From contig JARWKL010000001.1 of NCBI GenBank assembly GCA_029961685.1, positions 59,011,314 through 59,075,313 on the forward strand: a stretch of 64,000 nucleotides of DNA, given 5' to 3'. This document shows, piece after piece, positions 1 to 64,000 of this stretch (position 1 is its first letter; every line of letters begins with the position of its first letter). This DNA comes from Aristolochia californica (lineage: Eukaryota > Streptophyta > Magnoliopsida > Piperales > Aristolochiaceae). The notes below the pieces were generated by a model. It made no database searches. It was not told the origin of the DNA and saw only the letters and a program-made list of their open reading frames with translations. Made by a program: the position numbers and the translations under genes.

Positions 1-1889
1 AGTGCATTAACTGTTTTTGCTATTTTAAGGCTGGATCATGCCTTGACACGGAGACAATTCTTAATAAGATGAGCAACAGAGGAAAGAACATGGAGAAAAG
101 TAGAGGGAAAGAAAAATAAATGAACAAGAAGCACATTATGGTATCAAAGACCAACATAAAGTAGGAAGGAGTATAAGTATGTTTTTTTCATTTTCCTTTT
201 GACTTGAAATGAAAGAAACTGATCTTTTGACTTCACTCAGAGACCTAAAGATGGTATACTGTGTGTTTTTTTTCTAATAAAAAAGAAAAACCACTAAAGC
301 ATGAATCTGATTATCAACAAGAATATGTGCATAGGAGTTTGATTTTGTCTTCGCAAAAGGGTGGTGGACTTCTTTGTAGTACATGGCTCAATTGTGGAAG
401 AAGAGAGTCATCCAAAACAATTAAAGCCACATAAAAGAAGAAGTAGAAGACTGAAATACTGCTGTTTCTATTTCTGGAAAAGTACCAGTGTAGAAAAGTA
501 CTCTTCTTTGGTAATTTCTATATATGGACAATAAGCATTTTCTACTGTTACTACTTTCCTAGTTTGTTAACAAGTCCTAATTAGGAGAGTTTTATTTAGC
601 AAAATGTTTGGTTAGTGGTTTCCTTTACTAGTAGTCAATTTAGGAAAGCCATAATGCGTTCATTGTTGATAGTTTCTATCTTTGTTAATTGCTGGATTTT
701 TTTTTTTCCAGTAAGTGGTTTTTAATTCAGTCTCAATTCAATTGTAATTAGGAGGTCAAGTTCTAGGAAAATTCTAACAAGGTGATGTAGCCTATTTTGG
801 CAAGGGCTTGATAGATTCAGAATCTAATTGGGAGATATATTAGAACTTTTGTAACTGTTCAAGAACAATTCAAATTTTCATTTTGGTTGTTGCAGCACTG
901 TTTTTCTCTTTCTTTTTGCTAAGAATAATTTCTTGGTTGACTTTTCTCTTGTGCTAGCTACTCTGCTAGTTACAAAACAACACCTGATAATTCAAGTTCT
1001 TCTGTTGGAACTTGAAAAACGTGAATTTCCCTAGAATTGAGAAGACAGAGGTTACTTTACCCATATTTAAGCCTTCTCTGTCAACTTAATTTCTGTAATT
1101 TGGTGGCGTTAACTTCTCTGGAGATTAAATCTTGTCCAAACTTCTGGAAACCTCTGGAGCATTTACATGAAACATTATTTGCTTCAACTACAAGTTCTTC
1201 TCTTAGATGCAACTGAAGGACTATGAATGAGTTGACAAGTCATTCCTATTTATTGCAATTTCATATCAGCATAGCATCTTGATGTTGGTGCATGTTAAAT
1301 CGAAGGTTCATAAGACCCTTGTAGAATCTGACTGGTGTGATTGATATGGAAGGAAAACTAGTTGTCCTACTGTGATCAAATGATTTCAGTCAACAGTGAC
1401 TTTCTTGTAAAGTAGGATTTCTGGAAAAATGTGAGTTAGCGGGTCTCAAAAGAGAGCCAGTACCAACTTGGCATGCTGACATGTTCAAAGGCTTAGCAAA
1501 GACCTGTCATTCTCTCAAAAGAAAAAGAAAGTAAATACAGAAGTTGATGGTTGTCTTCTGGATTTAGTTGAGGATCATATTCTGATCTATAATATTTTGT
1601 AATATGCTTCAAAAGCACCTTGTCTCTCTCATATTCTAATTATCAATAATTATTGTACTGAGATGGTGTCCTGTTGCCTGGAAAAAAAGGAAGGATTGCA
1701 TGGAATAGAGAAAGACTAACTAATAACTATTAGAATGCAGAGTCCTTCCTTAGAATTATGTACTGATTGGTGTTCTATTTCCATGTTTTTGTTGATCAAC
1801 CTATCAAAATGATTGGCCTTTTTCTTATTCATCTGGATCAACTTCATTGTCTGGACATCAAAGTAACTTTTGGGTATTGTAATTTTCAG
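1..1889 (+). other. Intron (partial) of the CCA-adding enzyme family gene
   Basis: The first recognisable exon of the downstream gene begins at 1890 after a good acceptor. The nucleotidyltransferase exons that must precede it (with the GG(X)nDxD active site) could not be found in these bases. The stretch is AT-rich, broken by stops in all frames, and shows no tRNA, repeat array or coding exon that I recognise. The simplest reading is that it is a long intron and the 5' exons lie before the window. Confidence 0.5.
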
Positions 1890-4800
1890 GTAATGAGAAT
1901 CTTTTCACGATGTGAAATTGTTGGAAAGCGATTTCCCATCTGCCATGTGCATGTCAATGACACCATTATAGAGGTTTGTTTTTTTCCCAAGTCACATATG
2001 CTTTGACGTCATCTATATTTTATAGACACTCCATTTAATGTTTGAGTTCTGCCAGCATGATGAAACCAGAAAATTGTCATGTTTTTACAAGAAGAAGCCA
2101 TGGATCTTTATTATGCTATAATCTGTATAGAAGTTATAAGTTAGGTGCTTTTTGAATAGAAAGAACTTGTATCGCCAAAGTTAACTATTGGTTTTGTCAT
2201 TGGAGTAGGTTTCGAGTTTTAGCACATCTGTAAGAAAATACGGCAAAGACCTGACTCATATTCTAAGAAAGCCTCCAGGCTGCAATGAGAATGACTACAT
2301 CCGCTGGCGGAACTGTTTGAAACGAGATTTCACTATTAATGGGTTCTTATCTAACCTTTATAAATTTGAAAACTTAGTTGTCTTAAGAAAGAATATTTAT
2401 GTAAAGATGGAGATAGTCCTTAGTGTATGATCACCTTTTAAAAAGAGAAAAAGATATTTTTTTTGTGGTTTTCTTGTTTCCTTTTGTTAACTTTTTTTAT
2501 TTTTTTTTATTTTGTAGATTGATGCTTGACCCCTATGCAAAGCTTGTATACGATTACATGGGAGGCATGGAAGATATAAAAAAGGCCAAAGTGTGCATGT
2601 ATCTTGAAACATTTTCATTTTTATAGAATTCATGTATGCATTTTGTCTGTATTTTCATTATCTGTTTTTCTTGCTTATAGGTTAGAACTGTAATTGCAGC
2701 ACGTACTTCTTTCCAAGAGGACTGTGGTAAGTTGATTACCTGATTAAGTAATGATCACTTCCATATATAAAGTCAGCATCTAACCCCCATTAGTTGCTTG
2801 TTGCAGCTCGGATTCTTCGTGCAATCAGAATTGCAGCTCGTTTAGACTTCCATTTTGCCAAAGACACTGCTCATTCCTTAAAGGACTTTGCGAGCTCTGT
2901 GTTAAAACTCGATAAGGTGCTTATGTCATATGAGCTTACTTTAGTGCTTAACATTTTCTATAGTGGATTTGTGTTCTATTTATTGGCTTAAATCTGAAAA
3001 AAGAAGTTTATGCATTATATGCATTTACTTGCAGGGAAGGCTACTTATGGAACTGAATTACATGATGGCATATGGTTCTGCAGAACCTTCTTTGAGGTTA
3101 CTTTGGAGATTTGGTCTCTTGGAGGTTCTTCTACCCATTCAGGTATGTGCCTAGTTGCCTTTATATAGTTTGGAGCTTGTTGATCCAATTTCTTCATTTT
3201 CCTTGGATAACGCAATGTTGTTAGACAACAGGCAGCATATTTTGTTGCACAAGGCTTTCAAAGGCGTGATAAAAGATCAAATATGCTCCTGGTATGTATG
3301 ACTCTTGAACACTTCTGCTGCTTTATAGTTCCTTTGCAGGTTTCTTTTCTTCATGCATTCTTTGATATGTTTTTGAAATGCCTTTCTAAAAATATTGGTG
3401 AATTCTTTCGAGCGAGAGCTAGTGCATATCTTACATGTGATATGCAAGAATACTGGTATATATTTAAGATGTATCTAGATATTTAACATCATAACATACC
3501 CACATATAGTCGGTATTAGTTTAGCATTAAAAATACATCCTTTATTCATATTTTTTAATTATTTATTCATATTTGATCATCCTATATTTAATTTATGATT
3601 ATTGATTGTGGAAGTACCTGCTTTCTCTTTATTTTATTTCTCTTTTTCTGGATATTTCATTGTGACTTTTGTTACATTAACAACTGACTGCCTGATGTGT
3701 GCAAGGTATCAGATTCATTAATTCTTTTTGCCTGAAAAAGAATAATAATAATAATAATTGGATTAACCAATGAATGGAGTCTTTTAACAGAAGGCCTTCG
3801 TTGTTAAAAAAAAAAAAAAAAAAGAATAGTTGCTCCTTCCGCTGACCTCTTGGCCCTCTAAATGGGTCTGATCAAAGGCCACCCACCTGTTTATCGTGGT
3901 TTTAATGGTTACAGCAGAGTTGGGATTCTTGATCACACCCATGATGTGCTGAAAGGTTCAGAACATACAATCAAATTTGAACATGGTGATTTCTACCTGT
4001 ATGATATTGTAAATTGAATGTTGGTAATTTCCTTCAAATCTCTATCAAATGAACAGAATTATCACCCTAGTCACAAGGCTGTGGCATGAAAGCTATCTTA
4101 TATTCTTGAACAATAATACCAATACCTTTAGATGATGTTAACTGTATCTCACTTTTTGTTTTCTCTTTCTATTATTATGAATGGAATAAAATGTTATCTA
4201 AAAGGAAAGGAGAGAAAAGAACTGGTTTGATTGTGTCTACCTATGTCTGATAATATCAGTTGGGCAAATTTATTTGGAAACTAATTCATTAGCTGTCTGT
4301 TCAGGCAATGTTCACAAACTTGGACAGGCTTCTTGCACCTGATAGACCATGCCATAGTAGCTTATGGTAAGGATATTTCATTATTTGAGGCTTTGTCCAG
4401 TTATGGTATTTAAAATTAACATTTTGCACATACTGGAGCATCTTTCCATGACAGTGATTATTTTCCTTGATGCTTTAACTCCCTTAATTTGAAGGGTGAA
4501 ATCCATTCAATTCTCTCAACTAATTATGATGTATAGGGTTGGGGTATTGGCTTTTCACTATGCGTTGGCTGAAGAATATCAAGATCCTCTGGTGGTTGCT
4601 ACTTTCACTCTTGCTGTGCATAATGGGGGAGACTTGTCTGAAGCTATAAGCATAGCAAGGAGGATAACAAAACTCCACGATAATAGCTTTCCTGAGCTAT
4701 CAGAACCCAAAGAAATGTCAGATTCAGAATTGATGGATGAAGTGTTGGATCTTGCTTCATCAGTCAAGGCTTCATTGAGTATGATGACTAATGAGACATT

Positions 4801-5853
4801 TGTCTCAGAGGCAATGGCAAAATATCCTCAGGCTCCATATTCTGATTTGGTAAGTTCCTTTTGTCTATCTAGAGGCGACAACGGATTTAGATCTGGGATG
4901 GGTACATCATGGTTTGGATTTACTGAAACATGGAAGCAACCCATTGTTTTCAGGATTTGGATTGAAGTGCCATGCCTAACCTTTTTTCTTTGACCTGAAT
5001 GGGATTTTCACTTTGTAGTTAGGTTTAGGTTGAAAACTACAAAGAACTGTCCTGGTTGATGGTTTTTTGCGGTAGACTGGGTTAGAGCAAATGTCAACCT
5101 GCAATCTCACTCTAGTTTCATGAGACCAAGTGCACTGTGAACTCCTACATTACCTGTTTGCTTTTCAATAGGGTATACTCCTTGGTCCTTAATAGTTATT
5201 GCAGTGCGTAGCACAATAAATTCATGATGACAAATTGAAAAATAGAATTTGGTTCATGTAGTTTAAGCTTTGTGGTCATTATTTTTGGGAAATAAGAAAT
5301 ATTTGAGAAGCCATTATTGACCTCTAAGTTTATGTTCTTAATTGAAAAAGTAAAAAACTCTTCCAAATCTGAATATTGTTGCAAAAAGTTTGTAATTATC
5401 ATATTAAAATGATTGTCAGATGTCTGAAAGTTGTTTAGTGTTCAGTTTTCCTAAAAACTATGAACAATAACCTCTTCTTTTTTGCAATTGTTGTTGTTTT
5501 TTTTTTTTTTTTGGATTTCTGTAGTTTGTATGAAGTAGTTGTATAAATCCTGTTCCAAGCTTGAGGTCGTCATAAACAGCAATATTTGTTAATTTGGTCA
5601 TAATGCTTTCCAAATCTGACATTGTTTTTGGTTGTTGTAGGTATTTATCCCATTGACATTATATTTGAAGGTCTGCAAGATCTTTGACTGTGTGAAACGA
5701 AACGGCCCTGAGAAGGGGTTTGTACCAAAAAGGGGCAGTAAAATTAATTATGAGTCATTAGCTGAGGGTGGGATGCAAGAGATTCGGCACACTTTTGCTC
5801 GTGTTGTCTTTGACACTGTCTACCCTCCGTCTTTAAATCTTAATGAGAAATAA
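1890..5853 (+). CDS. tRNA nucleotidyltransferase / poly(A) polymerase family protein, 5'-truncated
   Basis: The family adds CCA or A residues to RNA 3' ends; plant members may act in organelles or the nucleus. Ten exons: 1890-1973, 2209-2342, 2518-2590, 2681-2726, 2807-2916, 3035-3142, 3232-3291, 4305-4366, 4537-4849 and 5641-5853, giving 400 visible residues with all phases closing. Recognisable blocks are the strand after the active site (ending GKRFPICHVHV), the RRDFTINGL-like motif (here KRDFTINGLMLDP) followed by YDYMGGMEDI, and the RNA/ATP-binding helix block RILRAIRIAARLDF. The helical C-terminal part then follows. The metal-binding Asp motif is upstream of the window, so activity cannot be judged. 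It resembles the plant subgroup annotated as polynucleotide adenylyltransferase family. The largest intron (4850-5640) shows nothing notable. Confidence 0.88.
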
Positions 5854-8800
5854 TATTTTTCAGAAAATTTGTATTCTCAGAATGTTTTAGTTTGGACCAG
5901 AAGCCAAGACCTCTCCAGTAAATACGCAAGGCACTGCTCTGCAGGGAAAGAAATATGGGCAGGAGGATGAAGAAATAAGATTAGGTTGAGGTAAAAGCCA
6001 ATATTCAATATTGTTTGTTCTCCACATCGTATTCGCTTCTGAAGAAGTTAAAAACACTTTTACATCGGGAACTCTCTTGTCTCGTGGGTCCCTTGGTATG
6101 AGATGTCAGCTCTTGTGGCCCCTACGCTCGAGTTGTTAAATGTCAAGGATTTGCACGTCACGTTAGACGAAGATCAAACGGTTGGCCCCCGTTACCATTC
6201 ACGTGCCTTGCAGTGTTTCTATTCTCAAGTGGATTCTTCCTAGCTACCTGCAATGATAATGGCCCTACAGTGATCCAAATGCACTTACCAATGGGGGACA
6301 CGTATAGTAATTGATCTAAGATACCCATCGAGGATGCAAACACCAAGTCATTAAAGTGATGGGGCCACGAGTAAGCCAAAGAGGGCCCACTCTTGTTTTT
6401 GGTCAGATTGATCATTTACACATCGGGCGGCTATATTAAGAAAGGTCATACTTATCTTGATCGAAGTGGGCACAATTTGGGCCCACAAAATCTATGCAAG
6501 ACACTAAATTGGTAACTCGATGGACACCTTCTCAGGCTATTGAACGTTAAAGAAGCACTATCGAGTGTCAGGCCCGACCGTAACATAACTTGGCAAATGG
6601 AGAGAGAGAGAGAATTGTCCATCTACTCAAATAACGTAGTCTGGAAGGAGACATTTGTAAAGTATAAAATTTTATTTGTTGAACAATTTGGACGCTGATT
6701 CATGATACAGATCGTTGACATTGATTAAGGACTAAGATTGAAGGAATCTGAATATCAAAACACAGAGATTTTGTCAGACAATCAGTCCATTGCCAAAATA
6801 AGAGTTTTGGTTAAATTTTAGATCCATTATTGAGATCATAGCTCAATTAATGGTTAGATGAAGTAGACTATACAAGGTTAAAAATCAAATTAAAGTACGT
6901 CAAGCAAAGGAGGTGATATATATTATTACAAAAGAGTGCCACTAATCAAAGGTGGTGGCATATCATTAACATTAGGTATCATATGGAAGGGAGACGTTTT
7001 TTAGGTTGGAAAGTTTTTTTAGGGGAAAAAGTGTTGGATAAATCTACTAGAACTCTGCAACAAATATAAATCTTATCGCAACTCTATCAAAATTCTCTTG
7101 AAACCATAGCAAAACTTGCAACAAACAGACATTATGTTGCAACTCTACTATCCCTCTAAATACCTCAAACTTGAGGTGAACCTAAAGTCCTACTGGATTT
7201 ATGCAATAAAAACTACATCAAACAATTATTTTAGTTGTTATTTTGTCACAATCTTTGGACTCAGTTTGTGCATGAAGATCAAATAAGAGGAATAAACTAA
7301 AGATCAGACCCTACAAGTTTTAAATCTTGTAACTATCCTTGTTGAACTTAAAATCGTGCCCGTTTGCAAAACAATTCTGTTTCAATAATTGATATGATTT
7401 GGACCAAAACTCAGATTTTGATAATTAAATAACTGTTTAACAAAATCTTTATGTTTTAATTATCAAAAGTTTTGACTTTGACAATTGGTGTGGTCAAATT
7501 TCTTCAATCATATGTTGTTGATCAATGTCGACAATCTAAAAAAACTCAATTGATAAATCCCTATTTTTCTTGCTTACCATATCAACAGGAAATTCCATTT
7601 AAAATCAATAAACAACTCTTTCCTGCTGGATATCCATAAGGATTATATTATCACTTTTTCGTATGCAGTCACCCTTGTACGTAATTTTCTAACTTAAAAG
7701 AATAATTTTTCATGTATAACTCGAGCCAATTACTAAAATCATGAACTTAAACTCACCAAAATGTTAAATCTAATTAGCACATTTATATAAATTAAGCAGC
7801 TAATTTATTTGAAAAAAAGTGCATTGACATGTTGGAAAAGCCAAAACAAGATCCATTAAAATAACAAGTTTCTAATTGCTGATTAAATTTAGATTTTAAT
7901 AAGCAGATCAATGTTGAATCCAATAATGCACATAAAGCTCAGTGATGATCCTTCCATGATCCAAATAACCTACACTTTCTATGTGATATAATTAATATCA
8001 TATTTCTTTCCTAAGGGAATTTTTATAAAACTTTTTTTTTTCCACGTGTTTTAATACTTTTATAACACATTCATAAGCGCATTTTCTCTAAATATTACAT
8101 TTTATGGAATTAAGCATTTTTCTTAATGACATTTTATTCCGATACTAGAAAAATGAGCCATTTAAAAGTAAATTTCATAGAAAAAACTGCCCAGCACTAC
8201 AGAATACACTAATAGGATAATACATCTCTACAAAAAATGCACCAAAAAACACTAAATATAAAATGAGAAAAATAATAAAAACTCAGTCAAAAGCAACCCT
8301 AGCGAAGATCAGCCCGAACAATTCATTAAAAAAAAAAAGTTCCGAGATCTAAGATCGGGGCTCAACAAAATTTTGCCCTAGACCAGAAGGAAACAGTGAT
8401 TACTCACTGGGAAGAAGTGAGCATAGAGAGGGAGATTAAGACCACTACAAATATACAGACAAATGCCGACCCTTTTCATCCGCAAACAATCTAAAAAACA
8501 CATTTGCAAGTTTCAAACTAGTAACACTTTTACTCTTTTGCTTGATTTCAGCACCAATTCATTTCTAAAAAAACCTTACATAAAAAGTATGTTCTTAACA
8601 AATAAAAAAAAAAGAAAGGAAACAATTAGAAATCTTTGCAGAGATCTACGAAGAAAAAAGAATACTGCAGTAGAGAAGTCGTAACACGAAAATGCGTCGA
8701 AACGAAACAAATCAATAACAGTGTAAAAAAAAAAAAAAACATGTAAGAGGAGTTGGAAGGGAAAATAGAATAAAGATCAGGAAATGTGGAAAGAACAGTA
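5854..8800. other. Intergenic region, AT-rich
   Basis: I see no coding exon here. The first ~150 bases are probably 3' UTR of the upstream gene. There is a short (GA)n run near 6601 and a perfect 14-bp inverted repeat (TTTTGATAATTAAA and its complement) around 7415-7468 that could form a small hairpin. The stretch 8280-8460 looks transcribed (mixed composition), but I recognise no RNA family in it. Confidence 0.4.
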
Positions 8801-8883
8801 TGAGCATCAGTTTTAAAAAGCTCGAATTTATAAGCATCATGGAGAGGTCAGCCATGATATTTATCGTCCTCATCATTTGCTCA
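8801..8883 (-). ncRNA. C/D box snoRNA predicted to guide 2'-O-methylation of 18S rRNA (U36/snR47-like target)
   Basis: Read on the minus strand this 83-nt segment has box C ATGATGA (8870-8876), box D' CTGA (8848-8851), box C' TGATGC (within 8834-8841) and box D CTGA (8807-8810). It is closed by a perfect terminal stem, TGAGCA (8878-8883) with TGCTCA (8801-8806). The guide just upstream of box D is complementary to TTAAAAAGCTCG, a segment of eukaryotic 18S rRNA that I recall as invariant (followed by TAGTTGG). By the box D+5 rule the methylated base would be the first A of the AAAAA run. From memory this is the site served by yeast snR47 and vertebrate/plant U36. I recognised no target for the D' guide. 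It lies about 150 bases downstream of its own promoter-like elements, so it is probably an independent gene rather than intronic. Confidence 0.82.
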
Positions 8884-9063
8884 CATTAAACTTTTCTTCC
8901 AAGAAAACAAGCAAGATCGGAAAACCGGAGTATACAAGACTCAGTCATGAAATTAAGAACGCAAATAGATTAAAAGATATCGCTAGGAAGAGAACTGGCG
9001 AAAGGAATAGACCTGAAGGTAGGCCACGCTCTCGGCGGACGGAGCATCTCATCTGCGACCTGC

Positions 9064-9113
9064 TATAAATAAAGAGGCAGATGGAGGTAAGGTGTTCGAT
9101 GCCAAAACCCTAA
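9064..9113 (-). promoter_or_regulatory. Telo-box and TATA box of the snoRNA gene
   Basis: On the minus strand TTAGGGTTT (9105-9113; the telo-box AAACCCTAA in reverse) lies about 35 bases upstream of TATTTATA (9064-9071). A start about 30 bases further on would place the snoRNA about 150 nt into the transcript. Telo-boxes with TATA are known in plant snoRNA and ribosomal-protein promoters. The assignment to the snoRNA is inference from orientation and distance. Confidence 0.6.
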
Positions 9114-10078
9114 AAGTGGTTTCGCACGGGCTGCACGGGGATGAAAATTGATGTCCCTTCTTAGCCGCTCGGCTCGCTCCAATATATTAGATGTTAAACC
9201 CCCAAAACTTAAAAGTATAAGACTAACAATAAAAATTATTGATTTCTATGAATTATTATTTTCAAAATTTATATATTTTTGTTATTAACTAGTATTTTTA
9301 TTATATATTATGCAATTAAGCAATGATTCATATCAATAATTTTTATAAAACTTAATTATTTTCACATAATTGACTACTACGTAATACTTTATATATCATA
9401 TTGTCTAACACTCCCTTTGAGTTGGTGTATATAAAAATCCTAAATGTTTATGCTTCCAACAAACTTTATTGATCAAGTTAAGCTCAATGCCTTATGTTAA
9501 TTAACTATTTTTTTTATAACAAAGTGCAATGCCCAAATATAGAATTCAAGTCATTTTGGAGTCTTACACAATCAGCATTTCTCAAGCATCTTATACGAGT
9601 ATAAGTATTGGACTAATACAATGACCCACATTTAGGAGATTTCTTTTTTAAGTTATTCAAAATTTGTTCCAAAGCTCTCCTCATAATACTTAATATATGA
9701 TAGTTTATGATAGATCAATTTTCTAATTAACCTCCCCAAATGGTTAGGATCCTAAAAAGGTTCATCGCCATCAAACAATATAGTTACCTTGATATTAGGT
9801 TTCATTAGAGTATCTATGAGTAGACAGACCCACAGTTCTTTCTCTTGTAAGTTGTAACTAGTCAAGTATATACTTCTATTGTAGCAATTTAATATTCTGA
9901 AAACTAGCACTCCATGACGGTATGACCACAGCCAATTGATATAACTGTACATATAACAAATCAAAATGTATAAAAGAAAGATGGCTACTCAAAAATTTCG
10001 GTCAGAATACAATGCATGCGGGGTTTTACCATTTCCCTCGTTTGAAATTGCCTCAAAACTTTGTGACCAAAGAATCTC
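9114..10078. other. Intergenic region between snoRNA promoter and LCB2 3' end
   Basis: AT-rich sequence with no exon I can support. The last few hundred bases next to 10079 probably include the LCB2 3' UTR (minus strand). Confidence 0.4.
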
Positions 10079-15582
<5,504 letters not shown>

Positions 15583-17998
15583 GTCGCTCGATCTCTACTT
15601 GACCGCACATGCAATCATTCGATCGGATCCTAAAGAAAAGTGCAGAGATCGGGGATATGCCAGAAAGACGATTTTCAGATTGGACGGGGTCTTTTCGTCT
15701 ATGAAATTCCTTTTTGCTGAGAAAGAATCAAGAACAAGTGAGGAGTATTTGGAGTTTCTGAAAGTACCGTCAGAGGGAGAGAGCGAAAGAACTCGAGCTG
15801 ATCACGAACCTTCGTATATTGGAACCTCGTGCTTCCAACTGTTGAGTCCGACAATTTTAACCGATTTTGATTACCTAATAAAATTGGATGTATTTTTATA
15901 GATAACAAAAGTTGGTTGTCTCAATTTTTTTTAAATAATTTATAACTTAATAAATAATAAACTAATAACTCATTTAATATTTTTATAATTTATTAAATTA
16001 CCCACTTGATTGATATTAAATAATGAAGTACTAACTTAATTACTAATAATGTTCTCTTGGTCCACCATTATCAAACAACATCAAAAGAATCAAAATGTGT
16101 ATTAAATAATTAACATCTTAAGTACTAACTACTAGTTAATAATTACTAATTATGCCTTAAAAAGAAACAACAAAACAACTAACACTAATAAATGTCATAA
16201 ATTTAATAATTATTATTTATTTGTTAATCAAATAATACTTAAGTTTAACTAAAAGAAGATAAAGAAAACAAAAAAAAAACTTCACCAACAAAGATGGAAG
16301 GAACTGTCAGCACAAATTGAGGGAAGGGAAGCAAGATCCAATGGAATATCGACCAGGAGACTATCATCTAACACAAAAACAGTTAAAGAGGTGAATAAGA
16401 GCAGATATAGCTCTCAAAGGGCAGAAGAAGCGAGCAATGAAAGAGATGGGAATTCGTTGAACATGACACATAAATGGCACAAAACTATCGAAAATGGTAC
16501 ATACACAATTAATGCCGAGAAATTAGGGTTTAGGGGTGGAAGGGTGGGAGGCGACGAATTTGGTGTTTGCCTTTCCTCCTTCGGTCCTGATTGAAGAGGT
16601 TTCAGCGTACGCCTTTCCTCCTTAGCTCTCAAGTCTCAAGTCTCGAGCCAGGTCCTATATTGATTGCTAAAAATTATTATATGTTGGGTTCAAGTAAATG
16701 AGCCGATTCGCGAGCTCCTCATTCGAGTTTGGCTGGTTTACTTAAATGAGTCTGAAACTTGATCTTGAATTTGATTCGAGATCGAGTTATTTCAAACCAA
16801 ACCGAGCTAGAACTAAACCAAACTAGAGCTACTTGCCATCTGGCTCTGTTCGATGCCCCTATAAATAAGATTGCAATAGCCGATAAGGAGTAAACTAGTA
16901 ACGGATATTACAATGCCCATACATGGTACATTTAAAAGCTTATTTCGTTTTTGATTTTTTTTCCATTTATCTTTGGATAGATGGATGAATAGAGAAGTAG
17001 ATAATTTAATATACTATCTTAGAAAAAATAAATATAATAATATCAAAATTATAAATAACTAAAAGTATTTAAAATTAAAATAAAGCTTCAATATCTCAAA
17101 AGATTTATATAGAAATTATAAACTAATAAATATATTCATAATATTAAAAATTAATATATCGTCCCCTGACTTTCGCTGGTTATGTATTATATAAAACATT
17201 AGTAAATGAGTATTTAGGTGTGAAAATTGATTATCTATATCCATTTCGTTTATTGATTAGGTAACTAATAATTATCTATATCCATTTCAGTCAAGCCGAC
17301 CCATGAAAAATATCCCTCGGTCTCGGCGAATTCAAATAATGTTCTATAATACCTGAAGCATATTTAATGTATTTACTAGCAACACGGGCGACGATTCTAG
17401 GAGCCTTTCACTTTCTATAAGGGAAATTCGATTAAAAATTTAAAGTCTCGATGGCAAATTGGTCGAAACTCGAAAGACCCGTGCCGCCATGGGAGTTCCT
17501 GCAGGTTCTGCGAAGCTTCCCGTTGGGTTCTCGAGGTGGCTTTTTCCACAGCTGGTCTTCCCAACAAATTTCAAATCCCACGTGAATTAATCTCTCAATT
17601 AGAGAGTTGAAGTCAGAGATTCATTCTCTCCGGTTGTTGTATTTGACAAACAAGTAAACCACGCAAAGGAATTTCTTTAACAGAAAAATAAGATTAGATT
17701 AACAGGTTCTTGAACATGAAAAAAGAACATATCTCTCCCATTAAAATAACAAATATGCTTTCTGATTTCTAAGTTTTAAATTTCAATCAATCCCCACTGA
17801 GGGTGTATACACCAAATAAGCAACTTATATGTATGTAATCAACTATAAACAACAAAAACACTGATTTTGGTTGCTTTTTCTTTTGCTGGATTTAAATATA
17901 AATCTGGCCTGGATTGACTAACGATCTAGTCAAATGGGTAGTAACAAAAAAATACGGGTTGGGCGGGAGGAGTTCGGATTTCGGCAGCAGCATCCCCT
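15583..17998. other. Intergenic region between divergent-side LCB2 start and JAZ 3' end
   Basis: The first ~320 bases hold the LCB2 5' UTR and promoter (minus strand; TATA-like at 15891-15900). After that the sequence is very AT-rich (15900-16260 and 16960-17170). Around 16680-16860 there is text rich in the word 'GAGTTTGGCT/CGAGATCGAG', similar to 24830-25080, which suggests a dispersed repeat. No exon is supportable. Confidence 0.4.
15891..15900 (-). promoter_or_regulatory. Possible TATA box of LCB2
   Basis: Minus-strand TATAAAAATA lies about 310 bases before the LCB2 start codon, with AT-rich sequence upstream and GC-richer, UTR-like sequence downstream. Position and motif only; the transcription start is unknown. 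Confidence 0.35.
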
Positions 17999-19875
17999 CT
18001 AATGTGCCTGTGATCCGACCGAGTCCACCGACTTATTGTCCGCGTGGGTAGACGCGCTTGCGTATGGCGAAAAGGAAGTCAACCTGCAACAACGTTCACA
18101 AACAGTTCGTCATTATTGAGTAAATCATTCAAACATCTGGCGAACGGACTTTCAAAAAAGACGGACCAATTTGGCCTCTCATGGCAAAATTGAACCGGAA
18201 AAGACAAATGAGGTGCCAACCACCGCTACTCCAGTTTTTTTTTTTTTTTTTTTTTGTTGCGGTAAAAAACAAAGGGGAACCAGATTTGGGAAACACATTT
18301 GATTCTGATTTAAAGAATTGGGTTTGGTAATCCATGATAACGAAGATTAATGGTTGGAGAAGATGGATGGGATGCTTAGTCAAAAGAGATGGCAAGAGCT
18401 GCAAATCCCACCTAGAAAATTAATGAGCAGAGCAGGGACTTTAAAAAATTTGGAAGTTGCTTGGAAATTGGAAGAGACCCCCACAACCATGTCCAGTTTA
18501 AGAAGGAAGGCATTTACTTCCTGAAAAAAAAAATGCAAGACCTGGATCAACTACTACATTTTTTTAAAGCAGAAAACAGAGAAACAACCGAATCTTCTTC
18601 GTAACTCTAACAGAGTCAAAAGTCTGAGCGGGGGACTGGCAAAAGAACGTGCAGTCTAGACATTTGTTTGGAAGAAGAAGGGGGTTTTTGAAGTACCCAA
18701 TTACTTTCCCAAAATGATTCTTTAAGTAAAAAAGTCCGGCGGATTGCTTCTTTGTTTGAAATATTAATTAAATTAATTTCCAGATAAACGTGCTTCAAAG
18801 TTCTAGGCTTGTATCCGAATAATTTATTGAAAACTTGGAAAGAAAAGGCATCATCTAATGCGCAGGGAAGGTAAGGATCGCCGGCAGTACCTCTCTTTGC
18901 GTTTTTCCAAGAACCTCTGCAGCGAATGCTTTCTGGCAATCGGCATCGGCAGGCCTGCACAGTCCAGAGAGACAATTAATATTAATGAGAATTAATTTTT
19001 GAAGAAAATATTCCGTTTCGAAAAAGTTTCTGGAAAGCATTGAAGAAAGAGTCACGAGTCTGTACCTCCACGGTTGAGATCTTCGAGCAGGTGATGACCT
19101 TCGGCGGGTCCCGTCTCAGCAAGCTTCATAATCCTATCGGCCTGAAAATGTCAGTTCAAAAGGGGATTAATCTTATATCTAAGACTCATATTTGAAAAAA
19201 TAGGTGAATTGATTTTTTTCTCCATAGATGGAAGGAGAATTACTCCATACCATATGAGGCAAGACATCGAAGACGGCAACGGTTCCGTTGTAGAAGATCG
19301 TCAGTGGGGCAGTTCCGTTGAGGTTTTCAGCTACAGGTCGCGCCATTGCAGATGGAGTTTCAGTAAGAGGCCTGTCAAATTATATTACACGGCAAAAAGC
19401 GTGAATACACAACAATCTGGGAAGAAAAAACAACAGAAAACCAAAAGAAGAAACCAATCAGTTCCTTACCGGTGGGGAAGGGAAACCGACGACGGCAACA
19501 TCATGTTCACCGATGCCGGCTGCATACCGGCAGCAGGATATCTTGTCGCGGGAGCAAAAAATCCATCACTTTTCGGCGAATAACAGTTACTTTCTCCGAA
19601 TTTTCTGTCCAAACTCTCATTAGCGAAAACCGTCCTCAGCACTTGCGGATCGATCCGCGCCAGAGCGTTCTGAATCACTGCTCAAAATAAAAGAAAAAAA
19701 AAAAACTTTAATCACGCCAAACATCACAACAACGTTCAACGGAGATAAACCGCAGAGCTAACAACCACCCCCTACCTCTGACATTCCGACCAAGCGGCTT
19801 CTCGAAGGACTTGGCAGCGTTCTGCTGCTTCTCCATCCCGAAGAAATCGAGCTCAACCATTGCAGCTCTCGCCAT
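17999..19875 (-). CDS. JAZ/TIFY jasmonate-signalling repressor, JAZ10 (TIFY9)-like
   Basis: JAZ proteins bind and repress MYC2-type factors, recruit NINJA/TOPLESS through TIFY, and are degraded through COI1 when JA-Ile is present. Six exons, 5' to 3': 19776-19875, 19470-19677, 19251-19371, 19066-19141, 18891-18954 and 17999-18083; 654 nt, 217 aa. Residues 1-14 are the MARAAMVELDFFGM start. The segment NVRVIQNALARIDPQVL near 30-47 matches the cryptic MYC-interaction domain of the JAZ1/2/5/6/10 clade. TIFYNG is residues 127-132. The Jas motif spans about 171-197 (ARKHSLQRFLEKRKER then LTSFSPY) and is split by an intron after the Arg-190 codon, the conserved Jas intron. The degron start LPMPIARK differs slightly from the common LPIAR (Met-Pro insertion). 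Overall order and length fit JAZ10 best; another clade member is possible. Confidence 0.93.
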
Positions 19876-22763
19876 GTTTCCTTCTCCTATCTTCCTATTC
19901 TTCTTCCTTGATTGTCTTCGGTTTCTTCTCCTTTACCCCTTTCGACACGAGAGAGAGAAGGAGAGAGCGTGAGTTCTGCGTCTGAGAAGAAATTATGGAG
20001 ATTTAAAATAAGAAGCAGAGGCAGGCTTTAAGTGGGGAGAACACGAGAAAAAGACCGATAGCTACAGCAAAAAAGCGGGGACGACCAAACAGCTACTCCT
20101 CCTCAAACTGCACGTCTTTCACGGTTTTTTCCTTTTGTCACCCCTACGAAATGAACTTTAAAATAATCTTTACGGAATCGGAATGAAAATATCTACAGCT
20201 CAAATCTACGGGAAGCAAAGTTGGTTCCCTATTTTTAAAGCTAATCTTCGAAAAAAATAATATAAATCTTTATACCAGTTCACAAGCTTCAGGATTTCAT
20301 CGACCTCGTTTATTATCCGCACGCAGCATCAAAGGGTACGTAAAAGGCCTCGTGAGGGTATTACGGTAAATGAATAAGACGTCAGTTTGGGGGCGATAAG
20401 ACGTCGACGATATTTCGGGATTGTGTCCACGCGAACAAAGTCCAGTCGCACGTTACGGAAAACGTGCGCAAAAACAGAGTCTACAGCCGGTCGAGACGAA
20501 TACGGCCACTCCCGTCGAATCTGCCCTTAAGTCACGTGCTCTAATGCCTTCGAGCCAGCGGGACCCGCCACGAGTCCCCGTCGTCGTTATGCGACTTGCG
20601 TATATTGTGTAAAAAGCCCGTCAATGGCGTGTGTAAACTGTTCGGGGTGGACACAAGGCAAGTGCCCGGGAACTACGTCGGTAGGGAGAAGATCGCGGAC
20701 ACGTGGTGGAGATGGACGGTCAGAAAAGTATGCGGAGAACCTCGATAATCACGCGGTTTGGGAGATGACTAAAGTAATGAGGGAGAGATAAAAGAAGAGG
20801 CGTGCTGGAAAATATGGGAGCAAGCGGGGTTCTTTTCCGACAGGCTGGACTGTATTGAGAGATACGTTGGATATCGACATGGTTTGAACGTTGTCTCTCG
20901 GGGAAAGTTTGCATCTAATGGATTAGTCCTCCGTGGATGCATCCATGTAGGTCATCACTTGTGTCATCACATCTCGTAATTTAATATTTGAATATTTTTA
21001 TATATTATTCATATATTTTCATATTTATATAGGTTATTTTCACAATTTTATCATATTTATTTTTTAAAGTTTTTTTTCCAATTTTCCTTTCCGTGTCTAT
21101 TTCTAATCATGTAACTTACACCTCATCTATTACATATTAATCATTTACATTATTTGTAAATAATTAGTTAACATATATGTTGCTTATAATATTTCACAAG
21201 TATTTGTAAGTTTCTCACCCTCGTGTGCTTTTATGCGAAAAGTCCAGGAAGATGGTTTTGTCACACACCCCATATATGGTGCTTTCATGTGAAAAAGGTT
21301 TTGGTGGTCTCAGATGTAATGTTTAATAAAGGAAAAGAGATTATACTCAAATTTGACTAGCTTTCGTTGTAAATGTAAATAATTTAATTTTAATTCAATC
21401 CACGTAACAGGCACCGAGGTTTTGACACGTTGAGTGAGCCTTTTCTCTGCGAAGGTTGTGATTCCACCGAAAACTGTCGGCCATTCGTACATTGAAGTGC
21501 AACGCGGAAGTTTGAATTGGGCAATAAAGTCGGGTTTAGAGACATCTACGTTTAACTCATATGGTCGTACGACGTCGACGGCTCATCAGTTATAACTGAC
21601 GAAGACGTCTTTCGGTGCCTCGCAAGCCTGCCACGGGAAAATGTGTGCGTGAGTCACCTTATCTGCCTGGTGAACCTATATGTGAGAGGGAGCGCATTTG
21701 ATTAAAGGTCTCCAAATAATCTGAAATTAACTTTAAAAAATGTAAAAACCAACCCGAATTTTTACCTGGGCCGAGTCAATTGACACTCCATCTAGAAAAC
21801 CCGGAGCACAACTCCACGTGACTTCTAGAATTTTTTTTTTTTTTTATTTTAATACAGTTTTTTCTTTCTCTGATCTCGTGAAAACGATCTCCCGGGCCGT
21901 CGGCAAGCACTCATCGTCCTTGCAGAAACAAAACCAAACTCCTCTTCTCCAACCACGTGCAAAAAATGGCTTAAAAAGAACCAGTCGGTCAGATCATCAC
22001 CCAGAGTAGAGTAGAGTAGGTGCGAATCCACCAACTCAAAACTCCCCTCCTGACTCCAAACATTTCCAAATTCCAATCCTCGTGCGTCACCGTCGTCTGC
22101 CCTTTCTCTGTTTCTTTAATGTGGGGAAGTCCTTTTATTCTCTTTCCAAACGCACCACCCTGTGTTTCCCGAAATTTCCCACCGCCATCTCCTCTTTCGG
22201 TTCTCCTGAAAGCATCTGTCGTCGACGTAGAAAATTGAAAAAGAAGGATTATTCCTACCTTATCTGCTGCAAGCAACCCGCGTCAACACTCGTCAGTCGT
22301 GATTACCCACGAGACTGGACGTTCAATTTGCAGTGAAGGATCCGGAAGCCATTAATTCAGTCCAGCCCTTTTTTATCAAACCCTCGTGGAGAATGTTGAA
22401 TCGGTTCGGCCGAACGCGCATTTATTTTTTCCAAAACGAAAGCGACTCGTCGTAGATGGTCTACACTTTGTACTTTATCTGCCTGAACTTTGTCGCTTCT
22501 TTGCTCTCTCCCGCTTAGTTTCTTTATTTCTTTATCTTTATTTTAAATTATTTTGATTAGTTTATTTAATTTTTAATCTTTATACCTTTATATCTTTTTA
22601 TTTAGTCTACTTATTAATTATTGTTACTAAAAAAATTATTTTTCTCTTTCAATATTTTTATTCTTATTAATTTTAAAAGCAATTAAATATATACTTTTAT
22701 TTAATTTTTTATAATATTTATCAATTAGTATCGACAATTATGCCATGTGGCAAACCCGCTCTA
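19876..22763. other. Intergenic region upstream of JAZ
   Basis: 19876-20000 is GA-rich 5' UTR-like sequence (minus strand). 20100-20950 is unusually GC-balanced and rich in ACGT cores, consistent with a promoter. 21850-22440 is also less AT-rich, with open frames on both strands, but none matches a family I know and none has convincing splice or start context. The remainder is AT-rich. Confidence 0.4.
20533..20538. promoter_or_regulatory. G-box CACGTG upstream of the JAZ gene
   Basis: A perfect G-box lies about 660 bases before the JAZ start codon. MYC2-type factors bind G-boxes in JAZ promoters, forming the known negative feedback loop. Further CACGTG copies occur at 21815-21820, 21954-21959 and (downstream of the gene) 17579-17584. 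Functional assignment is inference. Confidence 0.4.
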
Positions 22764-23112
22764 CCACTATAATTGTTCAGCTCCAATTGAATGCCATGTG
22801 GCATAAATTTACTCTCATGGTGAGTGAAGTTTAAGATACTCATTTAGGCAACCACTATAATTGTTCAACTCCAATTGAATGCCATGTCGCGCAAGTTTAC
22901 TCACATGGTGAGTGAAATTTAAGATACTCATTTAGGCAACCACTATAATTGTTCAACTCCAATTGAATGCCATTTGACACAAGTTTACTCACATGGTGAG
23001 TGAAATTTAAGATACTCATTTAGGCAACCACTATAATTGTTCAACTCCAATTGAATGCCATTTGACACAAGTTTACTCACATGGTGAGTGAAATTTAAGA
23101 TACTCATTTAGG
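22764..23112. repeat. Four tandem copies of an 88-bp repeat
   Basis: Units start at CCACTATAATTGTTC, at 22764, 22852, 22940 and 23028, exactly 88 bases apart. The third and fourth copies are nearly identical and the first is the most diverged. Each unit contains the near-palindrome TTTACTCACATGGTGAGTGA, able to form a hairpin. No ORF runs through it. The preceding ~20 bases (from 22741, ATGCCATGTGGCA) look like a partial extra copy. Confidence 0.93.
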
Positions 23113-25645
23113 TCATGCACGGAATGGGAAATGAAAATGAAGTCGAATTTACTCTCGCTTACCTAAAATTACTAATGAGCATTAAAAGGAAATTGAAAGT
23201 GAAATCCAAAGGTTTACCTCCAAATCTACTTTCACTTACTCTCTCTTGACGCTATTTGCATCCCCCCTCTCACTCGAACTCTTGTCATTGTTTGCCCTCA
23301 CCCTTGCCCATGATCTCTGAGTGTTCCCCTCCCCTCTCGCTCGACCTCTTGCTCTCTTAGTCATGCTACTTCCCTCTCCTCTCTCCATCCCCTCTCTCAA
23401 AACGAAACACTATCATGAATAATTTATTTTATTAATTTATACTACACTAAAATCTATTTTATTTTTTTAATAAAATATCTTATTTATTATATTAAGTTAG
23501 ACAACTAAAATTTATCTTATTTTATTAAAAATACCCTATATTAATTATTTATTATATTAATGACTTAAAAATAATATATTATATTACTAACTTAAAAGTG
23601 ACAATTAAGATATTGTAAAAGTGAGAATTTATAAACGTTATAAAAGTAACCATGTTTTTTTAGGTATATTATTTTTATATCTATTTAAATTAATATTTAA
23701 TTTAAAATTTAAAATTATTTAGCTTATTTTGTTACTTACAACTATCTTAATAAATTTAAATCTATCAAAATATTTTATGAATAAACTCATTATCCACTTT
23801 CTACTATTTTTCCAATTGTACACACTAATACAAGAAAATATTTTACACTATATTTTTCATTGAGCACACTAACACGAAAAAGTAATTTATTCTCATTTTC
23901 ACTTTCACTTTAAAAGTGCACTAAACCCCGTTAGTCCTCGTTTAATTGTGAACCAAAGGGACACTATGATTATTATTATTATTTTAAAACATTTATATCA
24001 TAACTAATTTATAAAACTGATCAAATTTGTAGTATTATTTTATTTTATTATATATTCTTAGTATCCAGTTAATGTTTATATCTAATTGTTGTATAATAAT
24101 TATTTTATTTTAGATATTTACATATCAACATAAATTCAAGATTTTTATTATTTTATGTAACATATAACAAAAAATAAAATATATTTAATAATAAATTAAT
24201 TTAAATGATAATATAAATAATTTGATAACTTTAATTTTATATTATAAATTTAAAACATAAATAATTTATCCATCGATTGGATGGGCTTCTTTGCAAATTG
24301 AGTAATAATACATGAAATTTCATATGTAAAAAAAAAAAAAAAAAAAGAGGGCGATACATTGTCCAAGTATATTGCATAAATTGCCATCATGTGTTTTTAT
24401 GTTTATTTATTTATCTATTTATCTCATATATGTAATTCTACATGTCTTAATATTAACTCAATGATTTAAATATTGTTATTTGTATATGTACAAGTGAAAT
24501 TAGCAAAAGCAAGTAGATACATACTCTTATTTCTTAGGCCAGTAATTGACAGACATTTTCTACTTACACTGAGTTAGTCTTTTGCCAATGTTGGAACCTA
24601 CAAAAAGAAGTAAGAGGAAAACCTTATTGGCAAAAGCAAATTCAACCTTTTAAACATTAGGAAACAAGCATGTAAATTATATTCATGCAGAACGTGTGCT
24701 ATATGTGGTTACATTTGTATCATAGATTGCAATACAAACATTGGAAACTAGGTATTCACTAGACTGTGATCCATAGTTGTTGTTGTTAGTCCGGGTGGCA
24801 CTAAGCCAACTCAGTTAACAAATCATTTGAGTTTGGCTCGAGTTCAAACTCGAAATAAGGCTCGTTAAGTATAAATAGCCAAACTTTAAATTTTCTAAGT
24901 TCGGTTTATTAACTCATTAACTGACTTGTTAATATATATATATATATATTTTTTTTTTTTGTAGTTTTAAATGTAGGTTAGAGCTCGAGTTCAAACTTGG
25001 TTAAAATATTTGTATTTTTCAATTTTAAGCTTAAGACTGAGTTCGAAGTATTCAAATCAAGCAAAACTTGAACATATACATGTTCGAGCTTAGTTATGCT
25101 TGATGCCACCCTTAGTTATCAACTTTTTCTTTTCCCTTGCGTGACCTTATTGAGAGTATCCTGCCTTAAACCCGGTTGGGGTAAAAAAGGAGGCTATTCT
25201 TGTAAAATCAGTTTAGGCATGATCCATTCCGCCTTGCCTATAAACCCGACTCATTGTACCCATCTCTACCCCTTTTCTATCCCGTTTGTAGGTCGGATTT
25301 AGGAAACCGTCCCTAACATGAAACCTTAGGGTGTTTTTTTTTCATCCTGTTTCTGACCCGCAGGGTAAAATCCGAAAACTTGAACCCAGTGGTTTTTGAG
25401 TCGGATCCGGTCTAGTTCGCCTGACACCCGCCAAACCCAAAACCTGAACCCTGTGGTTTTTGAGTGGATTGGGTCTAGTCTCATGACTCCCGGCTCAGTT
25501 TGATGGCTGGTCCGGTTCTTTCAATATCAGTACACTTAGGATGGTTCTGGTTGTTTGACAGACAAATAGTAACAGCAACGCCATTATCATAAAAAATCAA
25601 ATATTTCTTCTGCCTCTTCCTCCTGTTCGCAGGTGAGATCGAGAA
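23113..25645. other. Intergenic region upstream of the O-fucosyltransferase gene
   Basis: A CT-rich stretch lies at 23225-23400, followed by very AT-rich sequence to 24540. 24830-25080 resembles the dispersed 'GAGTTTGGCTCGAG' repeat text seen near 16700. 25370-25480 contains a short imperfect tandem duplication sharing GTGGTTTTTGAGT. The last ~100 bases are CT-rich, like a 5' UTR. No exon is supportable. Confidence 0.4.
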
Positions 25646-27726
25646 ATGAGCCCTCTCAACATTAATAAGAGCAGATGGAAGCAGAAAACTCCCAGAATTC
25701 CTTCTTTCTCCTCGATCTCTCTCATCTTCCTATTATCCATCTTGTTTTTCTACTTTTCCTACACCATATCTCTCAAAATTCTCTTCCCTCTTTCAAGGAA
25801 ATCCATCAGTTCCTCTCCTCAGTGCATCCCACATAGAACTGTGGACCCCTTTTTTCAGTCGGAAAAGTTTCTTTGGTTTGCTCCGCATAGTGGTTTCAGC
25901 AATCAGCTCTCAGAACTCAAGAATGGCATCTTAGCTGCTGCCATACTGAACCGAACACTAATCATCCCTCCTATTTTAGATCACCATGCTGTTGCTTTGG
26001 GAAGTTGTCCTAAATTTAGGGTTTCAAGCCCCACTGAGCTTCGAGTGTCAGTCTGGGATCATATTCATCAGCTTGTTCAAACTCATCGGTAAGTATTTTC
26101 TTTTTCCAACTATTTCTTCTGTTCTTTTTTATATTTTAGAAAAAAAATATTTTATTTCTGGATTTTGCCTTTGCACAATGGTCATGCGGGGTTGTTTCTA
26201 GGGTGAAGTCTTGTTTTAAGTCTCACGAGGGGAAAGGGGCGTAGCGTGCACATGTAATCAAAACTAAAAAAGAAATCATTTTGTTTGAGTTTTCTGTTTT
26301 AGAGTTTTGACTCTCCTGTTTGAAGCTTCCTAACTGAAAACCTCAAATCATCTTGGAAATTCCAGAACTGAACAATTCCAGCTAGTAATGCCTACTGAAA
26401 GTTAGTGATGGTGGATTACTGTTTCATGTTTAACATTTGATTGCTTCTTATACAGACTCTTTTCAAAAGTTCTTGCATATACAATCTTTTCCTGGTTTTC
26501 AGTAATAGGAACAATGCCAATTTCAGGAAAAAGGCTGCAGGAACTATGCTTGCCTCATATCTTTCCATACTTCCAATTGTAGGCACATGTACACTGTATT
26601 TGGAACTTCATTACCCATGATGGATTTGCTTCAAATTTTCTTTTACAGATATGTATCAATGGCAGATATTGTTGATGTCTCCTCTGTGGTGTCTTCTTCA
26701 ATGGTCAAGACAATTGATTTCAGAGTTTTTGCTTCCTTATGGTGTGACTTGAACATGGATGGTGCCTGTTATGGAAATTTATGTTGTGCAACGTTAGGAT
26801 GGTCTGGATTTTCCTTGAGAAATTTTGGTCAATGTCGGTCCTTATTGACTGGTATGGAAGGTAATGTTGACCAGTGCGTGTATGCTGTAGAAGATGATTG
26901 CAGGACCACTGTATGGACTTACCAACAAGATAATGATGGACAACTGGATTCTTTCCAGCCTGATGAAGAGCTAAAGAAAAAGAAGAAAGTTTCTCATGTC
27001 AGGAGACGAAGGGATATTTATAGGGCCTTTGGACCTGGGTCTGATGCTGAATTAGCAACCGTACTATCATTTGGAAGCCTTTTTACTGCTCCTTACAAAG
27101 GTTCTGAGCTATATATCGACATACATGAGGCACCAAGAGATTCTCGGATACAATTGCTGCTCAAGAAAATCAATTTTCTTCCATTTGTACCTGAAATAAT
27201 GAGTGCAGGACAAGATTTTTCAAATAATAAGATTAAGGCACCTTTTCTTTGCAGCCAACTTAGATTACTAGATGGACAGTTCAAGAGCCACTGGAAGGCT
27301 ACTTTCCTGGCATTAAAGCAAAAAGTAGATAAATTGGTTAAGGAAAATGGTCATAATCCTCTCCATATTTTTGTCATGACCGATCTTCCTAAAGCTAATT
27401 GGACAGGAACATACTTGAGTGAACTGGCAAATTCTGATTTGTATAAGCTTTATATATTGCAAGAACATGATGAATTGGTGGTTGAGACTGCTTGGAGACT
27501 TATGGCTGCAGAACATGGTTTCAGATCTGGTTTTCTTCCAAGAATTCGTGATGATGTGCATGGTGGGCAAAATTGCTCTACTGTGTTCTTACCAGATGCT
27601 CTTTTGTATATAGAGCATGCAATCTGCAGTTGTGGTTCTCTAGGATTTGTGGGGACTGCTGGGTCTACTATTGCTGATAATATAGAGCTCATGAGAAGAA
27701 ATAATGTCTGCTTTAAACCAAGCTAG
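25646..27726 (+). CDS. O-fucosyltransferase family protein (GT106-like, PF10250-type)
   Basis: Two exons, 25646-26088 and 26649-27726, join at HR|YVSMAD (split Arg codon) to give 506 aa. A short basic N-terminus precedes a single hydrophobic segment at about residues 19-46 (SLIFLLSILFFYFSYTISL), typical of a Golgi type II membrane enzyme. The luminal domain opens with FLWFAPHSGFSNQLSELKNG, which is the plant O-FucT donor-binding start (usual form GxxNQ). The C-terminal block holds FVMTDLPKANWTG and the closing SLGFVGTAGSTIADNIELMR, the family's conserved S/T-x-x-D sugar-nucleotide motif region. It is probably a protein O-fucosyltransferase or cell-wall glycan fucosyl/rhamnosyltransferase relative. 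The acceptor cannot be told from sequence. The G-x-x-N-Q motif is intact. Confidence 0.9.
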
Positions 27727-29400
27727 TTAAACTTGTGACTACTCTTCATGTCCGGTGCATTGACTACATCTTTGGTTCTTCATTCTGAGTTGAATATCTT
27801 GCTGCATTAACAGTCACTGGTAGAATTGATATTGAACAGTGGTTATGGTCATCAGATAAAATGATAGAGAAGGAATGGGATTTTGAATAGGTTCCTCATT
27901 GACATGATGTATCAGTATGGAAATTGTCTTGGGTTATACATGTTCGAAGTTGTCTTTATTTGGAGCAGCCATTGATCATTTTGGTTTCCAGTTTTGAAGG
28001 AGAACTTTGTGTTTTTGCTGTGAATAAATAAGGTTGAGTGACCTAAAGGAAGCACAGAGCAGTCCATGGCCCTGCTTTCTCTCATATCTGGAAAACCTTT
28101 GTCAATAATGAGAACTTCTGGGTAATAGTTATTCAACCATTCGTTTTGCATGCTGTAGAGCTTGGTGTACAAGAATCACCGAAGTAAGAATTGCATGTTG
28201 CACCTGCAAACTTAGTAATAGAGCTATTGGTACTCAAATCTGAAGGACTTCCAGATTTTTTAAAGCTCAGTTCAAATATCTGGACATTAAAATATCTAGC
28301 AAAGTCCAATGTCATTAATCAAGTCAAGAGTTTTGTTGAACTCTGGATCGGTGCTTAAATGCTTTCATTTTGTTAGAAGAGATAGTACTAAAAAAACATT
28401 TTCTTGATTGGACAATTGCTATTCTCTAAAAGGCCATGGTGCCAGGTTTTATCAACAAGTGCTTGTATCAATTATTTTTTTATATCATAATTGTAATGTT
28501 TTTCAATTTGAACTCTCAAGATTTTGATGGGATAACACTGTTATTCACTACATTATTATTTTTTATAATAATTGAATTTGGGGATATCATTAGAATTTGT
28601 GATTGAATTTCAAAATACTTGAAATCATTTATTCTATTTAGTTGCTTTGTATGTTTTTTCTCCAATTTGAAAAACCAACTTGTGATTTATCTTGAGCTTA
28701 TATTTTAAAATTAAGTCTTTAAGTTGTTGATTCTATTGAGTGGTTTCTTCAAATTAGTGTATTTATTTGTTTGTGATGTGATTGCAAAATCAATTAATTG
28801 AGAGAGACTTATAAATTGGGACAAGTCTTGGGTAGGCAAGATCCTCTTTATCTCAATTTGATAGAGTGTAGTTGGGTGTGACTAAAGAGGAAAGATTGTG
28901 AGACCTTATCAATTAAGTGACCTAAATCTCTATGTTGTTGGGAAATATTGTGATTGATTTTAGGGACAATTTGTGATATACATTATTTGGGCAACCCAAA
29001 CTTAGTTAATTGTTAACTCAAAGATAAAATATTATTGGAAGTGGATTAGCAATTTAAAATACAATTGTGAACCACTATAAAAACTTTGTACACTCCTTGT
29101 GGTGTGGGAAAACCCGGGCAAAACTGAAAAAAAAATTAGATTTTTTTTATCATAATTATAATTTATAAGGTTTTATATTAATTATTTTGAATATGAGGGA
29201 TATGATTTTTATTTATTTTGTCAGTTGTTTTTCCTGCAACCGTGGTATTGACGGGAAAGGGCGGGGAAGTTACAGCTTCGGTGCAGTATGTAGCTCGGTC
29301 TCTCCGGTCTTCACTTCAGTCCCCTCCGCCAAACTCCTGAAAATCCCTACCTTCTCTCTCTTTCCAACTCCTATCGCCTCTACTCCTTTCTGTAGTTTCC
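27727..29400. other. Intergenic region
   Basis: The first ~500 bases are likely 3' UTR of the fucosyltransferase gene. AT-rich words around 28472 and 29139 (T-run plus ATCATAATT) recur as weak direct repeats about 670 bases apart and could bound an old insertion. 29230-29400 is C/T-rich, like the 5' UTR of the next gene. Confidence 0.35.
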
Positions 29401-29901
29401 ATGTCGGATATCAAGGAACAAAACCCTGAAGCCGCTCCATTCAACCCGAAACGGAAGACTGATCCCGAATCCCTAACTCCCGACCCCAAGAAGCACAAAC
29501 CAGAAAACCCAAATGCCGAGCAGAGGAAATCGGGCGATAAACTGGGTGAGGTAAAAGAAGAAGAAGAAGACGAAGAAAGGAAAACCGCTTCTAATGGGAA
29601 AGCTGCCATTGATAAGGGGAAAGCGGTGGTAGTGGAGGACAAAGGAAAAGGGAAATTGCTAGTTGTCGATACTGATAGTAATAGCAGCAGCGATAGTGAT
29701 GAAGATTTAGAGGAAGATAGAGAAGATAAGGAAAATTTGGATGATCCGCTTGCCGAAGTTGATTTGTCGAACATTCTTCCTTCGCGGACTCGAAGGCGGG
29801 TTGCCTACCCTGGAGCTTATCTTGTGAATGACTTGGATGATGATGACGAGGAGGAGGAGGATGAGGATGAGAAGGGTAGTGATCCCGATGATTCTGACTA
29901 G
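29401..29901 (+). CDS. Acidic nuclear protein with a CHZ motif, putative histone H2A.Z chaperone
   Basis: Single exon, 166 aa. The protein is extremely charged: a Pro/Lys-rich N-terminus with basic patches (KRK, PKKHK) that could be nuclear signals, acidic runs near 52-60 and 93-112, the motif DPLAEVDLSNILPSRTRRR at 115-133, and a terminal D/E tract (143-166). The DPLAEVDLSNI...RTRRR block matches the CHZ motif of yeast Chz1, which holds H2A.Z-H2B dimers and delivers them for exchange into chromatin. The rest looks disordered, as in Chz1. Assignment rests on this one motif plus overall composition; another acidic CHZ-like nuclear protein is the alternative. Confidence 0.75.
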   Translation: MSDIKEQNPEAAPFNPKRKTDPESLTPDPKKHKPENPNAEQRKSGDKLGEVKEEEEDEERKTASNGKAAIDKGKAVVVEDKGKGKLLVVDTDSNSSSDSDEDLEEDREDKENLDDPLAEVDLSNILPSRTRRRVAYPGAYLVNDLDDDDEEEEDEDEKGSDPDDSD

Positions 29902-32183
29902 TTGGGTAAACCCTGTTCGAGAAGAAGGTATGGGAATTAAAATATACCCCAATGTGACTTATTATTAGAAATTTTACGAGATTCGGAGAGAAATGCTCTT
30001 TTCAGTACAATGTAGTATGATAGCAAATAGAAATATTGATTCTCGAGGTATATGTATAATTTGTTTCAACTTTCTATAGCGGCTTCAATTATTTTAGATG
30101 TTGAACTGAGAAAATTTGGAGTTTTCCTGTTCTGCTCTTGTACTTAGTGGGAAATAGATGTCCATACTTCCTCTTTGATCGGTTCTTTTCATTTCTTGAT
30201 TGGGTGTCTGTAGTCTAGTACTTTTCCCTGAAGTTGATTGAGTTTGTGTTCTGGTTTACTCACCTCACCTATGATGTCGTTGCTGTCACTTCTCGGTTAG
30301 GGAAGCTGTAAATTTCAGTTTCATGGAACAGCAACCACTGTGTGGCTTAGTTTCTAGTTAGTTTATCCTCTATAATGTATACGGTTTTGTGTCTTCTCTG
30401 ATTTGCTGTCTTCTTTATTCCCAGGTTGTCTTTGTTAATTTATTTGACCATCCTACAGCCACTGGGTACAGTATGACTTATGTAGAGAGGAAGAGAAGAA
30501 GGTCTGTCTCGTGTTTTTATCACTAACTCAATCCAGTGCAAAGAAAGTCCTTATTACTTGCTTTATAGTTACTCTTGTAACAAGAATGAAGAATCACTCA
30601 AGTTCCTAGAAGTTTAAATTTAGTTTGTGAAAATTCAGAGACCTTTCATGGTGAGAGGGCTTTTCGTTAGCTTTAAGTTACAGTCTGTTATTTAGAGAAA
30701 ATTATACACTTTTTAAACTTTAAACCAAGAGGGAAATTTGTCTAAGTGATGATTAAGAAGTTGCACTTAGGGGCTTTTGTGAAATTGTTTTTATAGCAGG
30801 TGGTGTTGGAGATTTCAAAAGATGTTGTGAAACAAGTTTGGTGGTATTTTTGGCTAAAATAGGCCAAAGCAGTGGAAATGAAATGATAAACAACTGTTGC
30901 AAGTTCCTTAAAGGAGGTGATTTTGTTTTACATGGAGATTTGGGATTACACGATTCACTTTGTATGCAGAAACATTCTCCTGTTCATGATGCTATTTTTC
31001 ATTTTCCCCAGTTGGCTCAGATGAACTAATTTTTCGTTTCAAATGACTGATCCTTCTAGCAGAAGTAGGCAGGTAGTGGATTGTGGTAGGCTTTCATTGA
31101 TAGGCAAGAGATTTTTGCTTCCTCGTCATCCAGCAATCTGTAGACTTTAATGTGGGAGGAAAGAGCTGATTTTGAGGAAGATCCGTGTGCTAGATTCTAA
31201 TATTGAACTCACTCAGAGCATGAGATGATTGGAGAGGCACTGTATGTCTCTTGTCAAGGGCAATAATGATTTCAGTAAGAGGCACACAATAGAAGAGCCT
31301 CCTGCTAACTTTATGCGGTTACTGTAGATAAAGTAGTTTATTCCTCTTTTAGTTATCTGCCCAGAAGAACCCTCTTAAGGATTATTGAAGCTTTATCTTT
31401 GAGGGGGTTGGATGGTGTTGAAGCCAGCAAGTCAGCCATGGCCCTTGACTCTGGATGATCTTGCTTGATTGTATTAGAGACTGCCTGCAGAGAAATAAGC
31501 AACATTGGGAGAAAGACAATTGACTCTACCCATTTGGAAAATAGAAGGGGTGGCATCTGGTGTGATTGATGAAGCTGTTTCTCTGCTTTGTTAATGGTGT
31601 TTCAATGATAAAGAGCATTTAGTTGCTGTGCAATGGTTGAAATTTGGAGCTTCTCAGGTTTTGAACTCTGTGAAGTCACTCAACCCTCTGATGATGCTAG
31701 CAGCCATTACCGTTAAGACTTCCATCAATAAATCCTTGAATTTAATGGACTTTATTCTGCTATCAAGAAAGTGGTGGATTTTCTATTTCTATTTCTATTT
31801 TTGGTCGTCAACGACGAAGTACTGAAAAAATGCAGTGTTTCCTGTGTTAGTAGTGGCCATCTATGGAATACTCGAAACAAGTAATCTTTACTAAAAAAAT
31901 TGGATAAGAGAACCCGAAATCTAGTGATAGAGAGTGCGAGTTGGTCAATTGGATTAAATGCAAGAAACAAATAGAATTTTTGTCTCTTCTTTTGCAATAT
32001 AATGTTGGCAAGCTAAATAAATAGTCATGGAATGGAATGAAATATTACAGATAGCACGAGTAATATAATAATAAATAAATATGTTATGAAACAATATCAT
32101 TACGGTCCAAAAGCTTCAAATTTTACATAAACACTCAATTTGGACTGGATGTTACAGTTCCTTGAAACATGAAACACACCACA
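29902..32183. other. Intergenic region between convergent CHZ and CYSTM genes
   Basis: It begins with the probable 3' UTR of the CHZ gene and ends with that of the CYSTM gene (minus strand). Short frames such as 30838-31029 (+) and 31353-31556 (-) show no family resemblance and no splice context. I see no RNA gene here. Confidence 0.4.
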
Positions 32184-35100
32184 CTAGAAGCAGCACTCCT
32201 CCAACATGCAGCAGCAACAGAGTGCTGCCAAACTGCAACACAAATGCAGTGCTAGAATTAGAATTAGAAAGACATACTTGGACCCAGCATAACTGATAGA
32301 AACATATGCAGAATTCTTTTATACATGAAAAACGTAGTAAATCCCAACTCTGAACCAAATTTACTAACATATAGAACAAAGAATTGGCATTTGAAACATC
32401 AAACCCTCTCAGATAGTATTAGCTTTTAAGGGGGATGACAGACCCATTTCAAGAGGTAAGCCGTATGAAACTCAGCTATCATGAATGGAAACTCAGCATG
32501 ACTACAGAAAATAAATCAGAAATAATACTACAGAAAATTATGATATTGATCATTTCATTCCATTTAACCTGTCTGACAATTGATTGCAGTAGAAACTAAT
32601 ATACCACGTAGATATCATATATCATGTTCTCCTGGATACCGAGTTCAAATGGCAAAGCAAAATGTTGAATATAACATATCAGGCAAGAAACTTTTCTGGA
32701 TCATTATTTAATTTTTTTTTTTTTTTTTTAAGAACAACAATATAGAGAAATTTCGACCCAAAGACTCTCTTCATTAAGCCACATCATTAAATTGGTGGTG
32801 ATCCATCGACTGTAACAATTGGAACTTTCAAGTAAGCAAATCCATCAAACATTTAACACCCTCGGCTACTAGGAGATAAGATAATTGAAATTTAATAACT
32901 GAGAGCCCTGGGATAAAAATCATAGATGGGGATGGTACTTGGGCATTTGGTTGTTGACTTGTGCTGCAGGACCATTCACTGAAAACCACAGCTAAAATGC
33001 ATTTCCTGCATCAACTTAACCATTTTTCAAGACTACTGCTTAAGCCAGTTCATGGTTAGGAAATATGCAACATATAATATAAATTCTGGTACCATGAAAT
33101 CAGTAATATATAAGTGTAAAAACCAGCAATTGAAGAGAAATAGAAGGAAGAAAAGAGATTAAAAGAGAGAAGAAGGAAGGGAGAAGCTGTTGAAGGGCAG
33201 CAGCTGATTAGGAGTCGATCGATCACTAATCTTTCTTTTATAACTAATTAAGTGAAAAAGAATATAAAAAAGGACAATAATGCCCATACTACATGCATCA
33301 GCTATATCTTGCTAAGAACATAATCGACCAGAAACCAAAAGCATTAATGTCACAAATCAATGTTGACATGTTATAGGTTCCATCATGTCTTAGATTCCCT
33401 ATATTTGACGAGCTTCTACATATGATAACTCTACATCAAAATCACAAACAGCAGTGTGGTGCAAATGAGACCAATTTTCACAGTTAGGCAGGAAGCATAA
33501 CAACGAAGACCGTCCAGGCTTTCTATTCATGCACATAACGCTCATAATATTTAATGCCTATGCCTCCAAGATGAGAAGATCTATCTTAAGAGTCTAGTTC
33601 TCTTGTTGCTACTTCTCATTCTTCAATCAGGGAAATTGAATCTAGAGGTACTAAATCGGGTTGACTATCAGCAGAAAGTTTTAATGCAAGCTAAAAGGCT
33701 GAAGAATTTGCACACATGGAACTATAATACTGAGAGGTAGGAGCACAATAGTTTTATTCTGAAGTACAATGAGATAAACTTTTTTGTCCAAATACAATGT
33801 CAATACTGGAAATACAATTACCTGCTGACTAACCATTTATAAGTTTAATTACTGACAACTGCAGTGGTTTCAGCATATTTCACAATCACTAGTAAGAAAG
33901 ATGTATCCCTTGGTTAAGCCTGGCAATATTTAAGAAAAACTCATCCATATAATTGTAAAGAAGATCTCATAACACTTCAAAACATTTATTGCCAAAGAAA
34001 TAGCAATTGCTGTAACTAAACTTGCATTTTACTCCTGTTAAATCTCAAACTTTCTCCTAGAGTGAACACGTCAAAAGAAACACAATAAATTTTTCTCATT
34101 ATTTAAAACATCAAAAACGTATTTTTGTTTAGATGAATAAGACAACAAGACTACTCTTTTCAACACCATGAAGTGAAAGGGGAAATTATACTTTATGATT
34201 CAGCTCTAGTGAAGTGCCACAAACTGTTATTATAAAATGCAATTGCTCAGCTCTCAAAGGCAGAATTACCAACAGACAAATTTAGCATATTGAATCCGAT
34301 ATATCGTAGTATATATAATGCATTTTTTTTACTTTTAAAAGAGCAGTTTCTAGAAAACTCCACTGCATGCCTTTTTTATACATTCCTAGATTTTTTTAAT
34401 AGGAAATGGATGACTTTGGAAAATGTATTCGGCTTAGTGGCTCAATTCATGGAGAACAGACATCTCAACTGACAAATTTGGTAAAATTTCAACCTGCCTC
34501 TTGGGTCTCTTTCATCATTATCTATACTATTCTTACATCAATGGTCTCACTATACAACTTGAATCAAAGCACATCTGACACCTCTAAACATGGACAAACT
34601 CCAGAGATGGATCCTAACACTCCATCCCTTCCAAAAGAACCTTCTGTTCAAGGTTCAAACTCCTGCTAGCATGTTGTAACGAGCAAAACTCTCTCAACAC
34701 TTGCAGCAAATTTCTATCATTCTCCAAACTTCCACCTGCTTAAGTGTTAAACATTTTGAGAGAATACCCATTCTCTCAGCTGTGATGGCCACTCTATTTT
34801 CCTTACACGAGGAATTTCAATGTGCTTGCTAGATGTTTGATGAAATGCTTTGCAAAAATTTGCCTTATTCCTTAGCAACTACATCTTGCCATTTACAGTC
34901 TTGCCAAACCAATAGCTTGCTGCAAGTTAGCTGGATGGAAACACCTAGACTTCCACTGTAAGCTCATTCCTAAGACCACACACAACAACTCCCATGGGAG
35001 CCTTCTCTGATCACCCCTGAACCTAGTCCACAAGTTCTTAAACTCAAAAGTTCACCCCAACAGGATTGGACCATCCTATTTGGTAAAGCTTGGACAGTGC

Positions 35101-38006
35101 ATCATGGAGTTCATATTTCATAAGATGAAACCGAGCACACATGGCACACAATCTCAAGCCATGTTTTGGTCTCCTCTAGCACCATTGAAACCATGGTACA
35201 GCTTCATATGGTAAATAAGGTACTATCTTGTTAAGCCCAAATTGTTGGATCTTCTTCAGGATAGAACTAAAGGAAGTTAAGGCATGCAAGATGAGGGTGT
35301 CAGCTGGAAACTGTTTCTTTTCCTGATGTCTCTTCATGCTTCAGTCTTATCCCTCATTTAAAACCTGTTGTCCCAATTTCACACATAGTAAATTGTGCGT
35401 TCCATAAGTTTTGCCACCACATCTTGTATTTCCTGTGAAAAATTGCAGAAATCCACCTGTTCCTGAGCCAAGGCTCCTACTAATTTGTTTAATCTTTCTT
35501 CTAAGCTATCTACCATTGCACTAAGCATGTCAATGAGCTCAGCCACATTACAACTTTGTCATGTCTTCATCTTGAATAAAAAAATTCTGCAAACATGACA
35601 TGCAACTTGTACCAACCCTTCCAAGCTCCTCCTCTTCTCCCAAACACCTCTGCTAGTTTTCCTCCAGCGAACCACATTTCTTTAGCCATAGTTGCCAAGA
35701 ACATCTGCTCTAATACTGATTGACTAAGACTCTTATCAAGCAGTTCTTGGAGAACAAACCTCCTAAGCCTTGACCTTGTGGTCTTGGGCATTCTATCATT
35801 ATTGTTCATACTACTCTTATGTTACAGTTCACACCTTCAAACTTGAATTAAAGCCACACATCTGACCCTTCCAATATACTTGTCCCAGTGCCAACCAAAC
35901 ATAACGTATTAACCAAAGAGCATATAACATGACCTTGACTTAAATGACCCATACTTGGGTCTAACGCTATGTCATGCACAAAAGAATTACTTGCAACTGG
36001 CTTTTTGTTTTTAACATGCTTGCAACTGGCTAATTATCTCAAGATAACTTCAATCCTTTGCAGGTAAAATGAAACTTGTGCAGCAGTGCCGGTATGTCAT
36101 TCCATATCAATTATCAAACAGTTCAACTCTTCAAATGCTAGCACACTCTGTTGGAGGATAGAGAAGCCCTCTACGTCAAGAGCTTTCATGTGAGCATGGC
36201 TCAAACTAGCTACTTGAGTGTGCAGGGGTGAATGCTCTTGAGATGGATCGGGTTTGGAAAAATCCTTTATTTGTTAGGAAGATGGCTCCTAACTTTGTCA
36301 AATAATTTGTGACGGACTAAACTTGACTTCTAAATGGTATTAGAGTGGATCTAAGCTCTGGCCTCTCAGTTAGTTATTCCCATCACTGGTCCAGTTGTCT
36401 ATATAAGGTTGGACTCGAGTTGGGAGTATTAGAGGCTAACAAAGGTGTGTATCCCAGATCCACATGTATGCATGACTCAAAGTGGTTGCTTCAGCATATA
36501 GTGCATGAAGTCCAATATTGGTTTCAACTTGAAAAAACCTTGTGTTTATTATTTGGAAAGAATTTTTGACTTAATAGTCATTATGGAATGGACACAACCT
36601 CAAGTTCAACATATTCACATACTCATTCTAACTGACCTGGGAAAACTAGGGGATGGACCTTGATGATGCAACCTAAAATAAAGCTTTAAGATTTAACCGG
36701 GACTATTCATCTCAATCATCTTGATCAGTCCATGCATTTTAATGACTATTTCATTAGACATGGACAGGTGAAAATCCAGAAAAAAATCCACAGTTAACAT
36801 TATCTAATGCAGTCATTAGTTTTGACATTATGAACACCGAAGAAGGCTCCTGGACCAAGTGGGCTTCCTAAGCCATAAATAATTGAATCCCCTACAGTAC
36901 AATTTGGACCAAACATTTTTTACCTATTGTCTATATCAAAGATATACCACCCTGCTAAGTTCTTCCAACCTATTGATTGATAAAGAAAGGGAAGGAAAGA
37001 ATGAAGATAGATACCCAAAACATGAAATGTACACCAACAATAGATAGATACCTAACAAATGAAATTTACACTAACGGCTACATAAAATGGATATCCCAAA
37101 TATGAAAAGTACACCAACAACTACAAAAAGCTTGTTGAAAGTTGCAACACTAAACTCAAAAAGGTAATTTTTAGTTGTCATAAAAAGTTTGTAGAAAGTT
37201 GCAAGACCAGATACAAAAAGAGTCTCACACAGTTAGCAGTTTCTAATAAGTTCTGAGAACGCCCACTTCTAATTAGTTGATAATGAAACAGATGCAAAAG
37301 ACAAGTAGCTCATCATCAGCTCAAACTCCACATGACGAACCAAACTTTTAATATGACGATCAATGTTTAAAAACTACACACTCTGCCACTGTAATACGCA
37401 GAAAATCTTAAACGCAAACATGGTCCTCGGTCAACGCTAACCAAATAGACATCGTTAAGAAGCGAGAAAAATACCATCCTTTCAGGAACGAGGAACAACC
37501 CTCATCATCTCGTTGATGACTGTAATGATAAGGCGGTGGGTACTGTTGTGGGGGAGGGTAAGGCTGCGGAGGGTACGGCTGTGGAGGGTACCCATCCCTA
37601 AAGTAACCCTGGTAGCCTTGATTTGGTGGCGGTGGAGGAGGAGGATACCCCTCGTAAGCCCCTGATGGTGGAGAAGTTGGATATCCGTGTGGAGGTGGAG
37701 GTGGAGGTGGAGGCGGAGCATAAGGCGATGAATAGCCTGAAAGAGCAATTCAAACCCAAATTGCCAAAACGCAATCAGAACCAGTTCATTGTCTTTCTAT
37801 TTCCTTAAGTGGTAAGTAAAGGAAAATTAAGCTTCTATTGAGCTCTTTTTTGAATTGAATTGAAGAAAACTAGGATTTTGAGAATCACGGAATACGATGC
37901 TACTAAAAACTGTCAACAGCAAAAGCAAAAGAAGGAATCGTGAAAAAAAGGTTGGAAGATTGCCTGGCGGAGGGTACGATTCGGGAAGACCCTTCTGGTA
38001 AGTCAT
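32184..38006 (-). CDS. CYSTM (cysteine-rich tail-anchored membrane) protein with Pro/Tyr-rich N-terminus
   Basis: Three exons, 5' to 3': 37964-38006, 37475-37736 and 32184-32232; 354 nt, 117 aa. The N-terminus MTYQKGLPESYPPPG leads into a Pro/Tyr/Gly-rich region of PPQPYPP and poly-Pro repeats. The C-terminus is the CYSTM module: DDEGCSSFLKGC, then LAALCCCCMLEECCF. That module sits in the plasma membrane, and the family is linked to stress tolerance. The last 16 residues are coded by a tiny exon 5.2 kb away (intron 32233-37474). Phases close exactly (43+262+49 nt) and the joined Cys codon TG|T restores the invariant KGC, so the remote exon is well supported. Intron 1 (37737-37963) appears to use a GC donor (CAG|GCAATC). 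A GT donor a little further in would be in frame but would insert an unrelated Leu-rich stretch. Confidence 0.88.
34600..35810 (-). pseudogene. Decayed Ty3/gypsy-type gag inside the CYSTM intron
   Basis: On the minus strand, broken by stops and frameshifts, blocks in gag order can be read. They are a start-like region (MNNNDRMPKTTRSRLRRF), an AxxWFxW-like stretch (PWFQW near 35190), YELHDALSKLYQIGWSNPV (the ALSKLxQxGS block), FKNLWTRFRGD (the FxxLxxRVxGL block), and GLRNELTVEV followed by LAAS (GLxxEIRxEV...LxxA). These are the conserved steps of the retrotransposon gag domain. No protease or reverse transcriptase was found, so only the gag end survives. Confidence 0.6.
36220..36600 (+). mobile_element. 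Possible LTR-end relic with degenerate primer binding site
   Basis: TGGTATTAGAGTGG at 36335-36348 is close to the initiator-Met-tRNA primer binding site TGGTATCAGAGC. It follows GTGACGGACTAAACTTGACTTCTAAA, written here only as text resembling a common plant LTR end. Orientation is opposite to the nearby gag relic, so it is a separate insertion or an inverted fragment. Confidence 0.35.
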
Positions 38007-39283
38007 AGGTGCGCGATCACTGATAGATGAGAAACAGGTCTTCAACGCCTTGGATAAAGAACGAGGCGAGTTGGCTTGAAAGAAGAGCTAATAACAACTT
38101 AGGAGACTTGTTTTCTATTCAATGACCCAATGGGGGAACGGATGGAATTGATTCAGACTTACAATTCATATTTATATCATTGACAGAGAAAACGCAGTCA
38201 TTTTACTCGGCGGATGGGCTGGACTGGACAAACTCAACGGCGACCCTTCTTGGGCGGTTAGCCAACACCCACCACGGAAAATGTCATTTTCATGGAAATA
38301 ACCTGTATTTTACTGCAAGTCTGCAAGACTGTTCACAAAAATGTAATCCTTTTTTGTTAAAAAATTTAATTCAAACCTTAAGAGTTAAGGTATACGCTCA
38401 TGAGAAAATATTTTCTGCGAAAGGCGCTCGACAGACATTTTTTAACCAATTCGAAGCTTCCTGAGACATTTGAAGTAATCATGCGACTTTTAACATGATT
38501 ACAGATTACCCAAATACAGTGGGCTCAACAGGATATTTTCCCACCATCTTTACATCGCGCTTTTCCTCTGCTACGATTTATAAGAATACAGAATCTGAAA
38601 CCCATTGAGTAAAGAAGTAGTCTTTTATAAGAAGATAAGCTTTCCTGCTTAAATTTCATTCTTAGGTTGAACAAACCTTTTTTTAAGAGGTTAATCCAAT
38701 CAGCCGGTTTAAGGGACAGATTGTTACGAGTAGATAACTGTGATTTGGACGAAGTTCACACATTTGGAAATTAGTAAAAAGAAAACACTAAGAAACCCAA
38801 AAACCGCGGTAAGAGAACTGTTACAAGTTGGCCTTGACATTGAAATTACAAAAAATCCAGAGCACTTCTCGGTCAGATTTTGTTTTCTCTTTTCTCTGTT
38901 TTCTGCTGAATTCGTTCACTACCTAATTCCAGCTTCCAATAAATATGAAGTGATGAAGCAGTTGAAAGCAGAGATACTTGTAAAATTGCAACAAATTGAT
39001 GTACAAAAAACAACCGAGGACAATCCACCCTCACATGACAGAAGATGTTTACACTCACAGAGCTGCAAAAGCTATACATACATTGATACCATGTTCGGTC
39101 CTGCGACATGAGTGGATATTCTACAACTCACTTACACAGATGAAACCTAAAAAATGACTTTCTTCTATTTTCATGGAACCAAAAAAAATTATATTTCAAT
39201 AGCTTGAGCTACAGAACAACTTAAATAAACCAAAAGAAGAAAATGACAAAAGAAAAAAGGAAAAGGCTCTTCTACTCCCATCT

Positions 39284-42200
39284 TTACAATCCTCCACAAT
39301 AAACCTCTGAAACTGATTCCTTTCCCTTCACTCTCCTGCCTCTGTTTGTACCTCTTTGTAGATCAACAGAAAGTAATGAAGATGGCCTGAAAGGGCGGAC
39401 AAATGCCCTAGAGGGAGCCATGTGGGGCTCTTCCTTGGCCTTTTTCATCCTTCTAGAAGGGCCCCCAATAGCTTTAGGGTTTCCAAGAGGGCCTGACGCT
39501 GGAATACCTGATGATTTTGATATATCGAAAACAGATGAGACAAATGAATTGTCAGCCCCACTAAAAGATATGGGTCCATTTTGTGATGCTTGCAACTGGA
39601 ACCCAACCGCGCCATCCTGATGAGGAGGAGGAAACTTCTCGCTCTTGCTTTTTGCATTCCCATTTGTTATTAATCTCCGGCGCTGAAATTAAAACATGAA
39701 AGATATCAGATTAGACAGCATATCACAAAGTTTAACAAGAATATTGGAATTCAAATATTCTTGGAAGTCTGAAATTTTACATTTTTAAATAGACGGGATG
39801 TTGTATACCAATGATAGAATTTGCTTAGGTTCAATTATCAGAATCAAAAGAGGATTACAGACTATCAAACATACATCTAAGTTTACTTGTAGCTCAGCAT
39901 TTGCTTCTGGAGCTGGCACAGCCCTTACTCCTCTATCCCGGACCCGAACTTTCCTTGTTCCATCACCATCTGCCTTCCCACCAACACCTCTTTGTCTGAA
40001 GAAGAAATATGCTATCTAACAGTTGGCATAGGTGAACCAAAATAGTAACCAAACGGGGTATAAAAGTAGCAGACCTTCTTGCTGCCTCATCCCTCAGCTT
40101 AGCATCTATTTCTTTACTAGGAGGATAGGGCGGTAAACTTGAAGGCTCGCAGGCATATGGCTCTGTAGTGAAGAACTGCAACAGCAGACAAGTCAATACC
40201 ACTTGGATCATTATAAGAAAAAAGAGGGAAGTAATCATTTATCAAGAAAACTGGCTCTACCAATTTTTGCAGTTCGTTTTCATAGATTCAACATGCTGGA
40301 GACTCTAAAAACCATAAATGAAGAAATGCATACTTTTTTGCTATGCAAAAGTTGTTTTAACAGAGAAAAGAGAGAGAAAAGCAAAAGATAGATGGTTTGT
40401 ATACCATTCTCAAATTTCATGGCATTTTAAAGGTAAATAACAAGATCAGACAACAGTTGAAAACACATGTTAGGAATTAAAATTAAAATTAAAATCAAAG
40501 GAAACCTAAAGCAAGTAGCCCTTCGACTCACTTCGGTTTTTAAAGCCTCAGTTGCAGTGCCTCTTTCAGCTGGATCGATTGCAAGAAGAGTTTCAATTAG
40601 TGGCAGCGAAGATGGTGGGAAATCTTTAAATGTATCTTTTATACAGCGCTTGTATGGCTGCTGTGGCTTGAAAATAGTCGCATGAGGCAACTTTGACCTC
40701 TTCCAATATTCCTCAGATGGGGAGCCACATAACTTAAAAATCTTGTGTAGTTGTTCCACCTAGACAAAAGCATGAACCAGAAACAAAAAGCTGCTAAGTA
40801 AATTAAAATTAGCACTTTTTAAGATTTCAACCATAAGCTGCGGACAGATGTGGTCACTCAGACTGTTCACTCCTGCAGCAGACAGCCACACGAACAACCA
40901 GATAACATCTCACTGACCTACTGCAACTTTATCTAGGAGCCATCTCCAGCCACTCTTTACCAACTATCATTGTGGAGACCAGTTAGAAAATTGACCAGGT
41001 GTCCAAGCGATGCCATAAGTAAGATACATCCAAACAAAACAGCTGAAAACTAGATTGATAGACCCGCCACCAAGAAACTCAAGTGATACTACACAAATAA
41101 TTCTTGCATAAGAAACAAACCATACCTCAGTTCGTCCAGGCATGACTGGCTTCCCTGCAAGCAACTCAGACAAAATACAGCCAGCACTCCAGAGGTCAAC
41201 TCCAACACTATAATAAGTAGCCCCAAGCAACAACTCCGGAGGGCGATACCAAAGTGTGACAACCCGACTTGTCATGGGTTGCCTGTGGTTAGGATCATAA
41301 AAAGATGCCAATCCAAAGTCAGCTATTTTGAGGATTCCTTCGTTATCAAGAAGCAGATTTGAGCCTTTGATATCACGATGGAGAACACCTCGATCATGGC
41401 AATGTTCAAGTCCCAAGAATAACTGCTTCATATAGCATTTGACCTAGCAAAACCAATAAAGCAGACAACAAAATCAACTCAAAAGAAACTGTGAACAATG
41501 AGACGCTCAATTGGATGTTTAAATGAATAAACAAAATCATCTCCATTGTGCAAGTTTAGCAGCCAGTATTTTCATAAAAATTTAATCCTGTCAGTTAGGG
41601 GATTTAGCTAAAAAAATTTTTTAAAAATTAAGAAGCTCAAAACTCTGCATGGAAAAAAGCAATTCAGGTAAAGGCAAAACAACATATATTGAATTTGTTG
41701 ATGATAATAGCATTAGAGATAACTTCAGCATTCTTTCTTCATACAATCATAAAAAGTTCCAAATGGAGTACATGCAGGATCCGTGGCCACTACACACAAG
41801 TCGGAAAATCATAAAAAGAGCGATAAAGTGAGATATGCTTGCCTCAAGCTGTCTTATTGATTTTATTATTGACTTATTCTTGCTGGAAAGGCTTGTCAGG
41901 CTTCCAATGCAGATGGCACAACAGCATGAACAACTAAATAGCTTCAATGCAAAAAGTTATTTGTTTGTGATTTGAAGAGATAAAGTAATCCATAGGAGGA
42001 AAAGTGCAAGTATGGTCTTCAAAAGAATAGTATAACACTTGATCTTCACTAGAATAGTAAAACTCAGTCTACATTTTTTATTTTTTTTTCTTCTACAAAC
42101 CCAAATATTCATAACCATATTCATATAACAGCTGGCTTTCACAGCGACAATTGGCACATTTCAGTTTGCAGAGGCAGAGATGAGGGCTCTCTTCCAAGGG

Positions 42201-44302
42201 GTCAAATTATATACTCAATGCTTCAACCACAATTGGAAATTATGACTCTGCAGAGGTAGAAAAAAGGGTTCTCTTCCAAGGGTCAAATTATATACTCAAA
42301 GATTCCATAAGCCAATTGTTATAGAAGGTGACTCAGCCATAGTTATTTCCTGGATGTCCAAGAAAGCTCCTCCTCCATGGCGGCTGGGCTACGTATATAA
42401 TGAAATCATGCACAAATGTGGCCCCTATTCATCTCATAGCAGCATGTTGGATTCATTAGCTAAAGCGGGCGTTACTTGCTCCCATGTTGTGGTGGGAAAT
42501 GTCCTTACCCTTATCCCTGAGGGTTGAGTTGGTCTCTCCCTCCTCTATCTTGAAGGCTTGAGTAATCTATTATCTGTTGTATTCATTATTAACTTTTTTT
42601 TCAAAAAATCTTCATTATTATTCTTTAATGAAAAGCATTTCATAATTTTATTGAGAAATTATATAAAAGCAACAAGATAATTCTGCAGTGGTGATTTTCT
42701 TTTTTAATTGTTTTGGAAGGTTACAATGGCGTAGTCAACGAGTCAAAGGGCATTCCCTGAACAATAAGGAACTCAAGACCTTCTATTTTCACCTTAAAAA
42801 TGGTAACACCAACCTACTTAGCCTGAAGGAACAGAGGCCACTAACATTCTTCTGCTACTAATATCAGTAAAACTGGTAATTAGTAATTACAATAAAGATT
42901 AAAATAAAGGAGATCAGATTATGTACACAAACAATCAAGTGACAACTATAACATTGACTTATTTTACATAAACTATGAAATGTGTCACATGCTAACTACT
43001 TCCATCACTTTTGCTGAAATAGCAACAGATTTTCAGTGCAAGAACCTCTTAGCTTTACAAACAATAAATTCAAAGATCCTAAATTCAAACAGATTCAAAA
43101 ACAAATCCAAAGATCTCACTACGGTGAACATGCCCTAGACCAGTATTTGCCAGATTACAGTTGTCCAATGGTGCAATCTCATGTTAAAAAAAATATACAT
43201 GCAGCTAAAGGAGATAAGATTTCAAAGTTTTTTTTTTAAAAAAAGTGAATCACTTGAACTTGAGATTCCACAGCCACTACACGAGAATATATTTATGAAG
43301 CTGATAAAAAACGGGAAGAGTAATATAAGGTGCGTGCAAAAATATAGCTTGCAAGTTATGATGAAGAATAAGAAAAGAAGCAAACCTGTGGCTCTGTGAA
43401 TTTGATCCCAGGACAAGCAGCAAGACCTGCTAGGTCATGCTCCATATATTCAAAAACAAGGTAAAGGCTACATGACATCCTCGATGTGACAAGACCCTCT
43501 AGTTTAATCACATTTGGGTGATCAAGCCGTCTCAATACAAGGATCTCCCTAGCCATAAATTTGACACTCTCTGGTTCTAAATTGTCGAACCGAACCTTTT
43601 TCAGTGCAACGATCTTTCCAGTTATCAAGTCCCTAGCTTTGTATACATTGCTGTAAGTTCCTTGCCCGATCTGAAGAAAAAAACAGAATCAAGGAAAAGG
43701 ACAAGTCAATACTTTTGACGTATTCAGGATGCAGAGCCAGTACATATGAGCTGAAGAAAGCTCAAAATATTAAAACGTACATAAAGGAGGCAGAGCAGTT
43801 TAAGCACCGTTACTATCACATATTGCATTTTTTCCGAGTCACATGACAAGGTGAGAGAAAGCGAGGTTAAAAGGATGAAAACCAATTCATGGAATGAAGT
43901 AACGAGATATCTAAATACCAAAAGAAAGGAAGGTCTCGAAATCCTGTTGGATCACGGAAAAAGGGTGCAAACAACCTTATCAAGCTTCTCGAATGTATCT
44001 GCACGACGGGGAGTCCATCCATCAATCGCTTCCCCTGCAACAGCCAAGAGCCACGTGGGCCAGCCGACTGCACTCACGCTGGGATCCCTCAACGAAGGCT
44101 TCGGCTTCCGGCGCGCCACCGGCGGATGCGGCGCCGAAGGTTCATCCCTCCGACCTGCCCCTTTCTCTCTCCTTTCAACTCCGGCTCCGCCGACTTCGAC
44201 AGGGCTCAACACGGATTCCGATCGCGGTGCTAAGACAGGGGCAGCTACCGGTGCCGACTTGTGGCCTTTCCTGCCAGTTCGTTTTCCGATAACGCAACCC
44301 AT
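39284..44302 (-). CDS. CDK-like Ser/Thr protein kinase with N-myristoylation start (CDKC-like, At1g54610/IBS1 group)
   Basis: Seven exons, 5' to 3': 43976-44302, 43386-43670, 41126-41443, 40532-40759, 40075-40175, 39875-39995 and 39284-39682; 1779 nt, 592 aa. The start MGCVIGKR gives Gly-2 for myristoylation and Cys-3 for palmitoylation, so membrane attachment is likely. Residues 10-104 are Pro/Ala-rich and probably disordered. The kinase domain starts DKIGQGTYSNVYKA (about 108-121); the ATP lysine is in VALKKV (about 133), the C-helix is LEPESVKFMAREI in place of PSTAIRE, the catalytic loop is HRDIKGSN (226-233), DFG is at 246-248, and the T-loop runs to SRVVTLWYRPPELLLG. All catalytic residues are present. 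The C-terminal ~150 residues are basic and low-complexity and end EVYCGGL. The wider plant group has unclear substrates, with some members tied to priming and growth. Confidence 0.95.
42175..42526 (+). pseudogene. LINE-type RNase H relic in a kinase intron
   Basis: The forward strand reads AEMRALFQGVKLYTQ, then after a duplicated stretch IVIEGDSAIVISWMSKKAPP, PWRLGYVYNEI and SSMLDSLAKAGV, ending at a stop at 42524-42526. This is the RNase H-like domain found at the end of plant non-LTR retrotransposon ORFs (A-E-x-x-A..., EGDS, D-x-LAK). About 40 bases near its start (with CTCTTCCAAGGGGTCAAATT) are duplicated at 42180 and 42267, and the frame is broken. It lies antisense in the second intron of the CDK-like kinase. 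Confidence 0.72.
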
Positions 44303-47115
44303 TCCTCATCCGAGGCGCAACCAATTCCCGAGCTGCATCGAGGGCATGGCATGGGCGGCGAGAGCCAAGCTCGTCGGGATACCACAGCGTATAACCAGGA
44401 GTGGTGGTCGTCTTTTCTTAGGGGCGAAGATATGGGATTGGCGCCAGGCGGTAGATGCACGCAGAAACGGAAACCGAAGCACCTTTAGGCGGTATTCTCG
44501 GTTTCCGGCTGTCAGGTGCAGAGGAAAGCGGTTTCCCGGCGAAGGACAAGAGGTTTGTCGAGCTGTGAACAGGTGAAAAACCCGGGAAATGCTTTGCGTT
44601 TGCGGGGTCCTTCCCAGTTTTTTCTGCTCTCTTCAACTAAACTTCTCCTGGATTCAAGTTTGACTGATAACCTCATTTGTCGTGTAAATTACAATTTTAC
44701 CATTTTGTTTCTTGTAAGTAAAACCTGGACCGGACCTTCGAATTGAACTCGGTTCATAAGATCAGGTGCGTAGGAGATCCCTTCCCCACTTAATAATTCT
44801 TCATTTGAATAATTATTTAATTAAAAATAAATAGAAAATAAATTCCTAACTAATTTTCTTGTATTTATGCCTTTTCATAAAAAAAAATGTGATAAAAATA
44901 AAAAAAATAAAAAATTGTAATGTTTTTTCTGTAGTTTAAACCACCTTCAGTGTTATTTTCGTAATTCCCCAAAAAAGCCCTGGGCATTTGTTACTTGAGT
45001 CAACCAACGAGCGTAGGCACCGAGCATTTCTTTAATTAAGTGGGGTTTAATAGAGGAAAGAGGTGGAGTGGTGGCGTGGGAAAATGGACCAGACCAAACC
45101 ACGTCGTCGTGGCATGTGTACTACCGGTAGGTCCCACTTAATGTGACGCATTTTAAAAGCACCTGAGGCCCTGACCCGATCACATTCATTGGCCGCATCA
45201 AATCCCGAGCTTCCTTCCCCATTAACCGAGCTGCCAAGATGGATGGTTCATGGAATGACGATTATACCCTTTTTAATAATATTTTTTTAACCCTAATTAA
45301 TGTTTTATTTTTTCTAATTAAAGTCTGGTTTCAGAATTGGGATTTTGAAAATTTTCAAATCGTAAATGCTGAAAAAAAGAAGAAGAAGATCGGATTCAAC
45401 ATCGAGTCAGGTTTCTGAAAGCAAGGTGCAGCTGAGAAATAATGAACGTAGCTCTACCTCTCTCCATCAATACCAGACACAAAGCAAAATTCCGAAGTTT
45501 TCGAATGGAACCGCAGGTTTTACAGCATTTTCTGCTTTAAAATAATTGAAAAGCAGCAGCTTCTCTCTTTCACACCGACAGCATGAGAAACTAGACTATT
45601 GATTGAAGCAGGCAAGGAAGAAAAGCCATTAACGAGCGAAGCAAGACAGTGACCACTGCTTTTGTTTTGTTGTTTTATGTTCACGTCTCCCGCTGAAAGG
45701 TTTCCATCCGTTCTATTTATGAATCAAACAGAGAGCGTTGAGAATTTGACCGCGGAGGCCGTGCTCAAGAATTTTGGGTTTCTTCAGTTGAATTTCAGTA
45801 TAGATGGAATCGAGGTTGTTCGTTAGTATCACTAACAGGGTGAAATTTTCACTTGTTATAAGTTGGCATAAGAGAAAAAATTATAGGTGGCCTTTGAATT
45901 CAAAGCCTTCAAGCTTAAGTATTGAAGAATAATTGCGGTAGATTGACTCCAGATTTGAGACCAATTTCAGATTTGGGAGGCTGAAATACGTGTAATACAA
46001 GGTGTTTGTTGTGGGTCTCCAGAGAAGATGAGAGCAAATGTTTTAGGTAGTCGGAATAAATTGAATGTCGAGGACATGGTTAGGAATTTTCAAATTACTC
46101 TTTATGGAGGAAGAAATTAATTTCTGAAATGGAACCTTTGCGAAATTTACTGGTCTTTTGGAAACACCAAGGAAATGTTTCAGAGCCTAAAGGTACCAGT
46201 TCATACAAATACCAGTTCTATTGTCGTATGGCAGTTGAGCCTAAATCTATCTCAAAAGTAACTGATGAAATCTTTTCCAAACTAATAAATGTAAAAAAGT
46301 TCTAGGGTTACTACTTATATGTTATTATTATTTTAAGATCTAATATATCAGCATTTTGTCTTCCTTCTAATTTATTTTAAACTCTAATAAGACCACAACT
46401 GATCCAATACAAAAAATTATTTGGTACGACATAATCAGACAGTTGAGATAGTCATTGATCATGATCGGACAGTTGAGATAATTGTTTCGCATGTTTCGTA
46501 CCAAATAACTTTTCGTATTAGATCAATCCTTTTATTCAAGTAGTTCAATAAGGGAACTGCAAGAAACTAATAAAGTTGAAAACTGTCTTTTGGAAGAGCC
46601 CTAAGTTACATACTGTTGTGGAATAAATAAAATTTCAACACTACATTTGAAATAGCCAAGACAGTTGAAAAAATTCGACTGTCCCTCCAGATTACAACCA
46701 ACTTCAGCACAATAAAGAAAGGAACACTGAATAAGAGAATCTGGGCCAACTTGAGGCTATATGTTTTCATCATTCTTCAAAAAGAACATCTAATTCAGTC
46801 TCAAATCTTAATGCAGAAGTCCCAAATTTCACAGGAGGTCATGTTCATCCTGAAACTCCCCCTTCCTTAAATCCTTATCAAAAAAAAAAAAAACTCCCCC
46901 TTCCTTGTGTTAGCCTGAATGCTTCAGCAAAATTCCCTTTCACAACTGCTACCACTAACACTAAAACACCCTTCAAGTAAGCCTTCCATAGCACCACCTC
47001 CACTTGGCCCATTCTGTTTATTCAGGTCATTGTGGAATAAACAGATGCTGGCCATGGCACCGGCTTCTACCGGGTTGAAGAAAATTACAGCTGTGATGCT
47101 AATAGTGCTTGTTTT
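44303..47115. other. Intergenic region between kinase promoter side and PIG-S 3' end
   Basis: 44303-44750 is GC-rich and likely the 5' UTR/promoter of the kinase. 45400-46200 is mixed-composition sequence that looks transcribed, including a 35-codon frame at 45719-45826 (+) with no recognisable relative. 46860-47115 holds 3' UTR of PIG-S. An inverted repeat at 46400-46527 is listed separately. Confidence 0.4.
46400..46527. repeat. Imperfect inverted repeat (~30-bp arms), MITE-like or hairpin
   Basis: The left arm GATCCAATACAAAAAATTAT and following TTGGTACGAC (46401-46430) is mirrored by CGTACCAAATAACTTTTCGT ATTAGATC (about 46498-46522). The ~65-base interior contains CAGTTGAGATA twice. No transposase or clear target duplication was seen. 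Confidence 0.65.
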
Positions 47116-50100
47116 CTACTGAGAGCTGATTTGACAGGAGGCTTTTGATTGGTTTAGCCATGTCAAATACTTGGCCTTTTCCTTTTTATATCGTCTCAAT
47201 TCTTTGAGAGCCGCAAGTAGAACATGGAGAAGGACAGGTGCAAAGAAAGGCTGCAAGGTGCCCAAAGACAAAAAAAACATTAGCAGATTCAGAGAAAATT
47301 TCTCACCGCTTGCTTACTGGAATTAAAACTGATGAAGACAACTAAATAATTCGCAGAAGAATTTAAAGGTTAATTGTCCTTAAATTACTGTGCTAATGCA
47401 AAGAGAGGGGTAAGACCTGAAGACCTACTAAAATTTCAATGGACAGTACTAATTAAGATTAAGATAAACCAATATGGAATAGTATCAGGTCTCCGAAGTC
47501 TCCAATTGCTAATGTTGGGATGATAATCTCAAATTTGTTGAACCAAAACACCAACTATGCAACAGTAAGAGTGAAATGACAAAACCAACAACCATATACC
47601 TACCCCTCTTGAACAAATTTCACATAAATGGAGCAACAATGGGCATCTGAGAGTGTGTTACTGACCATATATATGGCAAAGTAGTGTTCAACAGAAGAAT
47701 AGCTAAGTGACATGATGGATGGATGAAAAAATGCATCCTCTGCCAAAGTCCTTGCTTGACGAGAAGTCGCTGTCAAAACATCAGTATTAGCTCCAAGCCA
47801 GTGAATTTTGACGGGGAAACAAGCAGAGGTCCGGCTATTATATAATTAAACTACAGAAAAACCATACCAGCAGAAGCATCATATAAGCCATTAGAGGTGT
47901 TGTTTTGTGCTAAATGTGCAGCTTCTAGTGATAACTTTATCTGCACACGAGGAGACAAGATAATCCAACACAAATTGAGTACCGAATGAATCAGTCAATT
48001 CTTACCAGAGGGAAAAGAAAATAAAAAAAAGAAGCAAAACCAGGTGAAATTATGTTTTCATAAAGTTTGAATGGGTAGCATTGTACACTCCTGGGGCAAA
48101 TCACCAGTAGGCTTATTCGTGTGCTTTTATTTTTCATCAGAACCATGTCAATCCTACAAAGTGTCAACCTCAGAAATACATGTAAAAGCTACATTACTTT
48201 ATTTTGGAAAGCAGAGGACTATTTTACTATTAATCCTGAAGAGATGTGAGTTATGCAAAATACATACGAAGATTACTTCATAGAAAACAATACCTATGAA
48301 GATTACCTGCTGTATCCGAGACAAAACACTATGTGTCAGGGAAGTACAAGTAAAATCGACAACAAGGCTAAAATCTGAACTTCCGAAAATAGGAAATCTT
48401 GATGAGGTAGGTTACATTTTGTGAGACAAAATACTGCAAAGGTGGATTAATTGATTTTTCAGATCTTGTTATCATATGACCTGTTTTTTGTTTAGTTTCC
48501 CTATTACAATGGGTTATACCTGATCCCCAGCTCTAGTAAGACTCAAGCTCAAGACCTCACGCTGGTAAACCAGCCACGAGACCATTGAACCACAGTCCAT
48601 ATAACCTATTAACCAAATTTAATAGCATTATGTAACAGGCCAGCAACACTCAAAAGCTCAAAAAGTATAAAAGAGGGATACTTGGGGCAGGTCATTTAAC
48701 ACAGGAAGTGGTATGTATATCTAAGGAAACATGAGGCCAAGAACTGACCTGCTTGCCAATCTCATCCATGACTATCATCCTAGGAAGTGATTGCACCTGT
48801 ATGAATACTTTTGAGCATGAAAATTTTTGGAAAACAAGTATCTCACCAAGATCTTTAATGAATAAAATCCATTATCATTTTTATTTTAGTAAAAGAAGAT
48901 AAATAAGATGTTGAAATTTTATATACCAATCTAGCAAGAGATCCAAGAGTAGATGCACAGGAAAGAAGATTAAACTCTGTAAGACGCCGAAACAAGGCAT
49001 CTAGTTCCCTACAAAAGATTAAGAGAAAGATAAGAGGAATAGGAGCTCTATCTATTGTAATATCTAGAACATAGAAAATACATGGTGCCTAGGCACATCA
49101 GACAGCTTTTCAGTGATCTGGGAGCACTGGTTGGGTAAGAGGAGCAGAAGTATTTGCTGCTGCTAAGCATCCATTTGGCAACCATCTAGCACCTTGTGAG
49201 ACAAACCTTTCCCACGAAAATACCCAACGTGTATAGTGCATTCCAGATGCCCTGCTGATCTTAAAATGCACTAGCTATATTTCATTTACCTCTGCTTGTT
49301 TCATTATTCCACCATCTAGATGAAAAACTCAACTATGTAAATGATACTGAAAATACAAGTCTGATTCTTCAGTGCAGACAAAAATGTTTTGGAGGCTTGC
49401 AAGATCATGTTACAAAAAATGGAAACCTAATAGGCAAACAAAAGATATAAAAATACAAAAACAGTGGAGATTCTGATCAAACAACATCGTGTTGTCCTGC
49501 CAAATCCCAAAATTTTCAGCTCACTAACAAAGCATTAGTTATATGATAAAAAGAGACCAATGGGGGGTGGTCTAGTCTTTCCAGTGATATAGGAGAAGCA
49601 CAAGATGTGAAAAACTTACACATTGAAAACTCTAGTCTGAACCAGTCTACAGCTGGTTTTTCAACTTACCCAGTTAACATTGTGGGTTCACCAGCGTGAC
49701 TCGACAACAGAACTAGATGATGGGGCTAATTTTAATAAGAAGTTACTAAGTGGGACATCTGAATTGCATGACACAAAGTTACTAGCGGTGGAGTTCATTG
49801 AATGTGGACAAGTCCATAAAAGAAGTCCAATTCACTAAACCCCCCAAGTACCTCAGTTAAATTCTTATCTGTTATTCTGTTGCCTCCCTATTACTAAATG
49901 GTAATCTTTGGTGGCTTCTATGAAGAAAAATGTGACAGCCCCCGACCCACACCAAAGAAGCCAGAAAAACCAAACAAAACATTTCAGATGTAAGTAACAT
50001 TCTTTGGCTTACCATTCAGCGAAGCCTCTTTCACTGGGCAAGAAGTTAGAAATACCAAAGTGTGACTCATAAACATTACTGGATTTCAATCCAAAAAGTT

Positions 50101-53100
50101 GGCGAAGTTGCCCTACTAACACTTGGAAGACCTTCAGAAGTTCCTGTTTCAAGTTATTCATGCAACTCTCCAATGAGTAATCGTTAACTTGTTTAAATAA
50201 CAAAAAAACAGCTTTTCAGACAATTTACACCAGCAATCAGAACTGTGCTTTTGGATATCACTACTAACAAAAAAATCCTGACGGGAAATGCTATATAGAA
50301 CTCCAAATATTAGTTCCACCTCCCAAAACTGATCTGAAGTGAGTGATGTTTGGTGAAGCTTCCATGCTTATATGTTTCCTTACCATTTTCACTTTATAGG
50401 GTTAGTGACTTACCTCTGGTGGAAATGCTTGCCTGCCATGAAAAGTATCTTGGGATTTCCTAATGCAAGCTGAAGGATTCCACATTACAACACCTCCCCA
50501 CATCTAAAAAACACAAGAGTTTTAAAATTGTACTACACAACCAACTTAAATGAAAAAAACGCTGCAAAGCTTGACTACTCACAGGCGATATAAAGCCGTT
50601 AGTTGACGAAACCTTTCCATCTGGAAGTTGTAAAATTAGAGGACACTCCTTTGCAGATGGAATATATCTAATGATGCAAGAAGAAAATACATGAAGATAT
50701 TTATGCTAGAGAAATAATTTATGTCATTAGTTCTTAAAAAAAATTGAGTTGAAACACTTGAATTTTTTTTTATAACAATTTTCACGATGAGAATACAATG
50801 TATAAGGAGGAAGGGTCTGGACTGAAGTCCAGCCAATCTTGCCTCCACCCAACTCTTTTTTCTTTGAAAAAGAGACATTATTTACTACAATGGCATTTAT
50901 TTCATTATATTAGAATGATGCTATTTTTTTATTTAATCATTGAAAATGGATAAAAATAAGAAAAAATCTCAAATGAACAACAATCATTAATGCAAAGAGA
51001 TAAGAAATAAATGTAAAATAAGAAGATTATCAAGTTTTAAGTAATTCAATTCAAATTTGTTGGTTAAATTAAAACCACCTAGCTTAGATGGATTTAGGTC
51101 CATATATGGTTAATCTGAGCCAGGAAAATCATAAAGTTCACCACAGGAATCCAAATACCAAAATAATAACAAGCTAAAATTTTCATAAGATTCCTGCAAT
51201 AATATGTCATTCCCTATAAAAGAATCTAGCACTAAATACAAATCATTTAACAGGTAAAAAATGTACACCACAAAGTGCAGAAGTTTGGAGCGGCCAGCAG
51301 CTGCTGTAGATGTATCCAAGTGCCATTCATTTGAATTCACCTATTAAATGGCTCCAAGCAATGAGTATATATACTGCAAATTTCTTTCGGGAAAGAATTA
51401 AATGAAGCAAATTTGTGGTGCGAAAAATATTTGGATAAATATGACATACAACTTTAAGTAGAGTCATGCAGGAAGAAAACTTCCATCCTAAGAATAAACT
51501 GAACATTAAGATCCTAGAAACACATATTGTATGCTTAAATCTACTGATCCTTGAAACATGAATCAAAACTAATTCTCAGATCAGAATCGAAGAAAAGAAT
51601 TCATCTGGATGATCCCAGGCACTGCTTATATAGGGAAGGGTAGAGATATGTTTAGCCTCTAATTGCCGATGAGGATTTTTACTCCATGTGCCAAATCCTG
51701 ATAGCTAACAGTTTCCAGTTGGTGGTGCTAGGAGGAAAATCTTGAAAAGCAACACTTCAATCTGGCGGGAGTTGTCTTACATGAAGCACTTGCTCCTTCT
51801 GTACCTCAAATGAGGATGGTGTCACCCAACATACTTTCTCAAGTGTCCCCACAGCAGTGCCATTTAGTGGCACCTCTTTTGAAGATTTGGCTTCTGTGGG
51901 TGTCAGCCATTGCTTTATGACCATAGAATCCTTAAATCAGTTTTCAGTAAGAATAGGATGGTTATGAAGGCCTTAACCAAACAAATTTGCTGGTCAAGTT
52001 GCAGGCTGTAAACCGGTATGACAGTAGTTGTTCATCTACAAAATTACCCGTGGGTAACCAGATAAACAAATAGGTAAACTAAATGCTATAATACATAAAA
52101 ACATAATACAAAAAAAGCCTACAAAATTACATAAAAATGCTGTACAACAAGTAACAATATTAATAAGTACTGACCTACATGTATAACTAAAGTTATCTTT
52201 AAGTAAACATCTTTTAAATTAAACCATTAACTACACAAGGAAAGGTTCTTTGTTATGTTTACTTAGGGCAGTATTGAAAATTACAAAAAACTACCCCTCT
52301 TTTTATTCAGTTAATCAGCTACTAAATGACCTTTACCAGTATTCAACCCATGGAATAAACAGCATTCAGATAAACCAGTAAAACCTTACATGGGGAAGGA
52401 TGTTTGTTCCATATCCATTCAGAAACGGATACCTAGAATGTTAGAATGGGAAATTGGGTAAATTGCCAGCTCCATCAAGTAGGTAACAAGAGAATGAGAG
52501 AATTATCGAGCTAGGTTTTCAGTTTGTCTGACACCAATGGGATTTGAGTGCCATTTGATCTTTCAGAAGCCAAGGATGCCAATGTTACAGGTTTGTCAGC
52601 TGCTCTCATCGAGAGTTCTTGGTCTGGCATGCCAAGAACTAGACCTACTGCCGCCCTTAGACTCACTCTCAAGTTAATCTGTCCGTGGTAAGTATACAGA
52701 TTGATATTGGCAGCAGTTCACAGGGTAATCCTGGCAGGTCAGGGAATGGTGGTGGTACAAGGAAGATGGGTTCTTTTCACACTCAGTGATACACTACGTT
52801 TCAGAGATTCCAATAACTATGCTTTCTTCTTGCTGGCTTGTCCTGGTGTGTTCTCTGCCTTTCATTTATAGAAAAAAAAATCAGATATGAGTTCCTTAAT
52901 GATATTCATTGGAATGCAGAAAAAAAAGCTCCAAAACTTTGCCATTGTTCAGCTGAGATCACACAGTTCCACGTTTAGAGATCAGCAAGTCCACTTGCTG
53001 TTTGATCGGATATTGTGGGACTTTACTATTAACAAATATTGTTTTTACTGCATTTGAACTTATGCATTACTCTATTCCAAGTAAATTGGTGTTAATGCAT

Positions 53101-55067
53101 TATGCTATTCTACGTAATTCATGTTAAATGCATTACTCAATTCTTAGTAATTTGTGTTAAATGCAGTACTCAATTCTTAGTAATTTGTGTTAAATGCATT
53201 ACTCTTTTATTAGTAATTTGTGTTAAATGTATTAACTCCATTCTTATGAACAGTGAGGCCCTTTGAGTCTTGTGCACACGTCATATTTCAACAAGAACTG
53301 CTTGTGTTATCCCATAAGACATTGTGAATTGCTCTACACATGAAGATGACACAAGGCAAGAATATCTGCAGTTTTCTTTTTTAAAGTGTCTGCAAAATTT
53401 AATAAGTATTAGAATATGTAGATGTTTTAAGATTTTTTTTGAAAAGTGTTTTAAGATATTGTTTGGTTGGTGCTGCAGTCAATGACATTTTTTTTTGGAA
53501 ACATGTCAATGACATTGTTACTCATAGTAGCAACTTCGAAAAGACATCGGAGAGAGATAATTGATTCTTTCTAACAAGGCGAACACTTTAGAAACAAACA
53601 TGCCATGTTAGATTTATAGAATAAATAAAGTCAAAAAAAAAAAAAAATCTCTGAAAGTAATTAAGCTGATAGGCTAACTAAAGAAGTCAATAAACATACA
53701 AAGAAGGGAAGATCTCTGATACTCAAGACATTGCTAGATAAGTCTTCGTCCCAATAAGAAAATGCAGACATTGGAGTATGGTATAGAACCTGGTCATTAT
53801 CATGACTGATATCAGTAATATGCAACTATATCAAGAGTCCTCTGGCTTAAAAACAAAAAACAAACATGTAAGTAGGAGACTGAGTACACAACCAACTACC
53901 TGACTTTCAACAGTTATGTTTGCTATAGGTGATAAGGCCTCTACAACCGGGGCCAATAGTGCCTCATGTATTCTCTTGAAATCCCTGTGGTTGTAAAAGG
54001 AGCCAAAAAGATTGAAATATGGGAGATTGTTGATTTTCAACTATACATTATATTAGAGCGCAAAATAATCCATATAAAGCCGCCATCAGTTGTACTCCAT
54101 AAAAAAGAAGACTATTGCGTATGTACAAAAACAAAAAAAAAGAGAGGAAAAGAACCTGAATCAGCTTACCAATCGTAAAGCCAATCATTTGGATCAGAAT
54201 GTAGCAAGTTGAATGACAGAACAACGCTTCCATCTGCTCCAACTGGGATAAACTCCCCTTTCCCTTTAACCAAGCCACCATTCATAAAAACTTCCACAAA
54301 AACCTGGGTAGCCATCGAAATCGCATTCACCTCAGCGACTTTGCCCGAAATCCAAAAATGACGATATTTTCCAACAACAACTTTAACCTCCTCTTCTCTA
54401 TTCACCACTACAGCAGTGTAGACCTTCCGTACAGTATCAGAGCAGCTTAAAGCTCCATTCAGAATCTCATCAATGGCGACATCATCCCCCAAATTCAGAT
54501 CCAATGTCGCTAATTCGACTGCACCGCACTGCCACCCGCAGGAATTTTTCCAGCATCCGTTCTGAAAACAACTCCTTCCCGACTCAACCGTCACGGAAAC
54601 AGAGAACACCAGATTATCCGACGTTCTTCTGCGTATTTGATCGGATATTGAGACTTCAAAAGCTCTAGCACGAGCTCCATCGAATTCCTTGCTAAAACCA
54701 AAAAGGACTACTTGGAACTGATAGGGGAAAGAGAGATTGTTCGACTCGAGACCATTGTTCAAGGATTCAATGGCCGCAAAAGGAAGAGGAGAGCGGTAAA
54801 TTGCAGTGGATTTAAGGAGAAATGGAAAGCCTGAAAATAAAAAAATTAACAGATGAGTAGAGATAGGAAAGAAAATTCCAAGAAGCAGAAAGGAACAGAC
54901 CGCAGCTTCCTTTTACCTAGAACGAAGGAAAGGAGCACGGCTAGTGTTAAAATTAGCCGGTTCTTTCCTGGTTTCACTTTCCGAATATTGCTTGTATCAT
55001 CCGACGCTCCGGTAGCCTCAGGTGTGCTGTGGCTCGCCACTGCCGGACTCGAGGAGATTTCCGCCAT
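47116..55067 (-). CDS. PIGS: GPI transamidase complex subunit PIG-S
   Basis: PIG-S is an ER-membrane subunit of the transamidase that swaps C-terminal propeptides for preassembled GPI anchors. Thirteen exons, 5' to 3': 54917-55067, 54170-54830, 53900-53984, 53700-53789, 51267-51340, 50583-50667, 50414-50503, 50013-50143, 48927-49008, 48749-48796, 47868-47940, 47666-47769 and 47116-47250; 1809 nt, 602 aa, the expected plant length. A first membrane helix lies at about 37-58 (LILTLAVLLSFVLGFPFLL) and a second at about 547-575 (FFAPVLLHVLLAAL), with the large luminal domain between. Diagnostic blocks include YRSPLPFAAIESL, FISPMWGGVVMWNP and ESHFGISNFLPSERGFAEWELD. Met at 55067 was chosen because MAEISSS matches the family start. 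An in-frame Met at 55112 would add 15 residues. Confidence 0.95.
53064..53245. repeat. 33-bp minisatellite, ~5.5 copies, in a PIG-S intron
   Basis: Units begin GCATTACTC or a variant at 53064, 53097, 53130, 53163, 53196 and (partial) 53229, exactly 33 bases apart, with shared GTAATTTGTGTTAAAT endings. It lies in the 2.4-kb intron between exons 53700-53789 and 51267-51340. Confidence 0.9.
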
Positions 55068-55156
55068 TGCTTCGACGGACGATGAGAGCTCGGCTGGGTA
55101 AATAAATTTCAAAATGTAATCAATATTTCTATATCAATACCACAATAAAAGAACAA

Positions 55157-55229
55157 GCCGTCTTAGCTCAGCTGGTAGAGCGCATGGCTTTTAACCATGT
55201 GGTCGTGGGTTCGATTCCCACAGACGGCG
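55157..55229 (+). tRNA. tRNA-Lys (anticodon UUU)
   Basis: 73-nt cloverleaf: acceptor GCCGTCT pairs with AGACGGC, the discriminator is G, and the D arm is GCTC/GAGC. The anticodon stem is CATGG/CCATG with loop CTTTTAA (anticodon TTT at 55190-55192), and the T arm is GTGGG-TTCGATT-CCCAC. No intron and no encoded CCA. A and B box promoters are internal (TAGCTCAGCTGG, GGTTCGATTCC). It starts only 90 bases upstream of the PIG-S start codon on the opposite strand. Confidence 0.97.
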
Positions 55230-55239
55230 CGCGTTATTC

Positions 55240-55246
55240 TTTTTTT
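55240..55246 (+). terminator. Pol III T-run terminator of tRNA-Lys
   Basis: Seven T residues start 11 bases after the tRNA discriminator base, a typical Pol III stop. Confidence 0.85.
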
Positions 55247-55271
55247 AACATTTTATAACTCAAGACCAGGG

Positions 55272-55300
55272 ACCATGTGGCCGTGGGTTCGTGGGTTCGG
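55272..55300 (+). repeat. Fragment of a tRNA-Lys 3' half
   Basis: CCATGTGG, then GTGGGTTCG twice, copies the anticodon-stem/T-arm part of the tRNA-Lys gene 43 bases upstream, with the T-arm word duplicated. It has no acceptor stem and is not a gene. It is likely a local duplication or a retro-copy. Confidence 0.6.
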
Positions 55301-55485
55301 TCTAGTTGTCTTGAAGAAGAGACCGAGAATGATAAAAGGTGATAAAGTAATTAAGTTATGAGACATTTTTTAAAATTTCAGTTTGAGAACTATCAACAAT
55401 AGAAACAAAATGATTAGTAAGACAAAGTGACAAAAAGATAAACTGCCAAATTTTCCAATGGGATGTTTAGAGGCACCCAACTTAA

Positions 55486-56357
55486 TTATCCAAGGTGAAG
55501 AATTGAAATATAAAAAAAAAAAGATATACTTATTGTGGCAATAATGGTAGGAGGTTGGCTAGAAGGTGTGACCAACATACTCTTTGAACTCCTGAAGTGT
55601 TCATAAACTTCCTTTGTAAATATTTCGGTCCTCATATAATGAGAGGTTCCAATTTCTTTGTTTTCTAGAGTAGCATCGACTTGATTCATGTTGGTTGGCT
55701 TTCCATAGACCTTCCAACATCTCTTTATAAGGTGATTGTTCACTCCATAATAAGAACAAATACTATGGACTATTCTCTGGGTGAATCTCTAAATGATGTG
55801 CCTCAACTAAGAAATCTACAATGACCTCTTCCTAAAAAAGTCTACCCTTTTTCTTGACAAAACATAACAGATGTTTCACTTACTCAAGTATTTATCTTTA
55901 AAAATCATCAAAGGATGGTTTTGTAGTTGAACTCGAGATTTGTGACTTGGCTACATCGAGGTATGGTTGTAGATTGGCCAGGTAGCCCCAATCAAGTCCT
56001 TTCTCTGTATCTCATGAAAAGAATATTTGTGGAATACGACTAAGCAACTTCTAGTCTTGTAAGAATCTTCAAAATCAAGCAAAATAGACATTGAGATCAT
56101 CTTCATGCTTCATAGAATACATAGCTTGAAAAATATCATAGAGTCTTTGTAGAATGCCAGATCTTGAATAAAGTTTGACACAAGTATCCCATATAACTTT
56201 GCTTGTTTTCAAGTCTACAACTTTATTAGCCACCAAGTCTTCCACTGGTTAATCATTCAATTGATTATTAGTCGAAGGACTTGATTTTGTGCGATGATCT
56301 AACAAGTCAAGAGGAATATGAAACTTTTTGTCTGACCAAGCCCAAGTAGAATAAGTT
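55486..56357 (-). pseudogene. Ty1/copia gag relic, inner part
   Basis: The minus strand reads, with stops and frame breaks, TYSTWAWSDKKFHIPLDL, then LYDIFQAMYSMKHEDDLN (the gag dimer-like LxxxFxxxxxxx(G/E)xSV block) and, near the end, NNHLIKRCWKVYGKP, which is the copia CCHC-side text (H...C-W-K-x-x-G-x-P) with its first cysteines lost. It continues the gag start at 58698-58787. The two halves are separated by the LTR element at 56363-58692, and the frame is restored across the target duplication. Confidence 0.6.
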
Positions 56358-56362
56358 GAGAC

Positions 56363-56562
56363 TGTCAGAGTGGTTCCGTCCACTCTTGTTAGAGTTTGTG
56401 TTCTGAGTTAGATACTTGGCTTTCCGCACCTTAAACGACTAGTCTTTTCGGGTTGTATTGGCTAGGTATCTGACTCAGAACTCCGAAGTTAAGTGAGCTT
56501 GGGCAAGAGTAATTATAGGATGGGTGACCTCCTGGAAAGGACTCTTGCCTAGGACTTTGACA
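56363..56562 (+). repeat. 5' LTR (200 bp) with embedded 5S rRNA-like Pol III promoter
   Basis: It begins TGTCAGAG and ends TTTGACA. From about 56473 to 56548 it follows the 3' two-thirds of plant 5S rRNA: TCAGAACTCCGAAGTTAAG, then GCTTGGGC, then GGATGGGTGACCTCCTGG. Box A, the intermediate element and box C are therefore all represented. Confidence 0.95.
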
Positions 56563-56574
56563 TGGTATCAGAGC
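56563..56574 (+). promoter_or_regulatory. Primer binding site for initiator tRNA-Met
   Basis: TGGTATCAGAGC directly abuts the end of the 5' LTR and is complementary to the 3' end of plant initiator tRNA-Met, the usual minus-strand primer of plant copia and TRIM elements. Confidence 0.95.
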
Positions 56575-56968
56575 TCTGAAGAATAACCCCGACGTATTTC
56601 TCGTCCGACGACCTGTGTTGTCCGACCAATTTTTTTTCTCTTCACTTCGGCATTGATTTCGTGCGCTGTTAGAAATACTTGTGGGGTGGTTTCGTTGCCG
56701 GACGAGTTACGGGGGTTCCGTTACCGGAAAGGGGCTTCTCGCCGGAAGGGGAAACGACCCGTAGAGGCTCTCGCCGGAAGGGGAAACAAAAGGGGTTGTC
56801 GGCAAGTATTTTCCGAGCTCGAAAACGTTGTGGTTCCGTCGTCGGAACAGCTCCATCGGTGGTTTCGTTGCCGGAGAAGCTACAGCGCGACGGAGGTTCT
56901 CGGCAGAAACTCGCCGGAAGGGGGAACGAAGGTAAATTTTTTTTTGGCATATGGTCATTTTGCAATTT

Positions 56969-57315
56969 TAAAATCTTTGGGGGCCGCTTTGCAATTTCTG
57001 AACGATTGGGGCACTTTGAAATTTCTGAAAGATCGGGGGCCGCTATTAAATATATGCACGTTTGGGGGCCGCTTTGAAATTTATGAAAGTTTGGGGGCCG
57101 CTTTGCAATTTCTGGAAGCTTGGGGGGCCATTCTGGCATTTCTGAAAGTACGAGGGTGCTTTTCGAATTTCTGAAAGTTTGGGTGCCTAATTCGAATTTC
57201 TGTTAACCTGGGGGCAACTCTTGGATTTCTGTAAGTATAGGGGTCTATTTGCAATTTCTGAAAAGTGAGGGTTTACTTGGAATTTCTTATCTTGCGGGGG
57301 TGCATCAGGAATTTT
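56969..57315 (+). repeat. Degenerate ~27-30-bp minisatellite in the retroelement leader
   Basis: About a dozen copies of a unit like GGGGGCCGCTTTGCAATTTC followed by TGAAAGTTT run up to the gag start and diverge gradually (early copies GGGGCCGC, late ones GGGTCTATTTG). Upstream (56735-56930) a second motif, CTCGCCGGAAGGGGAAAC, occurs about three times. The leader between primer site and gag is thus ~760 bases of mostly repeated text. Confidence 0.85.
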
Positions 57316-57333
57316 GCTAGATTCAATTTTATC

Positions 57334-58149
57334 ATGTCAGCAGATAAGTCCGATTTCGTTCCTATTCGGTTCACGGGCAAGAACTACGGTACTTGGGAAT
57401 TTCAGTTCCGGTTATTTGTTCAGGGAAGAGGTTTATGGGGTCATATTGATGGGAGTGATCCGGCCCCTGGCGATGCTGACGCATTGTCAAAATGGATCAT
57501 CATGGATGCTAGAGTCATGACTTGGATACTTGGATCTCTTGAGCCTCACCTAGTCCCAAATCTGAGGCCCTACAAAACTGCCGCAGATATGTGGAATTAC
57601 CTCCACAAAGTTTATCGTCAAACCAGCACGGCCCGTCGATTTCAAGTTGAATATGAACTTGCAAATTTCACCCAAGGCAGTCGTTCGATTGAAGAATATT
57701 TCTCGGGCTTCCAAAATCTATGGGCTGACTACACTGACATTGTTTACGAGGATGTCCCTGCTGCTGCTCTCTCTGCTGTGCAAGCTGTCCATGACACCAG
57801 TAAACGGGATCAATTCTTGATGAAGCTTCGTCCCGAGTTTGAGATTGCTCGATCACATCTGATGAATCGTCATCCGGTGCCGTCCCTAGATGCCTGTTTG
57901 AGTGACCTTCTCTGGGAGGAGCAACGCCTTACTACTCAGGCTAGCATGACACCTCGCGTTCAGGATGATCTCTCGGCTCCTGTAGCTTATGTAGCACAAG
58001 GAAGGCCTCAGGGTCGGGACACCAGTTCTGTTCAGTGCTTCCATTGCAAGGCTTATGGTCACTTTGTTCGGGACTGCCCCAAGAAGTCGGTTCTATTCTG
58101 TAGCTACTGTAAGAAGCCGGGTCATCAATGTAATTTATATTCAATGTAA
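57334..58149 (+). CDS. Ty1/copia-type Gag polyprotein (gag only) of the LTR element
   Basis: 271 aa from MSADKSDFVPIRFTG. The N-terminal copia gag fold is recognisable: FTGKNYGTWEFQFRLF, then the UBN2-like block (DMWNYLHKVYRQ...ARRFQVEYELANF, SIEEYFSGFQNLW) and RDQFLMKLRPEFE. Two zinc-knuckle segments follow, CFHCKAYGHFVRDC (complete CX2CX4HX4C, about 240-253) and CSYCKKPGHQC (about 260-270), cut short just before its last cysteine position. The ORF then runs 5 codons into unrelated sequence and stops, so the gag is truncated at its second knuckle but otherwise intact. No pol frame follows. Start chosen at the Met preceding the conserved fold. An upstream in-frame Met at 57265 reads through the minisatellite and is unlikely. 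Confidence 0.92.
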   Translation: MSADKSDFVPIRFTGKNYGTWEFQFRLFVQGRGLWGHIDGSDPAPGDADALSKWIIMDARVMTWILGSLEPHLVPNLRPYKTAADMWNYLHKVYRQTSTARRFQVEYELANFTQGSRSIEEYFSGFQNLWADYTDIVYEDVPAAALSAVQAVHDTSKRDQFLMKLRPEFEIARSHLMNRHPVPSLDACLSDLLWEEQRLTTQASMTPRVQDDLSAPVAYVAQGRPQGRDTSSVQCFHCKAYGHFVRDCPKKSVLFCSYCKKPGHQCNLYSM

Positions 58150-58157
58150 TTTATATT
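58126..58157 (+). repeat. 16-bp tandem duplication at the gag/LTR-like junction
   Basis: CAATGTAATTTATATT occurs twice head-to-tail (58126-58141, 58142-58157), exactly where gag similarity stops. It marks a recombination or slippage junction. Confidence 0.85.
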
Positions 58158-58163
58158 CATAAT

Positions 58164-58430
58164 TGTTGTATAATTTGGGATATGTATATAGGGTTATTTG
58201 ATTAGGCTTAATGGGATGAGGGGGTATTGTCTTGGGCCCATGGGCCATTTTGTAACAGGAAAACCTAAAGGATATATATTTAATGAAAGGGGAAAAATCT
58301 CCAACGGACAGAATTCTGGATTTCGTCGTGTGTTTCGTTTCGCTGTGAAACCAGAGAGCTACGCTCTCTCTTGTGGATGTTTGGACTGTTCCGTCAGTCC
58401 CTTGATCTTGTTTTGTCATGGTATCAGAGC
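58164..58430 (+). mobile_element. Captured LTR-like segment with its own primer binding site inside the element
   Basis: TGTTGTATAATTTGG... to ...TTGTTTTGTCA (58164-58418) has TG...CA ends, a TATATATTTAA box-like word near 58275 and a downstream CT-rich part, like a copia LTR of about 255 bp. It is followed directly by TGGTATCAGAGC (58419-58430). It shares no sequence with the outer LTRs, so it comes from a different element. Confidence 0.7.
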
Positions 58431-58480
58431 TAGGCACGCCACGGCCCGCGTTCGTATCCCGTGAGAAGCGGCTCCAGAAT

Positions 58481-58492
58481 GGGTGGGGTGGG
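58481..58492 (+). promoter_or_regulatory. Polypurine tract of the LTR element
   Basis: GGGTGGGGTGGG immediately precedes the 3' LTR; it is interrupted by two T residues. Its position fits plus-strand priming. Confidence 0.7.
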
Positions 58493-58692
58493 TGTCAGAG
58501 TGGTTCCGTCCACTCTTGTTAGAGTTTGTGTTCTGAGTTAGATACTTGGCTTTCCGCACCTTAAACGACTAGTCTTTTCGGGTTGTATTGGCTAGGTATC
58601 TGACTCAGAACTCCGAAGTTAAGTGAGCTTGGGCAAGAGTAATTATAGGATGGGTGACCTCCTGGGAAGGACTCTTGCCTAGGACTTTGACA
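58493..58692 (+). repeat. 3' LTR (200 bp) with 5S rRNA-like segment
   Basis: Identical to the 5' LTR except for one base (G58666 versus A56536). At that base the 3' copy agrees with the 5S rRNA consensus CCTGGGAAG, so the change arose in the 5' LTR. The 5S-like part is about 58603-58678. Confidence 0.95.
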
Positions 58693-58697
58693 GAGAC

Positions 58698-58787
58698 ACC
58701 TTCAAATGATGTTATTGTGGTAATTTTAAAACTATCAATTTTTCCAAGGTCATGGGAGATAGAAGAACTCTCAGCCATACTTGACAT
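58698..58787 (-). pseudogene. Ty1/copia gag relic, amino-terminal part
   Basis: A minus-strand frame begins MSSMAESSSISHDLGKID and runs through TTITSFEGV up to the insertion point. The next in-frame residues, after removing the inserted element and one copy of GAGAC, are the TYSTWAW text at 56357. This is the start of the split gag relic. Confidence 0.55.
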
Positions 58788-60265
58788 AGGGGGTTTGAAA
58801 TAGCCAATGACTAATTAAACTTTAAGAAGAATAAGTTATAGAAGCACCAAATCAAGAAGGAACTTGGGTGCACTTATAAAATTATATAACAATTGTGAAA
58901 TTCCTAAAAAAATCTTTGACAAAAATAGAGGAACAAGACCAGCCTTTAGATGTCTATAGAGACTAAGTTCATGAGAAAAAACCAAAATTCTACTCTCTAT
59001 AAGCATTGAAAGGTGAAGTACTATAATTTTAGTGCAATTGAAATTCTAAAAAAATTAGCAACTTCAAACATTTAATTAGGTTTTTAACTCCAGGAAAAAA
59101 ACCTAAAAACGACCAAAATAATTACTATCAAGGTGTGAAACTTAATTAAATTTTTTGAAAATCAACAAGGAGGCTAATGATGTCAACTATGCAATGGTTT
59201 GTATAGTATGAAGAAAAACAAAAAAAAAAAATCCATTGGTTGGAGGATGTGTCTTATATGTTGAGTATGTATGTGCTTGGGAAAATAAAATGCTACATGG
59301 GAGTATAGAAAACTACTATTGTCCCAGTTACACCCAAAGTTAAATACTAAAAGATAAGTTCTAGAACCATTGAGTAATTGAACATAAATAAAATACTAAC
59401 ATAACTAAAATACCTTTAATTGATACTTTTCTTTGAGACCTCCTCCTCCTGTGAGACTCCGATAAAATTCCACCTTATTAATTTTGGTTATGTGAGACTT
59501 CTTATTATGAGAGTCATGTATAAGGGGCCTTGTTAAGAGTGTCATGTATAAGCACCATACTGAATAATGAAATTAGTCCATATTAGTGATGAAAATCATG
59601 CAAGTTAAAGTTGAAGAATATTGGAGTTCCCTAACTATGTGGCCAAGTATAGGGTAGAGAATATGGCAGTTCTACAACAAAACCAAACAAAGAAACAAAT
59701 CGAAAAAAAGATTTAGAAGCATCTTACAAATAAGTTTGGTCGATAAGTGCACAAGAAATGTTGAGAAACCAGTGAATTCTTTTAGAATTTACATAAACAA
59801 ATCGGCATATATGGAAAGTTCACATAGATTTTTTTTATTTTTTTTTCTCTTTATATCTATTGAACCTAGACAAAAGATCGGGTTAGGTTGAACCTAGTTG
59901 AATTGACCCGGCCAATTCATGTTTATTAATATGCTAAAAAGATTTCTTAATAGTGCACAAGTAGAAAATTTTCTTAATAGCTTTAATTTTATATTTTTAT
60001 CTTATATTTTAATATACAAAATAAAACCTCTGGACCATTTGGTCCATGTCCGGTGGACCTACATAGCCATCTAACATTCTTTTATGCACTATCCTTACCA
60101 TACATAATAGTTCCAATACGAACATGGCAACTGAAGATTTTTACTTGCCAGCTGACGTCCCTGGTAGTGAAATGAAATCTCCAGTCTGAGCAGTTTGTGA
60201 CCTCTCTCGCTACAACAGAGTCTTCTCTTTCAGTAACTCGACTTCTTGAAATCTCTCATCAGTTT
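58788..60265. other. Intergenic region
   Basis: AT-rich; the part nearest 58788 may be leader or LTR of the old minus-strand copia relic, but no LTR ends were found. 60100-60265 is the probable promoter/5' UTR of the shikimate kinase-like gene. Confidence 0.35.
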
Positions 60266-63200
60266 ATGGAAATGAATCTCCTCCGCTCCTCTCCCTCCTC
60301 CATAAATCTGTCGACAGCTTTCCCAACTTCTCCGTCCCTCCAAGTTCATGGTCCTCGAGTTTCTCCTCTCTTCACCAACGAGTTTCGGAAAGTATCCCTT
60401 TGCGCAAAACCTTTGCCGAAAAGAAATTGTAAGTTGATCTTATCCAAATCATATCTTCGTCTAATGAGCTCCGTATCTAATAGGATAGTGAGATAATGCT
60501 ATTGAAACAATTTTTTTGGGTTCAGAAATCATTTGTTATTATTTGGTAGAAGTTATGCCTTGATTGCGATTCCTTTTCTCCCTTGAGATTGTGAGGATGC
60601 TATTTTAGTATATCATAATTATGTAAAGTTCAACTTGCACATGTCTTGGTGGAGAACGTTGGCAGTCATTAATCTTTGGACAGTAGTGAGATTCAGCAAC
60701 TACGAAACTGAAAGCATTACTAAATGTTGACATTTGGACTAGGTGTGGACGCATAGGAATTTCTAACTGAATGAAATCTCTTATAATTTAACAGTTCTTT
60801 AAAATGTACTGAAAGACTTTGAGTACGATATCTTTTGTTCTCCAAATTTCAATATTTTTGCTGACTTTTTCAATGTAATAACTACTTTCCGAAACTCAAG
60901 TATCTTCTTGATTGGGTTTATGATTTAGGTCATAGTCACGGTGAACTAAGTTCCAGAGCTTGAATTATTAATTAAGAGTACAACTTAATATTATTTATTG
61001 CTTATCAATACAATTTTTTTCATTTTCTTCCCAAGATCCTAGTTATAGTTACGTTCTCCAAAGAGATTCATTTTTATTTATGTTTCCTCTACGTTTTTTT
61101 AGTTCTTCCATTGTGAAATTGAACTTTGCTCTGATACAGAATGGCAAGAATTCTTACTTATTAATCCGGTTTGGGTTCCAAATATTTGATGTACAGACAC
61201 CTAAATATCATTTTATAGCAATATGGACTTGATCTGAATGCTCATGTCTAAATCCTAGCAAAGTTGCAAACATGTGTAAATATGATGACTTAAAATGGTT
61301 AATGTTGTCTTATTTGTCTTGAAAAGAAGACCTGAAGAGTTTGTTGGCCATCCCAAGAAGCAATTGATTAATATAAATTGATTATACGGAGAAAAAAAAT
61401 TCATTACAAGGAGTTGACAAAGTTACACATGTTACTTTTCACAGGCATAGCTTCTAGGAGAAACTTTCATTCAGATAATAATGTGCCGGCACATGATGTA
61501 GATCCAAATGATGATGAAGAATGAATCTGCTCAGATTGTTTCCATTTATTACTATTTTAAATAAAGAATTATGTGAAGATGACTTGCAAAAGTTCAAAAG
61601 CAGAGAGTCCTGTTCTTTATAAAATAAAAAGTTCAAAAGCAGAGAGAGAACAAACCAATAAGGAAATAGTGATAGATGAGAGTGGTCCAGATCAGGAGAA
61701 GTTAAACTTAAGGGGGAAAGTACATTGCTATAATTTGGAAGAGTTGAGCTATAATGTTACTCTTGGAAAATGTAAACTTCTTGGAATTTGAAGGCCCCAA
61801 TAGTAAATTTCCTTGACCTTCAACGATTTCCTCTTGCTGATGGTATCCATGTAATGAACTGAAAATAGTGTTGCGCAGCTTATGCTATCATTGGAATTTG
61901 ATTGGCTTATGGCAGAACTTACAATGAACTGTGAAATAGTCTTGAACTGCTAATGGTTTCATTGGAGTTTGATTGCACTGCTTACAAATGCAAAGTGTAA
62001 ATAGCTTATGGCAGAACTTACCTGCTATGAAAGCCTGTGTCTTTTGACATCTTATGATGAGGTTACCCCATTTCTGGTATTTGTTGCTCCTTGTGTTGCA
62101 TAAAATGAGTGGTGTGCTCTCTGGCTTTTATCCATTACATTTGAAAATGCAGTAGTGTTTGATCTCAAACCTGAAATTTGAACTATAATCATAAGAATGT
62201 ATGAATGTAGAGCCAAAAAAAAAAAAAAAAAAGTTCTGTGTATATTTTACACATTATATTGGCTTTGTGGATAGTCTTTTAGTTTGATGTAGTTGGAACT
62301 GAAAAGTATGTAAGAAGACTATATGAGCTTGGATTTGGAATAAAATTTGCATTGTTGATTAGTCTGCTTAATTGTTTCATGGAGTACCTGATGCTAAGAC
62401 CGGTGTTGTCGTGTTGGTATCTTAATACTGTAAGTCATTGTCTTTGTCTTTAATATGTCATGTAAATCCAACCAAAGTATTGCAACTGGGACCTGAGATC
62501 CGACTCAACCCAAGTGAAAGCCAGGTCGGATTGCCTATCTTGGGTTACTTTTTCGTGAGTCCAAACATTGGACTTGGGTGGGATGACTTGCTGGAAACAG
62601 AAGAGGAAGACTGACCCCCCAACCCAACTCACTGCCTCCCAAATCTAGGTCGCCTGAGCAAGTCACAAAACCATAAATTCAAGTCTGTTTATTATAATCA
62701 TTTGTTGCTATTATATATGATGCCATATTGCCACTCATAAGAGTGGCTTACCATTTAAAATAAATAATATTTGTAGCTAAATGTAACCTTAATTTCATGC
62801 TCATCATTTCTTACAAGTTCAGTATGTTTGTAAAGGTGTGCAGGCATCAATTGTTCAGCTTGAACCATCACTTAAGGTGAAGGTGAGAGTTTGTTCTTGT
62901 TGTTTCAGGGAGAGAAAATTAGGTTTTGAATTGTCCCAAATTTTTATTTACAAAGAAACACTTTCTCGATGATTAAAGACTGTTGACAAATAGAGACAAG
63001 TATTACCATCCTGTTCCTAATCTATCAAAACAGTTTCTGGATTTACTTGTTTGTTATTTTCCCCCAAAAGCAGAATAAGGCCGTGGATCTGGCTTCTGAG
63101 CTGAAAGGAACTTCCATATTTCTTGTTGGTATGCAAAGATATTAGTTGGTATATTTATTTGAACATTTCTTCATTTATTATTATTATTATATTTTTATCT

Positions 63201-63889
63201 AGGCATTCCTTCCTCGCAGGGATGAATGGCAGTATGAAAACAAGCTTAGGAAAACTTTTAGCAGATGCTTTAAGATATTACTACTTTGACAGGTTATATT
63301 GGAAAACAGTAGGCTCCTTTTTATATGTTTGTTCTTAGGAAAGTGGTATCCATCTTAGTATGCACAAGATTTGAGGATTGTTTAACCTGTGGAAACAGTG
63401 ATAGTTTGGTTGTTCAAGCTGCGGGGGGTGAATCTGCTGCAAAATCTCTGAAGGAGGAGGATGAAGAGGGATTCCAGAGTTCTGAGGTCAAATATTGCTC
63501 TAATGATTCTACTGAATGGATATTGCTATCTTCTGTTGCTTAATGTAGTTGGATTCTTTGAATTTCATGGCAGACAGAAGTGCTGAAGCAATTATCATCA
63601 ATGGGCCGTCTGGTGATTTGTGCTGGAGATGGTGCTGTCCAGAGCTCAACAAATTTGTTAGTAGCTGAAGATTTTAATTTTTCCAAGCTTTCATGGGAGC
63701 CACCTCTCTTTTCTATGGAACCATGTAATCCTCATCAGATTTTGTTATGATATTTCCAGGGCTTATTTGAGATATGGCATTTCAGTTTGGATAGATGTGC
63801 CCCTAGATATTCTTGCCAAGGAAGCGATGGAAAGAGGAGAATATAGTCCTTTTACTTGGCCTATCTCAGCATCTGACACTTTCCCTGAG
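60266..63889 (+). CDS. SKL1: Shikimate kinase-like 1 (SKL1), chloroplast, 3'-truncated by the window
   Basis: SKL1 is a plant shikimate kinase paralogue without kinase activity, needed for chloroplast development. Exons: 60266-60428, 61445-61482 (or to 61497, also in frame), 62844-62882, 63074-63128, 63220-63292, 63399-63486, 63574-63656 and 63760-63889, with phases closing throughout. The N-terminus is Ser/Pro/Leu-rich, like a transit peptide. Conserved blocks: ELKGTSIFLVG, LGKLLADALRYYYFDSDSLV, AAGGESAAKSLKEEDEEGF, TEVLKQLSSMGRLVICAGDG and YGISVWIDVPLD. The P-loop is GMNGSMKTS, lacking the Gly before Lys of GxxGxGK(S/T), and the usual Arg after GF is Gln, consistent with loss of catalysis. 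An in-frame Met at 60272 (and one at 60197) are alternative starts. The end of the gene is beyond 64000. Confidence 0.88.
61853..62020. repeat. Tandem ~70-bp duplication in an SKL1 intron
   Basis: AATGAACTG...ATTGGAATTTGATTG begins at 61853 and again, diverged, at 61923. GCTTATGGCAGAACTTAC occurs at 61905-61922 and 62003-62020. The duplication is intronic and non-coding. Confidence 0.75.
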
Positions 63890-64000
63890 GTTAATTATCT
63901 CCTACCTTCTCTCAGATAACTCCCGTAACAATCAAGGTATTTGTTTCCATTTTACCGAATAGATGGATGGAGCATGCTCATTCCGTGAATGCACCCGGTC

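What the first reader, a model, noticed from the sequence alone, without database searches (positions are those of the whole stretch)
56363..58692. Recently inserted gag-only retrotransposon whose LTRs carry a 5S rRNA Pol III promoter
Seen: 200-bp LTRs with a single mismatch, a 5S rRNA-like segment in each, a tRNA-iMet primer site, a 271-codon copia gag, no pol, a polypurine tract and a perfect GAGAC target duplication. Known: Cassandra TRIMs have 5S-bearing LTRs but no coding capacity; TR-GAG elements encode only gag but are not known to me to have 5S LTRs. Inference: this combines both types, so a Pol III-type promoter sits in an element that also needs a Pol II mRNA for Gag. It may be an undescribed family, or the Gag-encoding relative from which Cassandra-like elements derive.
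Basis: partly seen in the sequence, partly recalled or inferred. Interest (0 to 1): 0.88.

Follow-up and report, generated by a model that had tools for sequence, protein, structure and literature searches.

The report
Cassandra–Copia recombinant retrotransposon reveals helper
In a California pipevine genome, a tiny parasitic retrotransposon (Cassandra) and a full-sized one have been joined by recombination several times, which points to the full-sized element as a candidate for the long-sought helper that copies Cassandra.

Summary
The element (56363-58692) is a recombinant of two families in the Aristolochia californica genome. One is an ordinary 474-bp Cassandra TRIM (200-bp 5S LTR, 74-bp interior, 200-bp LTR). 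The other is a young Copia family, here called X (about 5.5 kb, 303-bp LTRs, an open 1353-codon gag-pol in the copy read). The order is LTR_C, X leader, X gag cut in its second zinc knuckle, X LTR lacking its first 28 nt, Cassandra interior, LTR_C. The X piece is joined exactly at the tRNA-iMet-type primer site, the only exact match of 12 nt or more found between Cassandra and an X copy. Nine X/Cassandra composites turned up, in several architectures. Both outer ends were seen in seven; six have an exact 5-bp target duplication, one does not. Two of the six have one X end and one Cassandra end, so the joining most likely preceded integration, by template switching between co-packaged RNAs. Texts I read call Cassandra's autonomous partner unknown; X is a concrete candidate. 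The specificity control (does Cassandra also recombine with other families?) could not be run, and three key Cassandra papers were not available.

The parts
56358..56362 (.). Target site duplication GAGAC (left)
56363..56562 (+). 5' Cassandra LTR (LTR_C), 200 bp
   Evidence: 93 LTR matches in the 40 scored candidates
56475..56547 (+). 5S rRNA-like segment of the 5' LTR (region of the internal Pol III promoter)
   Evidence: 73 nt ungapped; Rfam 5S below cut-off
56563..56575 (+). Primer binding site TGGTATCAGAGCT (iMet type), shared by X and Cassandra: first recombination junction
56563..57333 (+). Leader of Copia family X, with a roughly 29-bp repeat at about 56949-57263
56630..56637 (+). T8 run, potential Pol III terminator (another, T9, at 56937-56945)
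57334..58127 (+). X gag, 794 bp, truncated in the second zinc knuckle (the ORF runs on to 58149)
   Evidence: 2 of 794 mismatches to X copy L051
58128..58143 (+). Extra copy of a 16-bp stretch (tandem with 58144-58159) at the deletion junction; pol, PPT_X and the first 28 nt of LTR_X are missing; TCA microhomology
58144..58418 (+). LTR of Copia family X, positions 29-303 of 303
58419..58431 (+). Second PBS (Cassandra's own): second recombination junction
58419..58492 (+). Complete 74-bp Cassandra interior; purine-rich tract GGGTGGGGTGGG at 58481-58492
58493..58692 (+). 3' Cassandra LTR, 200 bp (5S-like part 58605-58677)
58693..58697 (.). Target site duplication GAGAC (right)

Best explanation
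The element is a two-family tandem recombinant, LTR_C - int_X - LTR_X - int_C - LTR_C, made while a Cassandra RNA and an X (Copia) RNA were reverse-transcribed in one X virus-like particle. Inferred steps: minus-strand synthesis starts on the 3' end of the Cassandra RNA and crosses its 74-bp interior and PBS. It then switches at the shared PBS/LTR end to the 5' end of the X RNA, makes the normal strong-stop transfer to the X 3' end, and copies X back to the X PBS (here skipping pol by a short-homology jump). The plus-strand strong stop made from the Cassandra PPT (LTR_C plus PBS) lands on the X PBS, so both outer LTRs are Cassandra's. Integrase inserted the product as one unit with a 5-bp TSD. 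Shown: the anatomy, the junctions, the TSDs, the recurrence in varied architectures, and a coding-competent X copy. Inferred: co-packaging, template switching, and X as a helper of Cassandra. The gag in the window copy has no role of its own in this reading; X supplies Gag and Pol.
For: The window's LTR and last 74 bp match ordinary Cassandra copies. The middle is X DNA. X is young: in the 8 fetched copies with both LTRs, the pairs differ at 0-3 of 303-304 positions, and the printed flanks show exact 5-bp duplications in 8 of 8 (L052 after shifting the boundary by one base); L051 has an open 1353-codon gag-pol with gag, integrase and RT domains. Same architecture elsewhere: L060 with a different internal deletion (TSD ATAAA); L063+L059 with X of near full length by coordinates between Cassandra LTRs (TSD GTTAC; X body known only from the leader and gag matches); L066+L090+L092 (3' LTR truncated, part of the X body and the 5' joint not read). 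Reciprocal: L061+L065, X LTRs outside and Cassandra inside (TSD GATGT). L068 = LTR_X-int_C (shortened)-LTR_C (TSD TTGGA). L049 = X and a Cassandra array head to head, one U5_X end and one U5_C end sharing TSD CATCC. Against X copy L051 the only exact match of 12 nt or more is the PBS, 13 nt, or 15 with the final CA of both LTRs. Outer LTR pairs differ by 1/200, 9/200, 8/199 and 4/305, so the events differ in age.
Against: No RNA, particle or cDNA data. One inverted composite, L088/L091, has no matching TSD (left GAATA, right TGTAT) and may be a later rearrangement. For same-ended composites taken alone, a TSD does not exclude recombination after a Cassandra insertion. The 5' end of L062/L089 was not seen. 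Searches scored only the 40 best candidates, so counts are lower bounds. Of 40 X leader matches, 35 have X's own LTR upstream: recombinants are a minority. Whether Cassandra also recombines with other families was not tested, because that search did not complete.
Confidence: 0.83

Rival explanations
1. Composites arise at the DNA level after integration: an X circle or cDNA recombines into a resident Cassandra at the primer site, or unequal exchange occurs between neighbouring copies.
For: Keeps the Cassandra TSD in the same-ended composites. Published work leaves both routes open for tandem LTR arrays (passages of PMC11899658; Discussion of PMC7215508). L088/L091 lacks a TSD.
Against: X and Cassandra share only a 13-15-nt exact match, short for homologous recombination. 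L049 and L068 have one X end and one Cassandra end with a common 5-bp TSD, so the joined molecule was most likely integrated as such.
Confidence: 0.1
2. X particles only occasionally pick up Cassandra RNA; the regular helper of Cassandra is another family, and X/Cassandra recombinants are by-products.
For: Recombination shows shared particles, not how often. Cassandra is described as widespread and ancient (passage of PMC10853983), so it may use several helpers. The specificity control did not run.
Against: Nine composites of different ages, all with X; but the searches that found them started from X and from the window's own junctions, so other partners could have been missed. The families share the PBS, a similar LTR end (TTTGACA / TTTGTCA) and 5-bp TSDs.
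Confidence: 0.35
3. A self-standing gag-encoding family with 5S LTRs.
For: 5S LTR plus gag in a recent insertion with a TSD.
Against: No second copy with this deletion among the 40 scored gag matches. L060 has a different deletion without gag; the other composites in which that part was read keep an X LTR. Of 40 leader matches starting at base 1, 35 have the X LTR upstream, 4 have LTR_C and 1 is mixed. T runs precede gag.
Confidence: 0.02
4. Assembly artefact.
For: Repeats can be misjoined.
Against: Assembled from PacBio HiFi reads plus Hi-C (PMC11334207 passages); the element is 2.3 kb, shorter than typical HiFi reads (read length recalled); nine separate loci, six with exact TSDs. No reads were examined here.
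Confidence: 0.02

Closest known systems
Cassandra TRIM (5S-bearing non-autonomous LTR retrotransposon)
   Same: Outer LTRs with 5S-like segment, methionine-type PBS, purine tract, 74-bp interior; ordinary 474-bp copies and tandem arrays in the same genome
   Different: The window copy holds 1.86 kb of Copia X. PMC10853983 states that none of its Cassandras shows remains of coding regions, and its smallest element is 563 bp (passages)
Tandem-array TRIMs / tandem LTR retrotransposons
   Same: LTR-int-LTR-int-LTR layout inside one TSD (PMC7215508 Discussion; PMC11899658 passages; PMC4717578 passage)
   Different: As far as those passages show, each published array is built of one family (PMC11899658 looked for highly similar repeats); here two unrelated families alternate
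TR-GAG elements
   Same: gag without pol between LTRs
   Different: The gag is truncated and belongs to another family's autonomous element; a single copy found (TR-GAG known to me from recall and the listing only)
Dasheng / RIRE2 in rice
   Same: Non-autonomous element with a putative autonomous partner (title in a reference list); that chimeras served as an argument is recalled, not read here
   Different: That pair shares high LTR identity (passage of PMC1940013); X and Cassandra share little beyond the primer site
Recombinant Onsen elements in Arabidopsis
   Same: Pairwise recombination during transposition bursts (abstract of PMC5668417)
   Different: There between members of one family; here between unrelated families

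Membership tests
Cassandra TRIM | 5S rRNA-derived segment in the LTR | tested here: met
   73-nt match, score 96 vs max 26 in 500 shuffles (5S typed from recall); Rfam score below cut-off
Cassandra TRIM | Methionine-tRNA PBS and PPT next to the LTRs | tested here: met
   read in the sequence; tRNA type from recall and PMC10853983 passage
Cassandra TRIM | No coding capacity, under about 1 kb | tested here: not met
   window copy is 2330 bp with a gag ORF; ordinary copies in the genome are 474 bp
Cassandra TRIM | Pol III transcription from the LTR | not testable with these tools
   needs RNA data
TR-GAG | Intact gag ORF and no pol | tested here: not met
   no pol, but gag is cut after 794 bp, in the second zinc knuckle
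TR-GAG | Multi-copy family sharing this structure | tested here: not met
   none of the other 39 scored gag matches crosses the junction; the other junction hits that were read have other structures
Copia family X as autonomous partner | Complete gag-pol and recent activity | tested here: met
   (ORF read in L051 only)
Copia family X as autonomous partner | Physically joined to Cassandra before integration | tested here: met
   L049 and L068: unlike ends with one 5-bp TSD; L088/L091 has no TSD
Copia family X as autonomous partner | Packages and copies Cassandra RNA | not testable with these tools
   needs particle RNA or extrachromosomal cDNA
Copia family X as autonomous partner | Exclusive or preferred partner | not tested
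   the search for other partners did not complete

The most novel reading that the evidence does not exclude
X is the autonomous retrotransposon that copies and integrates Cassandra in Aristolochia. Cassandra RNA enters X particles although the two share little more than the tRNA primer site, and serial switching at that site during reverse transcription builds both the mixed arrays seen here and the tandem Cassandra arrays known from many plants.
Probability: 0.58. Interest if true: 0.82.

Novelty: new variant of a known kind. Interest (0 to 1): 0.72.

Why it matters
Cassandra is an old and widespread plant TRIM with a Pol III promoter. Its helper is called unknown in the Discussion of PMC7215508, and PMC10886601 states that there is no indication of the responsible family (passage). 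Recombinants give a coding-competent candidate and a way to look for helpers in other plants: search for the PBS junctions. Mixed-family arrays can also help to separate the two routes proposed for tandem arrays, which PMC11899658 leaves undecided, because unrelated LTRs offer almost no homology for DNA recombination.

Tried and rejected
Rejected: a new gag-only family (no second copy with this junction among the scored matches); a TR-GAG element (gag truncated, belongs to X); nested insertion of X into Cassandra (only one X LTR, no X TSD, junctions at the PBS); Pol III expression of gag (T8 and T9 runs before gag).

Led nowhere: Rfam at gathering threshold does not call the 5S part. L064 did not hold the expected 5' end of L062. 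L067 and L069, two of the nine hits, look like arrays of a related short-LTR TRIM and were not counted. L088/L091 was counted as a composite but fails the TSD test; the X body between its two fetched ends was not read. L053 has a Cassandra-interior-like piece 105 bp upstream of an X insertion; not counted. Kalendar 2008, Maiwald 2021 and Yin 2014 are not held, so a prior report of Cassandra/Copia chimeras there cannot be excluded. Searches behind 'not found in print': 28 papers, 28 listed; 36, 30 listed; 5 of 5; 11, 10 listed; some searches served TR-GAG, Dasheng and the host genome. Most listed papers were not opened.

On checking the draft I corrected: the number of gaps between neighbouring LTR matches (53, not 52); the gag identity range (96-100%); the shared match (13 nt, 15 with the LTR's CA, against one X copy); the contig-length evidence for the host (four proteins); and the wording on published arrays.

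Full report
What is in the window. The element at 56363-58692 has 200-bp LTRs with one mismatch and a GAGAC target duplication. The LTR carries a 5S-like stretch that Rfam scores below its cut-off. The ORF 57334-58149 has Copia gag and zinc-knuckle domains. The sequence also shows a second primer site at 58419, so the interior is not one simple interior.

Host. The window's genome is held: G000, 659.6 Mb in 521 contigs. Contig C489 is 42,251,748 bp long, exactly the scaffold N50 printed for Aristolochia californica dmAriCali1 haplotype 1, assembled from PacBio HiFi and Hi-C (passages of PMC11334207); the paper gives 661.6 Mb in 531 scaffolds, slightly more than G000. Four A. californica gag proteins (P0016, P0113, P0045, P0021) lie on contigs whose lengths equal C511, C500, C111 and C13.

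Cassandra in this genome. The LTR gave 93 matches in the 40 candidates that were scored, out of 1074 in the first look. They form 40 clusters: 38 with two or more LTR matches, and two singletons, which are the window's own LTRs. Of 53 gaps between neighbouring LTR matches, 41 are exactly 74 bp. The 74 bp before the window's 3' LTR (58419-58492) match the interiors of the copies in L002, L003 and L005-L008 at 92-99%. An ordinary Cassandra here is thus 474 bp; L002 and L006 have 5-bp TSDs.

Family X. The leader and gag DNA belong to a Copia family with unrelated 303/304-bp LTRs (TGTTACGATATG...TTTTGTCA). Of 10 stretches of 9.9 kb fetched, 8 hold a copy with both LTRs, 5469-5506 bp long, with LTR pairs that differ by 0, 0, 2, 3, 1, 2, 2 and 1 positions and exact 5-bp duplications in the printed flanks, L052 after a one-base boundary shift; L050 showed one X LTR only, and L049 is a chimera. 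L051 has an open gag-pol of 1353 codons with gag, CCHC, integrase and reverse-transcriptase domains. The window's gag differs from L051 at 2 of 794 positions. The 39 other scored gag matches are 96-100% identical. The Copia lineage was not determined.

How the window copy is built. LTR_C is followed at the primer site by the X leader and gag. The gag stops at base 794, in the second zinc knuckle, and continues at position 29 of the X LTR through a TCA microhomology with a 16-bp tandem duplication; pol, the X PPT and 28 nt of the X LTR are gone. The X LTR ends at 58418, is followed by the complete Cassandra interior, and then by LTR_C. The order is LTR_C, int_X (deleted), LTR_X, int_C, LTR_C.

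Not a one-off. All 40 leader matches that start at base 1 among the 43 rows were examined upstream: 35 have LTR_X, 4 have LTR_C (window, L049, L063, L060) and 1 (L088) is mixed. A pattern for the LTR_X/Cassandra-interior junction gave 9 places, and the reversed control pattern gave 0; 7 are clear junctions including the window's, 2 (L067, L069) are not. Together nine composites: window, L060, L063+L059, L066+L090+L092 and L062+L089 (5' end unseen) with Cassandra on the right; L061+L065 with X outside; L068 with one LTR of each and a shortened interior; L049 and L088+L091 head to head. In L063+L059, L066+L090+L092 and L088+L091 part of the X body between the fetched pieces was not read.

Integrated as units. 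Both outer ends were seen in seven composites; six have an exact 5-bp duplication (GAGAC, ATAAA, GTTAC, GATGT, TTGGA, CATCC) and one, L088+L091, does not. L068 (X start, Cassandra end) and L049 (U5_X and U5_C ends) are the strongest, since an event inside an already inserted Cassandra would not give a common TSD to unlike ends. Against X copy L051, LTR_C and the interior share no exact word of 12 nt or more except the 13-nt primer site, 15 nt with the CA that ends both LTRs. The internal jumps of the window, L060 and L061 lie at overlaps of about 3-4 nt.

Mechanism. Template switching at the primer site during reverse transcription of two co-packaged RNAs predicts same-family outer LTRs for full products and exact PBS joints, as seen. 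It is an inference from anatomy. Published discussions keep both template switching and DNA recombination open for tandem arrays (PMC7215508 Discussion; PMC11899658 passages).

Pol II or Pol III. The alignment would place the 5S start near LTR position 76, with TTTT at LTR positions 83-86. PMC10886601 says that Cassandra RNA starts in the 5S part of the 5' LTR and ends in that of the 3' LTR (passage). In the window copy, T8 and T9 runs lie before gag, so a Pol III RNA should stop early. The copy is probably a dead end (inference).

Novelty. [quoted passage not shown] PMC7215508: '(unknown) autonomous retrotransposon partners'. PMC4717578 found larger relatives for 11 of 289 TRIM subfamilies by sequence similarity (passages); X shares too little sequence with Cassandra to be found that way. 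Three key Cassandra papers are not held, so priority is not certain.

Limits. The test for other partners did not run, and the composites were found by searches that started from X and the window's junctions. Counts are lower bounds. Whether X is the main helper, rather than an occasional one, is open.

Noticed in passing
L067, L069 (C221:3530900-3531900; C329:1171100-1172100): Arrays that look like a TRIM with a short LTR (start like LTR_C, little or no 5S part) and the same type of 74-bp interior: possibly a 5S-less relative of Cassandra.
   Followed up: partly
L005, L007, L008: Ordinary Cassandra arrays with inverted units (LTR fragments head to head), similar in kind to the inverted chimera L049.
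   Followed up: no
L002, L003 and clusters: Ordinary Cassandra is 474 bp here, shorter than the 563 bp (Saruma henryi) given as smallest in the data set of PMC10853983.
   Followed up: partly
window 55951-56248: The element sits beside or in a decayed reverse-strand stretch that reads like an old Copia gag (by eye; no search run).
   Followed up: no
window 8801-8882 (-): SNORD36 snoRNA match, 52.5 bits.
   Followed up: no
window 55157-55230 (+): tRNA-Lys(TTT) gene about 1.1 kb upstream of the element.
   Followed up: no
window 56949-57263 and other X leaders: Roughly 29-bp repeat in the X leader, of unknown role; the matched leader length varies by copy.
   Followed up: no
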